From assembly GCA_017548275.1 (NCBI GenBank), contig JAFZAH010000050.1, positions 1-41,264 of the forward strand: a DNA stretch of 41,264 bases, given 5' to 3'. Source of the DNA: Prevotella sp. (GTDB lineage Bacteria > Bacteroidota > Bacteroidia > Bacteroidales > Bacteroidaceae). Numbering within the stretch: the stretch's first letter is position 1; each line of letters starts with the position of its first letter. The notes beneath the pieces were generated by a model. The model was not told where the DNA came from, did not search any database, and was given only the letters and a program-made list of their open reading frames with translations. The translations under genes and the position numbers were made by a program. Positions 1 through 41,264 of the stretch are shown in pieces.

Positions 1-1
1 C

Positions 2-298
2 GACTACGCCATATTGTTGAAGAATGTGAGCCTGAGCAACAACCTGAACGAGTCGCATAGCGTCGAGAAACTGAAATCAACCCTCAGCGTGATTGACTTC
101 ATCCCCGGCGACGTAAACGGTGACTTGGAGGTGGATGTGGCAGACTTCACCCTGATGGCCAACTACCTGCTCGGCAAAACACTCACGGTGTTTATCATGG
201 AAGCAGCCGACGTGGCAGGTGGTATAGGCGGTGTACCTGACGGCGATATCGACGTTGCCGACCTGACAGGTATCGCCAATATCATCTTGCACCAATAA
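2..298 (+). CDS. C-terminal end of a secreted dockerin-repeat protein (5' truncated)
   Basis: The reading frame is open from the first bases of the window, so this is the tail of a larger gene whose start lies outside. The visible 99 residues hold two dockerin type I-like repeats. The first begins at GDVNGDLEVDVADFTLMANY, the second contains DGDIDVADLTGIANIIL and ends at the stop codon. Each has the Asp/Asn-rich calcium-loop spacing followed by a helix. In Bacteroidales such C-terminal dockerin-like modules sit on secreted or surface proteins; there is no cellulosome, so the partner is unknown. The catalytic or binding part is not visible. An internal TTG at 14 is not needed as a start. Confidence 0.75.
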   Translation, partial: DYAILLKNVSLSNNLNESHSVEKLKSTLSVIDFIPGDVNGDLEVDVADFTLMANYLLGKTLTVFIMEAADVAGGIGGVPDGDIDVADLTGIANIILHQ

Positions 299-348
299 AA
301 CTCATGGTTTAGGGTAGAGGGTTTAGCATACGTTCATGCCCTCTACCT

Positions 349-444
349 TAATACCCTGACCCTCCCGAGGGAGAGGGGAGATACTCCAAAAAGGGACGGC
401 TGCGTCCCCGGCAAAGAGGGCAAGGGGTTAAAACCCTCAACCCC
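349..444. repeat. GC-rich intergenic repeat sequence
   Basis: This non-coding stretch contains CCCTCCCGAGGGAGAGGGGA and later a run ending CCTCAACCCC. It uses the same words as the GC-rich elements at 1700-1875, 15870-15913 and 38793-38830. No open frame is credible. Together with the hairpins at 445-517 and 564-584 it fills the 299-639 gap. Confidence 0.5.
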
Positions 445-517
445 AAAAACAGCGGATTGCACGAATTTCACGGATACTGATACATCCGTTTCATTCGTGC
501 AATCCGTTGTTTTTTAT
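445..517. terminator. Long hairpin, likely bidirectional terminator
   Basis: A 14-bp perfect stem (453-466 with 493-506, CGGATTGCACGAAT and its complement) encloses an inner 6-bp stem (ACGGAT at 470-475 with ATCCGT at 484-489). It is flanked by an A run on the left (445-449) and a T run on the right (510-516), which also pair. That arrangement can terminate both the plus-strand dockerin gene ending at 298 and the minus-strand gene ending at 640. The word CACGAATT recurs near 39730. Confidence 0.7.
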
Positions 518-563
518 CATTGGTGTCCGCTAAACGACATCAAACTGTCTCAAGGGTGGCATC

Positions 564-584
564 TGTAGGGGCACCGCCCCTACA
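564..584. repeat. Short perfect palindrome
   Basis: TGTAGGGGC (564-572) pairs perfectly with GCCCCTACA (576-584) around a 3-nt loop. Palindromes of this type, built on TGTAGGGGC, are known as dispersed intergenic repeats in several bacterial groups. There is no T run on either side, so a terminator role is uncertain. Confidence 0.5.
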
Positions 585-639
585 AAACTATCTCATTGGC
601 GCCATCACCTATGCCCCTTAGAGCATCTGATAAACCTCC

Positions 640-1632
640 TTACGGATTAATCCTTTCAAAATAGGTGATAATCTCTTCCCAGGTCTTGAAGGTGTCGCTG
701 CCGAAGGGGATGACGGTGCCCATGAATTTCGGGGTGTCATCTGTGGTGATGAGGAAATCGCCCAAGAGCAGTTCGGGCTGGTTGCTGCGGATGATATGTC
801 CGTATGCCGGCACATTGATGTATTCCTCGGCCCAAGCCATGAGACCGTCATCGGGTGTGTCGGTGTAAAGGGGCATGGGTGCCACGATATACACATTATA
901 GATTTCTATCAGGCGCCGGAAGGCTTTCTGTGCGCTCGAACGGGGTTTCTTCCACTCGTCGATGAGGGTGTCGGCCGTGACATAGACCACGGGGCGGTCG
1001 AAACCGCGTTGGCGGTCATCTATCCAACGGATGACAGGCATGACCGACTGCATATACGATTGGTCGTCCATGCGGTGCTCGCCGTGGAAATGGATGGCGG
1101 TGGAGTAGTGCTCATGGAAGAGGTCGTAAGTGAAGACCAGGTTGTCGCGGTCGCCGAACAGTCCGACGACCCGTCGGCGCTCCTCGTCATTGACACCTTC
1201 GAAACAATGGGTGGTGATGTCTTTGTATTCCTTCACCATCGCTTTGGTCACGATGAAGTCTTGTATGCCGTCTTTGCGGGGGTTGAAAAACTTCTGTGCG
1301 CCAGTCATGCCATGGCTGACCATCGTGTCGCCTATCCGCAGGGCGGGATTGATGAGGATACGGTCATAGCCGTAGAGCATCTCCGCATACATGCCGCCCA
1401 TCGATGTGCCGATGATGAGGTCGGGCTGTTCCGTCTCGCACATCGATTTGAGCATGGCTATCGCCTCTTCGGGATGCAGGGGCACATCCTCGGCGATGAC
1501 CGTGGCGTTGCACAATACCTCGCGCAACCGGCCTACCGTTCCTGTCTGTGCCGATGACCCGAAGCCGTGCACATACATCACTTTCTTGCCCGCCATCAGG
1601 TCGGGAAACTGTTTGATATAGGGGTTGTCCAT
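640..1632 (-). CDS. YqiA/YcfP-like alpha/beta hydrolase with a C-terminal HAD/5'-nucleotidase-like domain
   Basis: A 330-residue protein. Residues 15-205 resemble the YqiA/YcfP esterase family: YVHGFGSSA near 20-28, the nucleophile elbow GTSMGG with Ser77, an acid candidate at GDRD (160-163), and a His candidate at HGEHRMDD (186). Typical YqiA proteins stop near 190-200 residues. Here about 120 more follow, resembling a 5'(3')-deoxynucleotidase-type HAD fold: VVYVTADTLIDEW (215-227) at the motif I position and LLLGDFLITTDD (288-299) near motif IV. The first nucleophile Asp appears replaced by Thr219. Start at 1632 is chosen because everything upstream in frame is tandem repeat DNA translated as TTNSPND-like words. 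Substrate unknown. Confidence 0.75.
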   Translation of the reverse strand: MDNPYIKQFPDLMAGKKVMYVHGFGSSAQTGTVGRLREVLCNATVIAEDVPLHPEEAIAMLKSMCETEQPDLIIGTSMGGMYAEMLYGYDRILINPALRIGDTMVSHGMTGAQKFFNPRKDGIQDFIVTKAMVKEYKDITTHCFEGVNDEERRRVVGLFGDRDNLVFTYDLFHEHYSTAIHFHGEHRMDDQSYMQSVMPVIRWIDDRQRGFDRPVVYVTADTLIDEWKKPRSSAQKAFRRLIEIYNVYIVAPMPLYTDTPDDGLMAWAEEYINVPAYGHIIRSNQPELLLGDFLITTDDTPKFMGTVIPFGSDTFKTWEEIITYFERINP

Positions 1633-1636
1633 TTTT

Positions 1637-1875
1637 GGTCGTTTGGGGAGTTGGTCGTTTGGGGAGTTGGTCGTTTGGTCGTTTGGGAGATTGGTCGTTT
1701 GGGGAGCCCCCTCCCCATCCCTCCCCGAGGGGAGGGCGTGGTTAGTGGAGTATTCTCTTGCCCTTTGTCTCATTAAGTATCTACTCCCCTCGCCCTTTGG
1801 GAAGACTACGTGGGGGCGAGCTTCGCTCGGGATGGAGGGGCCGGGGGTGTGGCTGGAGAGGGGTTGGGGGTGAGA
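1637..1875 (-). repeat. Composite repeat element: GGTCGTTTG array plus GC-rich module
   Basis: Five copies of GGTCGTTTG lie between 1637 and 1703, starting 4 nt from the start codon of the minus-strand hydrolase. They are followed by GC-rich segments at about 1705-1740 and 1785-1875, the last ending GAGAGGGGTTGGGGGTGAG, 6 nt from the stop codon of the DUF1846 gene. Read on the minus strand the order is stop codon, TCACCCCCAACCCCTCTCC, spacer, (CCAAACGAC)n, start codon, the same order as at 15767-15913. The middle (1741-1800) contains extra sequence including CTACTCCCCTCGCCCTTTGG. Confidence 0.8.
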
Positions 1876-1880
1876 CTGCT

Positions 1881-3341
1881 TTATTTCCTCACAGGGTCGC
1901 AAGTGAGGTCGCAGCCGAGTTTTTTCAGGATTTTCCGGTCTATCTCGCTCAGCATCACCGTGCAGTGGATTTGGCAACCGCGCAGTTTGGGCAGGCTCTC
2001 CAATGCGCGGCGGCAGTTGTCGTCGTGTGGCGACAGCACGGAGAGCGCTACGAGCACCTCGTCGGTATGCAGACGCGGGTTGCGGCCTCCCAGATATTCT
2101 ATCTTCGTCTTCTGGATGGGTTCAATCATGCTCTGCGGGATGAGTTTCACCTCATGGTCGATACCTGCCAGATGCTTGGTCACGTTGAGCAACAGGGCTG
2201 CGCAGCAACCCAACAGCGGGCTCGACTGCGACGTGATGATGGTGCCGTCGGCAAGTTCGATGGCTGCCGAGGTGTGACCGCTCTCGCTCTTACGGTTGTT
2301 GGCGGCCACGGTGGTTTTGCGGTCGTCAGTCGAGATCTTCAGTTGGTTGAACAACATCTGTATCTTATGCACCTCGCTGTCGTTGCAGGCACCGTCGGCC
2401 AGTTTGTTCGTCGCGGTGTAATAGCGCCGTATGATTTCGTCTTTTGAAGCCTTGCAACACACCTCGTCGTCGGAGATACAGAACCCCACCATGTTCACAC
2501 CCATGTCGGTCGGCGATTTGTAAGGACTGGAACCGTAGATGCCCTCAAACAACGCTTTGAGTACGGGGAAAATCTCTATGTCGCGGTTGTAGTTGACAGC
2601 CACCTTGCCGTATGCGTCGAGATGGAACGGGTCAATCATGTTCACGTCGTTCAGGTCGGCTGTCGCCGCCTCGTAAGCCACGTTGACGGGATGCTTCAAT
2701 GGCAGGCTCCACACGGGGAAGGTCTCAAACTTGGCGTATCCGGCCCTGACACCGCGTTTGTTCTCACCATAGAGTTGGCTGAGACAAACGGCCATTTTGC
2801 CGCTGCCCGGACCGGGAGCCGTGACGATGACCAGCGGGCGTTCCGTCTCGACGAAATCGTTCTTGCCGAACCCTTCGTCAGAGGCGATGAGCGCCACGTT
2901 GTGAGGATAGCCCTCGATGAGGTAGTGGAAATAGGTCTTGATGCCCATGCGCTGCAGACGGTTGCGGAAATTGTCGGCGGAGCGCTGGCCCGAATAATGG
3001 GTGATGACGACCGAGCCGACGAAGAAATCCCTGCCCATGAACGCGTCTCTCAACCGCAGCACATCCTCGTCGTAGGTGATGCCCAGGTCAGCGCGCGTCT
3101 TGTTGGCCTCGATATCCTCGGCGCTGATGACGATGACGATTTCTATGCTGTCGGAGAGTTGTTTGAGCATGCTCAGTTTACTGTCGGGCTTGAAACCGGG
3201 CAGCACGCGCGAGGCATGGTGGTCGTCAAACAGTTTTCCACCTAATTCCAGATAAAGTTTTCCGCCGAACTCTGAGATACGCTCTTTAATATGCTCAGAC
3301 TGAATCTTCACATATTTATTATTGTCAAAACCTATTTGCAT
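1881..3341 (-). CDS. DUF1846 family protein
   Basis: A 486-residue cytoplasmic protein matching the DUF1846 family over its full length, from MQIGFDNNKY to a C-terminal domain with HTSAAIELADGTIIT. Members occur in Firmicutes and Bacteroidetes; structures exist but no accepted biochemical role. Residues 175-182 read APGPGSGK, resembling a P-loop, so nucleotide or phosphate binding is possible (inference). The frame extends 17 codons upstream to 3392, but a consensus promoter lies inside that extension and places the transcript start downstream of it, so 3341 is chosen. The stop is directly followed by a repeat element. Confidence 0.88.
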   Translation of the reverse strand: MQIGFDNNKYVKIQSEHIKERISEFGGKLYLELGGKLFDDHHASRVLPGFKPDSKLSMLKQLSDSIEIVIVISAEDIEANKTRADLGITYDEDVLRLRDAFMGRDFFVGSVVITHYSGQRSADNFRNRLQRMGIKTYFHYLIEGYPHNVALIASDEGFGKNDFVETERPLVIVTAPGPGSGKMAVCLSQLYGENKRGVRAGYAKFETFPVWSLPLKHPVNVAYEAATADLNDVNMIDPFHLDAYGKVAVNYNRDIEIFPVLKALFEGIYGSSPYKSPTDMGVNMVGFCISDDEVCCKASKDEIIRRYYTATNKLADGACNDSEVHKIQMLFNQLKISTDDRKTTVAANNRKSESGHTSAAIELADGTIITSQSSPLLGCCAALLLNVTKHLAGIDHEVKLIPQSMIEPIQKTKIEYLGGRNPRLHTDEVLVALSVLSPHDDNCRRALESLPKLRGCQIHCTVMLSEIDRKILKKLGCDLTCDPVRK

Positions 3342-3367
3342 AATCTTATCAATAAAAAATATGTGTG

Positions 3368-3398
3368 CAAAGTTACGAATAATCGAGAGCACAACAAA
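3368..3398 (-). promoter_or_regulatory. Bacteroidetes-type promoter of the DUF1846 gene
   Basis: On the minus strand TTTG (3395-3398) is followed after exactly 19 nt by TAACTTTG (3368-3375), a full match to the Bacteroidetes primary sigma consensus TTTG-N19-TAnnTTTG. Transcription should begin near 3361, about 20 nt before the ATG at 3341. Confidence 0.85.
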
Positions 3399-3469
3399 AT
3401 GAATTCATTCATTTTTTTTGCCGAGATGAAGTAACTTATCAAAAGTTACGAATAATTGAGGGCACAACA
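3369..3469. repeat. 28-nt direct repeat overlapping the DUF1846 promoter
   Basis: The segments 3369-3396 and 3442-3469 (AAAGTTACGAATAAT, then GAG and GCACAACA) are identical at 26 of 28 positions and offset by 73 nt. The first copy supplies the working minus-strand promoter. The second has an extra A (CAAAAGTTA) that spoils the spacing within the TAnnTTTG box and lacks the distal TTTG. Confidence 0.75.
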
Positions 3470-3518
3470 CTTAACAACAAATGAAGTTAAGCATTTGCGA
3501 AACTTCCGTTATCATTTA

Positions 3519-3549
3519 TTTGTTGATTGACAAAAAGAAGTTACCTTTG
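3519..3549 (+). promoter_or_regulatory. Promoter of the TonB-dependent receptor gene
   Basis: TTTG (3519-3522), 19 nt, then TACCTTTG (3542-3549) is a full consensus match. The predicted start of transcription near 3556 gives a leader of about 50 nt to the ATG at 3607. That is too short for a cobalamin riboswitch, and none is recognisable. Confidence 0.85.
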
Positions 3550-3606
3550 CACCCATAATATCGAAATTCGCATTTTGCATTTCGTATTTCTTTTATCATT
3601 TTAAAA

Positions 3607-5790
3607 ATGTACAAACCACAATTCAACAAGCGCCGGCCAATCCTTTTCCGTCATTTTATCAGAAAAGGGTATGCGCTCTTTGCTTGTCTGGGCCGTGAGG
3701 TGATTATCGGTGTGTTGAGCGTAGCCACGTTGCAATCGGCCAGCGCCGCCACCGATGACAAGAAAAGTTCCTTCGAGGAACGCCCCGATACGACACGGAC
3801 GGAGAGGGTGCACGAACTCGACGAGGTCGAGGTCACGGGCACGAGCGCACCGCTTGCCTTGGAGCAAGCCGCGAGAATGGTCACAGTGCTGAGCCGCGAG
3901 GAGATACAATCGTCGCCAGCGCAAAGTATTAACGATTTGCTGAAATATGCCGTAGGCGTGGATGTACGGCAGCGCGGACCCATCGGGACGCAGACCGACA
4001 TCGCCATACGAGGCGGCACCAGCGAGCAAATCACCATCCTGCTCAACGGCATCAACATCTGCGACCCGCAAACCGGACACAATGCTTTTGATTTTCCTGT
4101 CGATGTGAGCGATATAGAGCGCATCGAAGTGCTTGAGGGCCCTGCAGGAAGGGTCTATGGCACCTCGTCGCTTGTCGGCGCGGTGAATATTGTGACAAAA
4201 AGCCTCACCCCCAACCCCTCTCCAAGTGGAGAGGGGAGTGATTACTCCCTGTGCCCCCAATCTTCCCATTGCTCCCAAAACTCCCAGTGCTCCCAGAATT
4301 CCCATCTTCCCAACTACACAAACGCCCAATCATTCGACATTCGCGTCGAGGGCGGCAGTTTCGGCTATCTGTCGGTTGGCGGCAGGGCGAGTGTGTCGCG
4401 TGGCGTATGGAGCAACCTGTTGAGCGGCAGCCTGACCCGCAGCGACGGTTATCTGCGTTCTGCCTCGGGTCACCTCAACAGCGATTATGCCGGAGGAAAA
4501 GCCTTTTATCAGGGCATGTACGATGATGATGCGATGCGGTTGCGGTGGCATGCCGGATTGAGCACCAAAAGCTTCGGTTCTAACACATTCTACAGTGCGA
4601 AGTTTGACGAACAATATGAGCGGACCACCAAAATCTATACCGCCGTTTATGGGGAGAATAAACTCGGGTGGTTCCATTTCAGGCCGTCAGTCTATTGGAA
4701 CCGCAACATCGACCGGTTTGAACTGATACGCGGTTCTGAGGAGAAAGTGCCGTTCAATTACCATTGCACTGATGTGTTTGGTGTGCATCTCAACAGTTAT
4801 TTCGACTGGGTAGGGGGACGGACCGCCATTGGCGCGGAGTTCCGCAACGAGGACATCGTCAGCGGCAATCTCGGCGAACCGCTGCACAGTCCCAAGCACA
4901 TCAGCGGCACCGACCGCGACTACCTGTACGGGCTGAACCGCTCCAACCTCAGTTTCCATCTTGAGCACAATGTGTTGCTTGACAGGATGACCCTCTCGGC
5001 GGGTTTCGTTGCGGTAAAAAACACATGGAACGGCATGCCGTTCACCTTTTACCCCGGTGTAGATATGAGTTATCGTGTGGGCAATTGCTGGAAAATCTAT
5101 GCCTCTTACAACTCGTCGCTGCGGATGCCCTCGTTCACTGAACTCTATTATAGTGTGGGCGGACATAAGGCGGATAAGTACCTTCAGCCCGAAGAGATGC
5201 GCGCGGTGGAATGTGGCGTGAAATACACCGTGGCGGGTGTCAGCGCCAAGGCTTGCGTATTCCATCACCATCTGCGCAATATGATTGACTGGGTGCTCGA
5301 CCCGACCGCCGCTGAGCCTGTTTGGGAAAGCGTGAACCGTACACGGGTCAACAGCATCGGGACGGAGATACGCGCTGACTTCGACTTGCGACGGTTGTTG
5401 AGCAGCCAACAGGTGCTGAGAAAGTTTCAAGTGGCTTATTGCTATATCAACGAGGACAAGCAGCCGCTGGGGCAAATGCAGACACAGTCGAAACTGGAAT
5501 ATTTGCGCCACCAACTGACGGCATCGCTGCAGGCTGTTTTCTTCGACCGTATGGGCATGACCGTGAAATATCGTCTGCACGACCGTGCCGGCACCTACAC
5601 CACCACTGCGGGCGAAGTGTTGCCCTATCAGGCGTATGGTGTCGTGGATGTGCGCTTGGCGTGGGATGCTCCCCGTTATAGTGTCTATGTCGAGGCTGCC
5701 AACCTGTTGGACAAGGATTATGTCGATTATGGCAACGTTCCCCAACCCGGACTGTGGTTGACGGCTGGTCTGAAATGGCATTTTCGTTGA
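3607..5790 (+). CDS. TonB-dependent outer-membrane receptor, BtuB-like, carrying an in-frame repeat insertion
   Basis: A 727-residue outer-membrane receptor. The N-terminus is long for a signal peptide: about 20 basic residues, then KGYALFACLGREVIIGVLSV and a probable cleavage after ASA (47). A TonB-box-like ELDEVEVTG precedes a plug domain (about 80-197) with the usual ITILLNGI, IERIEVLEGPA and GAVNIVTK blocks. The barrel runs from about 243 to the end, closing in the typical GLKWHF plus Arg. Residues 199-242 are not receptor-like: they translate an intergenic repeat element. Plug and barrel most resemble cobalamin-type BtuB receptors, but no riboswitch or B12 gene is nearby, so the ligand is open. 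It has its own promoter and stands alone. Confidence 0.88.
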   Translation: MYKPQFNKRRPILFRHFIRKGYALFACLGREVIIGVLSVATLQSASAATDDKKSSFEERPDTTRTERVHELDEVEVTGTSAPLALEQAARMVTVLSREEIQSSPAQSINDLLKYAVGVDVRQRGPIGTQTDIAIRGGTSEQITILLNGINICDPQTGHNAFDFPVDVSDIERIEVLEGPAGRVYGTSSLVGAVNIVTKSLTPNPSPSGEGSDYSLCPQSSHCSQNSQCSQNSHLPNYTNAQSFDIRVEGGSFGYLSVGGRASVSRGVWSNLLSGSLTRSDGYLRSASGHLNSDYAGGKAFYQGMYDDDAMRLRWHAGLSTKSFGSNTFYSAKFDEQYERTTKIYTAVYGENKLGWFHFRPSVYWNRNIDRFELIRGSEEKVPFNYHCTDVFGVHLNSYFDWVGGRTAIGAEFRNEDIVSGNLGEPLHSPKHISGTDRDYLYGLNRSNLSFHLEHNVLLDRMTLSAGFVAVKNTWNGMPFTFYPGVDMSYRVGNCWKIYASYNSSLRMPSFTELYYSVGGHKADKYLQPEEMRAVECGVKYTVAGVSAKACVFHHHLRNMIDWVLDPTAAEPVWESVNRTRVNSIGTEIRADFDLRRLLSSQQVLRKFQVAYCYINEDKQPLGQMQTQSKLEYLRHQLTASLQAVFFDRMGMTVKYRLHDRAGTYTTTAGEVLPYQAYGVVDVRLAWDAPRYSVYVEAANLLDKDYVDYGNVPQPGLWLTAGLKWHFR
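4201..4332 (+). repeat. Composite repeat element inserted in frame inside the receptor gene
   Basis: The element starts AGCCTCACCCCCAACCCCTC, forms a stem CCCCTCTCC/GGAGAGGGG, continues with GGGAGTGATTACTCCC (4234-4249), then degenerate 9-nt units of the form CTCCCAnnn (about 4253-4306) and CATCTTCCCAA. Reading the minus strand at 15767-15913, upstream of dapL, gives the same modules in the same order, including the identical 16-nt GGGAGTGATTACTCCC. Length is a multiple of three; no frame is lost. It encodes Ser/Asn/Gln/Cys-rich residues 199-242, just after the plug motif GAVNIVTK. Confidence 0.85.
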
Positions 5791-5839
5791 ATAAAAACCA
5801 AGGGTTGGTCTAAAATATTCCACTCTTAGTCGAAAAAAG

Positions 5840-5871
5840 TTTGTAGTAAGATGAAAAACATATTATCTTTG
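5840..5871 (+). promoter_or_regulatory. Promoter of the DUF4890-like gene
   Basis: TTTG (5840-5843), 20 nt, TATCTTTG (5864-5871). The predicted transcript start is near 5878, giving a leader of about 55 nt. Confidence 0.8.
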
Positions 5872-5933
5872 CATCAGAAAATCACAGTAGTGATATCTAC
5901 TAACTTATTGTTTCATTGTAAAAAAAAGAGATT

Positions 5934-6509
5934 ATGAAAAAGATTGTAATGATTTTAGCCATGGCAGCAACCGTCAGTTTCGGTTATGCCCAGGATGACA
6001 ACAAGAGTGCCGGTTTTGAAAGACGTCAGCCCGACCCCGAACAAATGACCAAGATGATGGCCGAGCGTTTGGAACTCAACGAGAAGCAGACGAAAGACTT
6101 GACCGAACTCAACAAAGAATATGCTGATGTGCTGAGAGGTCCCGGCATGCGTGGTTTCGGTCGTGGTCCCGGTCGTGGCGGTTTTGGCCGTCCTTCTGCT
6201 CCCGGTCAGCCCGGTGGACAAGCCGATGGACAACAAGGTGAACAGCGTCAGCGCCCCCCGCGCTTTGGGCAGGGCGGTGGTCAAGGCATGCCCCAGTTGA
6301 CTGAAGAGCAACGTGAGGAGATGAGAGCCCGCATGGAGCAGATGCAAGCCAAGCGTGCCGAGTATGACAAGAAGGTGCAGGAAATCCTGACCAAGGAGCA
6401 GTACGAGAAATTCCAGGAGATGAGTCCGAAACCCGGCATGGGTCCTGGTATGCGCCCCGGCATGGGTCCCGGCAATCCCGGCATGCAGAATCCTGCCCCA
6501 CAGAAATAA
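5934..6509 (+). CDS. Small secreted DUF4890-like protein, Gly/Pro/Arg/Gln-rich
   Basis: A 191-residue protein with a signal peptide (MKKIVMILAMAATVSFGYA, cleavage near 19). Two charged helical segments, about 38-65 (MTKMMAERLELNEKQTKDL) and 122-160, flank a flexible Gly/Pro/Arg/Gln-rich centre (about 70-118); the tail is Pro/Gly/Met-rich. The helices with LxLxxxQ spacing resemble DUF4890 and Spy/CpxP-like periplasmic proteins, which bind unfolded proteins or metals; function here is not established. It has its own promoter and is closed by a strong terminator, so it is a single-gene unit, plausibly stress-responsive (inference). Confidence 0.75.
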   Translation: MKKIVMILAMAATVSFGYAQDDNKSAGFERRQPDPEQMTKMMAERLELNEKQTKDLTELNKEYADVLRGPGMRGFGRGPGRGGFGRPSAPGQPGGQADGQQGEQRQRPPRFGQGGGQGMPQLTEEQREEMRARMEQMQAKRAEYDKKVQEILTKEQYEKFQEMSPKPGMGPGMRPGMGPGNPGMQNPAPQK

Positions 6510-6534
6510 TGGATTACTGATTATCACTTATCAG

Positions 6535-6569
6535 AAAAGCCCGAAAGTCCCGCCTTTCGGGCTTTTTTT
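6535..6569 (+). terminator. Rho-independent terminator of the DUF4890-like gene
   Basis: AAAAGCCCGAAAG (6535-6547) pairs perfectly with CTTTCGGGCTTTT (6554-6566) around a 6-nt loop and is followed by a T run to 6569. It lies 26 nt after the stop codon. Confidence 0.93.
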
Positions 6570-6644
6570 GTTTGTGAGGAGTTGTGTGGGTGTAATTACT
6601 TATCAAAAAAACACAAAAAAATAGGTGATTTCTGCTTTTTTTTG

Positions 6645-6652
6645 TATTTTTG
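6645..6652 (+). promoter_or_regulatory. Promoter -7 box of the pectinesterase gene
   Basis: TATTTTTG matches TAnnTTTG. No good TTTG is seen 19-21 nt upstream, so the distal box is weak. The leader would be about 47 nt. Confidence 0.6.
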
Positions 6653-6705
6653 CACCCGAAAGTTAGCAAACTACTAATTCAAATTAATAATTAAAACAAA
6701 TTTCT

Positions 6706-9700
6706 ATGAACAAGCAAATTCAAAGATTGTTTGTCTTTGCCTTTATGCTATTGGCTGGATTGGCATGGACAACAAATGTGAATGCGGCTGAATTCAAGGA
6801 TTTTAGTGTGATCGTCAACAATCAGACGGGGACCTTGCTGACCACTGACGAGCAGGTGCAGGGCACCCCAGTCAGTTTCGGTGTGGCAGTCGATGACGAG
6901 GGCACGGTGAGTCGTGTGGCCGCCGATGACGCGTCGGCAGTGGCTACCGTCAGCGGTAAGTACCACAGCGACCATGGTTGTACCAATCTGCAAGTGGTGA
7001 CAGCCGTTTCCGGTCCCGTGAAAATCCTTGTGGGTCAATGCACCTATAGCAGCAAGACCATCTCGGTGAAAAACAGCAACGGCGAGACCGTGGTGACTGC
7101 CACGCCAACCGCCGCCTGCTGGAAGAACAACCGCTCAAACGTGACCGAACTGGTTTACGAGGGCGATGCCACCACGCTGACCATCTCGGGTATGGATTAT
7201 TGCCCCTATGTGGCGGTGGAAGCCATCGAGAACTCCTCTGAGGCATGGACCTATCACGACTTCGCCATAGACATGGTCAACATCCTGACCGCAGAACAGC
7301 GTGTTGACGGCACCAACTACGAATTTGGCGTAAATGTGGCTGAAGACGGCACACTGACACAAGTAGCCGCCGATGCCGAAAACGCCAATGTCGTGTTGAA
7401 GGGCAAATACCACAACAGCCACGGATGGACCGGTACGACCGCTACCGTGCGTGTGGAAGGTCCCGTGCAGATTGACTTAGGCAACTGCTACTATGGCTCA
7501 GGCACCGTGACGGTGAAAAACGCTAATAATGAGACTGTGGGCACGGGTACACTCTCAAGTGGTAATACTTGTTGGGACCAAGACCACACCAGTATTGTTT
7601 CCGTGAAATATACCGGCGAAGCCACCACCCTGACCATCTCTTATAACAGTTACCTGCCTTATATTGCCGTTACCGCCATCGAGGCTACGGCTGTCAATGT
7701 GTCGTATTCGAAGGGCGACGTGGTTTGTCAGGGCGATATTCTCCCGACAGGCGGCACTTATGCCCAGGGCGACAGTTACACCATTCCTGCACAGAACTAT
7801 ACCCTCTACAAAGAGGGATACACCCTGACGGGATGGACTGACGGCAGCAATACTTACGCAGCCGGCGCGACTGTTACCCTCGAGAATGATCTTGAACTCA
7901 CACCGGTGTTCACTGAGAACGAAGTGGCTCTGGCAGACCGCACGGAGGCAGTGACCGTGAAGTTTAACTTCCGTCGCGACCAGGGCGCTCCCATTGTAAA
8001 GTGGGAGAATACCAGCGGCGTGTGGGTGGCTCAGGCTACCGTGAACGGCACCGTCATCGATGTGCCGATGAACGTCAACACCAGCCCGGGTAAGTTCAAC
8101 AATGCCAATAACACCGACTGGATTCAGGTCAACAACGGTACCACCTTTACCATTCCTTCTTGCAAGGACGCTACGGTGTCGATGGAGGCATACTATGAGT
8201 TATCCACCACGACCATTGACGGACAGAGCGACTACACCTCAGGCAAGACCATCAGTTATCAGGTGGCCAACACAGCCGAAACCGTGGATGTGGTCATCGG
8301 GAGTGACGCAGGTTATATGCGCTATGTACAGGTGGTGCTCCCCATGGTGCAGAGTCAGGGTGGAACGACCTATACCGATGCTGACGCGACAGTGATTTGG
8401 CCGATGGCCAGCGTGGATGGCATTGCCAATTATACCACGACACCTGAAGATGCTTTCAGCACCGTGGCCATCAACACTGGTGACATCACATTAAACGGCA
8501 CAGGCACCGGACAGGCAACCTATCCTGATGGTTCTCTCGTTTCGTTTGTTAAACTGAGACCCAACGGTGAAACAACGTCTGTGGAATGGAGCGTGAAACC
8601 CGCAGCAGGACTGACGTTTACCCCGACCAGAATCAGTGCTTATATCCAGCGTTTCGGCACAGACCAGTCGAATGGCATCACCATCAGTGCGAAAACAGGT
8701 GACGGCGAGCCTCTCACATTAGGCGATTTTACCGCGCCGCGAAATAATAAGACACAGAGTGAAGACATGTTCGGGACTAACGACAACTACACCAACCATT
8801 TCGAAATCGAACTGGACGAGGACCAACAGGAATTCCTCACATCAGCCGACATTCTCACTGTCATTGGCACAGTGGGCGTACCTGCGGGTAAGGATGGCGG
8901 TTATGCAGAAATGACTATTGAAGGTCTGCTCAACGGCACTGTCTCCGATGTGAACAAGTACACTTTGACTATTGCCGCTGCTCCCGAAGAGGGAGGTACG
9001 GTCAGTGCTTATCCTGCCGCTGAAGAGTATGAGGAAGGTACGGAGGTGACTCTCACCGCCACCGAGAATTTCGGTTATGACTTTGTGAACTGGACTGACG
9101 CCGCCGGCGAGGTTGTCTCGACCGAGGCGAAATTCAAATACACTGTCAACGGCGACGCTGAACTGACCGCCAACTTTGTGGCAGTGGAAACATACGAACT
9201 GGCGCTCACCGTGGATGGCACCAACGACTATATGGTGACCGTCTCACCCGAACCCACCATGGTCGATGGCAAGATGATGTATGAGGCTGGCACCAATGTG
9301 GTGCTTACCGCTAACCAGTACGTGGGTCTTGTCACCTTCACCAACTGGAGTGACAACACCACCAACAGCGAACTGACTGTGACAATGGACGGCGACAAGG
9401 ACATCACCGCCACCTACGCCGAGGCTGACATCATCGCCGGTTGGGACTTCTATAAAGAGGGCAAAAACGGCCGTGTGGCAGACTTCTCAGATGAGAATAA
9501 TACTGCCACCGCACTCAATCTTGTGAATACCGAGACAGGTTCCACCAGCGCATGGCTCGACAAGAGTACCGTGGCGGCAGGTGGTTATGAGGGTCTTGCC
9601 GGTGCCGCTGTCAACTGGACGACAGGCACAAAAGACGGCGATGTGGGTCACTACCACTGGCAGACCAAGATCAATGCAGAGGCATTCAAGGATATCAATG

Positions 9701-12114
9701 TGCAGTTCCAGATGCTCTACAACTATAATGCCTACCAGACCTACAATGTAGAGTATTCGCTCGACGGCGTGGAATGGACAGGTTTCGGCAGCATTACCAT
9801 GACGGGTGCCAAGGCTGTCGCTTCATTCGCTGGACAGATGCCGGCAGCAGCCGACAACCAGACAGAACTCTACATCCGCATGATAGCCGACAAAGAGTCA
9901 GATGTGGTTGGCGCCGCCTCTAAAAACGATGGTAACACGCTCGCCATGTTCTTCATCACAGGTAATCCTCAACTTGTCGATGACGGACAGGCACCCGAAC
10001 TCGTGTCGACTGTGCCCGAGAACGGTGCTACCGGTGCTTCTGCATCCGGAAAAATCGTGCTGACATTCGATGAGCGCGTGAAAGTGGCTGACGGTGTCGT
10101 AGGTATGCTCGACGGTGTTGAACTCACCCCGACCGTGAGTGGAAAGACCGTGTCGTTCGTTTATAAAGGACTCGACTACGCTTCAGATTACATCTTCGAA
10201 CTGCCTGCCAATTCGGTGAGCGACCTGACAGATAATGTGTTGGAGGAGGCCATCACCATCACGTTCACCACAATGGTGCGTCCGTCGGTGACCAAGGGCC
10301 TTTATGACTGGGTGGTGCCGACCGACGGCTCGCTCGAGGATGCCATCGCAGCAGCCAACAGCCGCAGCGATAAGAACACCCGCTACCGCATCTTCCTCAT
10401 GAACGGCACCTATACGTTGCCCATCAGCACCACAGCCACCATCAGCAGCGACGATGGCAATTCTTATGCAAGTCCTATTACTAACGTTACCGCCTCGAAC
10501 ATCTCGTTCATCGGTGAGAGCAGAGACGGGGTGATTATCACCAACCTGCCCGACGGCACTCCCACCTTCGCGGGTACCTACGGCACCACCAGTGTGTATG
10601 ACGGTATCGGCAAGAGCGACGTGTTGCAACTCAGCGGTTCTGACACCTACTTCCAAGACCTGACCGTGAAGAGCGGTATTGATGATGCATTGGGACGTAA
10701 CATCGCCGTACAAGACCGTGGCACGAAGACCATTTATAAGAACGTGTATCTGCATGGATACCAAGACACATGGACCTCGAACAAACAAAGCGGACTCTAC
10801 TACTTCGAGGGCGGTGTCGTGCGCGGACGCACCGACTTCCTCTGCGGTAAGGGTGATGCCTTCTTCAATGGCGTCGAATTGCGCCAGATAGCCGGCGGTT
10901 ATCTCGCTGTGCCCTCACAACCCGCCAACATCGGATGGGTGTTCAGCGACTGTGTCATCAACGGCGAGCCCGGTGTGGTGAATTATGCTAAGCAACAGAC
11001 TGTGACGGCTTCCGATGCCGACGGCAACTACACCCTCGGTCGTCCGTGGGGTCAGGGCACTCCTATCGCACTTTACATCAACACAACGATGAATGTTGTT
11101 CCGTCTCCCATAGGATGGAGCGAGATGGGATCTGACGGATATCCCGCCCGCTTCGCAGAGTATAACTCCGTGACATCTACCGGTGCGACGGTCGATCTGA
11201 GCGGACGTAAGACCACCTTCGGCAGCAATCATACCAACAATCCTGTGCTGACAGCCGAGGAGGCCGCCGTGGCAGCCGACATGGGCAACATGTTCGGCGA
11301 TTGGCAGCCTACACTCTACACCGAACAGGCTCCTGTGCCCACGGATGTGGTGCTCGCCGGAACCACCCTTTCTTGGACGGGTAGCGACTACGCACTGCTC
11401 TATGCCATCTGCAAGGATGGCAGCGTGATTGGCTTCACCATCGAAGAGTCATATACCGTCGAGGATGTTGACGCGGTTTATACCATCCGTGCCGCCAATG
11501 AGATGGGCGGTCTGAGCGAACAGTCAGAAGAGGCTGTCGTGGCTCCCGCCACAGTCACCATCACCATCGGCGAGCGTGGCGCGGCTTCTTTCAGCAGCAT
11601 CTATCCGCTCGACTTCACCGGCTCTGATGTCAAGGCGTATATCATCACCGAAAAGAACGGCAATTACATCATGCGCAAGAATGTGACCATGACACCCGCC
11701 AACACGGGTCTGGTGGTCGAGGCTGCGGCCGGCACTTATGAGGTGAATGTGGCTACTACAGCCGTTGACGCGCTCGAGGATGTGAATCTGCTCGTGGCTA
11801 CGTCAGAAGGTCCCTACACAGTGACTGAAGAGGATTATGGATTTATCTATGGCCTGTTCTACTCCACAGAGAAAGAACGGATTTGCTTCCAGAAGAAGAA
11901 AGTGGGCTGGACCTGCGGTGAAGGCAAGTCATATTTGCGCACCACAACGGCAAATGCCAATGAGTTCATCTATCCGGATGAAACGACAGGTATCAATACC
12001 GTCGATGCTGATCAGCAGATCAACCAACCTCTCTACAACCTCAACGGCCAGCGTGTGAACCGCTCTTACAAGGGCGTTGTCATCACCGACGGCAAAAAGC
12101 AGGTGAGGAAGTAA
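6706..12114 (+). CDS. Very large secreted multidomain pectinesterase
   Basis: An 1802-residue secreted enzyme. After the signal peptide (to about 28, NVNAAE) come two related beta-rich repeats (about 30-166 and 182-330) sharing GKYHSDHG/GKYHNSHG and a YVAVEAIE/YIAVTAIE ending. Then follow an InlB-type repeat (about 333-408), further beta domains, two divergent InlB B-repeat-like modules (about 753-905), a WDFYKEGKN domain and a Big_5-type Ig domain (about 1100-1187). The pectinesterase domain (about 1190-1510) keeps Gln1353-Asp1354 in GYQDT, Asp1377 in RTDFLCG and Arg1446 in LGRPW, matching the catalytic set of carbohydrate esterase family 8. It should remove methyl esters from pectin. The C-terminus has PLYNLNGQRV and KGVVITDGKK, common in secreted Prevotella proteins. 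Own promoter; no neighbouring polysaccharide-utilisation genes. Confidence 0.9.
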   Translation: MNKQIQRLFVFAFMLLAGLAWTTNVNAAEFKDFSVIVNNQTGTLLTTDEQVQGTPVSFGVAVDDEGTVSRVAADDASAVATVSGKYHSDHGCTNLQVVTAVSGPVKILVGQCTYSSKTISVKNSNGETVVTATPTAACWKNNRSNVTELVYEGDATTLTISGMDYCPYVAVEAIENSSEAWTYHDFAIDMVNILTAEQRVDGTNYEFGVNVAEDGTLTQVAADAENANVVLKGKYHNSHGWTGTTATVRVEGPVQIDLGNCYYGSGTVTVKNANNETVGTGTLSSGNTCWDQDHTSIVSVKYTGEATTLTISYNSYLPYIAVTAIEATAVNVSYSKGDVVCQGDILPTGGTYAQGDSYTIPAQNYTLYKEGYTLTGWTDGSNTYAAGATVTLENDLELTPVFTENEVALADRTEAVTVKFNFRRDQGAPIVKWENTSGVWVAQATVNGTVIDVPMNVNTSPGKFNNANNTDWIQVNNGTTFTIPSCKDATVSMEAYYELSTTTIDGQSDYTSGKTISYQVANTAETVDVVIGSDAGYMRYVQVVLPMVQSQGGTTYTDADATVIWPMASVDGIANYTTTPEDAFSTVAINTGDITLNGTGTGQATYPDGSLVSFVKLRPNGETTSVEWSVKPAAGLTFTPTRISAYIQRFGTDQSNGITISAKTGDGEPLTLGDFTAPRNNKTQSEDMFGTNDNYTNHFEIELDEDQQEFLTSADILTVIGTVGVPAGKDGGYAEMTIEGLLNGTVSDVNKYTLTIAAAPEEGGTVSAYPAAEEYEEGTEVTLTATENFGYDFVNWTDAAGEVVSTEAKFKYTVNGDAELTANFVAVETYELALTVDGTNDYMVTVSPEPTMVDGKMMYEAGTNVVLTANQYVGLVTFTNWSDNTTNSELTVTMDGDKDITATYAEADIIAGWDFYKEGKNGRVADFSDENNTATALNLVNTETGSTSAWLDKSTVAAGGYEGLAGAAVNWTTGTKDGDVGHYHWQTKINAEAFKDINVQFQMLYNYNAYQTYNVEYSLDGVEWTGFGSITMTGAKAVASFAGQMPAAADNQTELYIRMIADKESDVVGAASKNDGNTLAMFFITGNPQLVDDGQAPELVSTVPENGATGASASGKIVLTFDERVKVADGVVGMLDGVELTPTVSGKTVSFVYKGLDYASDYIFELPANSVSDLTDNVLEEAITITFTTMVRPSVTKGLYDWVVPTDGSLEDAIAAANSRSDKNTRYRIFLMNGTYTLPISTTATISSDDGNSYASPITNVTASNISFIGESRDGVIITNLPDGTPTFAGTYGTTSVYDGIGKSDVLQLSGSDTYFQDLTVKSGIDDALGRNIAVQDRGTKTIYKNVYLHGYQDTWTSNKQSGLYYFEGGVVRGRTDFLCGKGDAFFNGVELRQIAGGYLAVPSQPANIGWVFSDCVINGEPGVVNYAKQQTVTASDADGNYTLGRPWGQGTPIALYINTTMNVVPSPIGWSEMGSDGYPARFAEYNSVTSTGATVDLSGRKTTFGSNHTNNPVLTAEEAAVAADMGNMFGDWQPTLYTEQAPVPTDVVLAGTTLSWTGSDYALLYAICKDGSVIGFTIEESYTVEDVDAVYTIRAANEMGGLSEQSEEAVVAPATVTITIGERGAASFSSIYPLDFTGSDVKAYIITEKNGNYIMRKNVTMTPANTGLVVEAAAGTYEVNVATTAVDALEDVNLLVATSEGPYTVTEEDYGFIYGLFYSTEKERICFQKKKVGWTCGEGKSYLRTTTANANEFIYPDETTGINTVDADQQINQPLYNLNGQRVNRSYKGVVITDGKKQVRK

Positions 12115-12183
12115 TATCTCCCACAATACCCGCCCTGCCCCTCCCCCAGGGAGGGAACAGGAGGGTGAGGGTAAATCTAGGTC

Positions 12184-12226
12184 GTTAAAGACCTTAAGGA
12201 CCTTAAGGACCTTAAAGTCCTTAATG
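12184..12226. repeat. 9-nt tandem array, unit GACCTTAAG
   Basis: About four degenerate copies of a 9-nt unit (GACCTTAAG and variants, ending AAAGTCCTTAA) lie between the pectinesterase and the terminator. The outer units are roughly inverted to each other. Upstream, 12135-12175, is GC-rich sequence with CCCCTCCCCCAGGGAGGG. Confidence 0.75.
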
Positions 12227-12232
12227 ACACCT

Positions 12233-12271
12233 AAAAAAGAGATGGCCGCTCAAAATGAGCGGCCATCTCTT
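12233..12271 (-). terminator. Terminator of the tsaB-to-glnN run
   Basis: A perfect 16-bp stem (AAGAGATGGCCGCTCA, 12237-12252, with 12256-12271) around a 3-nt loop. On the minus strand it is followed directly by a T run (12238 down to 12233), so it best serves glnN, whose stop is at 12330. It may also stop plus-strand readthrough from the pectinesterase gene. Confidence 0.9.
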
Positions 12272-12329
12272 GATTTATAGCTGCATAGAAACTCCTAGAG
12301 ATTCCTAGAAATACCTGAGCCCTCAACCA

Positions 12330-14519
12330 TCACCTGATAAACAGCAGTTCGCGGTATTTGGGCAATGTCCAGCACTCGTCGCTGACGATGAGTTCGAGTT
12401 TGTCTATCTGGTAGCGTATCTCTTCCATCTTGGGTTCCACGGTGTCATGGTAGGCGATGGCTTTCTCGCGCTCAGCGGTAATGCGGTTAGCCACTTTACG
12501 CGCCTCTACCAGTTCTTCCACACCTGTTTCGATGGCCCGTGTGCGCTCGGCTATCTCCTTGATGATGTTCTTATTGCGGGCAGTCAGTTTTTCGGCCTCC
12601 TCTTTGTCGAAGATGGTGTACATATTCTGCACGTTCTTGGCCAACTGGCTCTGATAATGGGTGGCCACGGGAATGATGTGGTTCATTGACAGGTCGCCCA
12701 TCACACGGGCCTCGATTTGTATCTTCTTTGTGTAGGTCTCCCATTTCACCTCGTTACGGGCGGCCAGTTCCTTGCGGTTCATCACGTTCATGCTCTCGAA
12801 CATACGGATGGTGTCCTCGTCAAGGTAACGGTCGAAAATGACGGGGCAACTCTTCTCCACGTCCAAACCGCGTCGTGTGGCCTCTTCCACCCATTCGTCG
12901 CTGTAACCATTGCCGTCGAAGTGGATGGGACGGCAGGTGCGGATGTCTTCGCGCACCACGTCGATGATGGCACTGGTCTGGTCTTGTCCGGCGGCGATGA
13001 GGGCGTCCACGCGCTGTTTGAAATTGGTCAATGCCTCTGCCACGGCTGTGTTCAAGGCTATCATCGCACTGGCGCAGTTGGCCTCGGAACCGACGGCACG
13101 GAACTCAAACCTGTTGCCGGTGAAGGCGAAGGGGCTGGTGCGGTTGCGGTCGGTGTTGTCGATGAGCAGTTCGGGAATCTCGGGGATGTCGAGTTCCATC
13201 TTCTGTTTGCCGGCGATGGTGAAAAGGTCTTCCTTGTCGGCTTTCTCGATGTGCTCCAACAGTTCCGACACCTGTTTGCCGAGGAAGGAACTGATGATTG
13301 CGGGCGGCGCCTCGTTGGCACCCAGACGGTGGGCGTTGGTGGCACTCATGATGCTGGCTTTGAGCAGTCCGTTGTGCTTATAAACACCCATCAGCGTCTC
13401 TACGATGAAGGTCACGAAGCGCAGGTTCTGCTCCGCATTCTTTCCGGGCGCATGCAGCAGGATGCCCGTGTCGGTGCTCAGGCTCCAGTTGTTGTGCTTA
13501 CCTGACCCGTTGATGCCGGCAAAAGGCTTCTCATGAAGCAATACGCGGAAACCGTGTTTGCGCGCCACCTTCTTCATCAGACTCATCAGCAGCATGTTGT
13601 GGTCGATAGCCAGATTGGTCTCCTCGTAGATGGGAGCCAACTCAAACTGGTTGGGAGCCACCTCGTTATGTCGCGTTTTGCAGGGTATGCCCAGTTCAAG
13701 GGCCTGCACCTCCAAATCTTTCATGAACGCTTGCACGCGGTCTGGGATAATGCCAAAGTAATGGTCATCCATCTGCTGGTTTTTCGCCGAGTCGTGACCC
13801 ATGAGGGTGCGCCCGGTGAGCAGCAGGTCGGGACGGGCGGAGTAGAGGTCTTCATCCACAAGGAAATACTCTTGTTCCCATCCCAGGTTGGTGATGACCT
13901 TCTTCACGTTGGGGTCGAAATAGCGTGCCACGGCAGCCGCAGCCTCGCTCACGGCGCGTAGGGCGCGTTTCAGCGGTGCTTTGTAGTCGAGTGCCTCGCC
14001 GGTGTATGAGATGAATATGGTGGGGATACAAAGAGTGTCGTCGATGATGAAGACGGGCGATGTGGGGTCCCAGGCGGAGTAGCCGCGGGCCTCGAAGGTG
14101 GCACGGATGCCTCCTGAGGGGAATGACGAGGCGTCGGGTTCCTGTTGTACGAGCAGTTTTCCGCTGAAGTCCTCCATCATGCCGCCTTTTCCGTCGTGCT
14201 CGATAAATGCGTCGTGCTTCTCGGCGGTGCCCTCGGTCAGTGGTTGGAACCAGTGAGTGTAGTGTGTCACACCGTTTTCATCTGCCCATTGCTTCATGCC
14301 TTTAGCCACTGCATCGGCGATGGAACGGTCGAGCGGTGCGCCGTTGTCTATCACATCAATGAGTTTCTCATAGACGTCGCGCTGCAAGTATTTGTACATT
14401 TTGGCACGTGTGAACACGTATTTGCCGAAATACTCCGACGGACGTTCTGTGGGTGAAATCACTTCCAGAGGCTTTTTGGAAAAAGCTTTCTCTACCACCT
14501 GAAATCTTAAGTTTGACAT
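12330..14519 (-). CDS. glnN: Type III glutamine synthetase
   Basis: Forms glutamine from glutamate, ammonia and ATP. The 729-residue length and N-terminus (MSNLRFQVVEKAF, then RPSEYFGKYVFTRAKMYKYL) are those of the GSIII family typical of Bacteroidales, much longer than type I enzymes. Recognisable blocks are SSFPSGGIRATFEARGYSAW near 130-150, NLGWEQEYFLVDE, the ATP/glutamate region FAGINGSGKHNNWSL and APPAIISSFLG. The C-terminal helical part has VEELVEARKVANRITAEREK. Translation starts 32 nt after the dapL stop with no promoter box between, so it is probably the last gene of the transcript closed by the terminator at 12233. Confidence 0.97.
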   Translation of the reverse strand: MSNLRFQVVEKAFSKKPLEVISPTERPSEYFGKYVFTRAKMYKYLQRDVYEKLIDVIDNGAPLDRSIADAVAKGMKQWADENGVTHYTHWFQPLTEGTAEKHDAFIEHDGKGGMMEDFSGKLLVQQEPDASSFPSGGIRATFEARGYSAWDPTSPVFIIDDTLCIPTIFISYTGEALDYKAPLKRALRAVSEAAAAVARYFDPNVKKVITNLGWEQEYFLVDEDLYSARPDLLLTGRTLMGHDSAKNQQMDDHYFGIIPDRVQAFMKDLEVQALELGIPCKTRHNEVAPNQFELAPIYEETNLAIDHNMLLMSLMKKVARKHGFRVLLHEKPFAGINGSGKHNNWSLSTDTGILLHAPGKNAEQNLRFVTFIVETLMGVYKHNGLLKASIMSATNAHRLGANEAPPAIISSFLGKQVSELLEHIEKADKEDLFTIAGKQKMELDIPEIPELLIDNTDRNRTSPFAFTGNRFEFRAVGSEANCASAMIALNTAVAEALTNFKQRVDALIAAGQDQTSAIIDVVREDIRTCRPIHFDGNGYSDEWVEEATRRGLDVEKSCPVIFDRYLDEDTIRMFESMNVMNRKELAARNEVKWETYTKKIQIEARVMGDLSMNHIIPVATHYQSQLAKNVQNMYTIFDKEEAEKLTARNKNIIKEIAERTRAIETGVEELVEARKVANRITAEREKAIAYHDTVEPKMEEIRYQIDKLELIVSDECWTLPKYRELLFIR

Positions 14520-14551
14520 AATTAGTATGTGTATATTTTATTGTCTTTTCA

Positions 14552-15766
14552 TCAAAACCTCTCTATCGCCTCCTCGATGTCGGCGCGTCGGCCGAAAGCG
14601 GTGAGACGGACAAAACCCTCGCCCGACGGACCGAAACCCACGCCTGGGGTGCATACAACGGCTGAATGATATAGCAGATGCTCGAAATAGCGCCACGAGG
14701 AGAGGCTGTCGGGCGTCTTCAACCACAGGTAGGGGGCGTTCTCGCCGCCATACACCTGATAGCCCTTGGCGGTGAGCCGTTCGCGCATGATGCGGGCGTT
14801 GCCCATGTAATAATCGATGGCGGCAGTCACCTGTGCTTCGCCCTCTGGTGTGTAAATGGCTTCTGCCGCACGTTGGCTGATGTAACTGGCACCGTTGAAT
14901 TTTGTGTTCTGACGGCGGTTCCACAACGGGTGCAGTGCCACACGGCTGCCGTCGCTCCTCGCCACGGTCAGTTCTTTCGGCACCACGGTATAACCGCATC
15001 TGACACCTGTAAATCCTGCCGTCTTGGAATAACTGCGCAGTTCGATGGCCACTTTTCTCGCACCCCGTATCTCATAGATGGAGTGGGGGATGGCGGGGGC
15101 TTGGATATAACGCTCATAGGCTGCATCGAAAAGGATGAGCGCATCGTTGTGCATGGCGTAGTTCACCCACTTCCGCAATTCCTCTTTGCTGAGCACTGCC
15201 CCCGTCGGGTTATTGGGATAGCAAAGGTAGATGATATCCACACGGTGGCGGGGTATCTGCGGCGTGAAGTGGTTATCCGGGTTGCAGGCGAGATAGGTGA
15301 CGCGGCTCCACCGTCCGTCGGTCATGTCGCCCGCCCGTCCGTTCATCACGTTGGCGTCGATATAGACGGGATAGATGGGGTCGGTTACAGCCATGCTGTT
15401 GTCCCACCGCAGCAGTTCGCCGATATTGCCCGTGTCGCTTTTGGCACCGTCGTTGATGAAAATGTCAGAGGGGTTGAGATGGATGCCTCGGGGCAGATAG
15501 TCATGTTTGGCAATGGCCTCGCGAAGGAATTCATAACCCTGCTCGAGACCATATCCGTGGAAAGTGTCTGAATGCCCCAGTTCGTCCACAGCGCGGTGCA
15601 TGGCGGTTGTCACGGCTTCACAGAGAGGCAATGTCACATCGCCGATGCCCAGACTGATGACACGCTCTTTCGGGTGTGTCACCATAAATGCTTTTACCTT
15701 TTTTGCGATGTCGGCAAAGAGGTAATTGTCGGTCATCTTCAACAGATGTTCATTGACAAGGGCCAT
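14552..15766 (-). CDS. dapL: LL-diaminopimelate aminotransferase
   Basis: A PLP-dependent class I/II aminotransferase converting tetrahydrodipicolinate directly to LL-diaminopimelate, for lysine and peptidoglycan. At 404 residues it has the family length and signature start MALVNEHLLKMTDNYLFADI. The PLP lysine lies in SYSKTAGFTGVRCGY; cofactor and substrate blocks include CYPNNPTGAVL and FDAAYERYI. The frame runs 30 codons further upstream to 15856, but that part translates repeat DNA (QTTKRPNDQ), so the family start at 15766 is chosen. The repeat array abuts this ATG with no spacing and no Shine-Dalgarno, which is odd. Confidence 0.96.
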   Translation of the reverse strand: MALVNEHLLKMTDNYLFADIAKKVKAFMVTHPKERVISLGIGDVTLPLCEAVTTAMHRAVDELGHSDTFHGYGLEQGYEFLREAIAKHDYLPRGIHLNPSDIFINDGAKSDTGNIGELLRWDNSMAVTDPIYPVYIDANVMNGRAGDMTDGRWSRVTYLACNPDNHFTPQIPRHRVDIIYLCYPNNPTGAVLSKEELRKWVNYAMHNDALILFDAAYERYIQAPAIPHSIYEIRGARKVAIELRSYSKTAGFTGVRCGYTVVPKELTVARSDGSRVALHPLWNRRQNTKFNGASYISQRAAEAIYTPEGEAQVTAAIDYYMGNARIMRERLTAKGYQVYGGENAPYLWLKTPDSLSSWRYFEHLLYHSAVVCTPGVGFGPSGEGFVRLTAFGRRADIEEAIERF

Positions 15767-15913
15767 GTCGTTTGGTCGTTTGGGGGACTGGTCGTTTGGT
15801 CGTTTGGTCGTTTGGGAAGATGGGAGTAATGGGAGTAATGAGAGTAATGGGAGCACTGGGGGTTCTGGGAGTAATCACTCCCCTCGCCCTTTGGAGAGGG
15901 GTTGGGGGTGAGG
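15767..15913 (-). repeat. Composite repeat element directly upstream of dapL
   Basis: Reading the plus strand from the dapL start: five copies of (G)GTCGTTTG (15767-15817), GGAAGAT, six consecutive 9-nt units of the form GGGAGTAAT/GGGAGCACT (about 15822-15875), the palindromic GGGAGTAATCACTCCC (15867-15882), then GAGAGGGGTTGGGGGTGAGG ending at 15913, 8 nt from the rseP stop codon. On the sense (minus) strand the part near dapL is made of CCAAACGAC and ATTACTCCC units, almost free of G. The same module order occurs inside the receptor gene at 4201-4332. Confidence 0.9.
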
Positions 15914-15921
15914 CCGCTTTT

Positions 15922-17382
15922 TTACATCACCCCAATCCAGCGGAGGATATCGTTGAGGTTGGCCACGACCATGAGCAACAGGAGGATGCCCATGCCGATA
16001 TACTCGGCATAAACCATAAATTTGTCGCTCGGTTTGCGGCCTGTAATCATCTCCCATAAGAGGAAGAGCACATGACCACCGTCGAGGGCGGGGATGGGCA
16101 GGATGTTCATGAAAGCGAGGATAATGCTCAGGAAGGCGGTCATGCGCCAAAACATCATCCAATCCCATTCAGCGGGGAAAAGGCTTCCGATTGCCCCGAA
16201 ACCGCCAAGTGACTTGGCCCCGTCGGCTGTAAACACATATTTCAGGTCGTCGACATAACCGCGCAGCACGCCCACGCCATAACTGATGCCGGCGGGGAAA
16301 CTCTCGAAGAATCCGTATTCCTTTTTCGTCTCTTTATAATAGTTGAGCACAGAGGTCTTGGCGATGCCGAGACTCAGGTCCGGGTTGAGTGTCACTTGCA
16401 TGGTGTCGATGGCGCCGGTGGCCTTATGCTCGACAGCGACGGTTGTCTGGCGTATCTTCATGCTGTCGGCAGGTGTCTTGGCGGATGACAATGCGTCGGC
16501 CAAACGACCGCGCTCATTGTCGAATGTCACCCAGCAATCGACGGGTTTGCCGGCAAAAGCCACGATTTTGTCGCCTTTCTTCATACCCAGTTTTGCGGCG
16601 GGAGAGTCTGCCATTACGCTGTCCACCTCAGATGGCACAAAGGGCGATGCGAAGATGGGCTGTTTCTTCAGCATGTCGAGCAGGCTCAGTTCTTTATTGA
16701 TAGGGATGGACACTTGTTTTCCATCGCGAATGACATCGACACGCTCGGCGTCGGTGATGGCGCGGAACAGGTCAGCGTCGAATTTCTTGAACTCTTTTTT
16801 GTCGGTGCCGACGAGAATGTCGCCGTCTTGGAATCCCAGTGATTTCGCCTCGGCGTTGAACTTCATGCCCATGTTCATATCCTTCACTGCGATGTACGAG
16901 TCGCCCCAATGGAAGAGAACCATGGAGTAAATGAACAGTGCCAGAAGGAAATTGACCAGCACGCCGCCAATCATGATAAGCAGACGCTGCCAGGCCGGTT
17001 TCGTGCGGAATTCCCAAGGTTTGGGGTCATCACTCAACTTCTGGTTGGTCTCGTCCACCATGCCGTCAATGGCGCAGTAGCCGCCCAAGGGCAACCAACC
17101 CAGTCCGTATTCCGTGCCCACATATTCCTTTACTTTCCGTTCATTGCCGTCATCGTCTTTCTCAATCTTCACCGGCACCTCTTCGGGTTTCATGTGAAAC
17201 AGTTTGCGCACCCACGGGTCATAGGTGCTGGCGATATGGAATTTGGGATTGAAAAACAAGTAAAACCGGCTGACGCGCACTTTGAAGAGACGGGCAAAGA
17301 AGAAATGCCCGCACTCATGGAGCAGCACTAACAGGGATATAGACAGCAAAAACTGTAACAGACGAATCAAAAAAACTTCCAC
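15922..17382 (-). CDS. rseP: RseP-family site-2 intramembrane zinc protease
   Basis: A 486-residue inner-membrane metalloprotease of the RseP/S2P family (M50), which cuts transmembrane anti-sigma factors and leftover signal peptides. The zinc-binding HECGH motif is at 22-26 in the first membrane helix; the third ligand region NILPIPALDGGH is near the C-terminus, between the last membrane segments. PDZ-like regions lie between (about 195-370, with SPAAKLGMKKGDKIVAFAGK). It sits downstream of dxr with a 93-nt gap and upstream of dapL, a dxr-rseP order common in Bacteroidetes. The substrate in this organism cannot be told from the window. Confidence 0.95.
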   Translation of the reverse strand: MEVFLIRLLQFLLSISLLVLLHECGHFFFARLFKVRVSRFYLFFNPKFHIASTYDPWVRKLFHMKPEEVPVKIEKDDDGNERKVKEYVGTEYGLGWLPLGGYCAIDGMVDETNQKLSDDPKPWEFRTKPAWQRLLIMIGGVLVNFLLALFIYSMVLFHWGDSYIAVKDMNMGMKFNAEAKSLGFQDGDILVGTDKKEFKKFDADLFRAITDAERVDVIRDGKQVSIPINKELSLLDMLKKQPIFASPFVPSEVDSVMADSPAAKLGMKKGDKIVAFAGKPVDCWVTFDNERGRLADALSSAKTPADSMKIRQTTVAVEHKATGAIDTMQVTLNPDLSLGIAKTSVLNYYKETKKEYGFFESFPAGISYGVGVLRGYVDDLKYVFTADGAKSLGGFGAIGSLFPAEWDWMMFWRMTAFLSIILAFMNILPIPALDGGHVLFLLWEMITGRKPSDKFMVYAEYIGMGILLLLMVVANLNDILRWIGVM

Positions 17383-17387
17383 TTGAT

Positions 17388-17420
17388 TTTAAATTATAAA
17401 ATTATAAAATTAAAAAATAT
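17388..17420. repeat. 9-nt AT-rich tandem array
   Basis: AAATTATAA-type units repeat with a 9-nt period (TTTAAATTATAAAATTATAA and onward) just upstream of the rseP start. Low complexity makes the period less certain than in the GC-rich arrays. Confidence 0.55.
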
Positions 17421-17475
17421 ACTGCCGGGTTATACGTCCTTTCCGGAGTTCCCGGGTTATCCGTTTATTCGGGTT

Positions 17476-18624
17476 TTATAGCATTTCTGCGGCGATTCTT
17501 CTTGCCTCGGCATCGGTGGCGACATAGGTGTCGTAGTCGGGTGAGGGGTCGAAGGTGGCAGCGGACATTGTCTTGGCGATGATGTCACCCATTTGCAGGA
17601 AGGTGCAGCGGTCTTCGAGGAAAGCGCGGTTGACCACCTCGTTGGCGGCATTGACGATACACGGCATGTTGCCTCCGCGGCTGATGGCTTCGAATGCGAG
17701 CGCCAGACAGCGGAATTTCTCCAGGTCGGGCTCAAAGAACTCCAGGGGTTGGGCAAACCAGTCGAGACGCTTCTCGGAGAGCGACAGGCGCTCAGGGAAG
17801 GTGAACGCATACTGGATGGGCAGACGCATGTCGGGCACACCCAACTGCGCTTTGACGGCTCCGTCGCGGAATTGCACGGCGCTGTGAATGATTGACTGCG
17901 GGTGCACCAGCACCTGAATGCGCTCAGCCTCGACGCCGAAGAGCCATTTCGCTTCCATCACCTCGAAGCCCTTGTTCATCATCGTGGCGCTGTCGATGGT
18001 GATTTTCGCACCCATGTCCCATGTGGGATGGCGCAGAGCGTCGGCTTTGGTCACATGAGCCAACTGCTCCATGGTGAATTTACGGAAAGGGCCCCCGCTT
18101 GCCGTGAGCAGTATTTTCTCTATCTCGTTGCCATCCTCGCCTACCAGGGACTGAAAAATGGCGGAATGCTCGCTGTCAACGGGCAGGATGGGCGTGTGAT
18201 TCTCTATGGCCAGACGGCAGATAAGTTCACCTGCCACCACCAATGTCTCTTTGTTCGCGAGGCAAATCTTCTTCTTCGCTTTGATGGCATGGATGGTAGG
18301 TGAGAGTCCGGCAAAGCCCACCATAGCGGTAAGCACCATGTCTATCGGATCGGCGGTGACGATTTCGTCGAGCGCCTTCGCACCGGCATAGACCTTGATG
18401 TCAGGGCAGTCGTCGAGCAGTCGGCACAACGGCTCGTAATACTGCTCATTGGCGATGACCACGGCTGCCGGACGGAATTTCCGCGCCTGCTCTGCCAACA
18501 ATTCATAACGGTTGTTGGCGGTCAGGCAATAGGCCTCATAGCGGTCGCTGTGCTCCTCGATGACTTGCAGGGCTTGCGTGCCGATGGAGCCGGTCGATCC
18601 TAAAATACATATTTGTTTTTTCAT
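17476..18624 (-). CDS. dxr: 1-deoxy-D-xylulose 5-phosphate reductoisomerase
   Basis: Second step of the non-mevalonate (MEP) isoprenoid pathway: NADPH-dependent rearrangement and reduction of DXP to MEP. At 382 residues it has the family length. The NADPH-binding motif GSTGSIG is at 9-15; NKETLVVAGE and the metal/substrate motif PVDSEHSAIFQ are present, as is the HPTWDMG block. The ATG at 18624 gives the usual MKKQICILGS start. It belongs to the murA-rimM-dxr-rseP run; the gap to rimM is 51 nt and carries a 9-nt array. ispF, a later step of the same pathway, is at 38967. Confidence 0.97.
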   Translation of the reverse strand: MKKQICILGSTGSIGTQALQVIEEHSDRYEAYCLTANNRYELLAEQARKFRPAAVVIANEQYYEPLCRLLDDCPDIKVYAGAKALDEIVTADPIDMVLTAMVGFAGLSPTIHAIKAKKKICLANKETLVVAGELICRLAIENHTPILPVDSEHSAIFQSLVGEDGNEIEKILLTASGGPFRKFTMEQLAHVTKADALRHPTWDMGAKITIDSATMMNKGFEVMEAKWLFGVEAERIQVLVHPQSIIHSAVQFRDGAVKAQLGVPDMRLPIQYAFTFPERLSLSEKRLDWFAQPLEFFEPDLEKFRCLALAFEAISRGGNMPCIVNAANEVVNRAFLEDRCTFLQMGDIIAKTMSAATFDPSPDYDTYVATDAEARRIAAEML

Positions 18625-18648
18625 CTCTTCTTTCTCTTTCTGGATGGT

Positions 18649-18684
18649 CTAGATGTTCTAGATTTCCTAGATTCTCTAGTTGAT
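18649..18684. repeat. 9-nt tandem array overlapping the rimM stop codon
   Basis: Four exact 9-nt units beginning CTAG follow each other: CTAGATGTT, CTAGATTTC, CTAGATTCT and CTAGTTGAT. The last unit holds the rimM stop codon (18676-18678) and its final two codons. The array therefore begins inside the gene end and runs toward dxr. Confidence 0.8.
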
Positions 18685-19200
18685 GTCTAACAGACCCTCG
18701 GGGATGGCGATGGTGATGACACGCTTGTCGGTGTCGATATCTGTGATGAGGTCTTCGGCGGCGGGGATGAGAATGGCGGTGCCGTCGGGGCGCTCCACCT
18801 CAAACAGGGTGTTGATGGTGCTGTCGTCAACGGCGGTGATGGTGCCCACCACCTTGCCCGTCTGCTGGTCGGTCAGAGTGAAACCAATAATGGCTGCCCA
18901 TGACAAACCTCCCTCGTCGGCCTCTGAAAGACTACGCGGGAAATACACATCGGCACCCGTCAGACTGCGTGCCTGCTCCATCGTGTCGATGTCGCAAAAC
19001 TTCATCAGTACGGTCTCATCGCTGCGGAAGCGGTATTCTTCCATATAGAAAGGCACGAGGATGCCGTCGATGTCAAGCACCAGATAGTCGGCATCGACAT
19101 GGTCGAACACGTCGTCGTCGATATGTATCGACACTTCGCCTTTCACACCGTGGGCCTTGCCGATACGTCCTATGCGATAAACCTCGTCCTGTCTGATCAT
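18676..19200 (-). CDS. rimM: Ribosome maturation factor RimM
   Basis: A 174-residue protein that binds ribosomal protein S19 and assists maturation of the 30S head. The N-terminal RimM beta-barrel shows VYRIGRIGKAHGVKGEVSIH (5-24), and the C-terminal PRC-barrel covers about 95-170, with IGFTLTDQQTGKVVGTITAV and ILIPAAEDLI. Start at 19200 lies 16 nt after the murA stop, so the two are surely co-transcribed. The last codons lie within the 9-nt array. Confidence 0.95.
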   Translation of the reverse strand: MIRQDEVYRIGRIGKAHGVKGEVSIHIDDDVFDHVDADYLVLDIDGILVPFYMEEYRFRSDETVLMKFCDIDTMEQARSLTGADVYFPRSLSEADEGGLSWAAIIGFTLTDQQTGKVVGTITAVDDSTINTLFEVERPDGTAILIPAAEDLITDIDTDKRVITIAIPEGLLDIN

Positions 19201-19216
19201 GATGCCGTGCTGATGG

Positions 19217-20527
19217 TCAGTTATCTACGCGCTGGATATTGGCGCCCAGCATGTTCAGTCGCCGTTCGATATCTTGGTAACCGCGGTCTATCTGCGCGAT
19301 ATTGTCAATACGCGAAGTGCCATTGGCGCTCATGGCGGCAATCAGCAGTGCGATACCCGCACGGATGTCGGGACTGGTCATGCGTCCTGCCCTGAGGCGG
19401 ATATGATGGTTGTGACCGATGACCACAGCACGGTGGGGGTCACAAAGGATGATTTGCGCGCCCATGTCTATCAGTTTGTCAACAAAGAAGAGACGGCTTT
19501 CAAACATCTTCTGATGGAAAAGCACACTGCCTTCGGCCTGGGTGGCCACCACCAACAGGACAGACAGCAGGTCGGGAGTGAGACCCGGCCAGGGTGCGTC
19601 GGCGATGGTCATGATGCTGCCGTCGATGAATGAGTCAACCTGATAGGTGTCGTGATGGGGGATAAACAGGTCGTCGCCCTCTTCCTGAATGGTGACACCC
19701 AACCTGCGGAATGTGTCGGGAATGATGCCGAGGTTGCTCAGCGACACGTTTTTGATGCGTATGCCGTCGCCCACCATCACGGCCATGCCGATGAACGAAC
19801 CCACTTCAATCATGTCGGGCAAGATGGTGTGCTCTGCTCCGTGCAATTCTTTCACGCCTTCAATGGTGAGCAGGTTCGAGGCGATGCCGGTGATGCGCGC
19901 ACCCATATTGTTGAGCAAATGGCACAACTGTTGGATATAAGGCTCGCAAGCGGCGTTATAGATGGTGGTTGTGCCCTCGGCGAGTGCTGACGCCATGATG
20001 ATGTTGGCGGTACCTGTCACCGAAGCCTCGTCGAGCAACATGTGGCATCCGGTCAGTTTCTCCGCAGAGAGTTGGAACACGTTGCGACCCTCGATGCGGT
20101 TGAAATCCGCTCCGAGGTATTTGAATCCGAGGAAGTGCGTGTCGAGTCGGCGGCGTCCGATTTTGTCACCGCCGGGTTTGGCTATCGTGGCTTTGTGGAA
20201 CCGCGCCAATAAGGGACCGATGGTCAGCACACTGCCACGAAGCGATGAGCATTTCTTGACGAATTTCTCGCTCTCCAAATAGTCGAGATGCAACTCGTCG
20301 GCTTGGAACGTAAACTCCCCGGGCGCGTTTTTGCTCACTTTCACACCCATCTCCTTCAACAGCAGGATGAGGTTGTTCACATCCAGAATGTCGGGGATGT
20401 TTTTAATGGTGACAGGCTCGCGGGTGAGCAATGTTGCGCAAATCACCTCGAGGGCTTCGTTCTTGGCTCCCTGAGGGGTGATTTCGCCTTTGAGCGGTCT
20501 CCCGCCTTCGATGATGAATGACTCCAT
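19217..20527 (-). CDS. murA: UDP-N-acetylglucosamine 1-carboxyvinyltransferase MurA, Asp form
   Basis: First committed step of peptidoglycan synthesis: enolpyruvyl transfer from PEP to UDP-GlcNAc. At 436 residues it is full length. Lys22-Asn23 in GAKNEAL match the substrate-binding pair of the family. The loop that in E. coli reads GGCTIG, with the Cys115 attacked by fosfomycin, reads GGDKIG here, so Asp121 takes the place of the Cys (codon at 20165-20167). Asp at this position is known from intrinsically fosfomycin-resistant MurA enzymes. It follows DUF4290 by 9 nt and precedes rimM by 16 nt. Confidence 0.97.
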   Translation of the reverse strand: MESFIIEGGRPLKGEITPQGAKNEALEVICATLLTREPVTIKNIPDILDVNNLILLLKEMGVKVSKNAPGEFTFQADELHLDYLESEKFVKKCSSLRGSVLTIGPLLARFHKATIAKPGGDKIGRRRLDTHFLGFKYLGADFNRIEGRNVFQLSAEKLTGCHMLLDEASVTGTANIIMASALAEGTTTIYNAACEPYIQQLCHLLNNMGARITGIASNLLTIEGVKELHGAEHTILPDMIEVGSFIGMAVMVGDGIRIKNVSLSNLGIIPDTFRRLGVTIQEEGDDLFIPHHDTYQVDSFIDGSIMTIADAPWPGLTPDLLSVLLVVATQAEGSVLFHQKMFESRLFFVDKLIDMGAQIILCDPHRAVVIGHNHHIRLRAGRMTSPDIRAGIALLIAAMSANGTSRIDNIAQIDRGYQDIERRLNMLGANIQRVDN

Positions 20528-20536
20528 ATATGTGCT

Positions 20537-21142
20537 TTATTTCTTTTTCTTGCCGCGAGGCTGTTTCTCTACAAAATCTTTCTCGCTCATCTTCTCAAAA
20601 CGGAAAGTGCTCAAATCCAATTGGATGACACCGTCGGTGAAACGGGCTAAATCGTCGGCAACCTTCTCGTCATCGGCTGATCCGTGGCTCCACTGATACA
20701 GGTCGCGCTTCATCTGGTTGGCGGTCACGCGCACCAAAGCGTCGCGCTCCGGACCCTCGGGCATGGTCTTGAGTTTTTCAAACACCTCAAACATCATCTT
20801 GCCGTAGTGCCTCACGGGGATTTGCTGCATGGGGTAGGGCAGTGGCTCCGGGCGTTTGGCTATTTCCAATGCCTGATGCACGTCATAGGGGTAGTCGATG
20901 TCGAGTTGGAAATTGCTCATCAGTGCCAGATGGTCCCACAACTTCTGCTGGTAATCGGCAGCCTCGCGGTTCTGCGGTGTCATCCTCCGCATGATGGCGA
21001 TGATGGTCTCTGCACAACGCTGGCGCTCGGCCTTGGTGGGCAGACCTATGGCGTAGGTAATCATTTTCTGTACCTCGCGCCCGTATTCCGGCAACAGCAA
21101 CTGTTCGCGCTGGGTGTTATAATCTAATCCGTCGATGTTCAT
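20537..21142 (-). CDS. DUF4290 family protein
   Basis: A 201-residue cytoplasmic protein of DUF4290, a Bacteroidetes-specific family with no known function. It starts MNIDGLDYNTQREQLLLPEY, is rich in helices and charged residues, and ends in a very basic tail (VEKQPRGKKKK). No catalytic motif or membrane segment is visible. It lies 9 nt before murA, an adjacency recalled as common in the phylum, which hints at a link with envelope or growth functions (inference). Its start codon is preceded at 8 nt by seven copies of a 9-nt repeat. Confidence 0.88.
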   Translation of the reverse strand: MNIDGLDYNTQREQLLLPEYGREVQKMITYAIGLPTKAERQRCAETIIAIMRRMTPQNREAADYQQKLWDHLALMSNFQLDIDYPYDVHQALEIAKRPEPLPYPMQQIPVRHYGKMMFEVFEKLKTMPEGPERDALVRVTANQMKRDLYQWSHGSADDEKVADDLARFTDGVIQLDLSTFRFEKMSEKDFVEKQPRGKKKK

Positions 21143-21149
21143 ATTTTAT

Positions 21150-21296
21150 TTGGTCGTTTGGTCGTTTGGTCGTTTGGTGGATTGGTCGTTTGGTCGTTTG
21201 GTCGTTTGGTCGTTTGGGGGGATGGGAGCACTGGTAGCACTGGTAGCACTGGTAGAAACCTCTAACCTCCTACCTCTCACCTCTCACCTCTTGTTT
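21150..21296 (-). repeat. Composite array between tsaB and DUF4290
   Basis: From the DUF4290 start: seven copies of GGTCGTTTG in blocks of three and four (about 21150-21217), then GGGAGCACT/GGTAGCACT units with a 9-nt period (about 21225-21254), then five units of ACCTCTC type with a 7-nt period (about 21259-21293). The 7-nt block runs into the tsaB coding end (stop at 21270). Unlike the other GGTCGTTTG sites the GC-rich TCACCCCC hairpin is missing. Confidence 0.85.
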
Positions 21297-21971
21297 CTTC
21301 TTCCCTGCCACGAAATCTTTCAGATAGTATGGCACGAAATAAGCCACGTCCTCGAATTGTTGTAAGGCGATGCGCTTTTCTGCCAAGGGGAACATGTATT
21401 TGGCTTTGGGCACGATGCCCTCGATGAGGTGGGCATTGGGGTGCGCTATGGCCGACATGCACTTGGCGGCGCCGTTGCCGAAGAAATAGACCGGATGCTC
21501 GTCGAGGAAGGCACGATACGTATCACCATCCACGATGTCGGCTTGCGTGGGACGGACCTCACGCAACGCGCGGTCGTAAACGGCGGCATACACCTCCATG
21601 CGTCGGGCGTCAATCATCGGACAAAGCAGCGCGTCGTCTTCTAACTCTTGCCGCAATAATACCGGCACGGCAAGCAATTGCAGTGTGGGTACGGCTATCA
21701 ACGGCACATCATGCCCATAACAAATGCCTTTCGCCATCGACACACCGATGCGAAGACCTGTATATGAGCCGGGACCGCTGCTCACAGCCACATCGTCCAA
21801 AGGTATGGCATGGCTGTCGATGAACGAGAGTGCCTCGTCGACAAACGAGCCCAACCGCTCTGCATGATGCTGACCGGTGGTGTCCTCCTCATGCCAGATG
21901 CAGGCGCCGTCGACGCTCACAGCCACTGAGCATACCTCGGTGCTCGTATCAATATTGAGAATACACGACAT
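21270..21971 (-). CDS. tsaB: tRNA t6A synthesis protein TsaB (YeaZ)
   Basis: A 233-residue ASKHA-fold protein that partners TsaD to form N6-threonylcarbamoyladenosine on tRNA. Signature blocks are ILNIDTSTEVCSVAV at the start, HHAERLGSFVDEAL, and SSGPGSYTGLRIGVSMAKGI (64-83). The catalytic partner TsaD is not in the window. The final residues KKQEVRGER are encoded by DNA of the 7-nt repeat array that continues past the stop, so the natural C-terminus appears to have been replaced or extended by repeat sequence. First gene of the minus-strand run; a -7 box is at 22004. Confidence 0.93.
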   Translation of the reverse strand: MSCILNIDTSTEVCSVAVSVDGACIWHEEDTTGQHHAERLGSFVDEALSFIDSHAIPLDDVAVSSGPGSYTGLRIGVSMAKGICYGHDVPLIAVPTLQLLAVPVLLRQELEDDALLCPMIDARRMEVYAAVYDRALREVRPTQADIVDGDTYRAFLDEHPVYFFGNGAAKCMSAIAHPNAHLIEGIVPKAKYMFPLAEKRIALQQFEDVAYFVPYYLKDFVAGKKKQEVRGER

Positions 21972-22003
21972 GCGGAATAATGGCTTTTTTCTAATTTTGT
22001 GTG

Positions 22004-22011
22004 CAAAATTA
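22004..22011 (-). promoter_or_regulatory. Promoter -7 box for the tsaB run
   Basis: On the minus strand TAATTTTG matches TAnnTTTG, about 33 nt before the tsaB ATG. No TTTG is found at the right distance. It is back to back with the YicC-gene box at 22034. Confidence 0.55.
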
Positions 22012-22033
22012 CTGCTTTTTCCACAAAAATGTG

Positions 22034-22041
22034 TACATTTG
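22034..22041 (+). promoter_or_regulatory. Promoter -7 box for the YicC-like gene
   Basis: TACATTTG matches TAnnTTTG and lies 27 nt before the ATG at 22069. It also lies inside the upstream in-frame extension, which rules out the longer 21877 start. Confidence 0.6.
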
Positions 22042-22068
22042 CACGAATTTATTTATATCATTCCCAAT

Positions 22069-22944
22069 ATGATACAGTCAATGACGGGTTACGGCAAGGT
22101 GGTCGTGACTTATAAGGAAAAGAAAATCAATGTGGAAATCAAGTCGCTCAACAGCAAATCGCTTGACCTTTCCACACGCATTTCACCACTCTACCGTGAG
22201 AAGGAGATGGAAATTCGGCAGATGATTGCCTCAGAGTTGATACGCGGCAAGGTCGATTTCTCTCTCTGGGTTGAGAAAGATGCCGCACAGGATGCTACAC
22301 CCGTGAACGGGGCTTTAGTGGAAAACTATTATCGCCAAATCAAGGACATCGCCCAGCGCACGGGCATACCCGAGCCTGCCGACTGGTTCTACACGTTGCT
22401 CCGCATGCCCGACGTGACAGCAAAAACCGACGTCGAGGAGTTGTGCGACGAGGAGTGGGACACTGCCCGTCAAGCCATCAGTCAGGCCCTGGCACAGTTG
22501 GTAGCGTTCCGCCGTCAGGAAGGTGCCGCCCTGCAAAAGAAGTTTGAAGAGAAAATCAATAATATCGAAGCGCTCCTTCAGTCGATTGAACCTTACGAGA
22601 AGTCGCGTGTGGAGAAAATCCGCGCAAAAATCATTGACGGTCTCAAATCTATTCCCGAAGTGGAGTATGACAAGAACCGCATGGAGCAGGAATTGATATA
22701 CTATATCGAGAAACTCGACATCAGCGAGGAGAAACAGCGTCTGGCTAATCATCTGAAGTATTTCCGCGACACTATGGTGAAGGAAGAGGCTCAGGGCAAG
22801 AAACTGGGATTCATCGCTCAAGAGATGGGACGCGAAATCAACACCACCGGTTCGAAAAGCAATCACGCTGAGATGCAGAACATCGTGGTGCGCATGAAAG
22901 ACGAACTCGAGCAAATCAAAGAGCAGGTGCTGAATGCTTTGTAA
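22069..22944 (+). CDS. YicC/YloC-family endoribonuclease
   Basis: A 291-residue protein of the YicC family, starting with the signature MIQSMTGYGKVVV and NVEIKSLNSKSLDLSTRISP. The C-terminal domain (DUF1732, about 205-291) has HLKYFRDTMVKEEAQGKKLG, FIAQEMGREINTTGSKS and VVRMKDELEQIKEQVLNAL. Members are stress- or stationary-phase-linked endoribonucleases in E. coli and B. subtilis; the substrate here is unknown. Start 22069 is taken because the 64 extra upstream codons are antisense to tsaB and cover the promoter. gmk follows, the same order as in many bacteria. Confidence 0.93.
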   Translation: MIQSMTGYGKVVVTYKEKKINVEIKSLNSKSLDLSTRISPLYREKEMEIRQMIASELIRGKVDFSLWVEKDAAQDATPVNGALVENYYRQIKDIAQRTGIPEPADWFYTLLRMPDVTAKTDVEELCDEEWDTARQAISQALAQLVAFRRQEGAALQKKFEEKINNIEALLQSIEPYEKSRVEKIRAKIIDGLKSIPEVEYDKNRMEQELIYYIEKLDISEEKQRLANHLKYFRDTMVKEEAQGKKLGFIAQEMGREINTTGSKSNHAEMQNIVVRMKDELEQIKEQVLNAL

Positions 22945-22945
22945 T

Positions 22946-23041
22946 TCACAATTGACAATTCATAATTCACAATTCACAATATAACACCCTATTTGTCTCG
23001 ATGGGTGTCCCCCTCCTTGGGAGGGGGTACGGGGGAGGCTT
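22946..23041. repeat. 7-nt array plus GC-rich hairpin upstream of gmk
   Basis: ATTCACA, ATTGACA, ATTCATA, ATTCACA, ATTCACA: five units with a 7-nt period (about 22945-22981), then a hairpin region CCCCCTCCTTGGGAGGGGG (about 23009-23027) and GGGGGAGGC, ending 8 nt before the gmk ATG. The 7-nt part is nearly free of G on the sense strand. Confidence 0.75.
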
Positions 23042-23048
23042 TTTAATT

Positions 23049-23666
23049 ATGGGAAAACTAATCATTGTATCTGCCCCCAGTGGCAGTGGTAAGAGCACGA
23101 TTATCCAGTCGTTGATGGAACATGACGATTTGCGGCTGGCGTTCAGTGTGTCATGTACCAGTCGTGCGCCGCGCGGCAATGAGCAGGATGGTGTGGATTA
23201 TTTCTTCATCACGCCCGAGGAGTTTCGTGAGCGCATCGAGCGCGACGAGTTTCTCGAGTATGAGGAGGTATATGAGAACCGCTTCTACGGCACACTTAAA
23301 TCACAGGTGGAGAAACAGTTGGCATTAGGTCAGAATGTTGTCTTCGATGTGGATGTGAAAGGTGGTTGCAACCTGAAGAACTATTTTGGCGACCGCGCTT
23401 TGGGCATCTTTATCAAGCCGCCTTCGATTGAAGAGTTACGCCGCCGATTGGTGAAGCGTGGCACGGATGCGCCCGAGGTCATCGAAGACCGCGTGTCAAA
23501 GGCGGCGTATGAACTGACGTTCGCCGACCGTTTCGACCGCGTGTTGGTCAATGACGATTTGGAGACAGCCAAAGCGGAGGCGTATGAGATGGTGAGCGGT
23601 TTCTTGATGGGGGATGAGGCTTTAGAGGAAGATTCTTTAGGTGGTGACATTTTAACAGAAGAATAA
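23049..23666 (+). CDS. gmk: Guanylate kinase
   Basis: Phosphorylates GMP to GDP with ATP. A 205-residue protein with P-loop SAPSGSGKST (8-17), the GMP-binding SCTSRAPRGNEQDGVDYFFI (37-56) and EYEEVYENRFYGT (75-87), and the FIKPPSIEELRRRLVKRGTD lid region. The last 20 residues (GDEALEEDSLGGDILTEE) are an acidic tail beyond the usual fold. The frame extends to 23001, but those 16 codons translate the GC-rich repeat, so 23049 is chosen. nadD follows after 5 nt, so they are co-transcribed. Confidence 0.96.
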   Translation: MGKLIIVSAPSGSGKSTIIQSLMEHDDLRLAFSVSCTSRAPRGNEQDGVDYFFITPEEFRERIERDEFLEYEEVYENRFYGTLKSQVEKQLALGQNVVFDVDVKGGCNLKNYFGDRALGIFIKPPSIEELRRRLVKRGTDAPEVIEDRVSKAAYELTFADRFDRVLVNDDLETAKAEAYEMVSGFLMGDEALEEDSLGGDILTEE

Positions 23667-23671
23667 AGACT

Positions 23672-24256
23672 ATGCCTATCAAAACAGGTCTGTACGGCGG
23701 ATCATTCAATCCCATCCACAAAGGGCACGTGCATCTGGCGCGGCAACTGCTGCGCACCTTGCACCTCGATGAGGTGTGGTTTCTGGTGTCGCCACAAAAT
23801 CCGTTGAAAGTAGAGAGCGATTTGGCACCCGAGCAGGTCAGGCTGGAACTGGCTCGTTTGGCGTTGCGCCGGTATAAACGGCTCAATGCTTCCGACTATG
23901 AGTTCCACCTGCCACGTCCGTCATATACGTGGAACACGCTGCAGGCGTTGAGCAAAGATTATCCCGACCGTGAGTTTATACTGCTCATCGGTGGCGACAA
24001 TTGGCTGCGTTTTCCCAAGTGGTACCGTCATGACGACATCTTGAAAAACTATCGTATCGCCATCTACCCCCGCACCGATAACGAGATTGACCCCGACACG
24101 TTGCCACCAAACGTGACGATGATGAATGCCGAGACGATAGATGTGAGCAGCACAGAGATACGTCAGCGTCTGCAAGAGGGCAGGTCGGTCTCAGGACTGG
24201 TAACCACGTCGGTAGAGCGTGTGTTGCTCAAAGAAAAAGTGTATAGGAAGAAATAA
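23672..24256 (+). CDS. nadD: Nicotinate-nucleotide adenylyltransferase
   Basis: Adenylates nicotinate mononucleotide in NAD synthesis. A 194-residue Rossmann nucleotidyltransferase with the signature GLYGGSFNPIHKGHVHLA (6-23, carrying the (H/T)xGH-type catalytic His), VSPQNPLK, LLIGGDNWLRFPKWYRHDDI, and the C-terminal VSSTEIRQRL. It starts 5 nt after gmk. The 82 nt after the stop show no clear terminator or promoter. Confidence 0.96.
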   Translation: MPIKTGLYGGSFNPIHKGHVHLARQLLRTLHLDEVWFLVSPQNPLKVESDLAPEQVRLELARLALRRYKRLNASDYEFHLPRPSYTWNTLQALSKDYPDREFILLIGGDNWLRFPKWYRHDDILKNYRIAIYPRTDNEIDPDTLPPNVTMMNAETIDVSSTEIRQRLQEGRSVSGLVTTSVERVLLKEKVYRKK

Positions 24257-24338
24257 TTAAGAGGTTGGAGCTTTCTTTGGTCTTCCTTTTAACTCCCCGG
24301 ATGCACGCTGTGAGCGTTATTTTCCCAATTGAATAAAA

Positions 24339-25304
24339 ATGACTGTTTCGGTTCTGGTGCCGGTGTATGGCGTGGAAAAGTATATCGGGGAATGTGTGGA
24401 GTCGCTTTTCGCACAGACCTACGACGACTTGGAGTACATCTTCGTGGATGACTGTACGCCCGACGGCAGCATGGCCATATTAGAGGATGTCCTGAGCAGG
24501 TATCCCCACCGCAAGGGTCAGGTGCGCATCATTCGTCATGAGCACAACCGCGGTCTGGGTGCTGCACGGAAAACGGCTTTCGACGCTGCCACGGGCGAGT
24601 TTGTGATGCACGTTGACAGCGATGATTACCTGCCTATAGGAGCCGTGCGACGTCTGGTCGAGGCGCAACAACAGTCTGAAGCCGACATCGTTTCCGGCAG
24701 TTTCCAATACCATTATCCCGACGGTTCGTTGGAAAAAGCCAGTTTCGCAGATTTGGACCGTCAACTCACCTTGCGGCTGTTTCTCACACAAAACACTATC
24801 CCGTACAATATCTGGGCACGTCTTATCCGAAAGTCTTTGTTTACTGACCATGGCATCAGCGCCATTGAAGGCATCAATTACGCCGAAGATTATGCGCTGA
24901 CGTCACGTTTGTTGTTGGCTGCAGGAAAGACGGAATATGTTGATGATGTGGTCTATGTCTATCGGATGGATTCCGTCACGGGAACCTTCCACCAGGAGAA
25001 ACGCCATCATATCGAGTCGATGCTGAAAGCCAACGAGGTCGTTTATCAATATTTTCGGGAAAACGACAAAACGGGTCAATACTCCTACGCGCTCGAACTG
25101 GGCATGATGAACACCCGTTACCGCGCATTGGCGGCAGGACTTACCCGTGCCGAGACGGCAGCCCTGTGCTCGTACAAACCCCGGCGGTGGCTGTTCCGTG
25201 CCTGCCATGCTCTTTTCGCCCACAAACCCACACGCTCATTATTGCGCTACGCTTATCTCGCCATCAAATGGTGCTATAAGCGTCGCCTGAATTATCGATT
25301 TTAG
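24339..25304 (+). CDS. Family 2 glycosyltransferase
   Basis: A 321-residue GT-A enzyme. The N-terminus SVLVPVYGVEKYIGECVESL, IFVDDCTPDGS and the DxD-type metal motif HVDSDDY (about 90-96) define family GT2; the C-terminal part ends in a basic region (KRRLNYRF) that could contact the membrane. The sugar and acceptor cannot be told. It is close to the flippase, LicD and acetyltransferase genes, which suggests work on a surface glycan. No promoter box is seen in the 82-nt gap after nadD. It is convergent with the flippase gene. Confidence 0.88.
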   Translation: MTVSVLVPVYGVEKYIGECVESLFAQTYDDLEYIFVDDCTPDGSMAILEDVLSRYPHRKGQVRIIRHEHNRGLGAARKTAFDAATGEFVMHVDSDDYLPIGAVRRLVEAQQQSEADIVSGSFQYHYPDGSLEKASFADLDRQLTLRLFLTQNTIPYNIWARLIRKSLFTDHGISAIEGINYAEDYALTSRLLLAAGKTEYVDDVVYVYRMDSVTGTFHQEKRHHIESMLKANEVVYQYFRENDKTGQYSYALELGMMNTRYRALAAGLTRAETAALCSYKPRRWLFRACHALFAHKPTRSLLRYAYLAIKWCYKRRLNYRF

Positions 25305-25434
25305 GAGTGAAGGAGTGGAGAAGTGAAAGGAGTGGAGACAATAGTTCGCTAATTGAGGATTATCGGGTCAATAAGCCTCATAAGTCCAATTGCCTAATTC
25401 GCCCAATAAACCCCATGAAGCCAATCGGCATCAA
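25305..25434. repeat. Repeat-rich convergent gap with 9-nt period
   Basis: The gap between the convergent glycosyltransferase and flippase genes begins with GGAGTGAAG-like units (25306-25340), then a series of about eight 9-nt units from 25365 to the flippase stop (CCTCATAAG, TCCAATTGC, CTAATTCGC, CCAATAAAC and so on). The frame 25307-25519 only translates this DNA. No T-run terminator is evident. Confidence 0.6.
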
Positions 25435-26877
25435 TCACAAAGTTTTCTTTTTTCGCAGGATGAACTGGATACATTCATCCATCACCTTTGCACGCAATAA
25501 CCGCATGGCAGCCAAATAAAGCACAGCGGCTATCGCCACACGCGCTAACAACAGTACAACGGGCTGGGTGATGGTTGCGGTAAGGAAATAAGTCGCTGTC
25601 ATCACTGCCAATGCCACCACCAAGAAGGGCACCAAGTCTTTCAACATCTCCAACAACCGTAAACCTATCAGACGGTGACCGATGTTTTGCCATGCCAGAA
25701 GCCAAAGAATCGTGAACGCGGCACTGGCACCTACGATGAATTCGATGTCCTGATTGCTGAGCAACAGGATGATAACCAGTTGGGCAACAATCTGACAGAT
25801 GTTGCACCACATATACAGGTCGGAACGTCCCTTTGAGATGGACAGATTTTGGAACAGCACGTAGAAAGGCATAAACGCTCCTCCGATGCAGATAATACGC
25901 ATCAGCATGACGCAGCCCAACCACTTTTCGCCAATCGTGACTAAAATGAATTCACGGCTCACCAAGGCAAGACCAAACATGATGGGGAAGGACAGGAACG
26001 CCGTGAAACGCAGCAACTTGCGAAACACGCGCAGTTCACGCTCGCTGTCGTCATTGACTTCGACAAACACCGGTTGCACCACCTGCCACAGCGTGTTCGA
26101 CACCGTCGAATGCGCCATGTTGCTCCATTTGCTTGCCTGGGTGTAGTTTCCCACGGAATGGATGGGGAACAAGCGGCCGAAAACAAACGTCAGCAGATGC
26201 TGGTTAAGGGTGTTGAGGATATTGGTAATCAGCAGTTTGGAACAAAACCCGAACATCTCTTTCACGGGTCCGAAATCAATCTTCAGCGACGGGCGCCAGC
26301 GGGCATAGATGTAGCGGCCGATGTTGGTGACTATATTATATATCAACTGTTGCCAGACAAGACTCCAATAGGAGAAGCCGTTAAAGGCCATGATGGTGCC
26401 CGTGATGCCGGAGATGAGGATAGCCGACAGGTTGATGATGGCTATCTCCTTGTTGCGCATGTTCTTCAACAGATAACTGTTGCATGCGATACCCACGGCG
26501 GAGATAGGCAGACAGAGAAACAGCACGCGCGACACCTCTGTCAGGCAAGGCTGATGGAAGAAACGGGCTATCAGCGGAGCGCAGCAAAACAAGATGGCGT
26601 ACAACGTGACGCTTGCCAACATATTGAACCAGAACACGGAATTGTAATCGCGTGCCGTCGGCGATTTCAGATTGATGAGCCCCTGTGTGAAACCGCTAGC
26701 CTGAATGGCGCCCGCTATGGCGGTGAAGATGGCGAGCACACCCACAATACCGTATTCGGCAGGTGTGAGCAACCGCCCCAGCACAATGCCGAAGACGACA
26801 TACAGCACCTGCATGGCGCCGTTGTTCACAGCACCCCACATCAGTCCGCGGGCGGTCTTTTCTTTCAGGTTCTCCAT
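25435..26877 (-). CDS. Polysaccharide flippase (Wzx/oligosaccharide flippase family)
   Basis: A 480-residue integral membrane protein with about 12-14 predicted helices, of the MATE-like oligosaccharide flippase superfamily (WzxC-like). It starts MENLKEKTARGLMWGAVNNG, then GIVLGRLLTPAEYGIVGVLA, classic for this family, and contains SGITGTIMAFNGFSYWSLVW. It would move lipid-linked glycan units to the outer face of the inner membrane. A full consensus promoter lies upstream (26959-26989), back to back with that of licD. The minus-strand 3' end runs into a 9-nt repeat array. Confidence 0.9.
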   Translation of the reverse strand: MENLKEKTARGLMWGAVNNGAMQVLYVVFGIVLGRLLTPAEYGIVGVLAIFTAIAGAIQASGFTQGLINLKSPTARDYNSVFWFNMLASVTLYAILFCCAPLIARFFHQPCLTEVSRVLFLCLPISAVGIACNSYLLKNMRNKEIAIINLSAILISGITGTIMAFNGFSYWSLVWQQLIYNIVTNIGRYIYARWRPSLKIDFGPVKEMFGFCSKLLITNILNTLNQHLLTFVFGRLFPIHSVGNYTQASKWSNMAHSTVSNTLWQVVQPVFVEVNDDSERELRVFRKLLRFTAFLSFPIMFGLALVSREFILVTIGEKWLGCVMLMRIICIGGAFMPFYVLFQNLSISKGRSDLYMWCNICQIVAQLVIILLLSNQDIEFIVGASAAFTILWLLAWQNIGHRLIGLRLLEMLKDLVPFLVVALAVMTATYFLTATITQPVVLLLARVAIAAVLYLAAMRLLRAKVMDECIQFILRKKKTL

Positions 26878-26958
26878 AGAAAGGGTTCTATATGATGTGG
26901 TCAGATGATGACACGGCCAAGCGCCGTTTCATGTTGTCACAAACCTCTTACACCGTTG

Positions 26959-26989
26959 CAAAAGTAACTTTTTATGGTGAATAATCAAA
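26959..26989 (-). promoter_or_regulatory. Promoter of the flippase gene
   Basis: On the minus strand TTTG (26986-26989), 19 nt, TACTTTTG (26959-26966): full consensus match. The transcript would start near 26952, about 75 nt before the ATG. Its distal box lies only 10 nt from the -7 box of the divergent licD promoter. Confidence 0.85.
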
Positions 26990-26998
26990 AGATTTTCG

Positions 26999-27006
26999 TA
27001 CTTTTG
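26999..27006 (+). promoter_or_regulatory. Promoter -7 box of the licD-family gene
   Basis: TACTTTTG matches TAnnTTTG; the distal box is weak. A transcript start near 27013 lies downstream of the ATG at 26974 and just before the ATG at 27028, which settles the start. Confidence 0.7.
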
Positions 27007-27027
27007 CAAAAATTTTCGACCCGAGAA

Positions 27028-27834
27028 ATGAGAAGAATCACCGATATCAATGAGTTGCGGAGCATACAGATGGGTATCCTCGACGATGTGCATCGTTTCT
27101 GCCGCGAGCACGACCTGACTTACTCTTTGTCGAGTGGCACACTTATCGGCGCCGTACGTCATCAGGGGTATATCCCTTGGGATGACGACATCGATATCTA
27201 CATGCCCCGACGCGACTACGAGGTGTTTGTCAAGACCTATCAGGGCACTACCGGCTTCCACCGGGTCATCGACCCCGCCGTCGAGCCACATTATTATTAT
27301 ACCTTCGCCAAGGTGGTCGATCAGCGCACGCGAATGGTGGAAGACGAGGTCGAAGGATATGAGATAGGCGTGTATATCGACGTTTTTCCTGTTGACTATG
27401 TGACCGACGATGCGCGGGAGCGGGAACGTATTTTCCGCCAAAAATACCTGTTGTATAAGATACGCCGTTGCAAACTGTCACAATCCAATCCCCTGCGGGT
27501 GAACGGTTCCTTGCCGTTGCGTTCGCGTGTGGGTTATCTCTGTTACAAATATTGGCCCATGACGGTGGCGCGGTTGAACCGCAAGATCCGCCGCCTTATC
27601 GTGCGCGACAATCCTACGCATCATCTTTGCAACATGACTGAGGCGGGTCCGCGACGCGACGCAGCCTTCCCTGCCGATGATTTCGCTGCTACCGTCGAGA
27701 TGCTGTTCGAGGGGAAAAAATACATGGTAATGGAGGGGTATGACGATTACCTGACCCGCACTTACGGCGACTACATGACGCTACCGCCCGAGGACCAGCG
27801 CGTCACCCATCATTTCGAGGCGTATTGGAAATAG
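27028..27834 (+). CDS. LicD-family phosphotransferase
   Basis: A 268-residue protein with the LicD core (about 25-60): YSLSSGTLIGAVRHQGYIPW followed by DDDIDIYMPR, the Asp-rich metal site of this nucleotidyltransferase-fold family. LicD proteins transfer phosphocholine or other phospho-alcohols to surface glycans. Later blocks EGYEIGVYIDVFPVDYV and FEGKKYMVMEGYDDYLTRTY are also typical. No choline uptake or activation genes (licA-C) are visible, so the transferred group is unknown. Start 27028 is chosen because the promoter lies inside the longer frame. It ends 10 nt from the convergent acetyltransferase. Confidence 0.9.
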   Translation: MRRITDINELRSIQMGILDDVHRFCREHDLTYSLSSGTLIGAVRHQGYIPWDDDIDIYMPRRDYEVFVKTYQGTTGFHRVIDPAVEPHYYYTFAKVVDQRTRMVEDEVEGYEIGVYIDVFPVDYVTDDARERERIFRQKYLLYKIRRCKLSQSNPLRVNGSLPLRSRVGYLCYKYWPMTVARLNRKIRRLIVRDNPTHHLCNMTEAGPRRDAAFPADDFAATVEMLFEGKKYMVMEGYDDYLTRTYGDYMTLPPEDQRVTHHFEAYWK

Positions 27835-27844
27835 GAGGTCGTTC

Positions 27845-28408
27845 CTATAGGTTCTCCTTTTTCGAAACAATCATACCTTTCGCTGCTTTGACGGTGCAGC
27901 CGTCGGGCACATCCTCTGAGACGACAGCCCCGGCGCCGATGGTCACATTGTCGCCGATGCGGATGCCACCGAAAACAGTCGCTCCCGTGAAAATCTTCAC
28001 GTTATTGCCGATGACGGGCCGCCGCCCATCCTTGTCATTGCCCAGCGTCACGAGATGCAGGCAATAGAAATTATCGCCTATCGACTCAGCGTTCAGGTAG
28101 GTGGCGTAATTGTGTTCGAAATGCGCCCCCGGACCGATTTGCGGACACCAGATGTGGAGCGACCTATCAGGCGGGAGCATCCACTTCACCCACACCGATT
28201 TGTATTCGCCCAAACGATAGTAGAACAGGTTGCGGAACACCCGTTCCCGTGTGCACGTCTTGATGAAATTGATTACACCGGTGCGCCGGTCCTGGTATTT
28301 CATCAAGTCGGGGTCTATCCGTCGCCGGTGCGCCAGATAAAGTGCTATGTGGGGCAACATCCGCAGCGTTGAAGCGGATAGCAACGCCATTTGCGTGTAT
28401 TTGTTCAT
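27845..28408 (-). CDS. Hexapeptide-repeat acyltransferase (serine acetyltransferase-like)
   Basis: A 187-residue protein with an N-terminal helical segment (about 1-75) and a C-terminal left-handed beta-helix with hexapeptide repeats: IGPGAHFEHN, ESIGDNFYCLHLVTLGND, RPVIGNNVKIFTGATVFGG and IRIGDNVTIGAGAVVSEDVP. The closest group is CysE-like acetyltransferases, including those that decorate glycans. A catalytic-type His is kept in YCLHLVTLG. Given its neighbours, a glycan O-acetyltransferase is more likely than serine acetyltransferase (inference). The frame extends to 28465, but a -7 box at 28428 lies in that extension, so 28408 is preferred. Confidence 0.82.
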   Translation of the reverse strand: MNKYTQMALLSASTLRMLPHIALYLAHRRRIDPDLMKYQDRRTGVINFIKTCTRERVFRNLFYYRLGEYKSVWVKWMLPPDRSLHIWCPQIGPGAHFEHNYATYLNAESIGDNFYCLHLVTLGNDKDGRRPVIGNNVKIFTGATVFGGIRIGDNVTIGAGAVVSEDVPDGCTVKAAKGMIVSKKENL

Positions 28409-28427
28409 GACACTTCTATTTCTTCGG

Positions 28428-28435
28428 CAAAGATA
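28428..28435 (-). promoter_or_regulatory. Promoter -7 box of the acetyltransferase gene
   Basis: On the minus strand TATCTTTG matches TAnnTTTG; a TTTA lies 17 nt upstream as a poor distal box. The implied transcript start near 28421 supports the ATG at 28408. Confidence 0.6.
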
Positions 28436-28497
28436 CGATTTTTTTCCGAGCGTAAACATCTTCAAAACGCATTTTTTATTTAATAGAGGTGTTGATG

Positions 28498-28528
28498 TAT
28501 GTTATTTGCAAAAAAAACAGTATCTTTG
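28498..28528 (+). promoter_or_regulatory. Promoter of the guanine deaminase gene
   Basis: TATCTTTG (28521-28528) is a full -7 match; TATG (28498-28501), 19 nt upstream, is one mismatch from TTTG. The leader to the ATG at 28609 would be about 75 nt. Confidence 0.7.
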
Positions 28529-28608
28529 CGGCATCATGAAATAGAAGACACAACTCTTTATCTTTACTACTATCACTATTCTCATCTCCAACAACTTAAA
28601 TCAGAAAT

Positions 28609-29949
28609 ATGAAAAAGATTTATAAAGCCCATATCCTTTATACGAAGGAGCAAAGCCATTTCGAGGTCTTGGAAAACGGCTACATTGCAGTAGAAGACGG
28701 TATTGTAAAAGGAACTTCCACCAACTTGGCCGAACTCAAAGGGCAGTGTTCGATGTGTTCAAAGGTCAACGACCAATGGCAGGATGTTGAGGTCGTCGAT
28801 TTTGGCAACTGTCTGCTGATACCGGCTATGATAGACATGCATGTGCATGCCCCGCAGGTGCATAATCAGGGTGTGGCCATGGATATGGAACTGCTGCCGT
28901 GGTTGCAGAACTACACCTTCCCGGAGGAGGCAAAGTATGCCGACATCCATTATGCCGAGCGCATGTATCGCCGTTTTATGCACACACAGTGGCTTTTTGG
29001 CACCATGCGCAGTTGTGTTTTCGGTACCGTACACACCGAAAGCACCCGTCTCTTGATGAAATTATATCAGGAGGCCGGTATGGGGGCACTGGTCGGAAAG
29101 GTGGCCATGAACCGCCATTGCCCTGACAATCTCTCGGAAGACGTGGAGAACACAGTGCGGGGGTATGAGTCGCTCATCGAGGAATTCGCCACCCCTCGGA
29201 CAACGACAACTGATACGTCTGCCCCGTCTGCCCCGCTCGTTCGTCCCATCATCACCCCGCGTTTCGTGCCGTCATGTACACCCGAATTGCTGAAAGCCTG
29301 TGGCCAATTGGCAGAAAAATACCAGTTGCCCGTGCAGTCACACCTGTCTGAAAACACCTCCGAGATTGCTTGGGTGGCAGAACTGGAACCCGACAGCAAG
29401 AGTTATGGCGATGCCTATAACCGCTATGGACTTTTCGGACAGACGCCCACTGTCATGGCGCACTGCGTATGGTCCAGGGACCATGAGTTGGAGTTGATGA
29501 AGCAAAACGATGTCATGGTAGCCCACTGTCCCACATCGAACTTCAATATCGCGTCGGGCATGGCACCCATCCGCACCTTCCTCGAGGAGGGATTGCGGAT
29601 CGGACTGGGCAGCGACATCAGCGGCGGCCATGACCTGAACATGTTCCGTATAATGACCTATTCCATACAGGTCAGCAAGATGTACTATCAGCAAGACCAT
29701 AATATGAGATTCCTTACCCTGCCTGAAATATTCTGGATTGCCACCAAATCGGCAGGCAGTTTCTTCGGACGTGTGGGCAGTTTCGAACCTGGTTATGAAT
29801 TTGATGCTCTGGTCATCGACGATGCCGTGCTTCATCCTGATGAATACTCGCTGCTACACCGTCTGGAGCGGTACATCTGTGTGGGCGACGACCGCCAAAT
29901 CTTACATCGTTTTTGTCGTGGTAAAATTGTTGCTGAGCCAAAGATGTGA
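28609..29949 (+). CDS. guaD: Guanine deaminase (amidohydrolase family)
   Basis: A 446-residue zinc amidohydrolase converting guanine to xanthine and ammonia. The metal motif is MIDMHVHAPQ, preceded by the usual NCLLIPA. Guanine-deaminase blocks follow: ITPRFVPSCTPELL, PVQSHLSENTSEIAWV, TVMAHCVW, VAHCPTSNFNIASG and the metal-ligand Asp region GLGSDISGGHDLNMFR. These match guanine deaminase better than the related SAH/MTA deaminases. A short variable stretch (about 198-222, TTTTDTSAPSAPLVRP) interrupts the barrel. It stands alone with its own promoter. Confidence 0.85.
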   Translation: MKKIYKAHILYTKEQSHFEVLENGYIAVEDGIVKGTSTNLAELKGQCSMCSKVNDQWQDVEVVDFGNCLLIPAMIDMHVHAPQVHNQGVAMDMELLPWLQNYTFPEEAKYADIHYAERMYRRFMHTQWLFGTMRSCVFGTVHTESTRLLMKLYQEAGMGALVGKVAMNRHCPDNLSEDVENTVRGYESLIEEFATPRTTTTDTSAPSAPLVRPIITPRFVPSCTPELLKACGQLAEKYQLPVQSHLSENTSEIAWVAELEPDSKSYGDAYNRYGLFGQTPTVMAHCVWSRDHELELMKQNDVMVAHCPTSNFNIASGMAPIRTFLEEGLRIGLGSDISGGHDLNMFRIMTYSIQVSKMYYQQDHNMRFLTLPEIFWIATKSAGSFFGRVGSFEPGYEFDALVIDDAVLHPDEYSLLHRLERYICVGDDRQILHRFCRGKIVAEPKM

Positions 29950-30058
29950 CGACCCTGCGGAATTGTGTATTTCTCAATTGGAGTTGCTGTTTGATAGTTA
30001 AAAAAACATTATTTCTGTTAAATATTCGTAAATCGAGGGTTTGAAAGTGGGCTGAAGG

Positions 30059-30088
30059 TTTGTATGAAATAAAAAGGTAGTACCTTTG
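30059..30088 (+). promoter_or_regulatory. Promoter of the rplM-rpsI ribosomal operon
   Basis: TTTG (30059-30062), 18 nt, TACCTTTG (30081-30088). The predicted start near 30095 leaves an unusually long, structured leader of about 144 nt before rplM. Confidence 0.8.
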
Positions 30089-30103
30089 CAGTCCGATTAT
30101 TTT

Positions 30104-30183
30104 CGGGGCGAACTTAGAACCCCGTGGAGCGGCGTGTTAATAGCGGTGTCTTTGGCCGGGCATCGTGGTTAGTGAATCTCCGC
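30104..30183 (+). promoter_or_regulatory. Structured 5' leader of rplM, candidate autoregulatory RNA
   Basis: Within the leader: hairpin CGGGG (30104-30108) with CCCCG (30120-30124); a closing stem TGGAG (30125-30129) with CTCCG (30178-30182); and inside it GGTGTC (30145-30150) with GGCATC (30159-30164). Downstream, 30185-30238, is A/T-rich and unstructured to the ATG. Ribosomal protein operons are often controlled by such leaders, but I cannot assign this to a described family. Confidence 0.5.
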
Positions 30184-30238
30184 TTCGTACATTATTTATT
30201 ATAAAAACGTTTTTTAGTAGTAAAATTTTTTTAATCAA

Positions 30239-30706
30239 ATGAACACTTTAAGTTACAAGACGATTTCCTTGAACAAGGAGGCCGCCCAAAAGGAGAAAGA
30301 GTGGGTTGTTATCGACGCTACCGATCAGGTGGTGGGTCGTCTCTGCTCGAAGGTTGCGAAACTGCTCCGCGGAAAGTATAAACCCAGTTTTACTCCGCAC
30401 ATGGACTGTGGTGATAATGTTATCATCATCAACGCCCAAAAGGTCATTTTCACTGGTAATAAAGAGACCGACAAACTCTACACACGTTATACGGGTTATC
30501 CCGGTGGTCAGAGATTCAACACTCCCGCCGAGTTGCGTAAAAAGAAGGACGGAGTGGAGCGCATCGTGCGTCACGCTGTCAAAGGCATGCTGCCCAAAGG
30601 TCCCCTCGGACGCAGCCTGCTGAAAAACCTGTATGTATATGAGGGAACTGAGCATCCGCATGAGGCCCAGAAACCCAAAGCAATTGATATTAACCTGTAT
30701 AAATAA
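30239..30706 (+). CDS. rplM: 50S ribosomal protein L13
   Basis: A 155-residue L13 with EWVVIDATDQVVGRLCSKVA, the core VIIINAQKVIFTGNKETDK, YTRYTGYPGG and RIVRHAVKGMLPKGPLGRSL. Full length for Bacteroidetes. Followed by rpsI after 8 nt, the universal L13-S9 pair. Expression probably starts at the promoter at 30059 and passes through the structured leader. Confidence 0.98.
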   Translation: MNTLSYKTISLNKEAAQKEKEWVVIDATDQVVGRLCSKVAKLLRGKYKPSFTPHMDCGDNVIIINAQKVIFTGNKETDKLYTRYTGYPGGQRFNTPAELRKKKDGVERIVRHAVKGMLPKGPLGRSLLKNLYVYEGTEHPHEAQKPKAIDINLYK

Positions 30707-30714
30707 TTTGAAGG

Positions 30715-31101
30715 ATGGAATTGATTAATGCAATAGGTCGCCGCAAAAGCGCTGTAGCACGTGTGTATATGTGTGAAGGTACCGGCAAAATAACCATTAA
30801 CAAGAAAGATATCAACGATTATTTCCCCTCAGCAATCCTGCAGTATGTGGTGAAACAGCCCCTCAACCTGCTCGAAGTTGCAGAGAAATATGACATCAAA
30901 GCCAACCTCGACGGTGGTGGTTTCACTGGTCAGAGCCAGGCTCTGCGCCTCGCTATCGCCCGCGCTTTGGTGAAGGTTAACGCTGAAGACAAGAAAAACT
31001 TGAAGGATCATGGTTTCCTGACTCGCGACTCACGTGTCGTTGAGCGTAAGAAACCCGGTCAGCCCAAGGCTCGCCGTCGCTTCCAGTTCAGTAAGCGTTA
31101 A
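30715..31101 (+). CDS. rpsI: 30S ribosomal protein S9
   Basis: A 128-residue S9 with IGRRKSAVARVYMCEGTGKI at the start and the conserved basic tail KARRRFQFSKR that reaches the P-site tRNA. It starts 8 nt after rplM. A 231-nt gap with repeats and hairpins separates it from rpsB. Confidence 0.98.
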   Translation: MELINAIGRRKSAVARVYMCEGTGKITINKKDINDYFPSAILQYVVKQPLNLLEVAEKYDIKANLDGGGFTGQSQALRLAIARALVKVNAEDKKNLKDHGFLTRDSRVVERKKPGQPKARRRFQFSKR

Positions 31102-31108
31102 TTTCTTG

Positions 31109-31220
31109 AGGAGTATAGGGATTCAAGAGTTCAGGAGTCAGGAGTTCAGACATTAGCGCTCTGTTAACGGGCAAATCTCTCACCTCTCACCTCCAACCTC
31201 TCACCACCTCCCCCTGCCCC
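31109..31220. repeat. Low-complexity repeats between rpsI and rpsB
   Basis: A purine-rich part (31109-31149, repeated GGAGT and TTCAG words) is followed by CTCTCAC/CTCCAAC units with a 7-nt period (about 31176-31206), then CCACCTCCCCCTGCCCC. The 7-nt units are the ones also found at the tsaB end (21259-21293), in the same strand sense on the plus strand. Confidence 0.65.
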
Positions 31221-31225
31221 TTGAA

Positions 31226-31273
31226 CAGTTTAGCATCCAAACTGCCAAGACCCGCTGTCAGCGGTTACTTGGC
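31226..31273 (+). promoter_or_regulatory. Two tandem hairpins upstream of rpsB, candidate S2 leader
   Basis: CAGTTT (31226-31231) pairs with AAACTG (31239-31244). Immediately after, GCCAAG (31244-31249) pairs with CTTGGC (31268-31273), enclosing CCGC/GCGG (31252-31255 with 31261-31264). They are followed by about 60 nt of A-rich, unstructured sequence to the rpsB ATG. There is no T run, so a terminator is unlikely and a regulatory leader or processing site is plausible. Confidence 0.5.
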
Positions 31274-31332
31274 GGCTGGTTAAACAATTAACTAAAAAGG
31301 AAAGTAAACAATTTTATAATCAACAATTAATC

Positions 31333-32190
31333 ATGTCAAGAACAAATTTTGATATGCTGCTGGAGGCTGGTTGCCACTTCGGACACCTCCGCCGCAAATG
31401 GAATCCCGCCATGGCTCCCTACATCTTCATGGAGCGCAATGGTATTCACATCATCGATCTGCACAAGACTGTAGCCAAAATCGACGACGCTGCAGAAGCA
31501 CTCAAGCAAATCGCAAAGTCAGGTAAGAAAATCCTGTTCGTCGCTACTAAAAAACAGGCCAAGAACATTATTGCCGAGAAGGCAGCAAGTGTAAACATGC
31601 CTTACGTTATCGAGCGTTGGCCGGGCGGTATGCTCACCAACTTCGCCACTATCCGCAAGGCTGTGAAAAAAATGTCGAACATTGACAAATTGATGTCCGA
31701 CGGCACATTCTCCAACCTCTCAAAGCGTGAGTTGCTCCAGGTGACCCGCCAGCGTGCTAAATTGGAGAAGAACCTCGGTTCCATCGCTGACCTGACCCGT
31801 CTGCCCTCCGCACTCTTCGTGGTGGATGTGATGAAAGAGAATATCGCTGTGAAGGAAGCCAACCGTCTGGGTATCCCCGTGTTCGGTATCGTTGATACCA
31901 ACTCTGACCCCAACGACATCGACTTCGTGATTCCCGCCAACGACGACGCCAAGGACAGCATCGACGTGATTCTGACCGCTTGCTGCGAGGCTATCGCTGA
32001 GGGTCTGGAAGAGCGCAAGGCTGAGAAGGCCGACGAGAAAGCCGCTGCCGAGCAGAGCGAAGAGGCTCCCGACGCCCGCCCCAAACGTGCCGCACGCCGC
32101 GCACGCAAGGAAGAGGCTCCCGCCGCTCAGGCTCCTGTAGAAGAGGCATCCGCCGCTCAGGAAGAGACTGAGGCACCCGCCGCAGAGTAA
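31333..32190 (+). CDS. rpsB: 30S ribosomal protein S2
   Basis: A 285-residue S2 starting MSRTNFDMLLEAGCHFGHLR, with RKWNPAMAPYIFMERNGIHI, WPGGMLTNFATIRKAVKKM and the C-terminal VFGIVDTNSDPNDIDFVIPA. Residues after about 233 form an Ala/Glu-rich acidic and basic tail (KADEKAAAEQSEEAPDARP and on) that exceeds the usual length. tsf follows 38 nt later, the conserved S2/EF-Ts pair. Confidence 0.98.
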   Translation: MSRTNFDMLLEAGCHFGHLRRKWNPAMAPYIFMERNGIHIIDLHKTVAKIDDAAEALKQIAKSGKKILFVATKKQAKNIIAEKAASVNMPYVIERWPGGMLTNFATIRKAVKKMSNIDKLMSDGTFSNLSKRELLQVTRQRAKLEKNLGSIADLTRLPSALFVVDVMKENIAVKEANRLGIPVFGIVDTNSDPNDIDFVIPANDDAKDSIDVILTACCEAIAEGLEERKAEKADEKAAAEQSEEAPDARPKRAARRARKEEAPAAQAPVEEASAAQEETEAPAAE

Positions 32191-32228
32191 TTCAAACAAG
32201 TTTAACCCCATTAAAGAACAACAAAACA

Positions 32229-33221
32229 ATGGCTGTTACAATAGCAGATATTCAGAAACTGCGCAAAATGACAGGTGCCGGTTTGGCAGACTGCAAAAAG
32301 GCTCTCACTGAGGCTGAGGGCGACATCGAGAAGGCTATCGAACTGGTGCGTCAGCGTGGTCTGGCCATCGCCGCTAAACGTTCCGACCGCGAGACCTCTA
32401 ACGGTTGCGTGCTCGTGAAGGTGGTGGAAGGTTTCGGAGCAATGATTGCTTTGAAGTGCGAAACCGACTTCGTTGCCAACGGTGCTGACTTCATCGCTCT
32501 GACACAGGCTATCCTCGACGCTGCTGTCGAGAACAAGTGCAAGAGTCTGGACGAGGTGAAAGAACTCACACTCGCTTCTGGCGAGAAAGTGGCCGACGCT
32601 GTCGTGCAGCGCTCAGGTATCACCGGTGAGAAGATGGAACTCGACGGTTACAACTTCATCGAGGGTGAGAACATCTACTCTTACAACCACCAGAAGAAAA
32701 ACATCCTTTGCACCATGGTACAACTCAACAAGGCTGCTGAGGAGCAGGGTCACAACATGACACTGCAGGTGGCTAACACCAACCCCATGGGTCTCGACGT
32801 GGACAGCATCCCCGAGTCAGTGAAGGAAAGCGAACTCAAGGTCGCCATCGAGAAAACCAAAGAGGAGCAGGTGCAGAAGGCTGTTGAGGCCGCTTTGAAG
32901 AAGGCTGGTTTCAACCTCTACATCGCCGAGAACGAGGAGCACATCGCCGAGGGTATCGCCAAAGGCAATATCACCGAGGAGCAGGCTCAGGAAATCCGCG
33001 ACCTGAAGGTGCGCGTGGCTGAGGAGAAGGCTGCCAATCTGCCCGCACAGATGATCCAGAACATCGCTCAGGGTCGTCTGCAGAAGTTCTTCAAGGACAG
33101 TTGCCTGGTGAAGCAGGACTACATCTGGGACACCAAGATGACCGTCACCGACTATCTGAAGGCTGCCGACAAGGACCTGAAGGTGGTTGCTTTCAAGCGC
33201 TTCACTCTTCGCGCAGAGTAA
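32229..33221 (+). CDS. tsf: Translation elongation factor Ts
   Basis: Guanine nucleotide exchange factor for EF-Tu. A 330-residue protein with the N-terminal UBA-type domain IQKLRKMTGAGLADCKKALT, then KCETDFVANGADFIALTQAI of the core. The core is of the longer type seen in Bacteroidetes, ending with VKQDYIWDTKMTVTDYLKAA. Last gene of the ribosomal run, closed by the hairpin at 33246. Confidence 0.98.
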   Translation: MAVTIADIQKLRKMTGAGLADCKKALTEAEGDIEKAIELVRQRGLAIAAKRSDRETSNGCVLVKVVEGFGAMIALKCETDFVANGADFIALTQAILDAAVENKCKSLDEVKELTLASGEKVADAVVQRSGITGEKMELDGYNFIEGENIYSYNHQKKNILCTMVQLNKAAEEQGHNMTLQVANTNPMGLDVDSIPESVKESELKVAIEKTKEEQVQKAVEAALKKAGFNLYIAENEEHIAEGIAKGNITEEQAQEIRDLKVRVAEEKAANLPAQMIQNIAQGRLQKFFKDSCLVKQDYIWDTKMTVTDYLKAADKDLKVVAFKRFTLRAE

Positions 33222-33245
33222 TTGAGTATTTATCTTAATAAGTAT

Positions 33246-33282
33246 GTAGAGACGTCACTGTGTGGCGTCTCTACTGCGTTTT
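33246..33282 (+). terminator. Terminator after tsf
   Basis: GTAGAGACGTCAC (33246-33258) pairs with GTGGCGTCTCTAC (33262-33274) with one G-T pair, around a 3-nt loop, then TGCGTTTT. The GTAGAGACG palindrome resembles a dispersed repeat type known from several phyla, so it may double as a repeat. Confidence 0.7.
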
Positions 33283-33302
33283 AATTGTTAAAATATTGAC
33301 AA

Positions 33303-33920
33303 ATGAAGATTTTTGCGGTTGGAATGAACTATGCCTTGCACAATAAAGAACTGCATGGTACGTTAAATAAGACGGAAGAGCCCGTTATCTTCACCAAGGC
33401 CGACTCCGCGCTGCTGAAAAACCACAAGCCGTTTTTCCTGCCCGAGGAGATGGGGCGCGTCGATTACGAGACGGAAGTGGTGGTGCGCATCTGCCGGTTG
33501 GGAAAAGGCATTCCTGCAAGGTTCGCACATCGCTATTATGACGCGGTGACCGTGGGAATCGATTTCACGGCGCGCGACTTACAACGGCGGTTGCGCGAGC
33601 AGGGGTTGCCTTGGGAGTTGTGCAAGGGCTTTGACGGTTCGGCGGTCATCGGCGACTGGATAGACAAGGAGCAATGCGGGGATGTGCAAAATATCACGTT
33701 CCGGCTTGATGTCAACGGTCAGACTGTGCAAAAAGGATGCACGGCCGATATGCTTTACACGATAGATGAACAGATAGCCTATATCAGCCGGTTCTTCACG
33801 CTGAAAACGGGCGATCTGCTCTATACAGGCACTCCGGCAGGCGTGGGACCGGTCCGCATCAACGACCACCTGCAAGGCTTCCTGAAAGACGAAAAAGTCT
33901 TGGATTTCAGGGTGAAATAA
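33303..33920 (+). CDS. Fumarylacetoacetate hydrolase (FAH) family protein
   Basis: A 205-residue cytoplasmic enzyme of the FAH/acylpyruvase family. Metal-binding residues are suggested by VDYETEVVVRI (acidic pair) and the conserved GIDFTARDLQ; KGFDGSAVIGDW and LYTGTPAGVGPV are also family blocks. Related proteins (YcgM, FAHD1) cleave acylpyruvates or decarboxylate oxaloacetate; the substrate here cannot be chosen. Start 33303 follows the tsf terminator; no TAnnTTTG box is seen. porU begins about 97 nt downstream. Confidence 0.88.
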   Translation: MKIFAVGMNYALHNKELHGTLNKTEEPVIFTKADSALLKNHKPFFLPEEMGRVDYETEVVVRICRLGKGIPARFAHRYYDAVTVGIDFTARDLQRRLREQGLPWELCKGFDGSAVIGDWIDKEQCGDVQNITFRLDVNGQTVQKGCTADMLYTIDEQIAYISRFFTLKTGDLLYTGTPAGVGPVRINDHLQGFLKDEKVLDFRVK

Positions 33921-33923
33921 CAC

Positions 33924-34015
33924 CCACCCAAACCCTCCCGAAGGGAGGGCTCTATTGGCGAAGTAATGTCTTTAACTTCCTTAACTCCTTCAACTTCCTC
34001 TTTTCCCACTCCTTC
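33924..34015. repeat. GC-rich hairpin and 9-nt array upstream of porU
   Basis: CCCTCCCGAAGGGAGGG (about 33933-33949), a hairpin, is followed by a 9-nt periodic stretch CTTTAACTT, CCTTAACTC, CTTCAACTT, CCTCTTTTC, CCACTCCTT (about 33969-34013) that ends directly before the porU ATG. The array contains no G on the sense strand. Confidence 0.75.
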
Positions 34016-34017
34016 AA

Positions 34018-37000
34018 ATGCGAATGTCATACAAACGATATATACTGGTGATGATGGTGCTGGTGCTCAGTGTGATGAGCGCCGGCGCACAGCGGTTCTT
34101 TAATCTAACCGCCGGCGAGGTGAGCATCGACTCGGTGCTGCCCCGTTTCACCTATTCCGTGCCCTTGGGCGAGCACTATGCCGATTCGCTCTATTTCGTC
34201 TCCATCGACTATCCCGAATATGTGGAGATGAATCATAGCGATGTGGCGCGCTATCATGCTGTCACATCCGAGGAGTTGCCCTCATGGCCGGACATCAGCA
34301 CGCAATTGGTTGTTTCGCGCAAACAAGGGGCCTTGGAGGTCAGTTTCGTGCCCCTAGTGAAGCAATCAGGCAAATACCGTATCATGGCCAGTTTCATGCT
34401 CCGCGTCGATTCACGGGCAAAGAAACCATCGCTGCGCGCATCGTCGAGGGCGACAGAGGCCTCGGCGCGATATGCCTCCCATTCCGTGCTTGCTGAGGGG
34501 CGGTGGGCGAAAATCAGCGTCGCCTCGTCAGGCGTTTATCAGTTGACGTCAGAAATGGTGAAAAAAGCCGGCTTTTCTGACCTCAGCCGCGTGAAGATAT
34601 ACGGATATGGCGGTGCCTTGCAGAATGAGGCGCTCAACGGCGAGGAGTTGCAAAAACTCGACGACTTGAAGGAGATACCCACCTGCACGGTCAATGGCCG
34701 CAGGCTTTTCTATGGGCAGGGCTCCGTCACTTGGCAGTCGCCTGCGACCATGCGCCGCACACGCAATCCCTATTCCGACTACGGGTATTATTTCATCACC
34801 GAGTCAGAGGGAGAACCCCTCTCTGTGGATAGCGCCGAGTTTGTCAGTTCGTTCTATCCCGCGCCCGCCGACTACCACGTGCTTCACGAGGTGGATAATT
34901 ATGCGTTGTTCTATGGCGGCCGCAATTTGTTTGAGAACACCCCCATAGCCCTTGGCGCATCCAAAGAATACACTGTGGGAAGGGCCGGTCGCAGTTCTTC
35001 CGGGAAAATCGCCGTTTGCGTGGCGGGAGGAACAGCCAGCAGCGTACAGGTGGAGGTCAATGACTCTGTGGTAGGCACGCTCTCTTTCACACTCAAAGAC
35101 ACCGATGAAGGCAACCAGGCCATCGGCACGTTCGACATCCCCGACCTCAAAGACCAGAACGTGGTGCGGCTGACCACGAAAAGCGGAGGCCCCGTGCGTC
35201 TCGACTATATCGATGTCTATACCCCTGACACGCGCGACGCGCCCGTGCTCTCCTCGGCCAAACCCGCAGCCGAATATGTGTATAACATCACCAATCAGGA
35301 TCTCCATGCCGACGGACCCGCCGACATGGTCATCATCATACCCACGTCGCAGCAGTTGCGGACACAGGCGCAGCGGTTGGCCGATTTCCACGTGAGCCAC
35401 GACAGCCTGCGTGTGCGCATCGTGCCGGCCGATGAGTTGTTCAACGAGTTTGGCAGCGGCACCCCCGACGCCAATGCTTACCGGCGCTATCTGAAGATGC
35501 TCTACGACCGTGCGGAGACCGAGGCCGACATGCCGCGTTACCTGATGCTCTTCGGCGACTGTCTTTGGGATAACCGCCTGCTCACCCCCGAGTGCCGCAA
35601 TTTCTCTGCCGATGATTTCCTGTTGTGTTTCGAGAGCGAGAACTCCTTCAGCCATGTAGACTGTTATGTCGACGACGGTTTCTTCTGTCTGCTCGACGAC
35701 GGCGAAGGAACCAGTCCGCAATACCGTGATAAACTCGATGTGGCGGTGGGACGCTTCCCCGTCAGATATGAGGTCGAGGCGAAGGTGATGGTGGATAAGA
35801 CCATCGCCTATGCGGAAAATGACAACGCGGGTGCATGGCAGAATGTCGTCATGTTCCTTGGCGACGACGGCGACAACAACACCCACATGATAGACGTCAA
35901 TGCCGTGGCGGACAATATCGAGTCAACCTATCCGGGATACCATGTCAAGCGTGTGATGTGGGATGCCTATAAGATGAGCACCTCGTCGGTGGGCAATTCC
36001 TATCCCGAGGTGACGAAAGCCATCAAGCAACAGCAGGCCGACGGCGCGCTTATCATCGACTATGGAGGTCACGGGTCGGAAATCAGCATCTCGCATGAGC
36101 GTGTGCTGAAACTCTCCGATTTCCAGCAGTTCAACAACAAGAACCTGCCGTTGTGGGTCACTGCGTCATGCGACATCATGCCTTTCGACGGTCCCGTCAC
36201 CAATATCGGCGAGGAGTGCGTGCTCAACAGCAAAGGCGGCGCCATGGCCTTCTTCGGGACGACCAGAAAGGTGTGGACCAACTACAACAAAGTCATCAAC
36301 CGGGCCTTTATCAGCAATGTGTTGAGCGTCAAAGACGGCCAACCCCTCTCCATCGGCGAGGCGGCGCGTATCACCAAGAATTATTTGATTACATCGGGTG
36401 AGGACACGTCGAACAACAAACTGCAATACTCGTTGTTGGGCGATCCCGCGCTGACCCTCCATCTGCCCACGCAGAAGGTGGTTATCGACAGCATCAACGG
36501 CAGGAAGGTGGAAGACGGCTATATGCCTGTGCTGGGCGCCGGTTCTGTAGTGAGGGTGGCAGGACACGTGGAGAGCGCTGCCGGACAAACCGACGAGGAC
36601 TTCAACGGACTGGTCAGCGCCACTGTTCGCGACACGCGCGAACTCATCGTCTGTAAGGTCAACAACAAGAACGAAACCTCCACGCCGTTCACGTTCTATG
36701 ACCGCCAGAAAATACTCTTCAACGGCAGCGACAGCATCCGTGCCGGGATATTCACCTTCACCTTTGCCGTGCCTATGGACATCAACTATGCCGAGGGTAC
36801 GGGATTGATGAACTTCCATGCCGTCAACGTGAAGCATGACAAAACAGCGCATGGCGCGTACGACCGGTTCTATGTCTATGGCAGCGCGGAAATTGTCAGC
36901 GACGGCATCGGCCCGTCGATATACTGCTATCTCAACTCACCCTCGTTTACCGACGGAGGCGATGTCAACACCACGCCCTATTTCGTGGCCAAGGTGAATG

Positions 37001-37566
37001 ACAAAGACGGCATCAATGCCTCAGGAGCGGGCATCGGCCATGACATGGAACTCATCATCGACGGTCAGATGTCGCGCACATACAACCTCAATGACCATTT
37101 CACCTTCGATTTCGGCAATTACACATCGGGCAGCACCTTCTACAACATCCCCGAACTGGAGCCGGGACGCCATCAACTGCTTTTCCGCGTGTGGGATATC
37201 CTTAACAACTCCTCTACTGCCCAGTTGTCATTCAATGTTGTGAAAGGGCTGCAACCCACGCTCTTCGGCATCAGTTGCACGGAGAATCCCGCGCGTACCA
37301 CAACCACGTTCATCGTCAACCACGACCGCACGGGCAGCGCCATGGATGTAGAAATCGAGATTTTCGACATGAGCGGCCGCCTCTTGTGGCAGCATGCTGA
37401 GTCGGGCGTGTCCACGGGCAACACCTATACCGTTGACTGGGATTTGACCGTTGACGGCGGGCGCAGACTGCAGACCGGTGTCTATCTCTACCGTGTGTTG
37501 GTCAGCACCGACGGCAGCACACAAGCCTCAAAAGCCAAGAAACTCATCATCGTAGGCAATAATTAG
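34018..37566 (+). CDS. porU: Type IX secretion system sortase PorU
   Basis: An 1182-residue surface cysteine protease (peptidase C25, gingipain-like) that cuts the C-terminal signal from T9SS cargo and links cargo to anionic lipopolysaccharide. A signal peptide ends near 24 (SAGAQ). A long N-terminal beta region precedes the catalytic domain (about 430-820), which opens at ADMVIIIPTSQQLRTQAQRL. The catalytic His is in DYGGHGSEIS and the catalytic Cys in VTASCDIMPFD. The last about 100 residues form a CTD-like Ig domain (VEIEIFDMSGRLL, GVYLYRVLV), which PorU itself keeps. porV follows after 44 nt; the pair is the standard attachment complex partners. Confidence 0.95.
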   Translation: MRMSYKRYILVMMVLVLSVMSAGAQRFFNLTAGEVSIDSVLPRFTYSVPLGEHYADSLYFVSIDYPEYVEMNHSDVARYHAVTSEELPSWPDISTQLVVSRKQGALEVSFVPLVKQSGKYRIMASFMLRVDSRAKKPSLRASSRATEASARYASHSVLAEGRWAKISVASSGVYQLTSEMVKKAGFSDLSRVKIYGYGGALQNEALNGEELQKLDDLKEIPTCTVNGRRLFYGQGSVTWQSPATMRRTRNPYSDYGYYFITESEGEPLSVDSAEFVSSFYPAPADYHVLHEVDNYALFYGGRNLFENTPIALGASKEYTVGRAGRSSSGKIAVCVAGGTASSVQVEVNDSVVGTLSFTLKDTDEGNQAIGTFDIPDLKDQNVVRLTTKSGGPVRLDYIDVYTPDTRDAPVLSSAKPAAEYVYNITNQDLHADGPADMVIIIPTSQQLRTQAQRLADFHVSHDSLRVRIVPADELFNEFGSGTPDANAYRRYLKMLYDRAETEADMPRYLMLFGDCLWDNRLLTPECRNFSADDFLLCFESENSFSHVDCYVDDGFFCLLDDGEGTSPQYRDKLDVAVGRFPVRYEVEAKVMVDKTIAYAENDNAGAWQNVVMFLGDDGDNNTHMIDVNAVADNIESTYPGYHVKRVMWDAYKMSTSSVGNSYPEVTKAIKQQQADGALIIDYGGHGSEISISHERVLKLSDFQQFNNKNLPLWVTASCDIMPFDGPVTNIGEECVLNSKGGAMAFFGTTRKVWTNYNKVINRAFISNVLSVKDGQPLSIGEAARITKNYLITSGEDTSNNKLQYSLLGDPALTLHLPTQKVVIDSINGRKVEDGYMPVLGAGSVVRVAGHVESAAGQTDEDFNGLVSATVRDTRELIVCKVNNKNETSTPFTFYDRQKILFNGSDSIRAGIFTFTFAVPMDINYAEGTGLMNFHAVNVKHDKTAHGAYDRFYVYGSAEIVSDGIGPSIYCYLNSPSFTDGGDVNTTPYFVAKVNDKDGINASGAGIGHDMELIIDGQMSRTYNLNDHFTFDFGNYTSGSTFYNIPELEPGRHQLLFRVWDILNNSSTAQLSFNVVKGLQPTLFGISCTENPARTTTTFIVNHDRTGSAMDVEIEIFDMSGRLLWQHAESGVSTGNTYTVDWDLTVDGGRRLQTGVYLYRVLVSTDGSTQASKAKKLIIVGNN

Positions 37567-37610
37567 CCACTTCCTTTCGTTATTATCAGCAGACACTTTA
37601 TTTTTCTGAC

Positions 37611-38789
37611 ATGAAGAAGATATTGAGAATATACACTTTGACGGCACTCCTCTGCCTGACGACGGCTGTCGCGGCGCAGAACAAGGAGGATATGTTCAAC
37701 CCCGTCAATACATCGGTCACCTCGCAGACCATCGCTCCTGACGCACGCTCGGCAGGTATGGGCGATGTGGGTGCCGCCACCGACCCCGATGTCGTGTCGC
37801 AGTACTGGAACCCCGCCAAATACCCCTTCACCATCTCAAGGGCAGGCGTGGCGCTCAACTACACCCCGTGGCTCCGTCAGTTGGTCAACGACATGGACCT
37901 GGCTTATCTGGCCGGTTATTACCGCATCGGCGACTACAGTGCCGTGTCGGGCTCATTGCGTTATTTCTCTTTGGGCGAGGTCTATACCAGCAGTTCGATG
38001 GATGGCGCCAATGACATGACCATCAACCCCTACGAGATGTCGCTCGATGTGGCTTATTCGTTGATGCTCAGCGAGAAATTCTCGCTCGGTGCTGCCGTGC
38101 GATGGATTTATTCCGACCTGACCTACGATTACACTGAAGACACCGCCCCGGGTTCGGCCTTCGCTGCCGACATTGCCTGCTACTATCAGGACTACCTCAA
38201 CATTGGGTCGCGCGAGTGCCAGTTGGGTCTGGGTATGAACATCAGCAACATCGGTAGTAAAATCTCCTTCGGTGGTGACGACAACAGCGAGTTCATCCCC
38301 ACCAACCTGCGTCTCGGTGCGTCGCTCATGGTGCCTGTTGACGAGTACAACCGTTTCACCATCGCAGCCGACGCCAACAAACTGCTTGTGCCCACCTATC
38401 CCAAGCAGAAAGACGGCGAGACCACCGAGGATTATCAGGAGCGTGTGCAAAAGGATTACTACGATGTGTCGAGCATCAGCGGTATCTTCAAGAGTTTCGG
38501 CGACGCGCCCAACGGCACGAAAGAGGAACTGCAAGAGATACAGTGGAGCGTGGGTGCTGAATACGTCTATCACGACCAGTTCTCCATCCGTGCGGGTTAT
38601 CACCACGAGAGCGAGAACAAGGGTAACCGTAAGTATTTCACCGTGGGTGCGGGATTCAAGATGAGTGTTTTCTCGCTCGACGCGGGTTATGTCATCGCCA
38701 CGGCGAAGAGCAACCCCCTCGACCAGACCCTCCGCTTCACCCTCTCCTTCGATATGGACGGCATCAAAGACCTCTTTAAGAGGAGATAA
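37611..38789 (+). CDS. porV: Type IX secretion system outer-membrane shuttle PorV
   Basis: A 392-residue outer-membrane beta-barrel of the FadL-like PorV (LptO) family, which carries T9SS cargo from the translocon to PorU. Signal peptide MKKILRIYTLTALLCLTTAV, cleaved before AQNK. Family blocks are IAPDARSAGMGDVGAATDPD and QYWNPAKYPF near the N-terminus; the C-terminus LDQTLRFTLSFDMDGIKDLF is barrel-like. It lies right after porU. The stop codon is followed within 3 nt by a repeat element. Confidence 0.95.
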   Translation: MKKILRIYTLTALLCLTTAVAAQNKEDMFNPVNTSVTSQTIAPDARSAGMGDVGAATDPDVVSQYWNPAKYPFTISRAGVALNYTPWLRQLVNDMDLAYLAGYYRIGDYSAVSGSLRYFSLGEVYTSSSMDGANDMTINPYEMSLDVAYSLMLSEKFSLGAAVRWIYSDLTYDYTEDTAPGSAFAADIACYYQDYLNIGSRECQLGLGMNISNIGSKISFGGDDNSEFIPTNLRLGASLMVPVDEYNRFTIAADANKLLVPTYPKQKDGETTEDYQERVQKDYYDVSSISGIFKSFGDAPNGTKEELQEIQWSVGAEYVYHDQFSIRAGYHHESENKGNRKYFTVGAGFKMSVFSLDAGYVIATAKSNPLDQTLRFTLSFDMDGIKDLFKRR

Positions 38790-38792
38790 GAA

Positions 38793-38958
38793 GCCTCACC
38801 CCCGGCCCCTCTCCAAAGGGCGAGGGGAGTAGATAGTCCTCTAATGGAGTGGTATTGTCTTCACTCCTTCACTCCTCCACTCCTGAATAGTAGATAGTCC
38901 TCTAATGGAGTGGTATTGTCTTCACTCCTCCACTCCTTCACTCCTTCACCCCTAAACT
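38793..38958. repeat. GC-rich element, 41-nt direct repeat and 8-nt arrays before ispF
   Basis: Starts AGCCTCACCCCC (38792 on), then CCCCTCTCCAAAGGGCGAGG. A 41-nt perfect direct repeat follows (38828-38868 and 38889-38929, with TAGATAGTCCTCTAATGGAG). Each copy ends in units of TTCACTCC type with an 8-nt period (38861-38884 and 38921-38952). The array ends about 12 nt before the ispF ATG and has no G on the sense strand near it. Confidence 0.88.
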
Positions 38959-38966
38959 TCTAAACA

Positions 38967-39443
38967 ATGTTTCGTATCGGAATGGGCTATGATGTCCACC
39001 AGTTGGTAGAAGGCCGCGACCTGTGGTTGGGCGGCATCAAGATACCTCACACGCTGGGCTTGCTGGGTCACAGCGATGCCGACGTGCTTATACACGCCAT
39101 CTGCGACGCCATACTCGGGGCTGCCAACATGCGCGACATCGGTTATCATTTCCCCGACACCTCCGATGCCACGCTCGACATGGACAGTAAAATTATTCTC
39201 CGCGACACCATTGCCCTGATAGCCCAAAAAGGTTATCACGTGGTCAATATCGACGCCACCGTCTGTGCCGAGCGACCCAAACTCAATCCCCATATTCCCG
39301 CCATGTGTGAGTGCATGGCAAGCGTCATCGGCATTGACCCCGACTGCGTCAGTGTCAAAGCCACCACCACCGAAAAACTCGGCTTCACCGGCCGTCAAGA
39401 GGGCATCAGCGCCTACGCCGTCGCATTGATAGAAAAGGTTTAG
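38967..39443 (+). CDS. ispF: 2-C-methyl-D-erythritol 2,4-cyclodiphosphate synthase
   Basis: Fifth step of the MEP isoprenoid pathway. A 158-residue protein with the zinc motif GYDVHQL (Asp9, His11), GGIKIPHTLGLLGHSDADVL, IGYHFPDTSD and the C-terminal KATTTEKLGFTGRQEGI. Full length for the family. It follows porV, separated by a repeat-filled gap; no separate promoter box was found, so it may be read with porU-porV. Its pathway partner dxr lies at 17476. Confidence 0.97.
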   Translation: MFRIGMGYDVHQLVEGRDLWLGGIKIPHTLGLLGHSDADVLIHAICDAILGAANMRDIGYHFPDTSDATLDMDSKIILRDTIALIAQKGYHVVNIDATVCAERPKLNPHIPAMCECMASVIGIDPDCVSVKATTTEKLGFTGRQEGISAYAVALIEKV

Positions 39444-39527
39444 TGTTTTTGTGTCCTTTTTTCCTCTCATTACTGCTCAATTTTTTAACGAATCAGAAAA
39501 AGTTGCCTACGGCGACAGAATAGGGAG

Positions 39528-39623
39528 TGCCCTGCGGGCAGAAATCTGTCAAATTTATCCAAATCAGACAAATAACGATGGAAAAATTTGTGAAGATTTG
39601 AAAGATTTCTGCCACGTAGTGGC
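39528..39623. repeat. Nested inverted repeat in non-coding DNA
   Basis: An 18-bp inverted repeat with one mismatch (GGCAGAAATCTGTCAAAT, 39537-39554, with 39596-39613). Each arm carries its own small hairpin on the outside: TGCCC/GGGCA (39528-39532 with 39536-39540) and GCCAC/GTGGC (39611-39615 with 39619-39623). The shape is that of a small palindromic repeat. The frame 39451-39714 merely reads through it. Confidence 0.65.
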
Positions 39624-39729
39624 ACTAACCGTTACTTTCCCTGTGCCCGTCCGCACAAGCGATAGCGAGTTCATAAACAACGGATTGATTAGACGGATTG
39701 CGACAGGGAACTGAAAAAACATGAATTAC

Positions 39730-39791
39730 CACGAATTGTTCATGAATTTATATTGATGATAATTCGTGTGCATTTGCGGTCATTCGTGTGA
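39730..39791. repeat. CACGAATT inverted repeat
   Basis: CACGAATT (39730-39737) is inverted at AATTCGTG (39761-39768), and ATTCGTGTG recurs at about 39782. The same words make the terminator at 445-517. The rest of 39444-39928 shows nothing I can name. Confidence 0.5.
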
Positions 39792-39928
39792 AAAGAAAAA
39801 GAAAATTGGCAAACATGATTGTGTCAATAGAGATTTCCAGCGCCGCCTAACATTTTGAATATCAACATATTTTGTTTTTCGTTTGTGTCAAAATCCGGGA
39901 AGGTATTGCAAATGTGTGATTCTTGGTT

Positions 39929-39936
39929 TATCTTTG
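39929..39936 (+). promoter_or_regulatory. Orphan promoter -7 box
   Basis: TATCTTTG is a full match and ATTG (39905-39908) stands 20 nt upstream. No open frame begins within 200 nt downstream. A hairpin-forming GCGC pair occurs around 40045-40073. It may drive a small RNA or a long leader for the gene at 40201. Confidence 0.45.
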
Positions 39937-40115
39937 CAGAGAAACAACACGAAAAGGCTGTTGTAATGACCTTGATAGAGTCTAACCGATAAAAAGTCGA
40001 GGTTGTCGGCAAATGAAATCGACACCACGATGACGTGGATTGAGCGCATTTTTAGACGAAAAGCGCACATTTGTCAAGTTATTTATCAAATACGTCGATT
40101 TTAACAAAAATTAAC

Positions 40116-40123
40116 GGGGGGGG
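40116..40123 (+). repeat. G8 homopolymer upstream of a surface-protein promoter
   Basis: Eight consecutive G, the longest G run noticed in the window, end 22 nt before the -7 box at 40146, which is where the distal TTTG element should lie. Confidence 0.8.
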
Positions 40124-40145
40124 TAAATGGTTGCTGTCAATTACT

Positions 40146-40153
40146 TATATTTG
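40146..40153 (+). promoter_or_regulatory. Promoter -7 box of the terminal gene
   Basis: TATATTTG matches TAnnTTTG; no TTTG is at the expected distance, where the sequence is the end of a G run and TAAATGG. The leader would be about 40 nt to the ATG at 40201. Confidence 0.65.
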
Positions 40154-40200
40154 CAAAGTCAAATCCTAAGAACACATAAAACTATTAAAAACATACAACT

Positions 40201-41264
40201 ATGAAAAAGATGATCATTTTCGCCTTATTGGCGTTTTCCGCAACAGTGGCAACGGCGCAGACAAATCCAAAGCCGGGATATGTCATCACAAACAACGGTG
40301 ACACCGTCAGGGGTGTCATCGACTTCCGCACCAACGAGAGACTGTCGAGACAATGTGATTTCTGGGCTGACGGAGGAGGCGGGGGCGTCACTTACAAGCC
40401 CGGCGACATCGAGGGCTTCAGGTTCGACAATAACGGAAAGTATTTTGTGACCCGCCGTCTTAACCTTGACGGTGAACCAAAATTATACTTTGCCGAGTTT
40501 ATGGTTCAAGGTAAGATGAACCTGTACTGTGTCGCAGACAAATATAATGAATACTTTTTCTTTGAACGTGAGGATGGTGAGACGGCACAACTGACCAACA
40601 GGTCGATGATCTCATCATCCCTTCAAGATGTACAGGACCATAAAAAGGAGGCGAGGGCGCAATACGGAAAAGTAAAAATCCTGCTTCAGGACTCGCGGGC
40701 AGCCATTGATGACATGAATGACATGGATATGTCGAGAAAAAAACTTGTAAGTGTTGTACGCGATTATCACAATGATGTTTGTACCGATGGCAGTTCTTGT
40801 ATCGTGTACGAATACAAGGAGAAATCCGACAGGCTGAAAATCCGTTTCAAGGCATTCGCCGGTTATGCATACTATTCACATGAGAGTACAGACAAACAAG
40901 ACTTGGGCGTAGATGACAATTACTCCGGCGGCACGTTTGAAATCGGCGTTGGTGTAGAGGCTGCTATTGAACGTATGATGAAGGGCGGCAGTGTGGAGGC
41001 CCGTCTTGCGTATTCTCCCAAGACAACTTTTGAGCATGATGTCATGGTTCCTGGAGGACAAGGTGCATCCCATACGGCATATGAAAAGGGCAGATGGACT
41101 TTCTCTTTAGGCTTGGTCAAGTCTTTCGGTAAAGGGAAGATCCTTCCAATTGTCCGTGGCGGAGTATTCTACGTGAAAAATTTCGGGAATCATGAGGCCA
41201 GGTATTACAGGGATAGGAAACTGGTGGATGTGACATGGGGTAGCACAAACCACTTTGGGGTCTA
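40201..41264 (+). CDS. Secreted protein, probable outer-membrane barrel family (3' truncated)
   Basis: The frame is open from the ATG at 40201 to the window end, 354 codons, so the C-terminus is missing. Signal peptide MKKMIIFALLAFSATVATA, cleaved before QTNP. The mature start PGYVITNNGDTVRGVIDFRT is a pattern common in Bacteroidetes secreted proteins of unknown function. Residues about 225 onward (KIRFKAFAGYAYYS, TFEIGVGVEAAIERMM, RWTFSLGLVKSFGKGKILPI) alternate like beta-barrel strands, suggesting an outer-membrane protein. No enzyme motif is visible. A -7 box lies upstream with a G8 tract in the place of the distal box. Confidence 0.75.
   Translation, partial: MKKMIIFALLAFSATVATAQTNPKPGYVITNNGDTVRGVIDFRTNERLSRQCDFWADGGGGGVTYKPGDIEGFRFDNNGKYFVTRRLNLDGEPKLYFAEFMVQGKMNLYCVADKYNEYFFFEREDGETAQLTNRSMISSSLQDVQDHKKEARAQYGKVKILLQDSRAAIDDMNDMDMSRKKLVSVVRDYHNDVCTDGSSCIVYEYKEKSDRLKIRFKAFAGYAYYSHESTDKQDLGVDDNYSGGTFEIGVGVEAAIERMMKGGSVEARLAYSPKTTFEHDVMVPGGQGASHTAYEKGRWTFSLGLVKSFGKGKILPIVRGGVFYVKNFGNHEARYYRDRKLVDVTWGSTNHFGV

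Follow-up and report, generated by a model that had tools for sequence, protein, structure and literature searches.

A member of an intergenic composite-repeat family lies in frame at the plug-barrel linker of a BtuB-like TonB-dependent receptor in Prevotella

REP and BIME sequences are short GC-rich palindromes, sometimes arranged as inverted pairs and in some cases located just after stop codons. Rickettsia palindromic elements (RPE) are described as dispersed palindromes that occur between genes and also in frame inside unrelated genes (PMC10969869). Within the Bacteroidota, the published description of the BrickBuilt MITE of Porphyromonas gingivalis gives it 23-nt units and an always intergenic location (PMC4596501). 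Abundant dispersed arrays of 7-nt units, mostly intergenic, have been described as the heptameric repeats of Xanthomonas and Nostoc (PMC4692102).

The locus described here lies in a 41,264-nt stretch of DNA (the window) from a Prevotella genome, a draft of 56 contigs and 87% completeness and the one genome from which the exact receptor insert is known. A TonB-dependent receptor gene in this window reads through 44 codons that belong to a composite repeat found elsewhere as a non-coding element. We put a probability of about three in four on the reading that these codons were captured from a family of intergenic composite repeats spread through the genome and are tolerated in frame at a permissive, inward-facing linker, and that such events are recurrent in the genus.

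By sequence and predicted fold the receptor is a BtuB-like TonB-dependent transporter, for which cobalamin transport is putative. Both the plug domain (Pfam match at residues 86-191) and the 22-strand barrel of a BtuB-type transporter (TonB_dep_Rec barrel match at residues 282-700) are present according to Pfam and the predicted structure, and its best solved relatives, by sequence as well as by fold, are E. coli BtuB entries, with 1nqg and 2gsk as the top folds. Unlike a BtuB-type transporter, it scores far below the cut-off of the NCBIfam TonB-B12 equivalog (122.5 against 599.7 bits), and its linker is built from a repeat. No cobalamin riboswitch was found in the 41,264-nt window at the Rfam gathering score; the sole match at that level is an L13 leader, located elsewhere, and a riboswitch for the receptor was rejected.

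The insert occupies receptor residues 199-242, between the Plug and barrel matches, where GAVNIVTK is followed by the 44 codons SLTPNPSPSGEGSDYSLCPQSSHCSQNSQCSQNSHLPNYTNAQS, after which the barrel resumes. In the alignment with homologues that the original prediction had proposed, all 29 lack these residues, although one of them (L045) has a head relative of its own at this place. A conserved domain shared with distant genera, which would speak against a captured repeat, is therefore not seen in that sample and was rejected. The AlphaFold2 model of the receptor (36 sequences, mean pLDDT 67.8, pTM 0.69, plug poor) has barrel strands that we read as 22, the first of them at residues 240-250, and residues 202-237 fall below a pLDDT of 50 and are modelled as disordered. 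The suggestion that the insert forms a surface loop did not survive this model, which places it at the plug-barrel junction. In TonB receptors the usual layout, together with strand order, tells the periplasmic from the extracellular side of barrel turns, and on this basis the insert probably lies on the periplasmic side. As the model is of moderate quality, this assignment leans on strand order and the known receptor layout.

The element is modular, and its parts follow one another in a fixed order, namely a palindromic head, 9-nt units of the CTCCC type, the junction ATCTTCCC and an 8-nt tail of the CCAAACGA type, which is degenerate in the receptor (Table 1). The receptor copy remains in frame with its 9-nt units, and there are no heptamers in its tail. 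It is identical at 102 of 118 positions to the non-coding copy upstream of dapL (score 74.5, against a maximum of 23.5 in 200 shuffles), and at 111 of 122 positions to a copy on another contig (C37), so that the claim of an in-frame intergenic repeat, dispersed with its modules in the same order, was borne out. The dapL gene itself passes the LL-diaminopimelate aminotransferase model TIGR03542.

Table 1. Coordinates of the receptor gene, its insert and related repeat copies in the window.
Feature	Positions	Strand	Basis
BtuB-like TonB-dependent receptor gene, 727 aa, insert-bearing	3607..5790	+	Pfam Plug 9.5e-22, TonB_dep_Rec_b-barrel 5.6e-22
Repeat-derived insert, 44 codons, plug-barrel linker	4201..4332	+	absent in 29/29 aligned homologues; low pLDDT; ends +/- a few bases
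Palindromic head of the element, translated as LTPNPSPSGEGSDY	4202..4245	+	21-mer has 67 genome copies at <=3 mismatches
Tandem 9-nt units (CTCCCAGTG type), in part read as SQC/SQN	4244..4304	+	tandem repeat finder, periods 9 and 18
ATCTTCCC junction and degenerate 8-nt tail (CCAAACGA type)	4304..4332	+	alignment with dapL copy
Non-coding copy of the element, adjoining dapL start codon (15764-15766); 8-nt array, 9-nt array, head	15767..15913	-	alignment, tandem repeat finder, head match
Further head copy, 1 mismatch	1855..1875	-	21-mer scan
Further head copy, 2 mismatches, then 61-nt direct repeat	38794..38814	+	21-mer scan, tandem repeat finder

The original prediction had also singled out a 16-nt core. 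This 16-mer, GGGAGTGATTACTCCC, is indeed exact in both window copies (4234-4249, + strand; 15867-15882, - strand), but it is no separate core, consisting instead of the end of the head (GGGGAGTGATTAC) and the first TCCC, and the proposed genome search returned five exact copies, each at the junction of the head and the 9-nt units. At up to three mismatches it has six window matches (the two near-palindromic copies each count once per strand, and the remaining two are unrelated matches with 3 mismatches), compared with 0.15 expected, and none of 100 shuffles reaches six. The 21-nt head CCTCACCCCCAACCCCTCTCC has four matches in the window at up to three mismatches (0.00 expected) and 67 in the genome, on both strands, against two for the reversed control. 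Across the genus, at up to two mismatches, it was found in 82 of 150 genomes, with 0 to 83 copies per genome.

For 62 of the 67 head matches in the genome the flanks were examined, and genes were recognised from their open frames. In addition to the receptor, in-frame heads occur in a ketoacyl synthase (C55), an MMPL-type exporter (C54), a bacterial alpha-2-macroglobulin MG10-domain protein (C35), two similar genes near the C-terminus (C23), and a small protein whose start resembles a signal peptide (C54). In the ketoacyl synthase, about 42 residues are absent from homologues in eight other genomes, and in the exporter the head-bearing loop differs from that of most homologues and is somewhat longer; a relative of the exporter (L315, genome G011, its match holding one TGA) bears a different long insert at that loop. 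Several further genes, which resemble lysS, MATE, rmuC and a sulfatase-like enzyme (named by the look of their sequences), appear to be extended at the C-terminus by heads.

The Prevotella heads resemble REP/BIME sequences in being short GC-rich palindromes, sometimes in inverted pairs and some directly past stop codons, and differ from them in having tails of tandem units and no head beside the single Y1 transposase gene found. As described for RPE, the Prevotella repeats are dispersed, both intergenic and in frame in unrelated genes (PMC10969869), and in-frame copies whose homologues lack them are found in two unrelated genes, those of the receptor and the ketoacyl synthase. They differ from the RPE as described in belonging to another phylum, in combining a head with tandem tails, in being captured recurrently at the turns of one receptor, and in the involvement of 7-nt arrays; as the relatives found are Prevotella-like, we do not file the element as an RPE. 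With BrickBuilt, according to its description, the element shares the Bacteroidota and an intergenic form with inverted-repeat ends and a minisatellite, whereas BrickBuilt has 23-nt units, other terminal repeats and is always intergenic (PMC4596501), while the Prevotella element, with insert units of 9 and 8 nt, also lies inside genes. The heptameric repeats of Xanthomonas and Nostoc are similarly abundant and dispersed but built from other units, the main text of that paper mentions neither Bacteroid nor Prevotella, and a concentration in one protein's turns does not appear to be described there (PMC4692102).

To describe the linker as the site of a single capture understates what is observed, as the same site bears different repeats across the genus. 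The receptor was matched in 237 of 398 genomes, and the analysis drew on 30 of the best places and on 80 further loci; of these 80, the first 60 followed the order of the match list, apart from loci already included, and for the last 20 several list entries were skipped and some were picked for long frames or late match starts. Because genes were chosen by similarity, and some for long frames, the fractions of long linkers are not unbiased. A named-locus set consists of the best 80 loci, and the sets overlap. Of 218 aligned genes 217 were usable (L083 was left out), and merging of identical pairs of linker and first turn (turn T1 of the model) reduced them to 168 distinct variants, comprising 101 with linkers of 12-16 aa, four of 17, and 63 of 18 or more. 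A motif parse, successful for 119 of 134 genes, gave 13 residues in 71 of the 119. By the thresholds used, the 63 long linkers include 14 that match the head (13 direct, one inverted), 19 tandem arrays, and 30 that are neither, some of which resemble diverged repeats (e.g., LRNEKLDNKNEKW) and others not; one short linker also counts as a tandem array. The array units vary by species (AATGAGA, GAGGTGA, AGGAGTC, GAGGAAC, GAGGAAG), and the linker of L109 holds a head dimer. In the nearest relative found for the window receptor (L192, an uncultured Prevotellaceae, 77% in the best segment), the linker has 26 residues unrelated to the insert, so that the comparison showed neither a clean empty site nor a target duplication and is compatible with replacement as well as with insertion.

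On a receptor tree (FastTree; 110 distinct of 136 long sequences, with linker and first-turn columns left out and 29 of 107 inner branches weak), the nine head-type rows need nine changes, compared with a shuffled mean of 8.8, and show no clustering. For the 17 array rows 13 changes are needed, of which at least 10 are forced by starred branches. L193 and L196 differ by exactly 21 nt, i.e., three heptamers within the array, and the L213/L220 pair looks like a local replacement. Two Xylanibacter ruminicola records (L248 and L249, the latter the named isolate D31d, which carries a linker array) have very similar receptor proteins and different linkers; their differences are also dense in the 70 nt adjoining the linker, which suggests exchange of a tract instead of insertion.

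For one array type, linkers may draw on the repeats of their own genomes. The sequence AATGAGAAATGAGA has 43, 25, 52, 40, 85, 47, 1, and 40 matches in the eight genomes with an AATGAGA-type linker (judged by eye; counts include overlapping matches and the gene's own copy), while 35 other genomes examined have 0-27, with zero in 20 of the 35 (p 2.4e-5, kinship ignored). The corresponding expectation that head-rich genomes have head-type linkers was not borne out: the 11 genomes that have such a linker contain a median of 12 head copies and the 32 that lack one a median of 4.5 (p 0.09), and the two richest genomes, G026 (108 copies) and G003 (91), have short linkers.

Tandem arrays are also frequent beyond the linker. 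When 110 receptor genes were scanned for tandem units 6-9 nt long, 81 arrays came up, every one with period 7 (codon-shuffled genes give 0.2), and 40 of the 110 genes have at least one. On the window receptor model these arrays are confined to the linker (14) and the presumed periplasmic turns (65; T1 13, T2 10, T3 7, T7 1, T8 31, T9 3), the exceptions being one in an extracellular loop and one unassigned. The turns hold 36 residues in this model and the extracellular loops 141 (turns vs. loops by number of sites, p 4e-20, kinship ignored). In the 80 named loci, arrays of periods 5-12 reach 31.1 per 100 kb in the receptor, 8.9 in other coding DNA and 77.2 in intergenic DNA, as delimited by simple ORF-based gene calls, and period 7 accounts for 53/53, 12/33, and 31/50 of them, respectively.

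Because 7 cannot be divided by 3, the three reading frames of a heptamer array all run through one cycle of seven codons, and a unit without stops in one frame of a strand has none in the other two. Among array units picked by eye, six of eight turn units are stop-free on the coding strand, all six having a stop on the other strand; the remaining two, CTCTAAC and AGATGTA, would as pure units put a stop into the coding strand. Four of six linker units are stop-free on the coding strand; the other two are AATGAGA and GAGGTGA, and in linkers built from them variant units (TGG or TTA for TGA) remove the stop.

Repeats in the linker and the first turn co-occur in 16 of the 168 variants (4.9 expected; Fisher p 6.7e-8). 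It is possible, though we hold it only tentatively, that they arise as inverted pairs through template switching at the replication fork, a reverse-complement copy being seeded some 55-110 nt away. Such switching between inverted repeats in coding DNA has been reported in yeast (PMC8604942). Consistent with it, 13 heads in the linker are direct and one is inverted, while all six in the first turn are inverted (p 1.8e-4). In the 63 long-linker variants, linker DNA scores higher against the reverse complement of the first turn in the same gene than against the reverse-complemented first turns of other genes (651 vs. 487 +/- 22; 0/5000 permutations), with no excess of direct matches (429 vs. 423 +/- 10). 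In L045, inverted arms of 106 and 103 nt surround 111 nt, and in the glutamate synthase gene of G028 a single open frame contains two inverted heads, which by Pfam coordinates fall within the central domain. On the other hand, because of their stop codons many arrays are more readily kept on one strand than on the other, and both sites may draw on the repeats of the same genome; part of the inverted-pair signal could then arise without paired formation, and kinship, which the permutation statistics ignore, also accounts for part of it. In the window gene itself no such pair is seen, its score being 9 and the mean 9.2. An intragenic inverton that recodes the strand between the arms was considered as well, and since the inverted spacer is stop-free in six of 14 genes and has 1-3 stops in the other eight, it finds no consistent support.

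Heads could also be the ends of mobilised MITE- or REP-like elements, the receptor insert being an ordinary transposition, which we regard as rather unlikely. Head copies are scattered on both strands, and in other genomes they form inward inverted pairs 25-370 nt apart in 19 of 20 intergenic regions, which had been chosen since the scan listed close copies there. In the source genome, though, inward pairs make up only three of 13 close neighbours, and the receptor copy has a single head, hence no terminal inverted repeats of the MITE kind. A single Y1_Tnp transposase gene was found in this 87% complete draft, with no head in its 3.3-kb locus, and it was rejected as the mover of heads; moreover, the same receptor sites are occupied by tandem arrays without heads.

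A broader view, in which the periplasmic face of the receptor is an evolvable surface of intergenic repeats, with heptamers entering in any frame, lengths changing in seven-residue steps, the genus varying linker and turns in this way, and inverted pairs bracketing barrel strands through template switching, appears doubtful to us at present. It is improbable that selection maintains the repeats in linker and turns for some function, for instance to tune the release of the plug, access for TonB or the assembly of the barrel. Arrays at two to four sites in 24 of 110 genes would fit such selection, as would their scarcity in another TonB receptor family of this genus, used as a control (one array in 30 genes, and the same linker length in 28 of the 30), yet the encoded peptides are wholly different between species (PNPSPSREG, RNEKWEMRNEK, GERREVRG), 101 of the 168 variants keep a short linker, and the window insert is modelled as disordered. 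Chance similarity or an assembly artefact, which the draft state of the genome and the single observation of the exact insert might suggest, is very hard to reconcile with the shuffle and control statistics for the 16-mer, the head and the alignment with the dapL copy, and with the presence at this site, in many assemblies, of further repeat inserts, among them the D31d array.

Under the captured-repeat reading, an intergenic repeat would enter the DNA coding for the plug-to-barrel linker and be kept there because its net length preserves the frame, the head offers frames without stops, and the linker is flexible, inward-facing and permissive. The insert is most likely tolerated and not a new functional domain. 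We speculate that a first copy may enter by template switching or illegitimate recombination with intergenic copies, and that exchange between strains may spread linkers. Arrays would then lengthen or shorten by replication slippage, as the 21-nt difference between L193 and L196 suggests, and selection against arrays in strands and extracellular loops would shape the observed pattern.

In the open-access literature searched, we found no report of a TonB receptor whose turns or linkers derive from repeats. Rickettsia genes are known to contain in-frame palindromes, while the recurrence of captured repeats in the inward-facing turns of one protein seems to be new. The receptor offers a natural experiment, in which one outer-membrane protein has been struck many times by unrelated repeats that are segregated to one side of its barrel, and the repeats allow the turns of a TonB receptor that are free to change to be mapped. 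It also allows one to ask by what route intergenic repeats get into genes, and whether inserts of this kind tune transport or are tolerated. For the annotation of Prevotella proteins it carries a caution, namely that stretches of the LTPNPSP and RNEKWEMRNEK types can be translated repeats, not domains.

The receptors at L248 and L249, two BtuB-like TonB-dependent receptor loci that both come from Xylanibacter ruminicola, are very similar to each other and carry unlike plug-barrel linkers, and the differences between them cluster beside the linker. At a further receptor locus (L193:3001-6228), the match extends over 3.2 kb, compared with the usual ~2.1 kb, which perhaps reflects a second copy or a split match.

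The head, i.e., the palindromic leading module of the composite intergenic repeat, also occurs at gene ends, where copies sitting at the stop codon apparently lengthen the C-termini encoded at L061, L027, L066, and L002 by tails of the SLTPxPSPKGEGS type. These genes resemble lysS, a MATE transporter gene, rmuC, and a gene for a sulfatase-like enzyme respectively, by names that we assigned by eye. Within genes, a single open frame holds two inverted heads in the glutamate synthase of genome G028 (L298:193-4500), and the MMPL-type exporter of genome G011 (L315), a relative of the window genome's exporter with an in-frame head, has a long insert of its own in the same loop as that copy.

Further repeat copies and an RNA leader in the window are listed in the table below. 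In addition, arrays of 8-, 9-, and 7-nt units (TTTGGTCG, TGGTAGCAC, and AACCTCT respectively) lie side by side over ~140 nt at 21149-21291, and within 38794-38953 a head copy is followed by a 61-nt direct repeat containing 8-nt CTTCACTC units.

Repeat copies and RNA leader located in the window
Feature	Position	Orientation	Context
8-nt TTTGGTCG array	1634-1702	minus	3' of DUF1846 gene
Head copy	1855-1875	minus	3' of DUF1846 gene
L13-Bacteroidia ribosomal protein leader (RF03127)	30104-30178		

The sole Y1 transposase gene found (L081) is flanked on either side by palindromes of another kind around GCCCTGAAAGGGC, an arrangement that would be expected of a RAYT with its own repeat.
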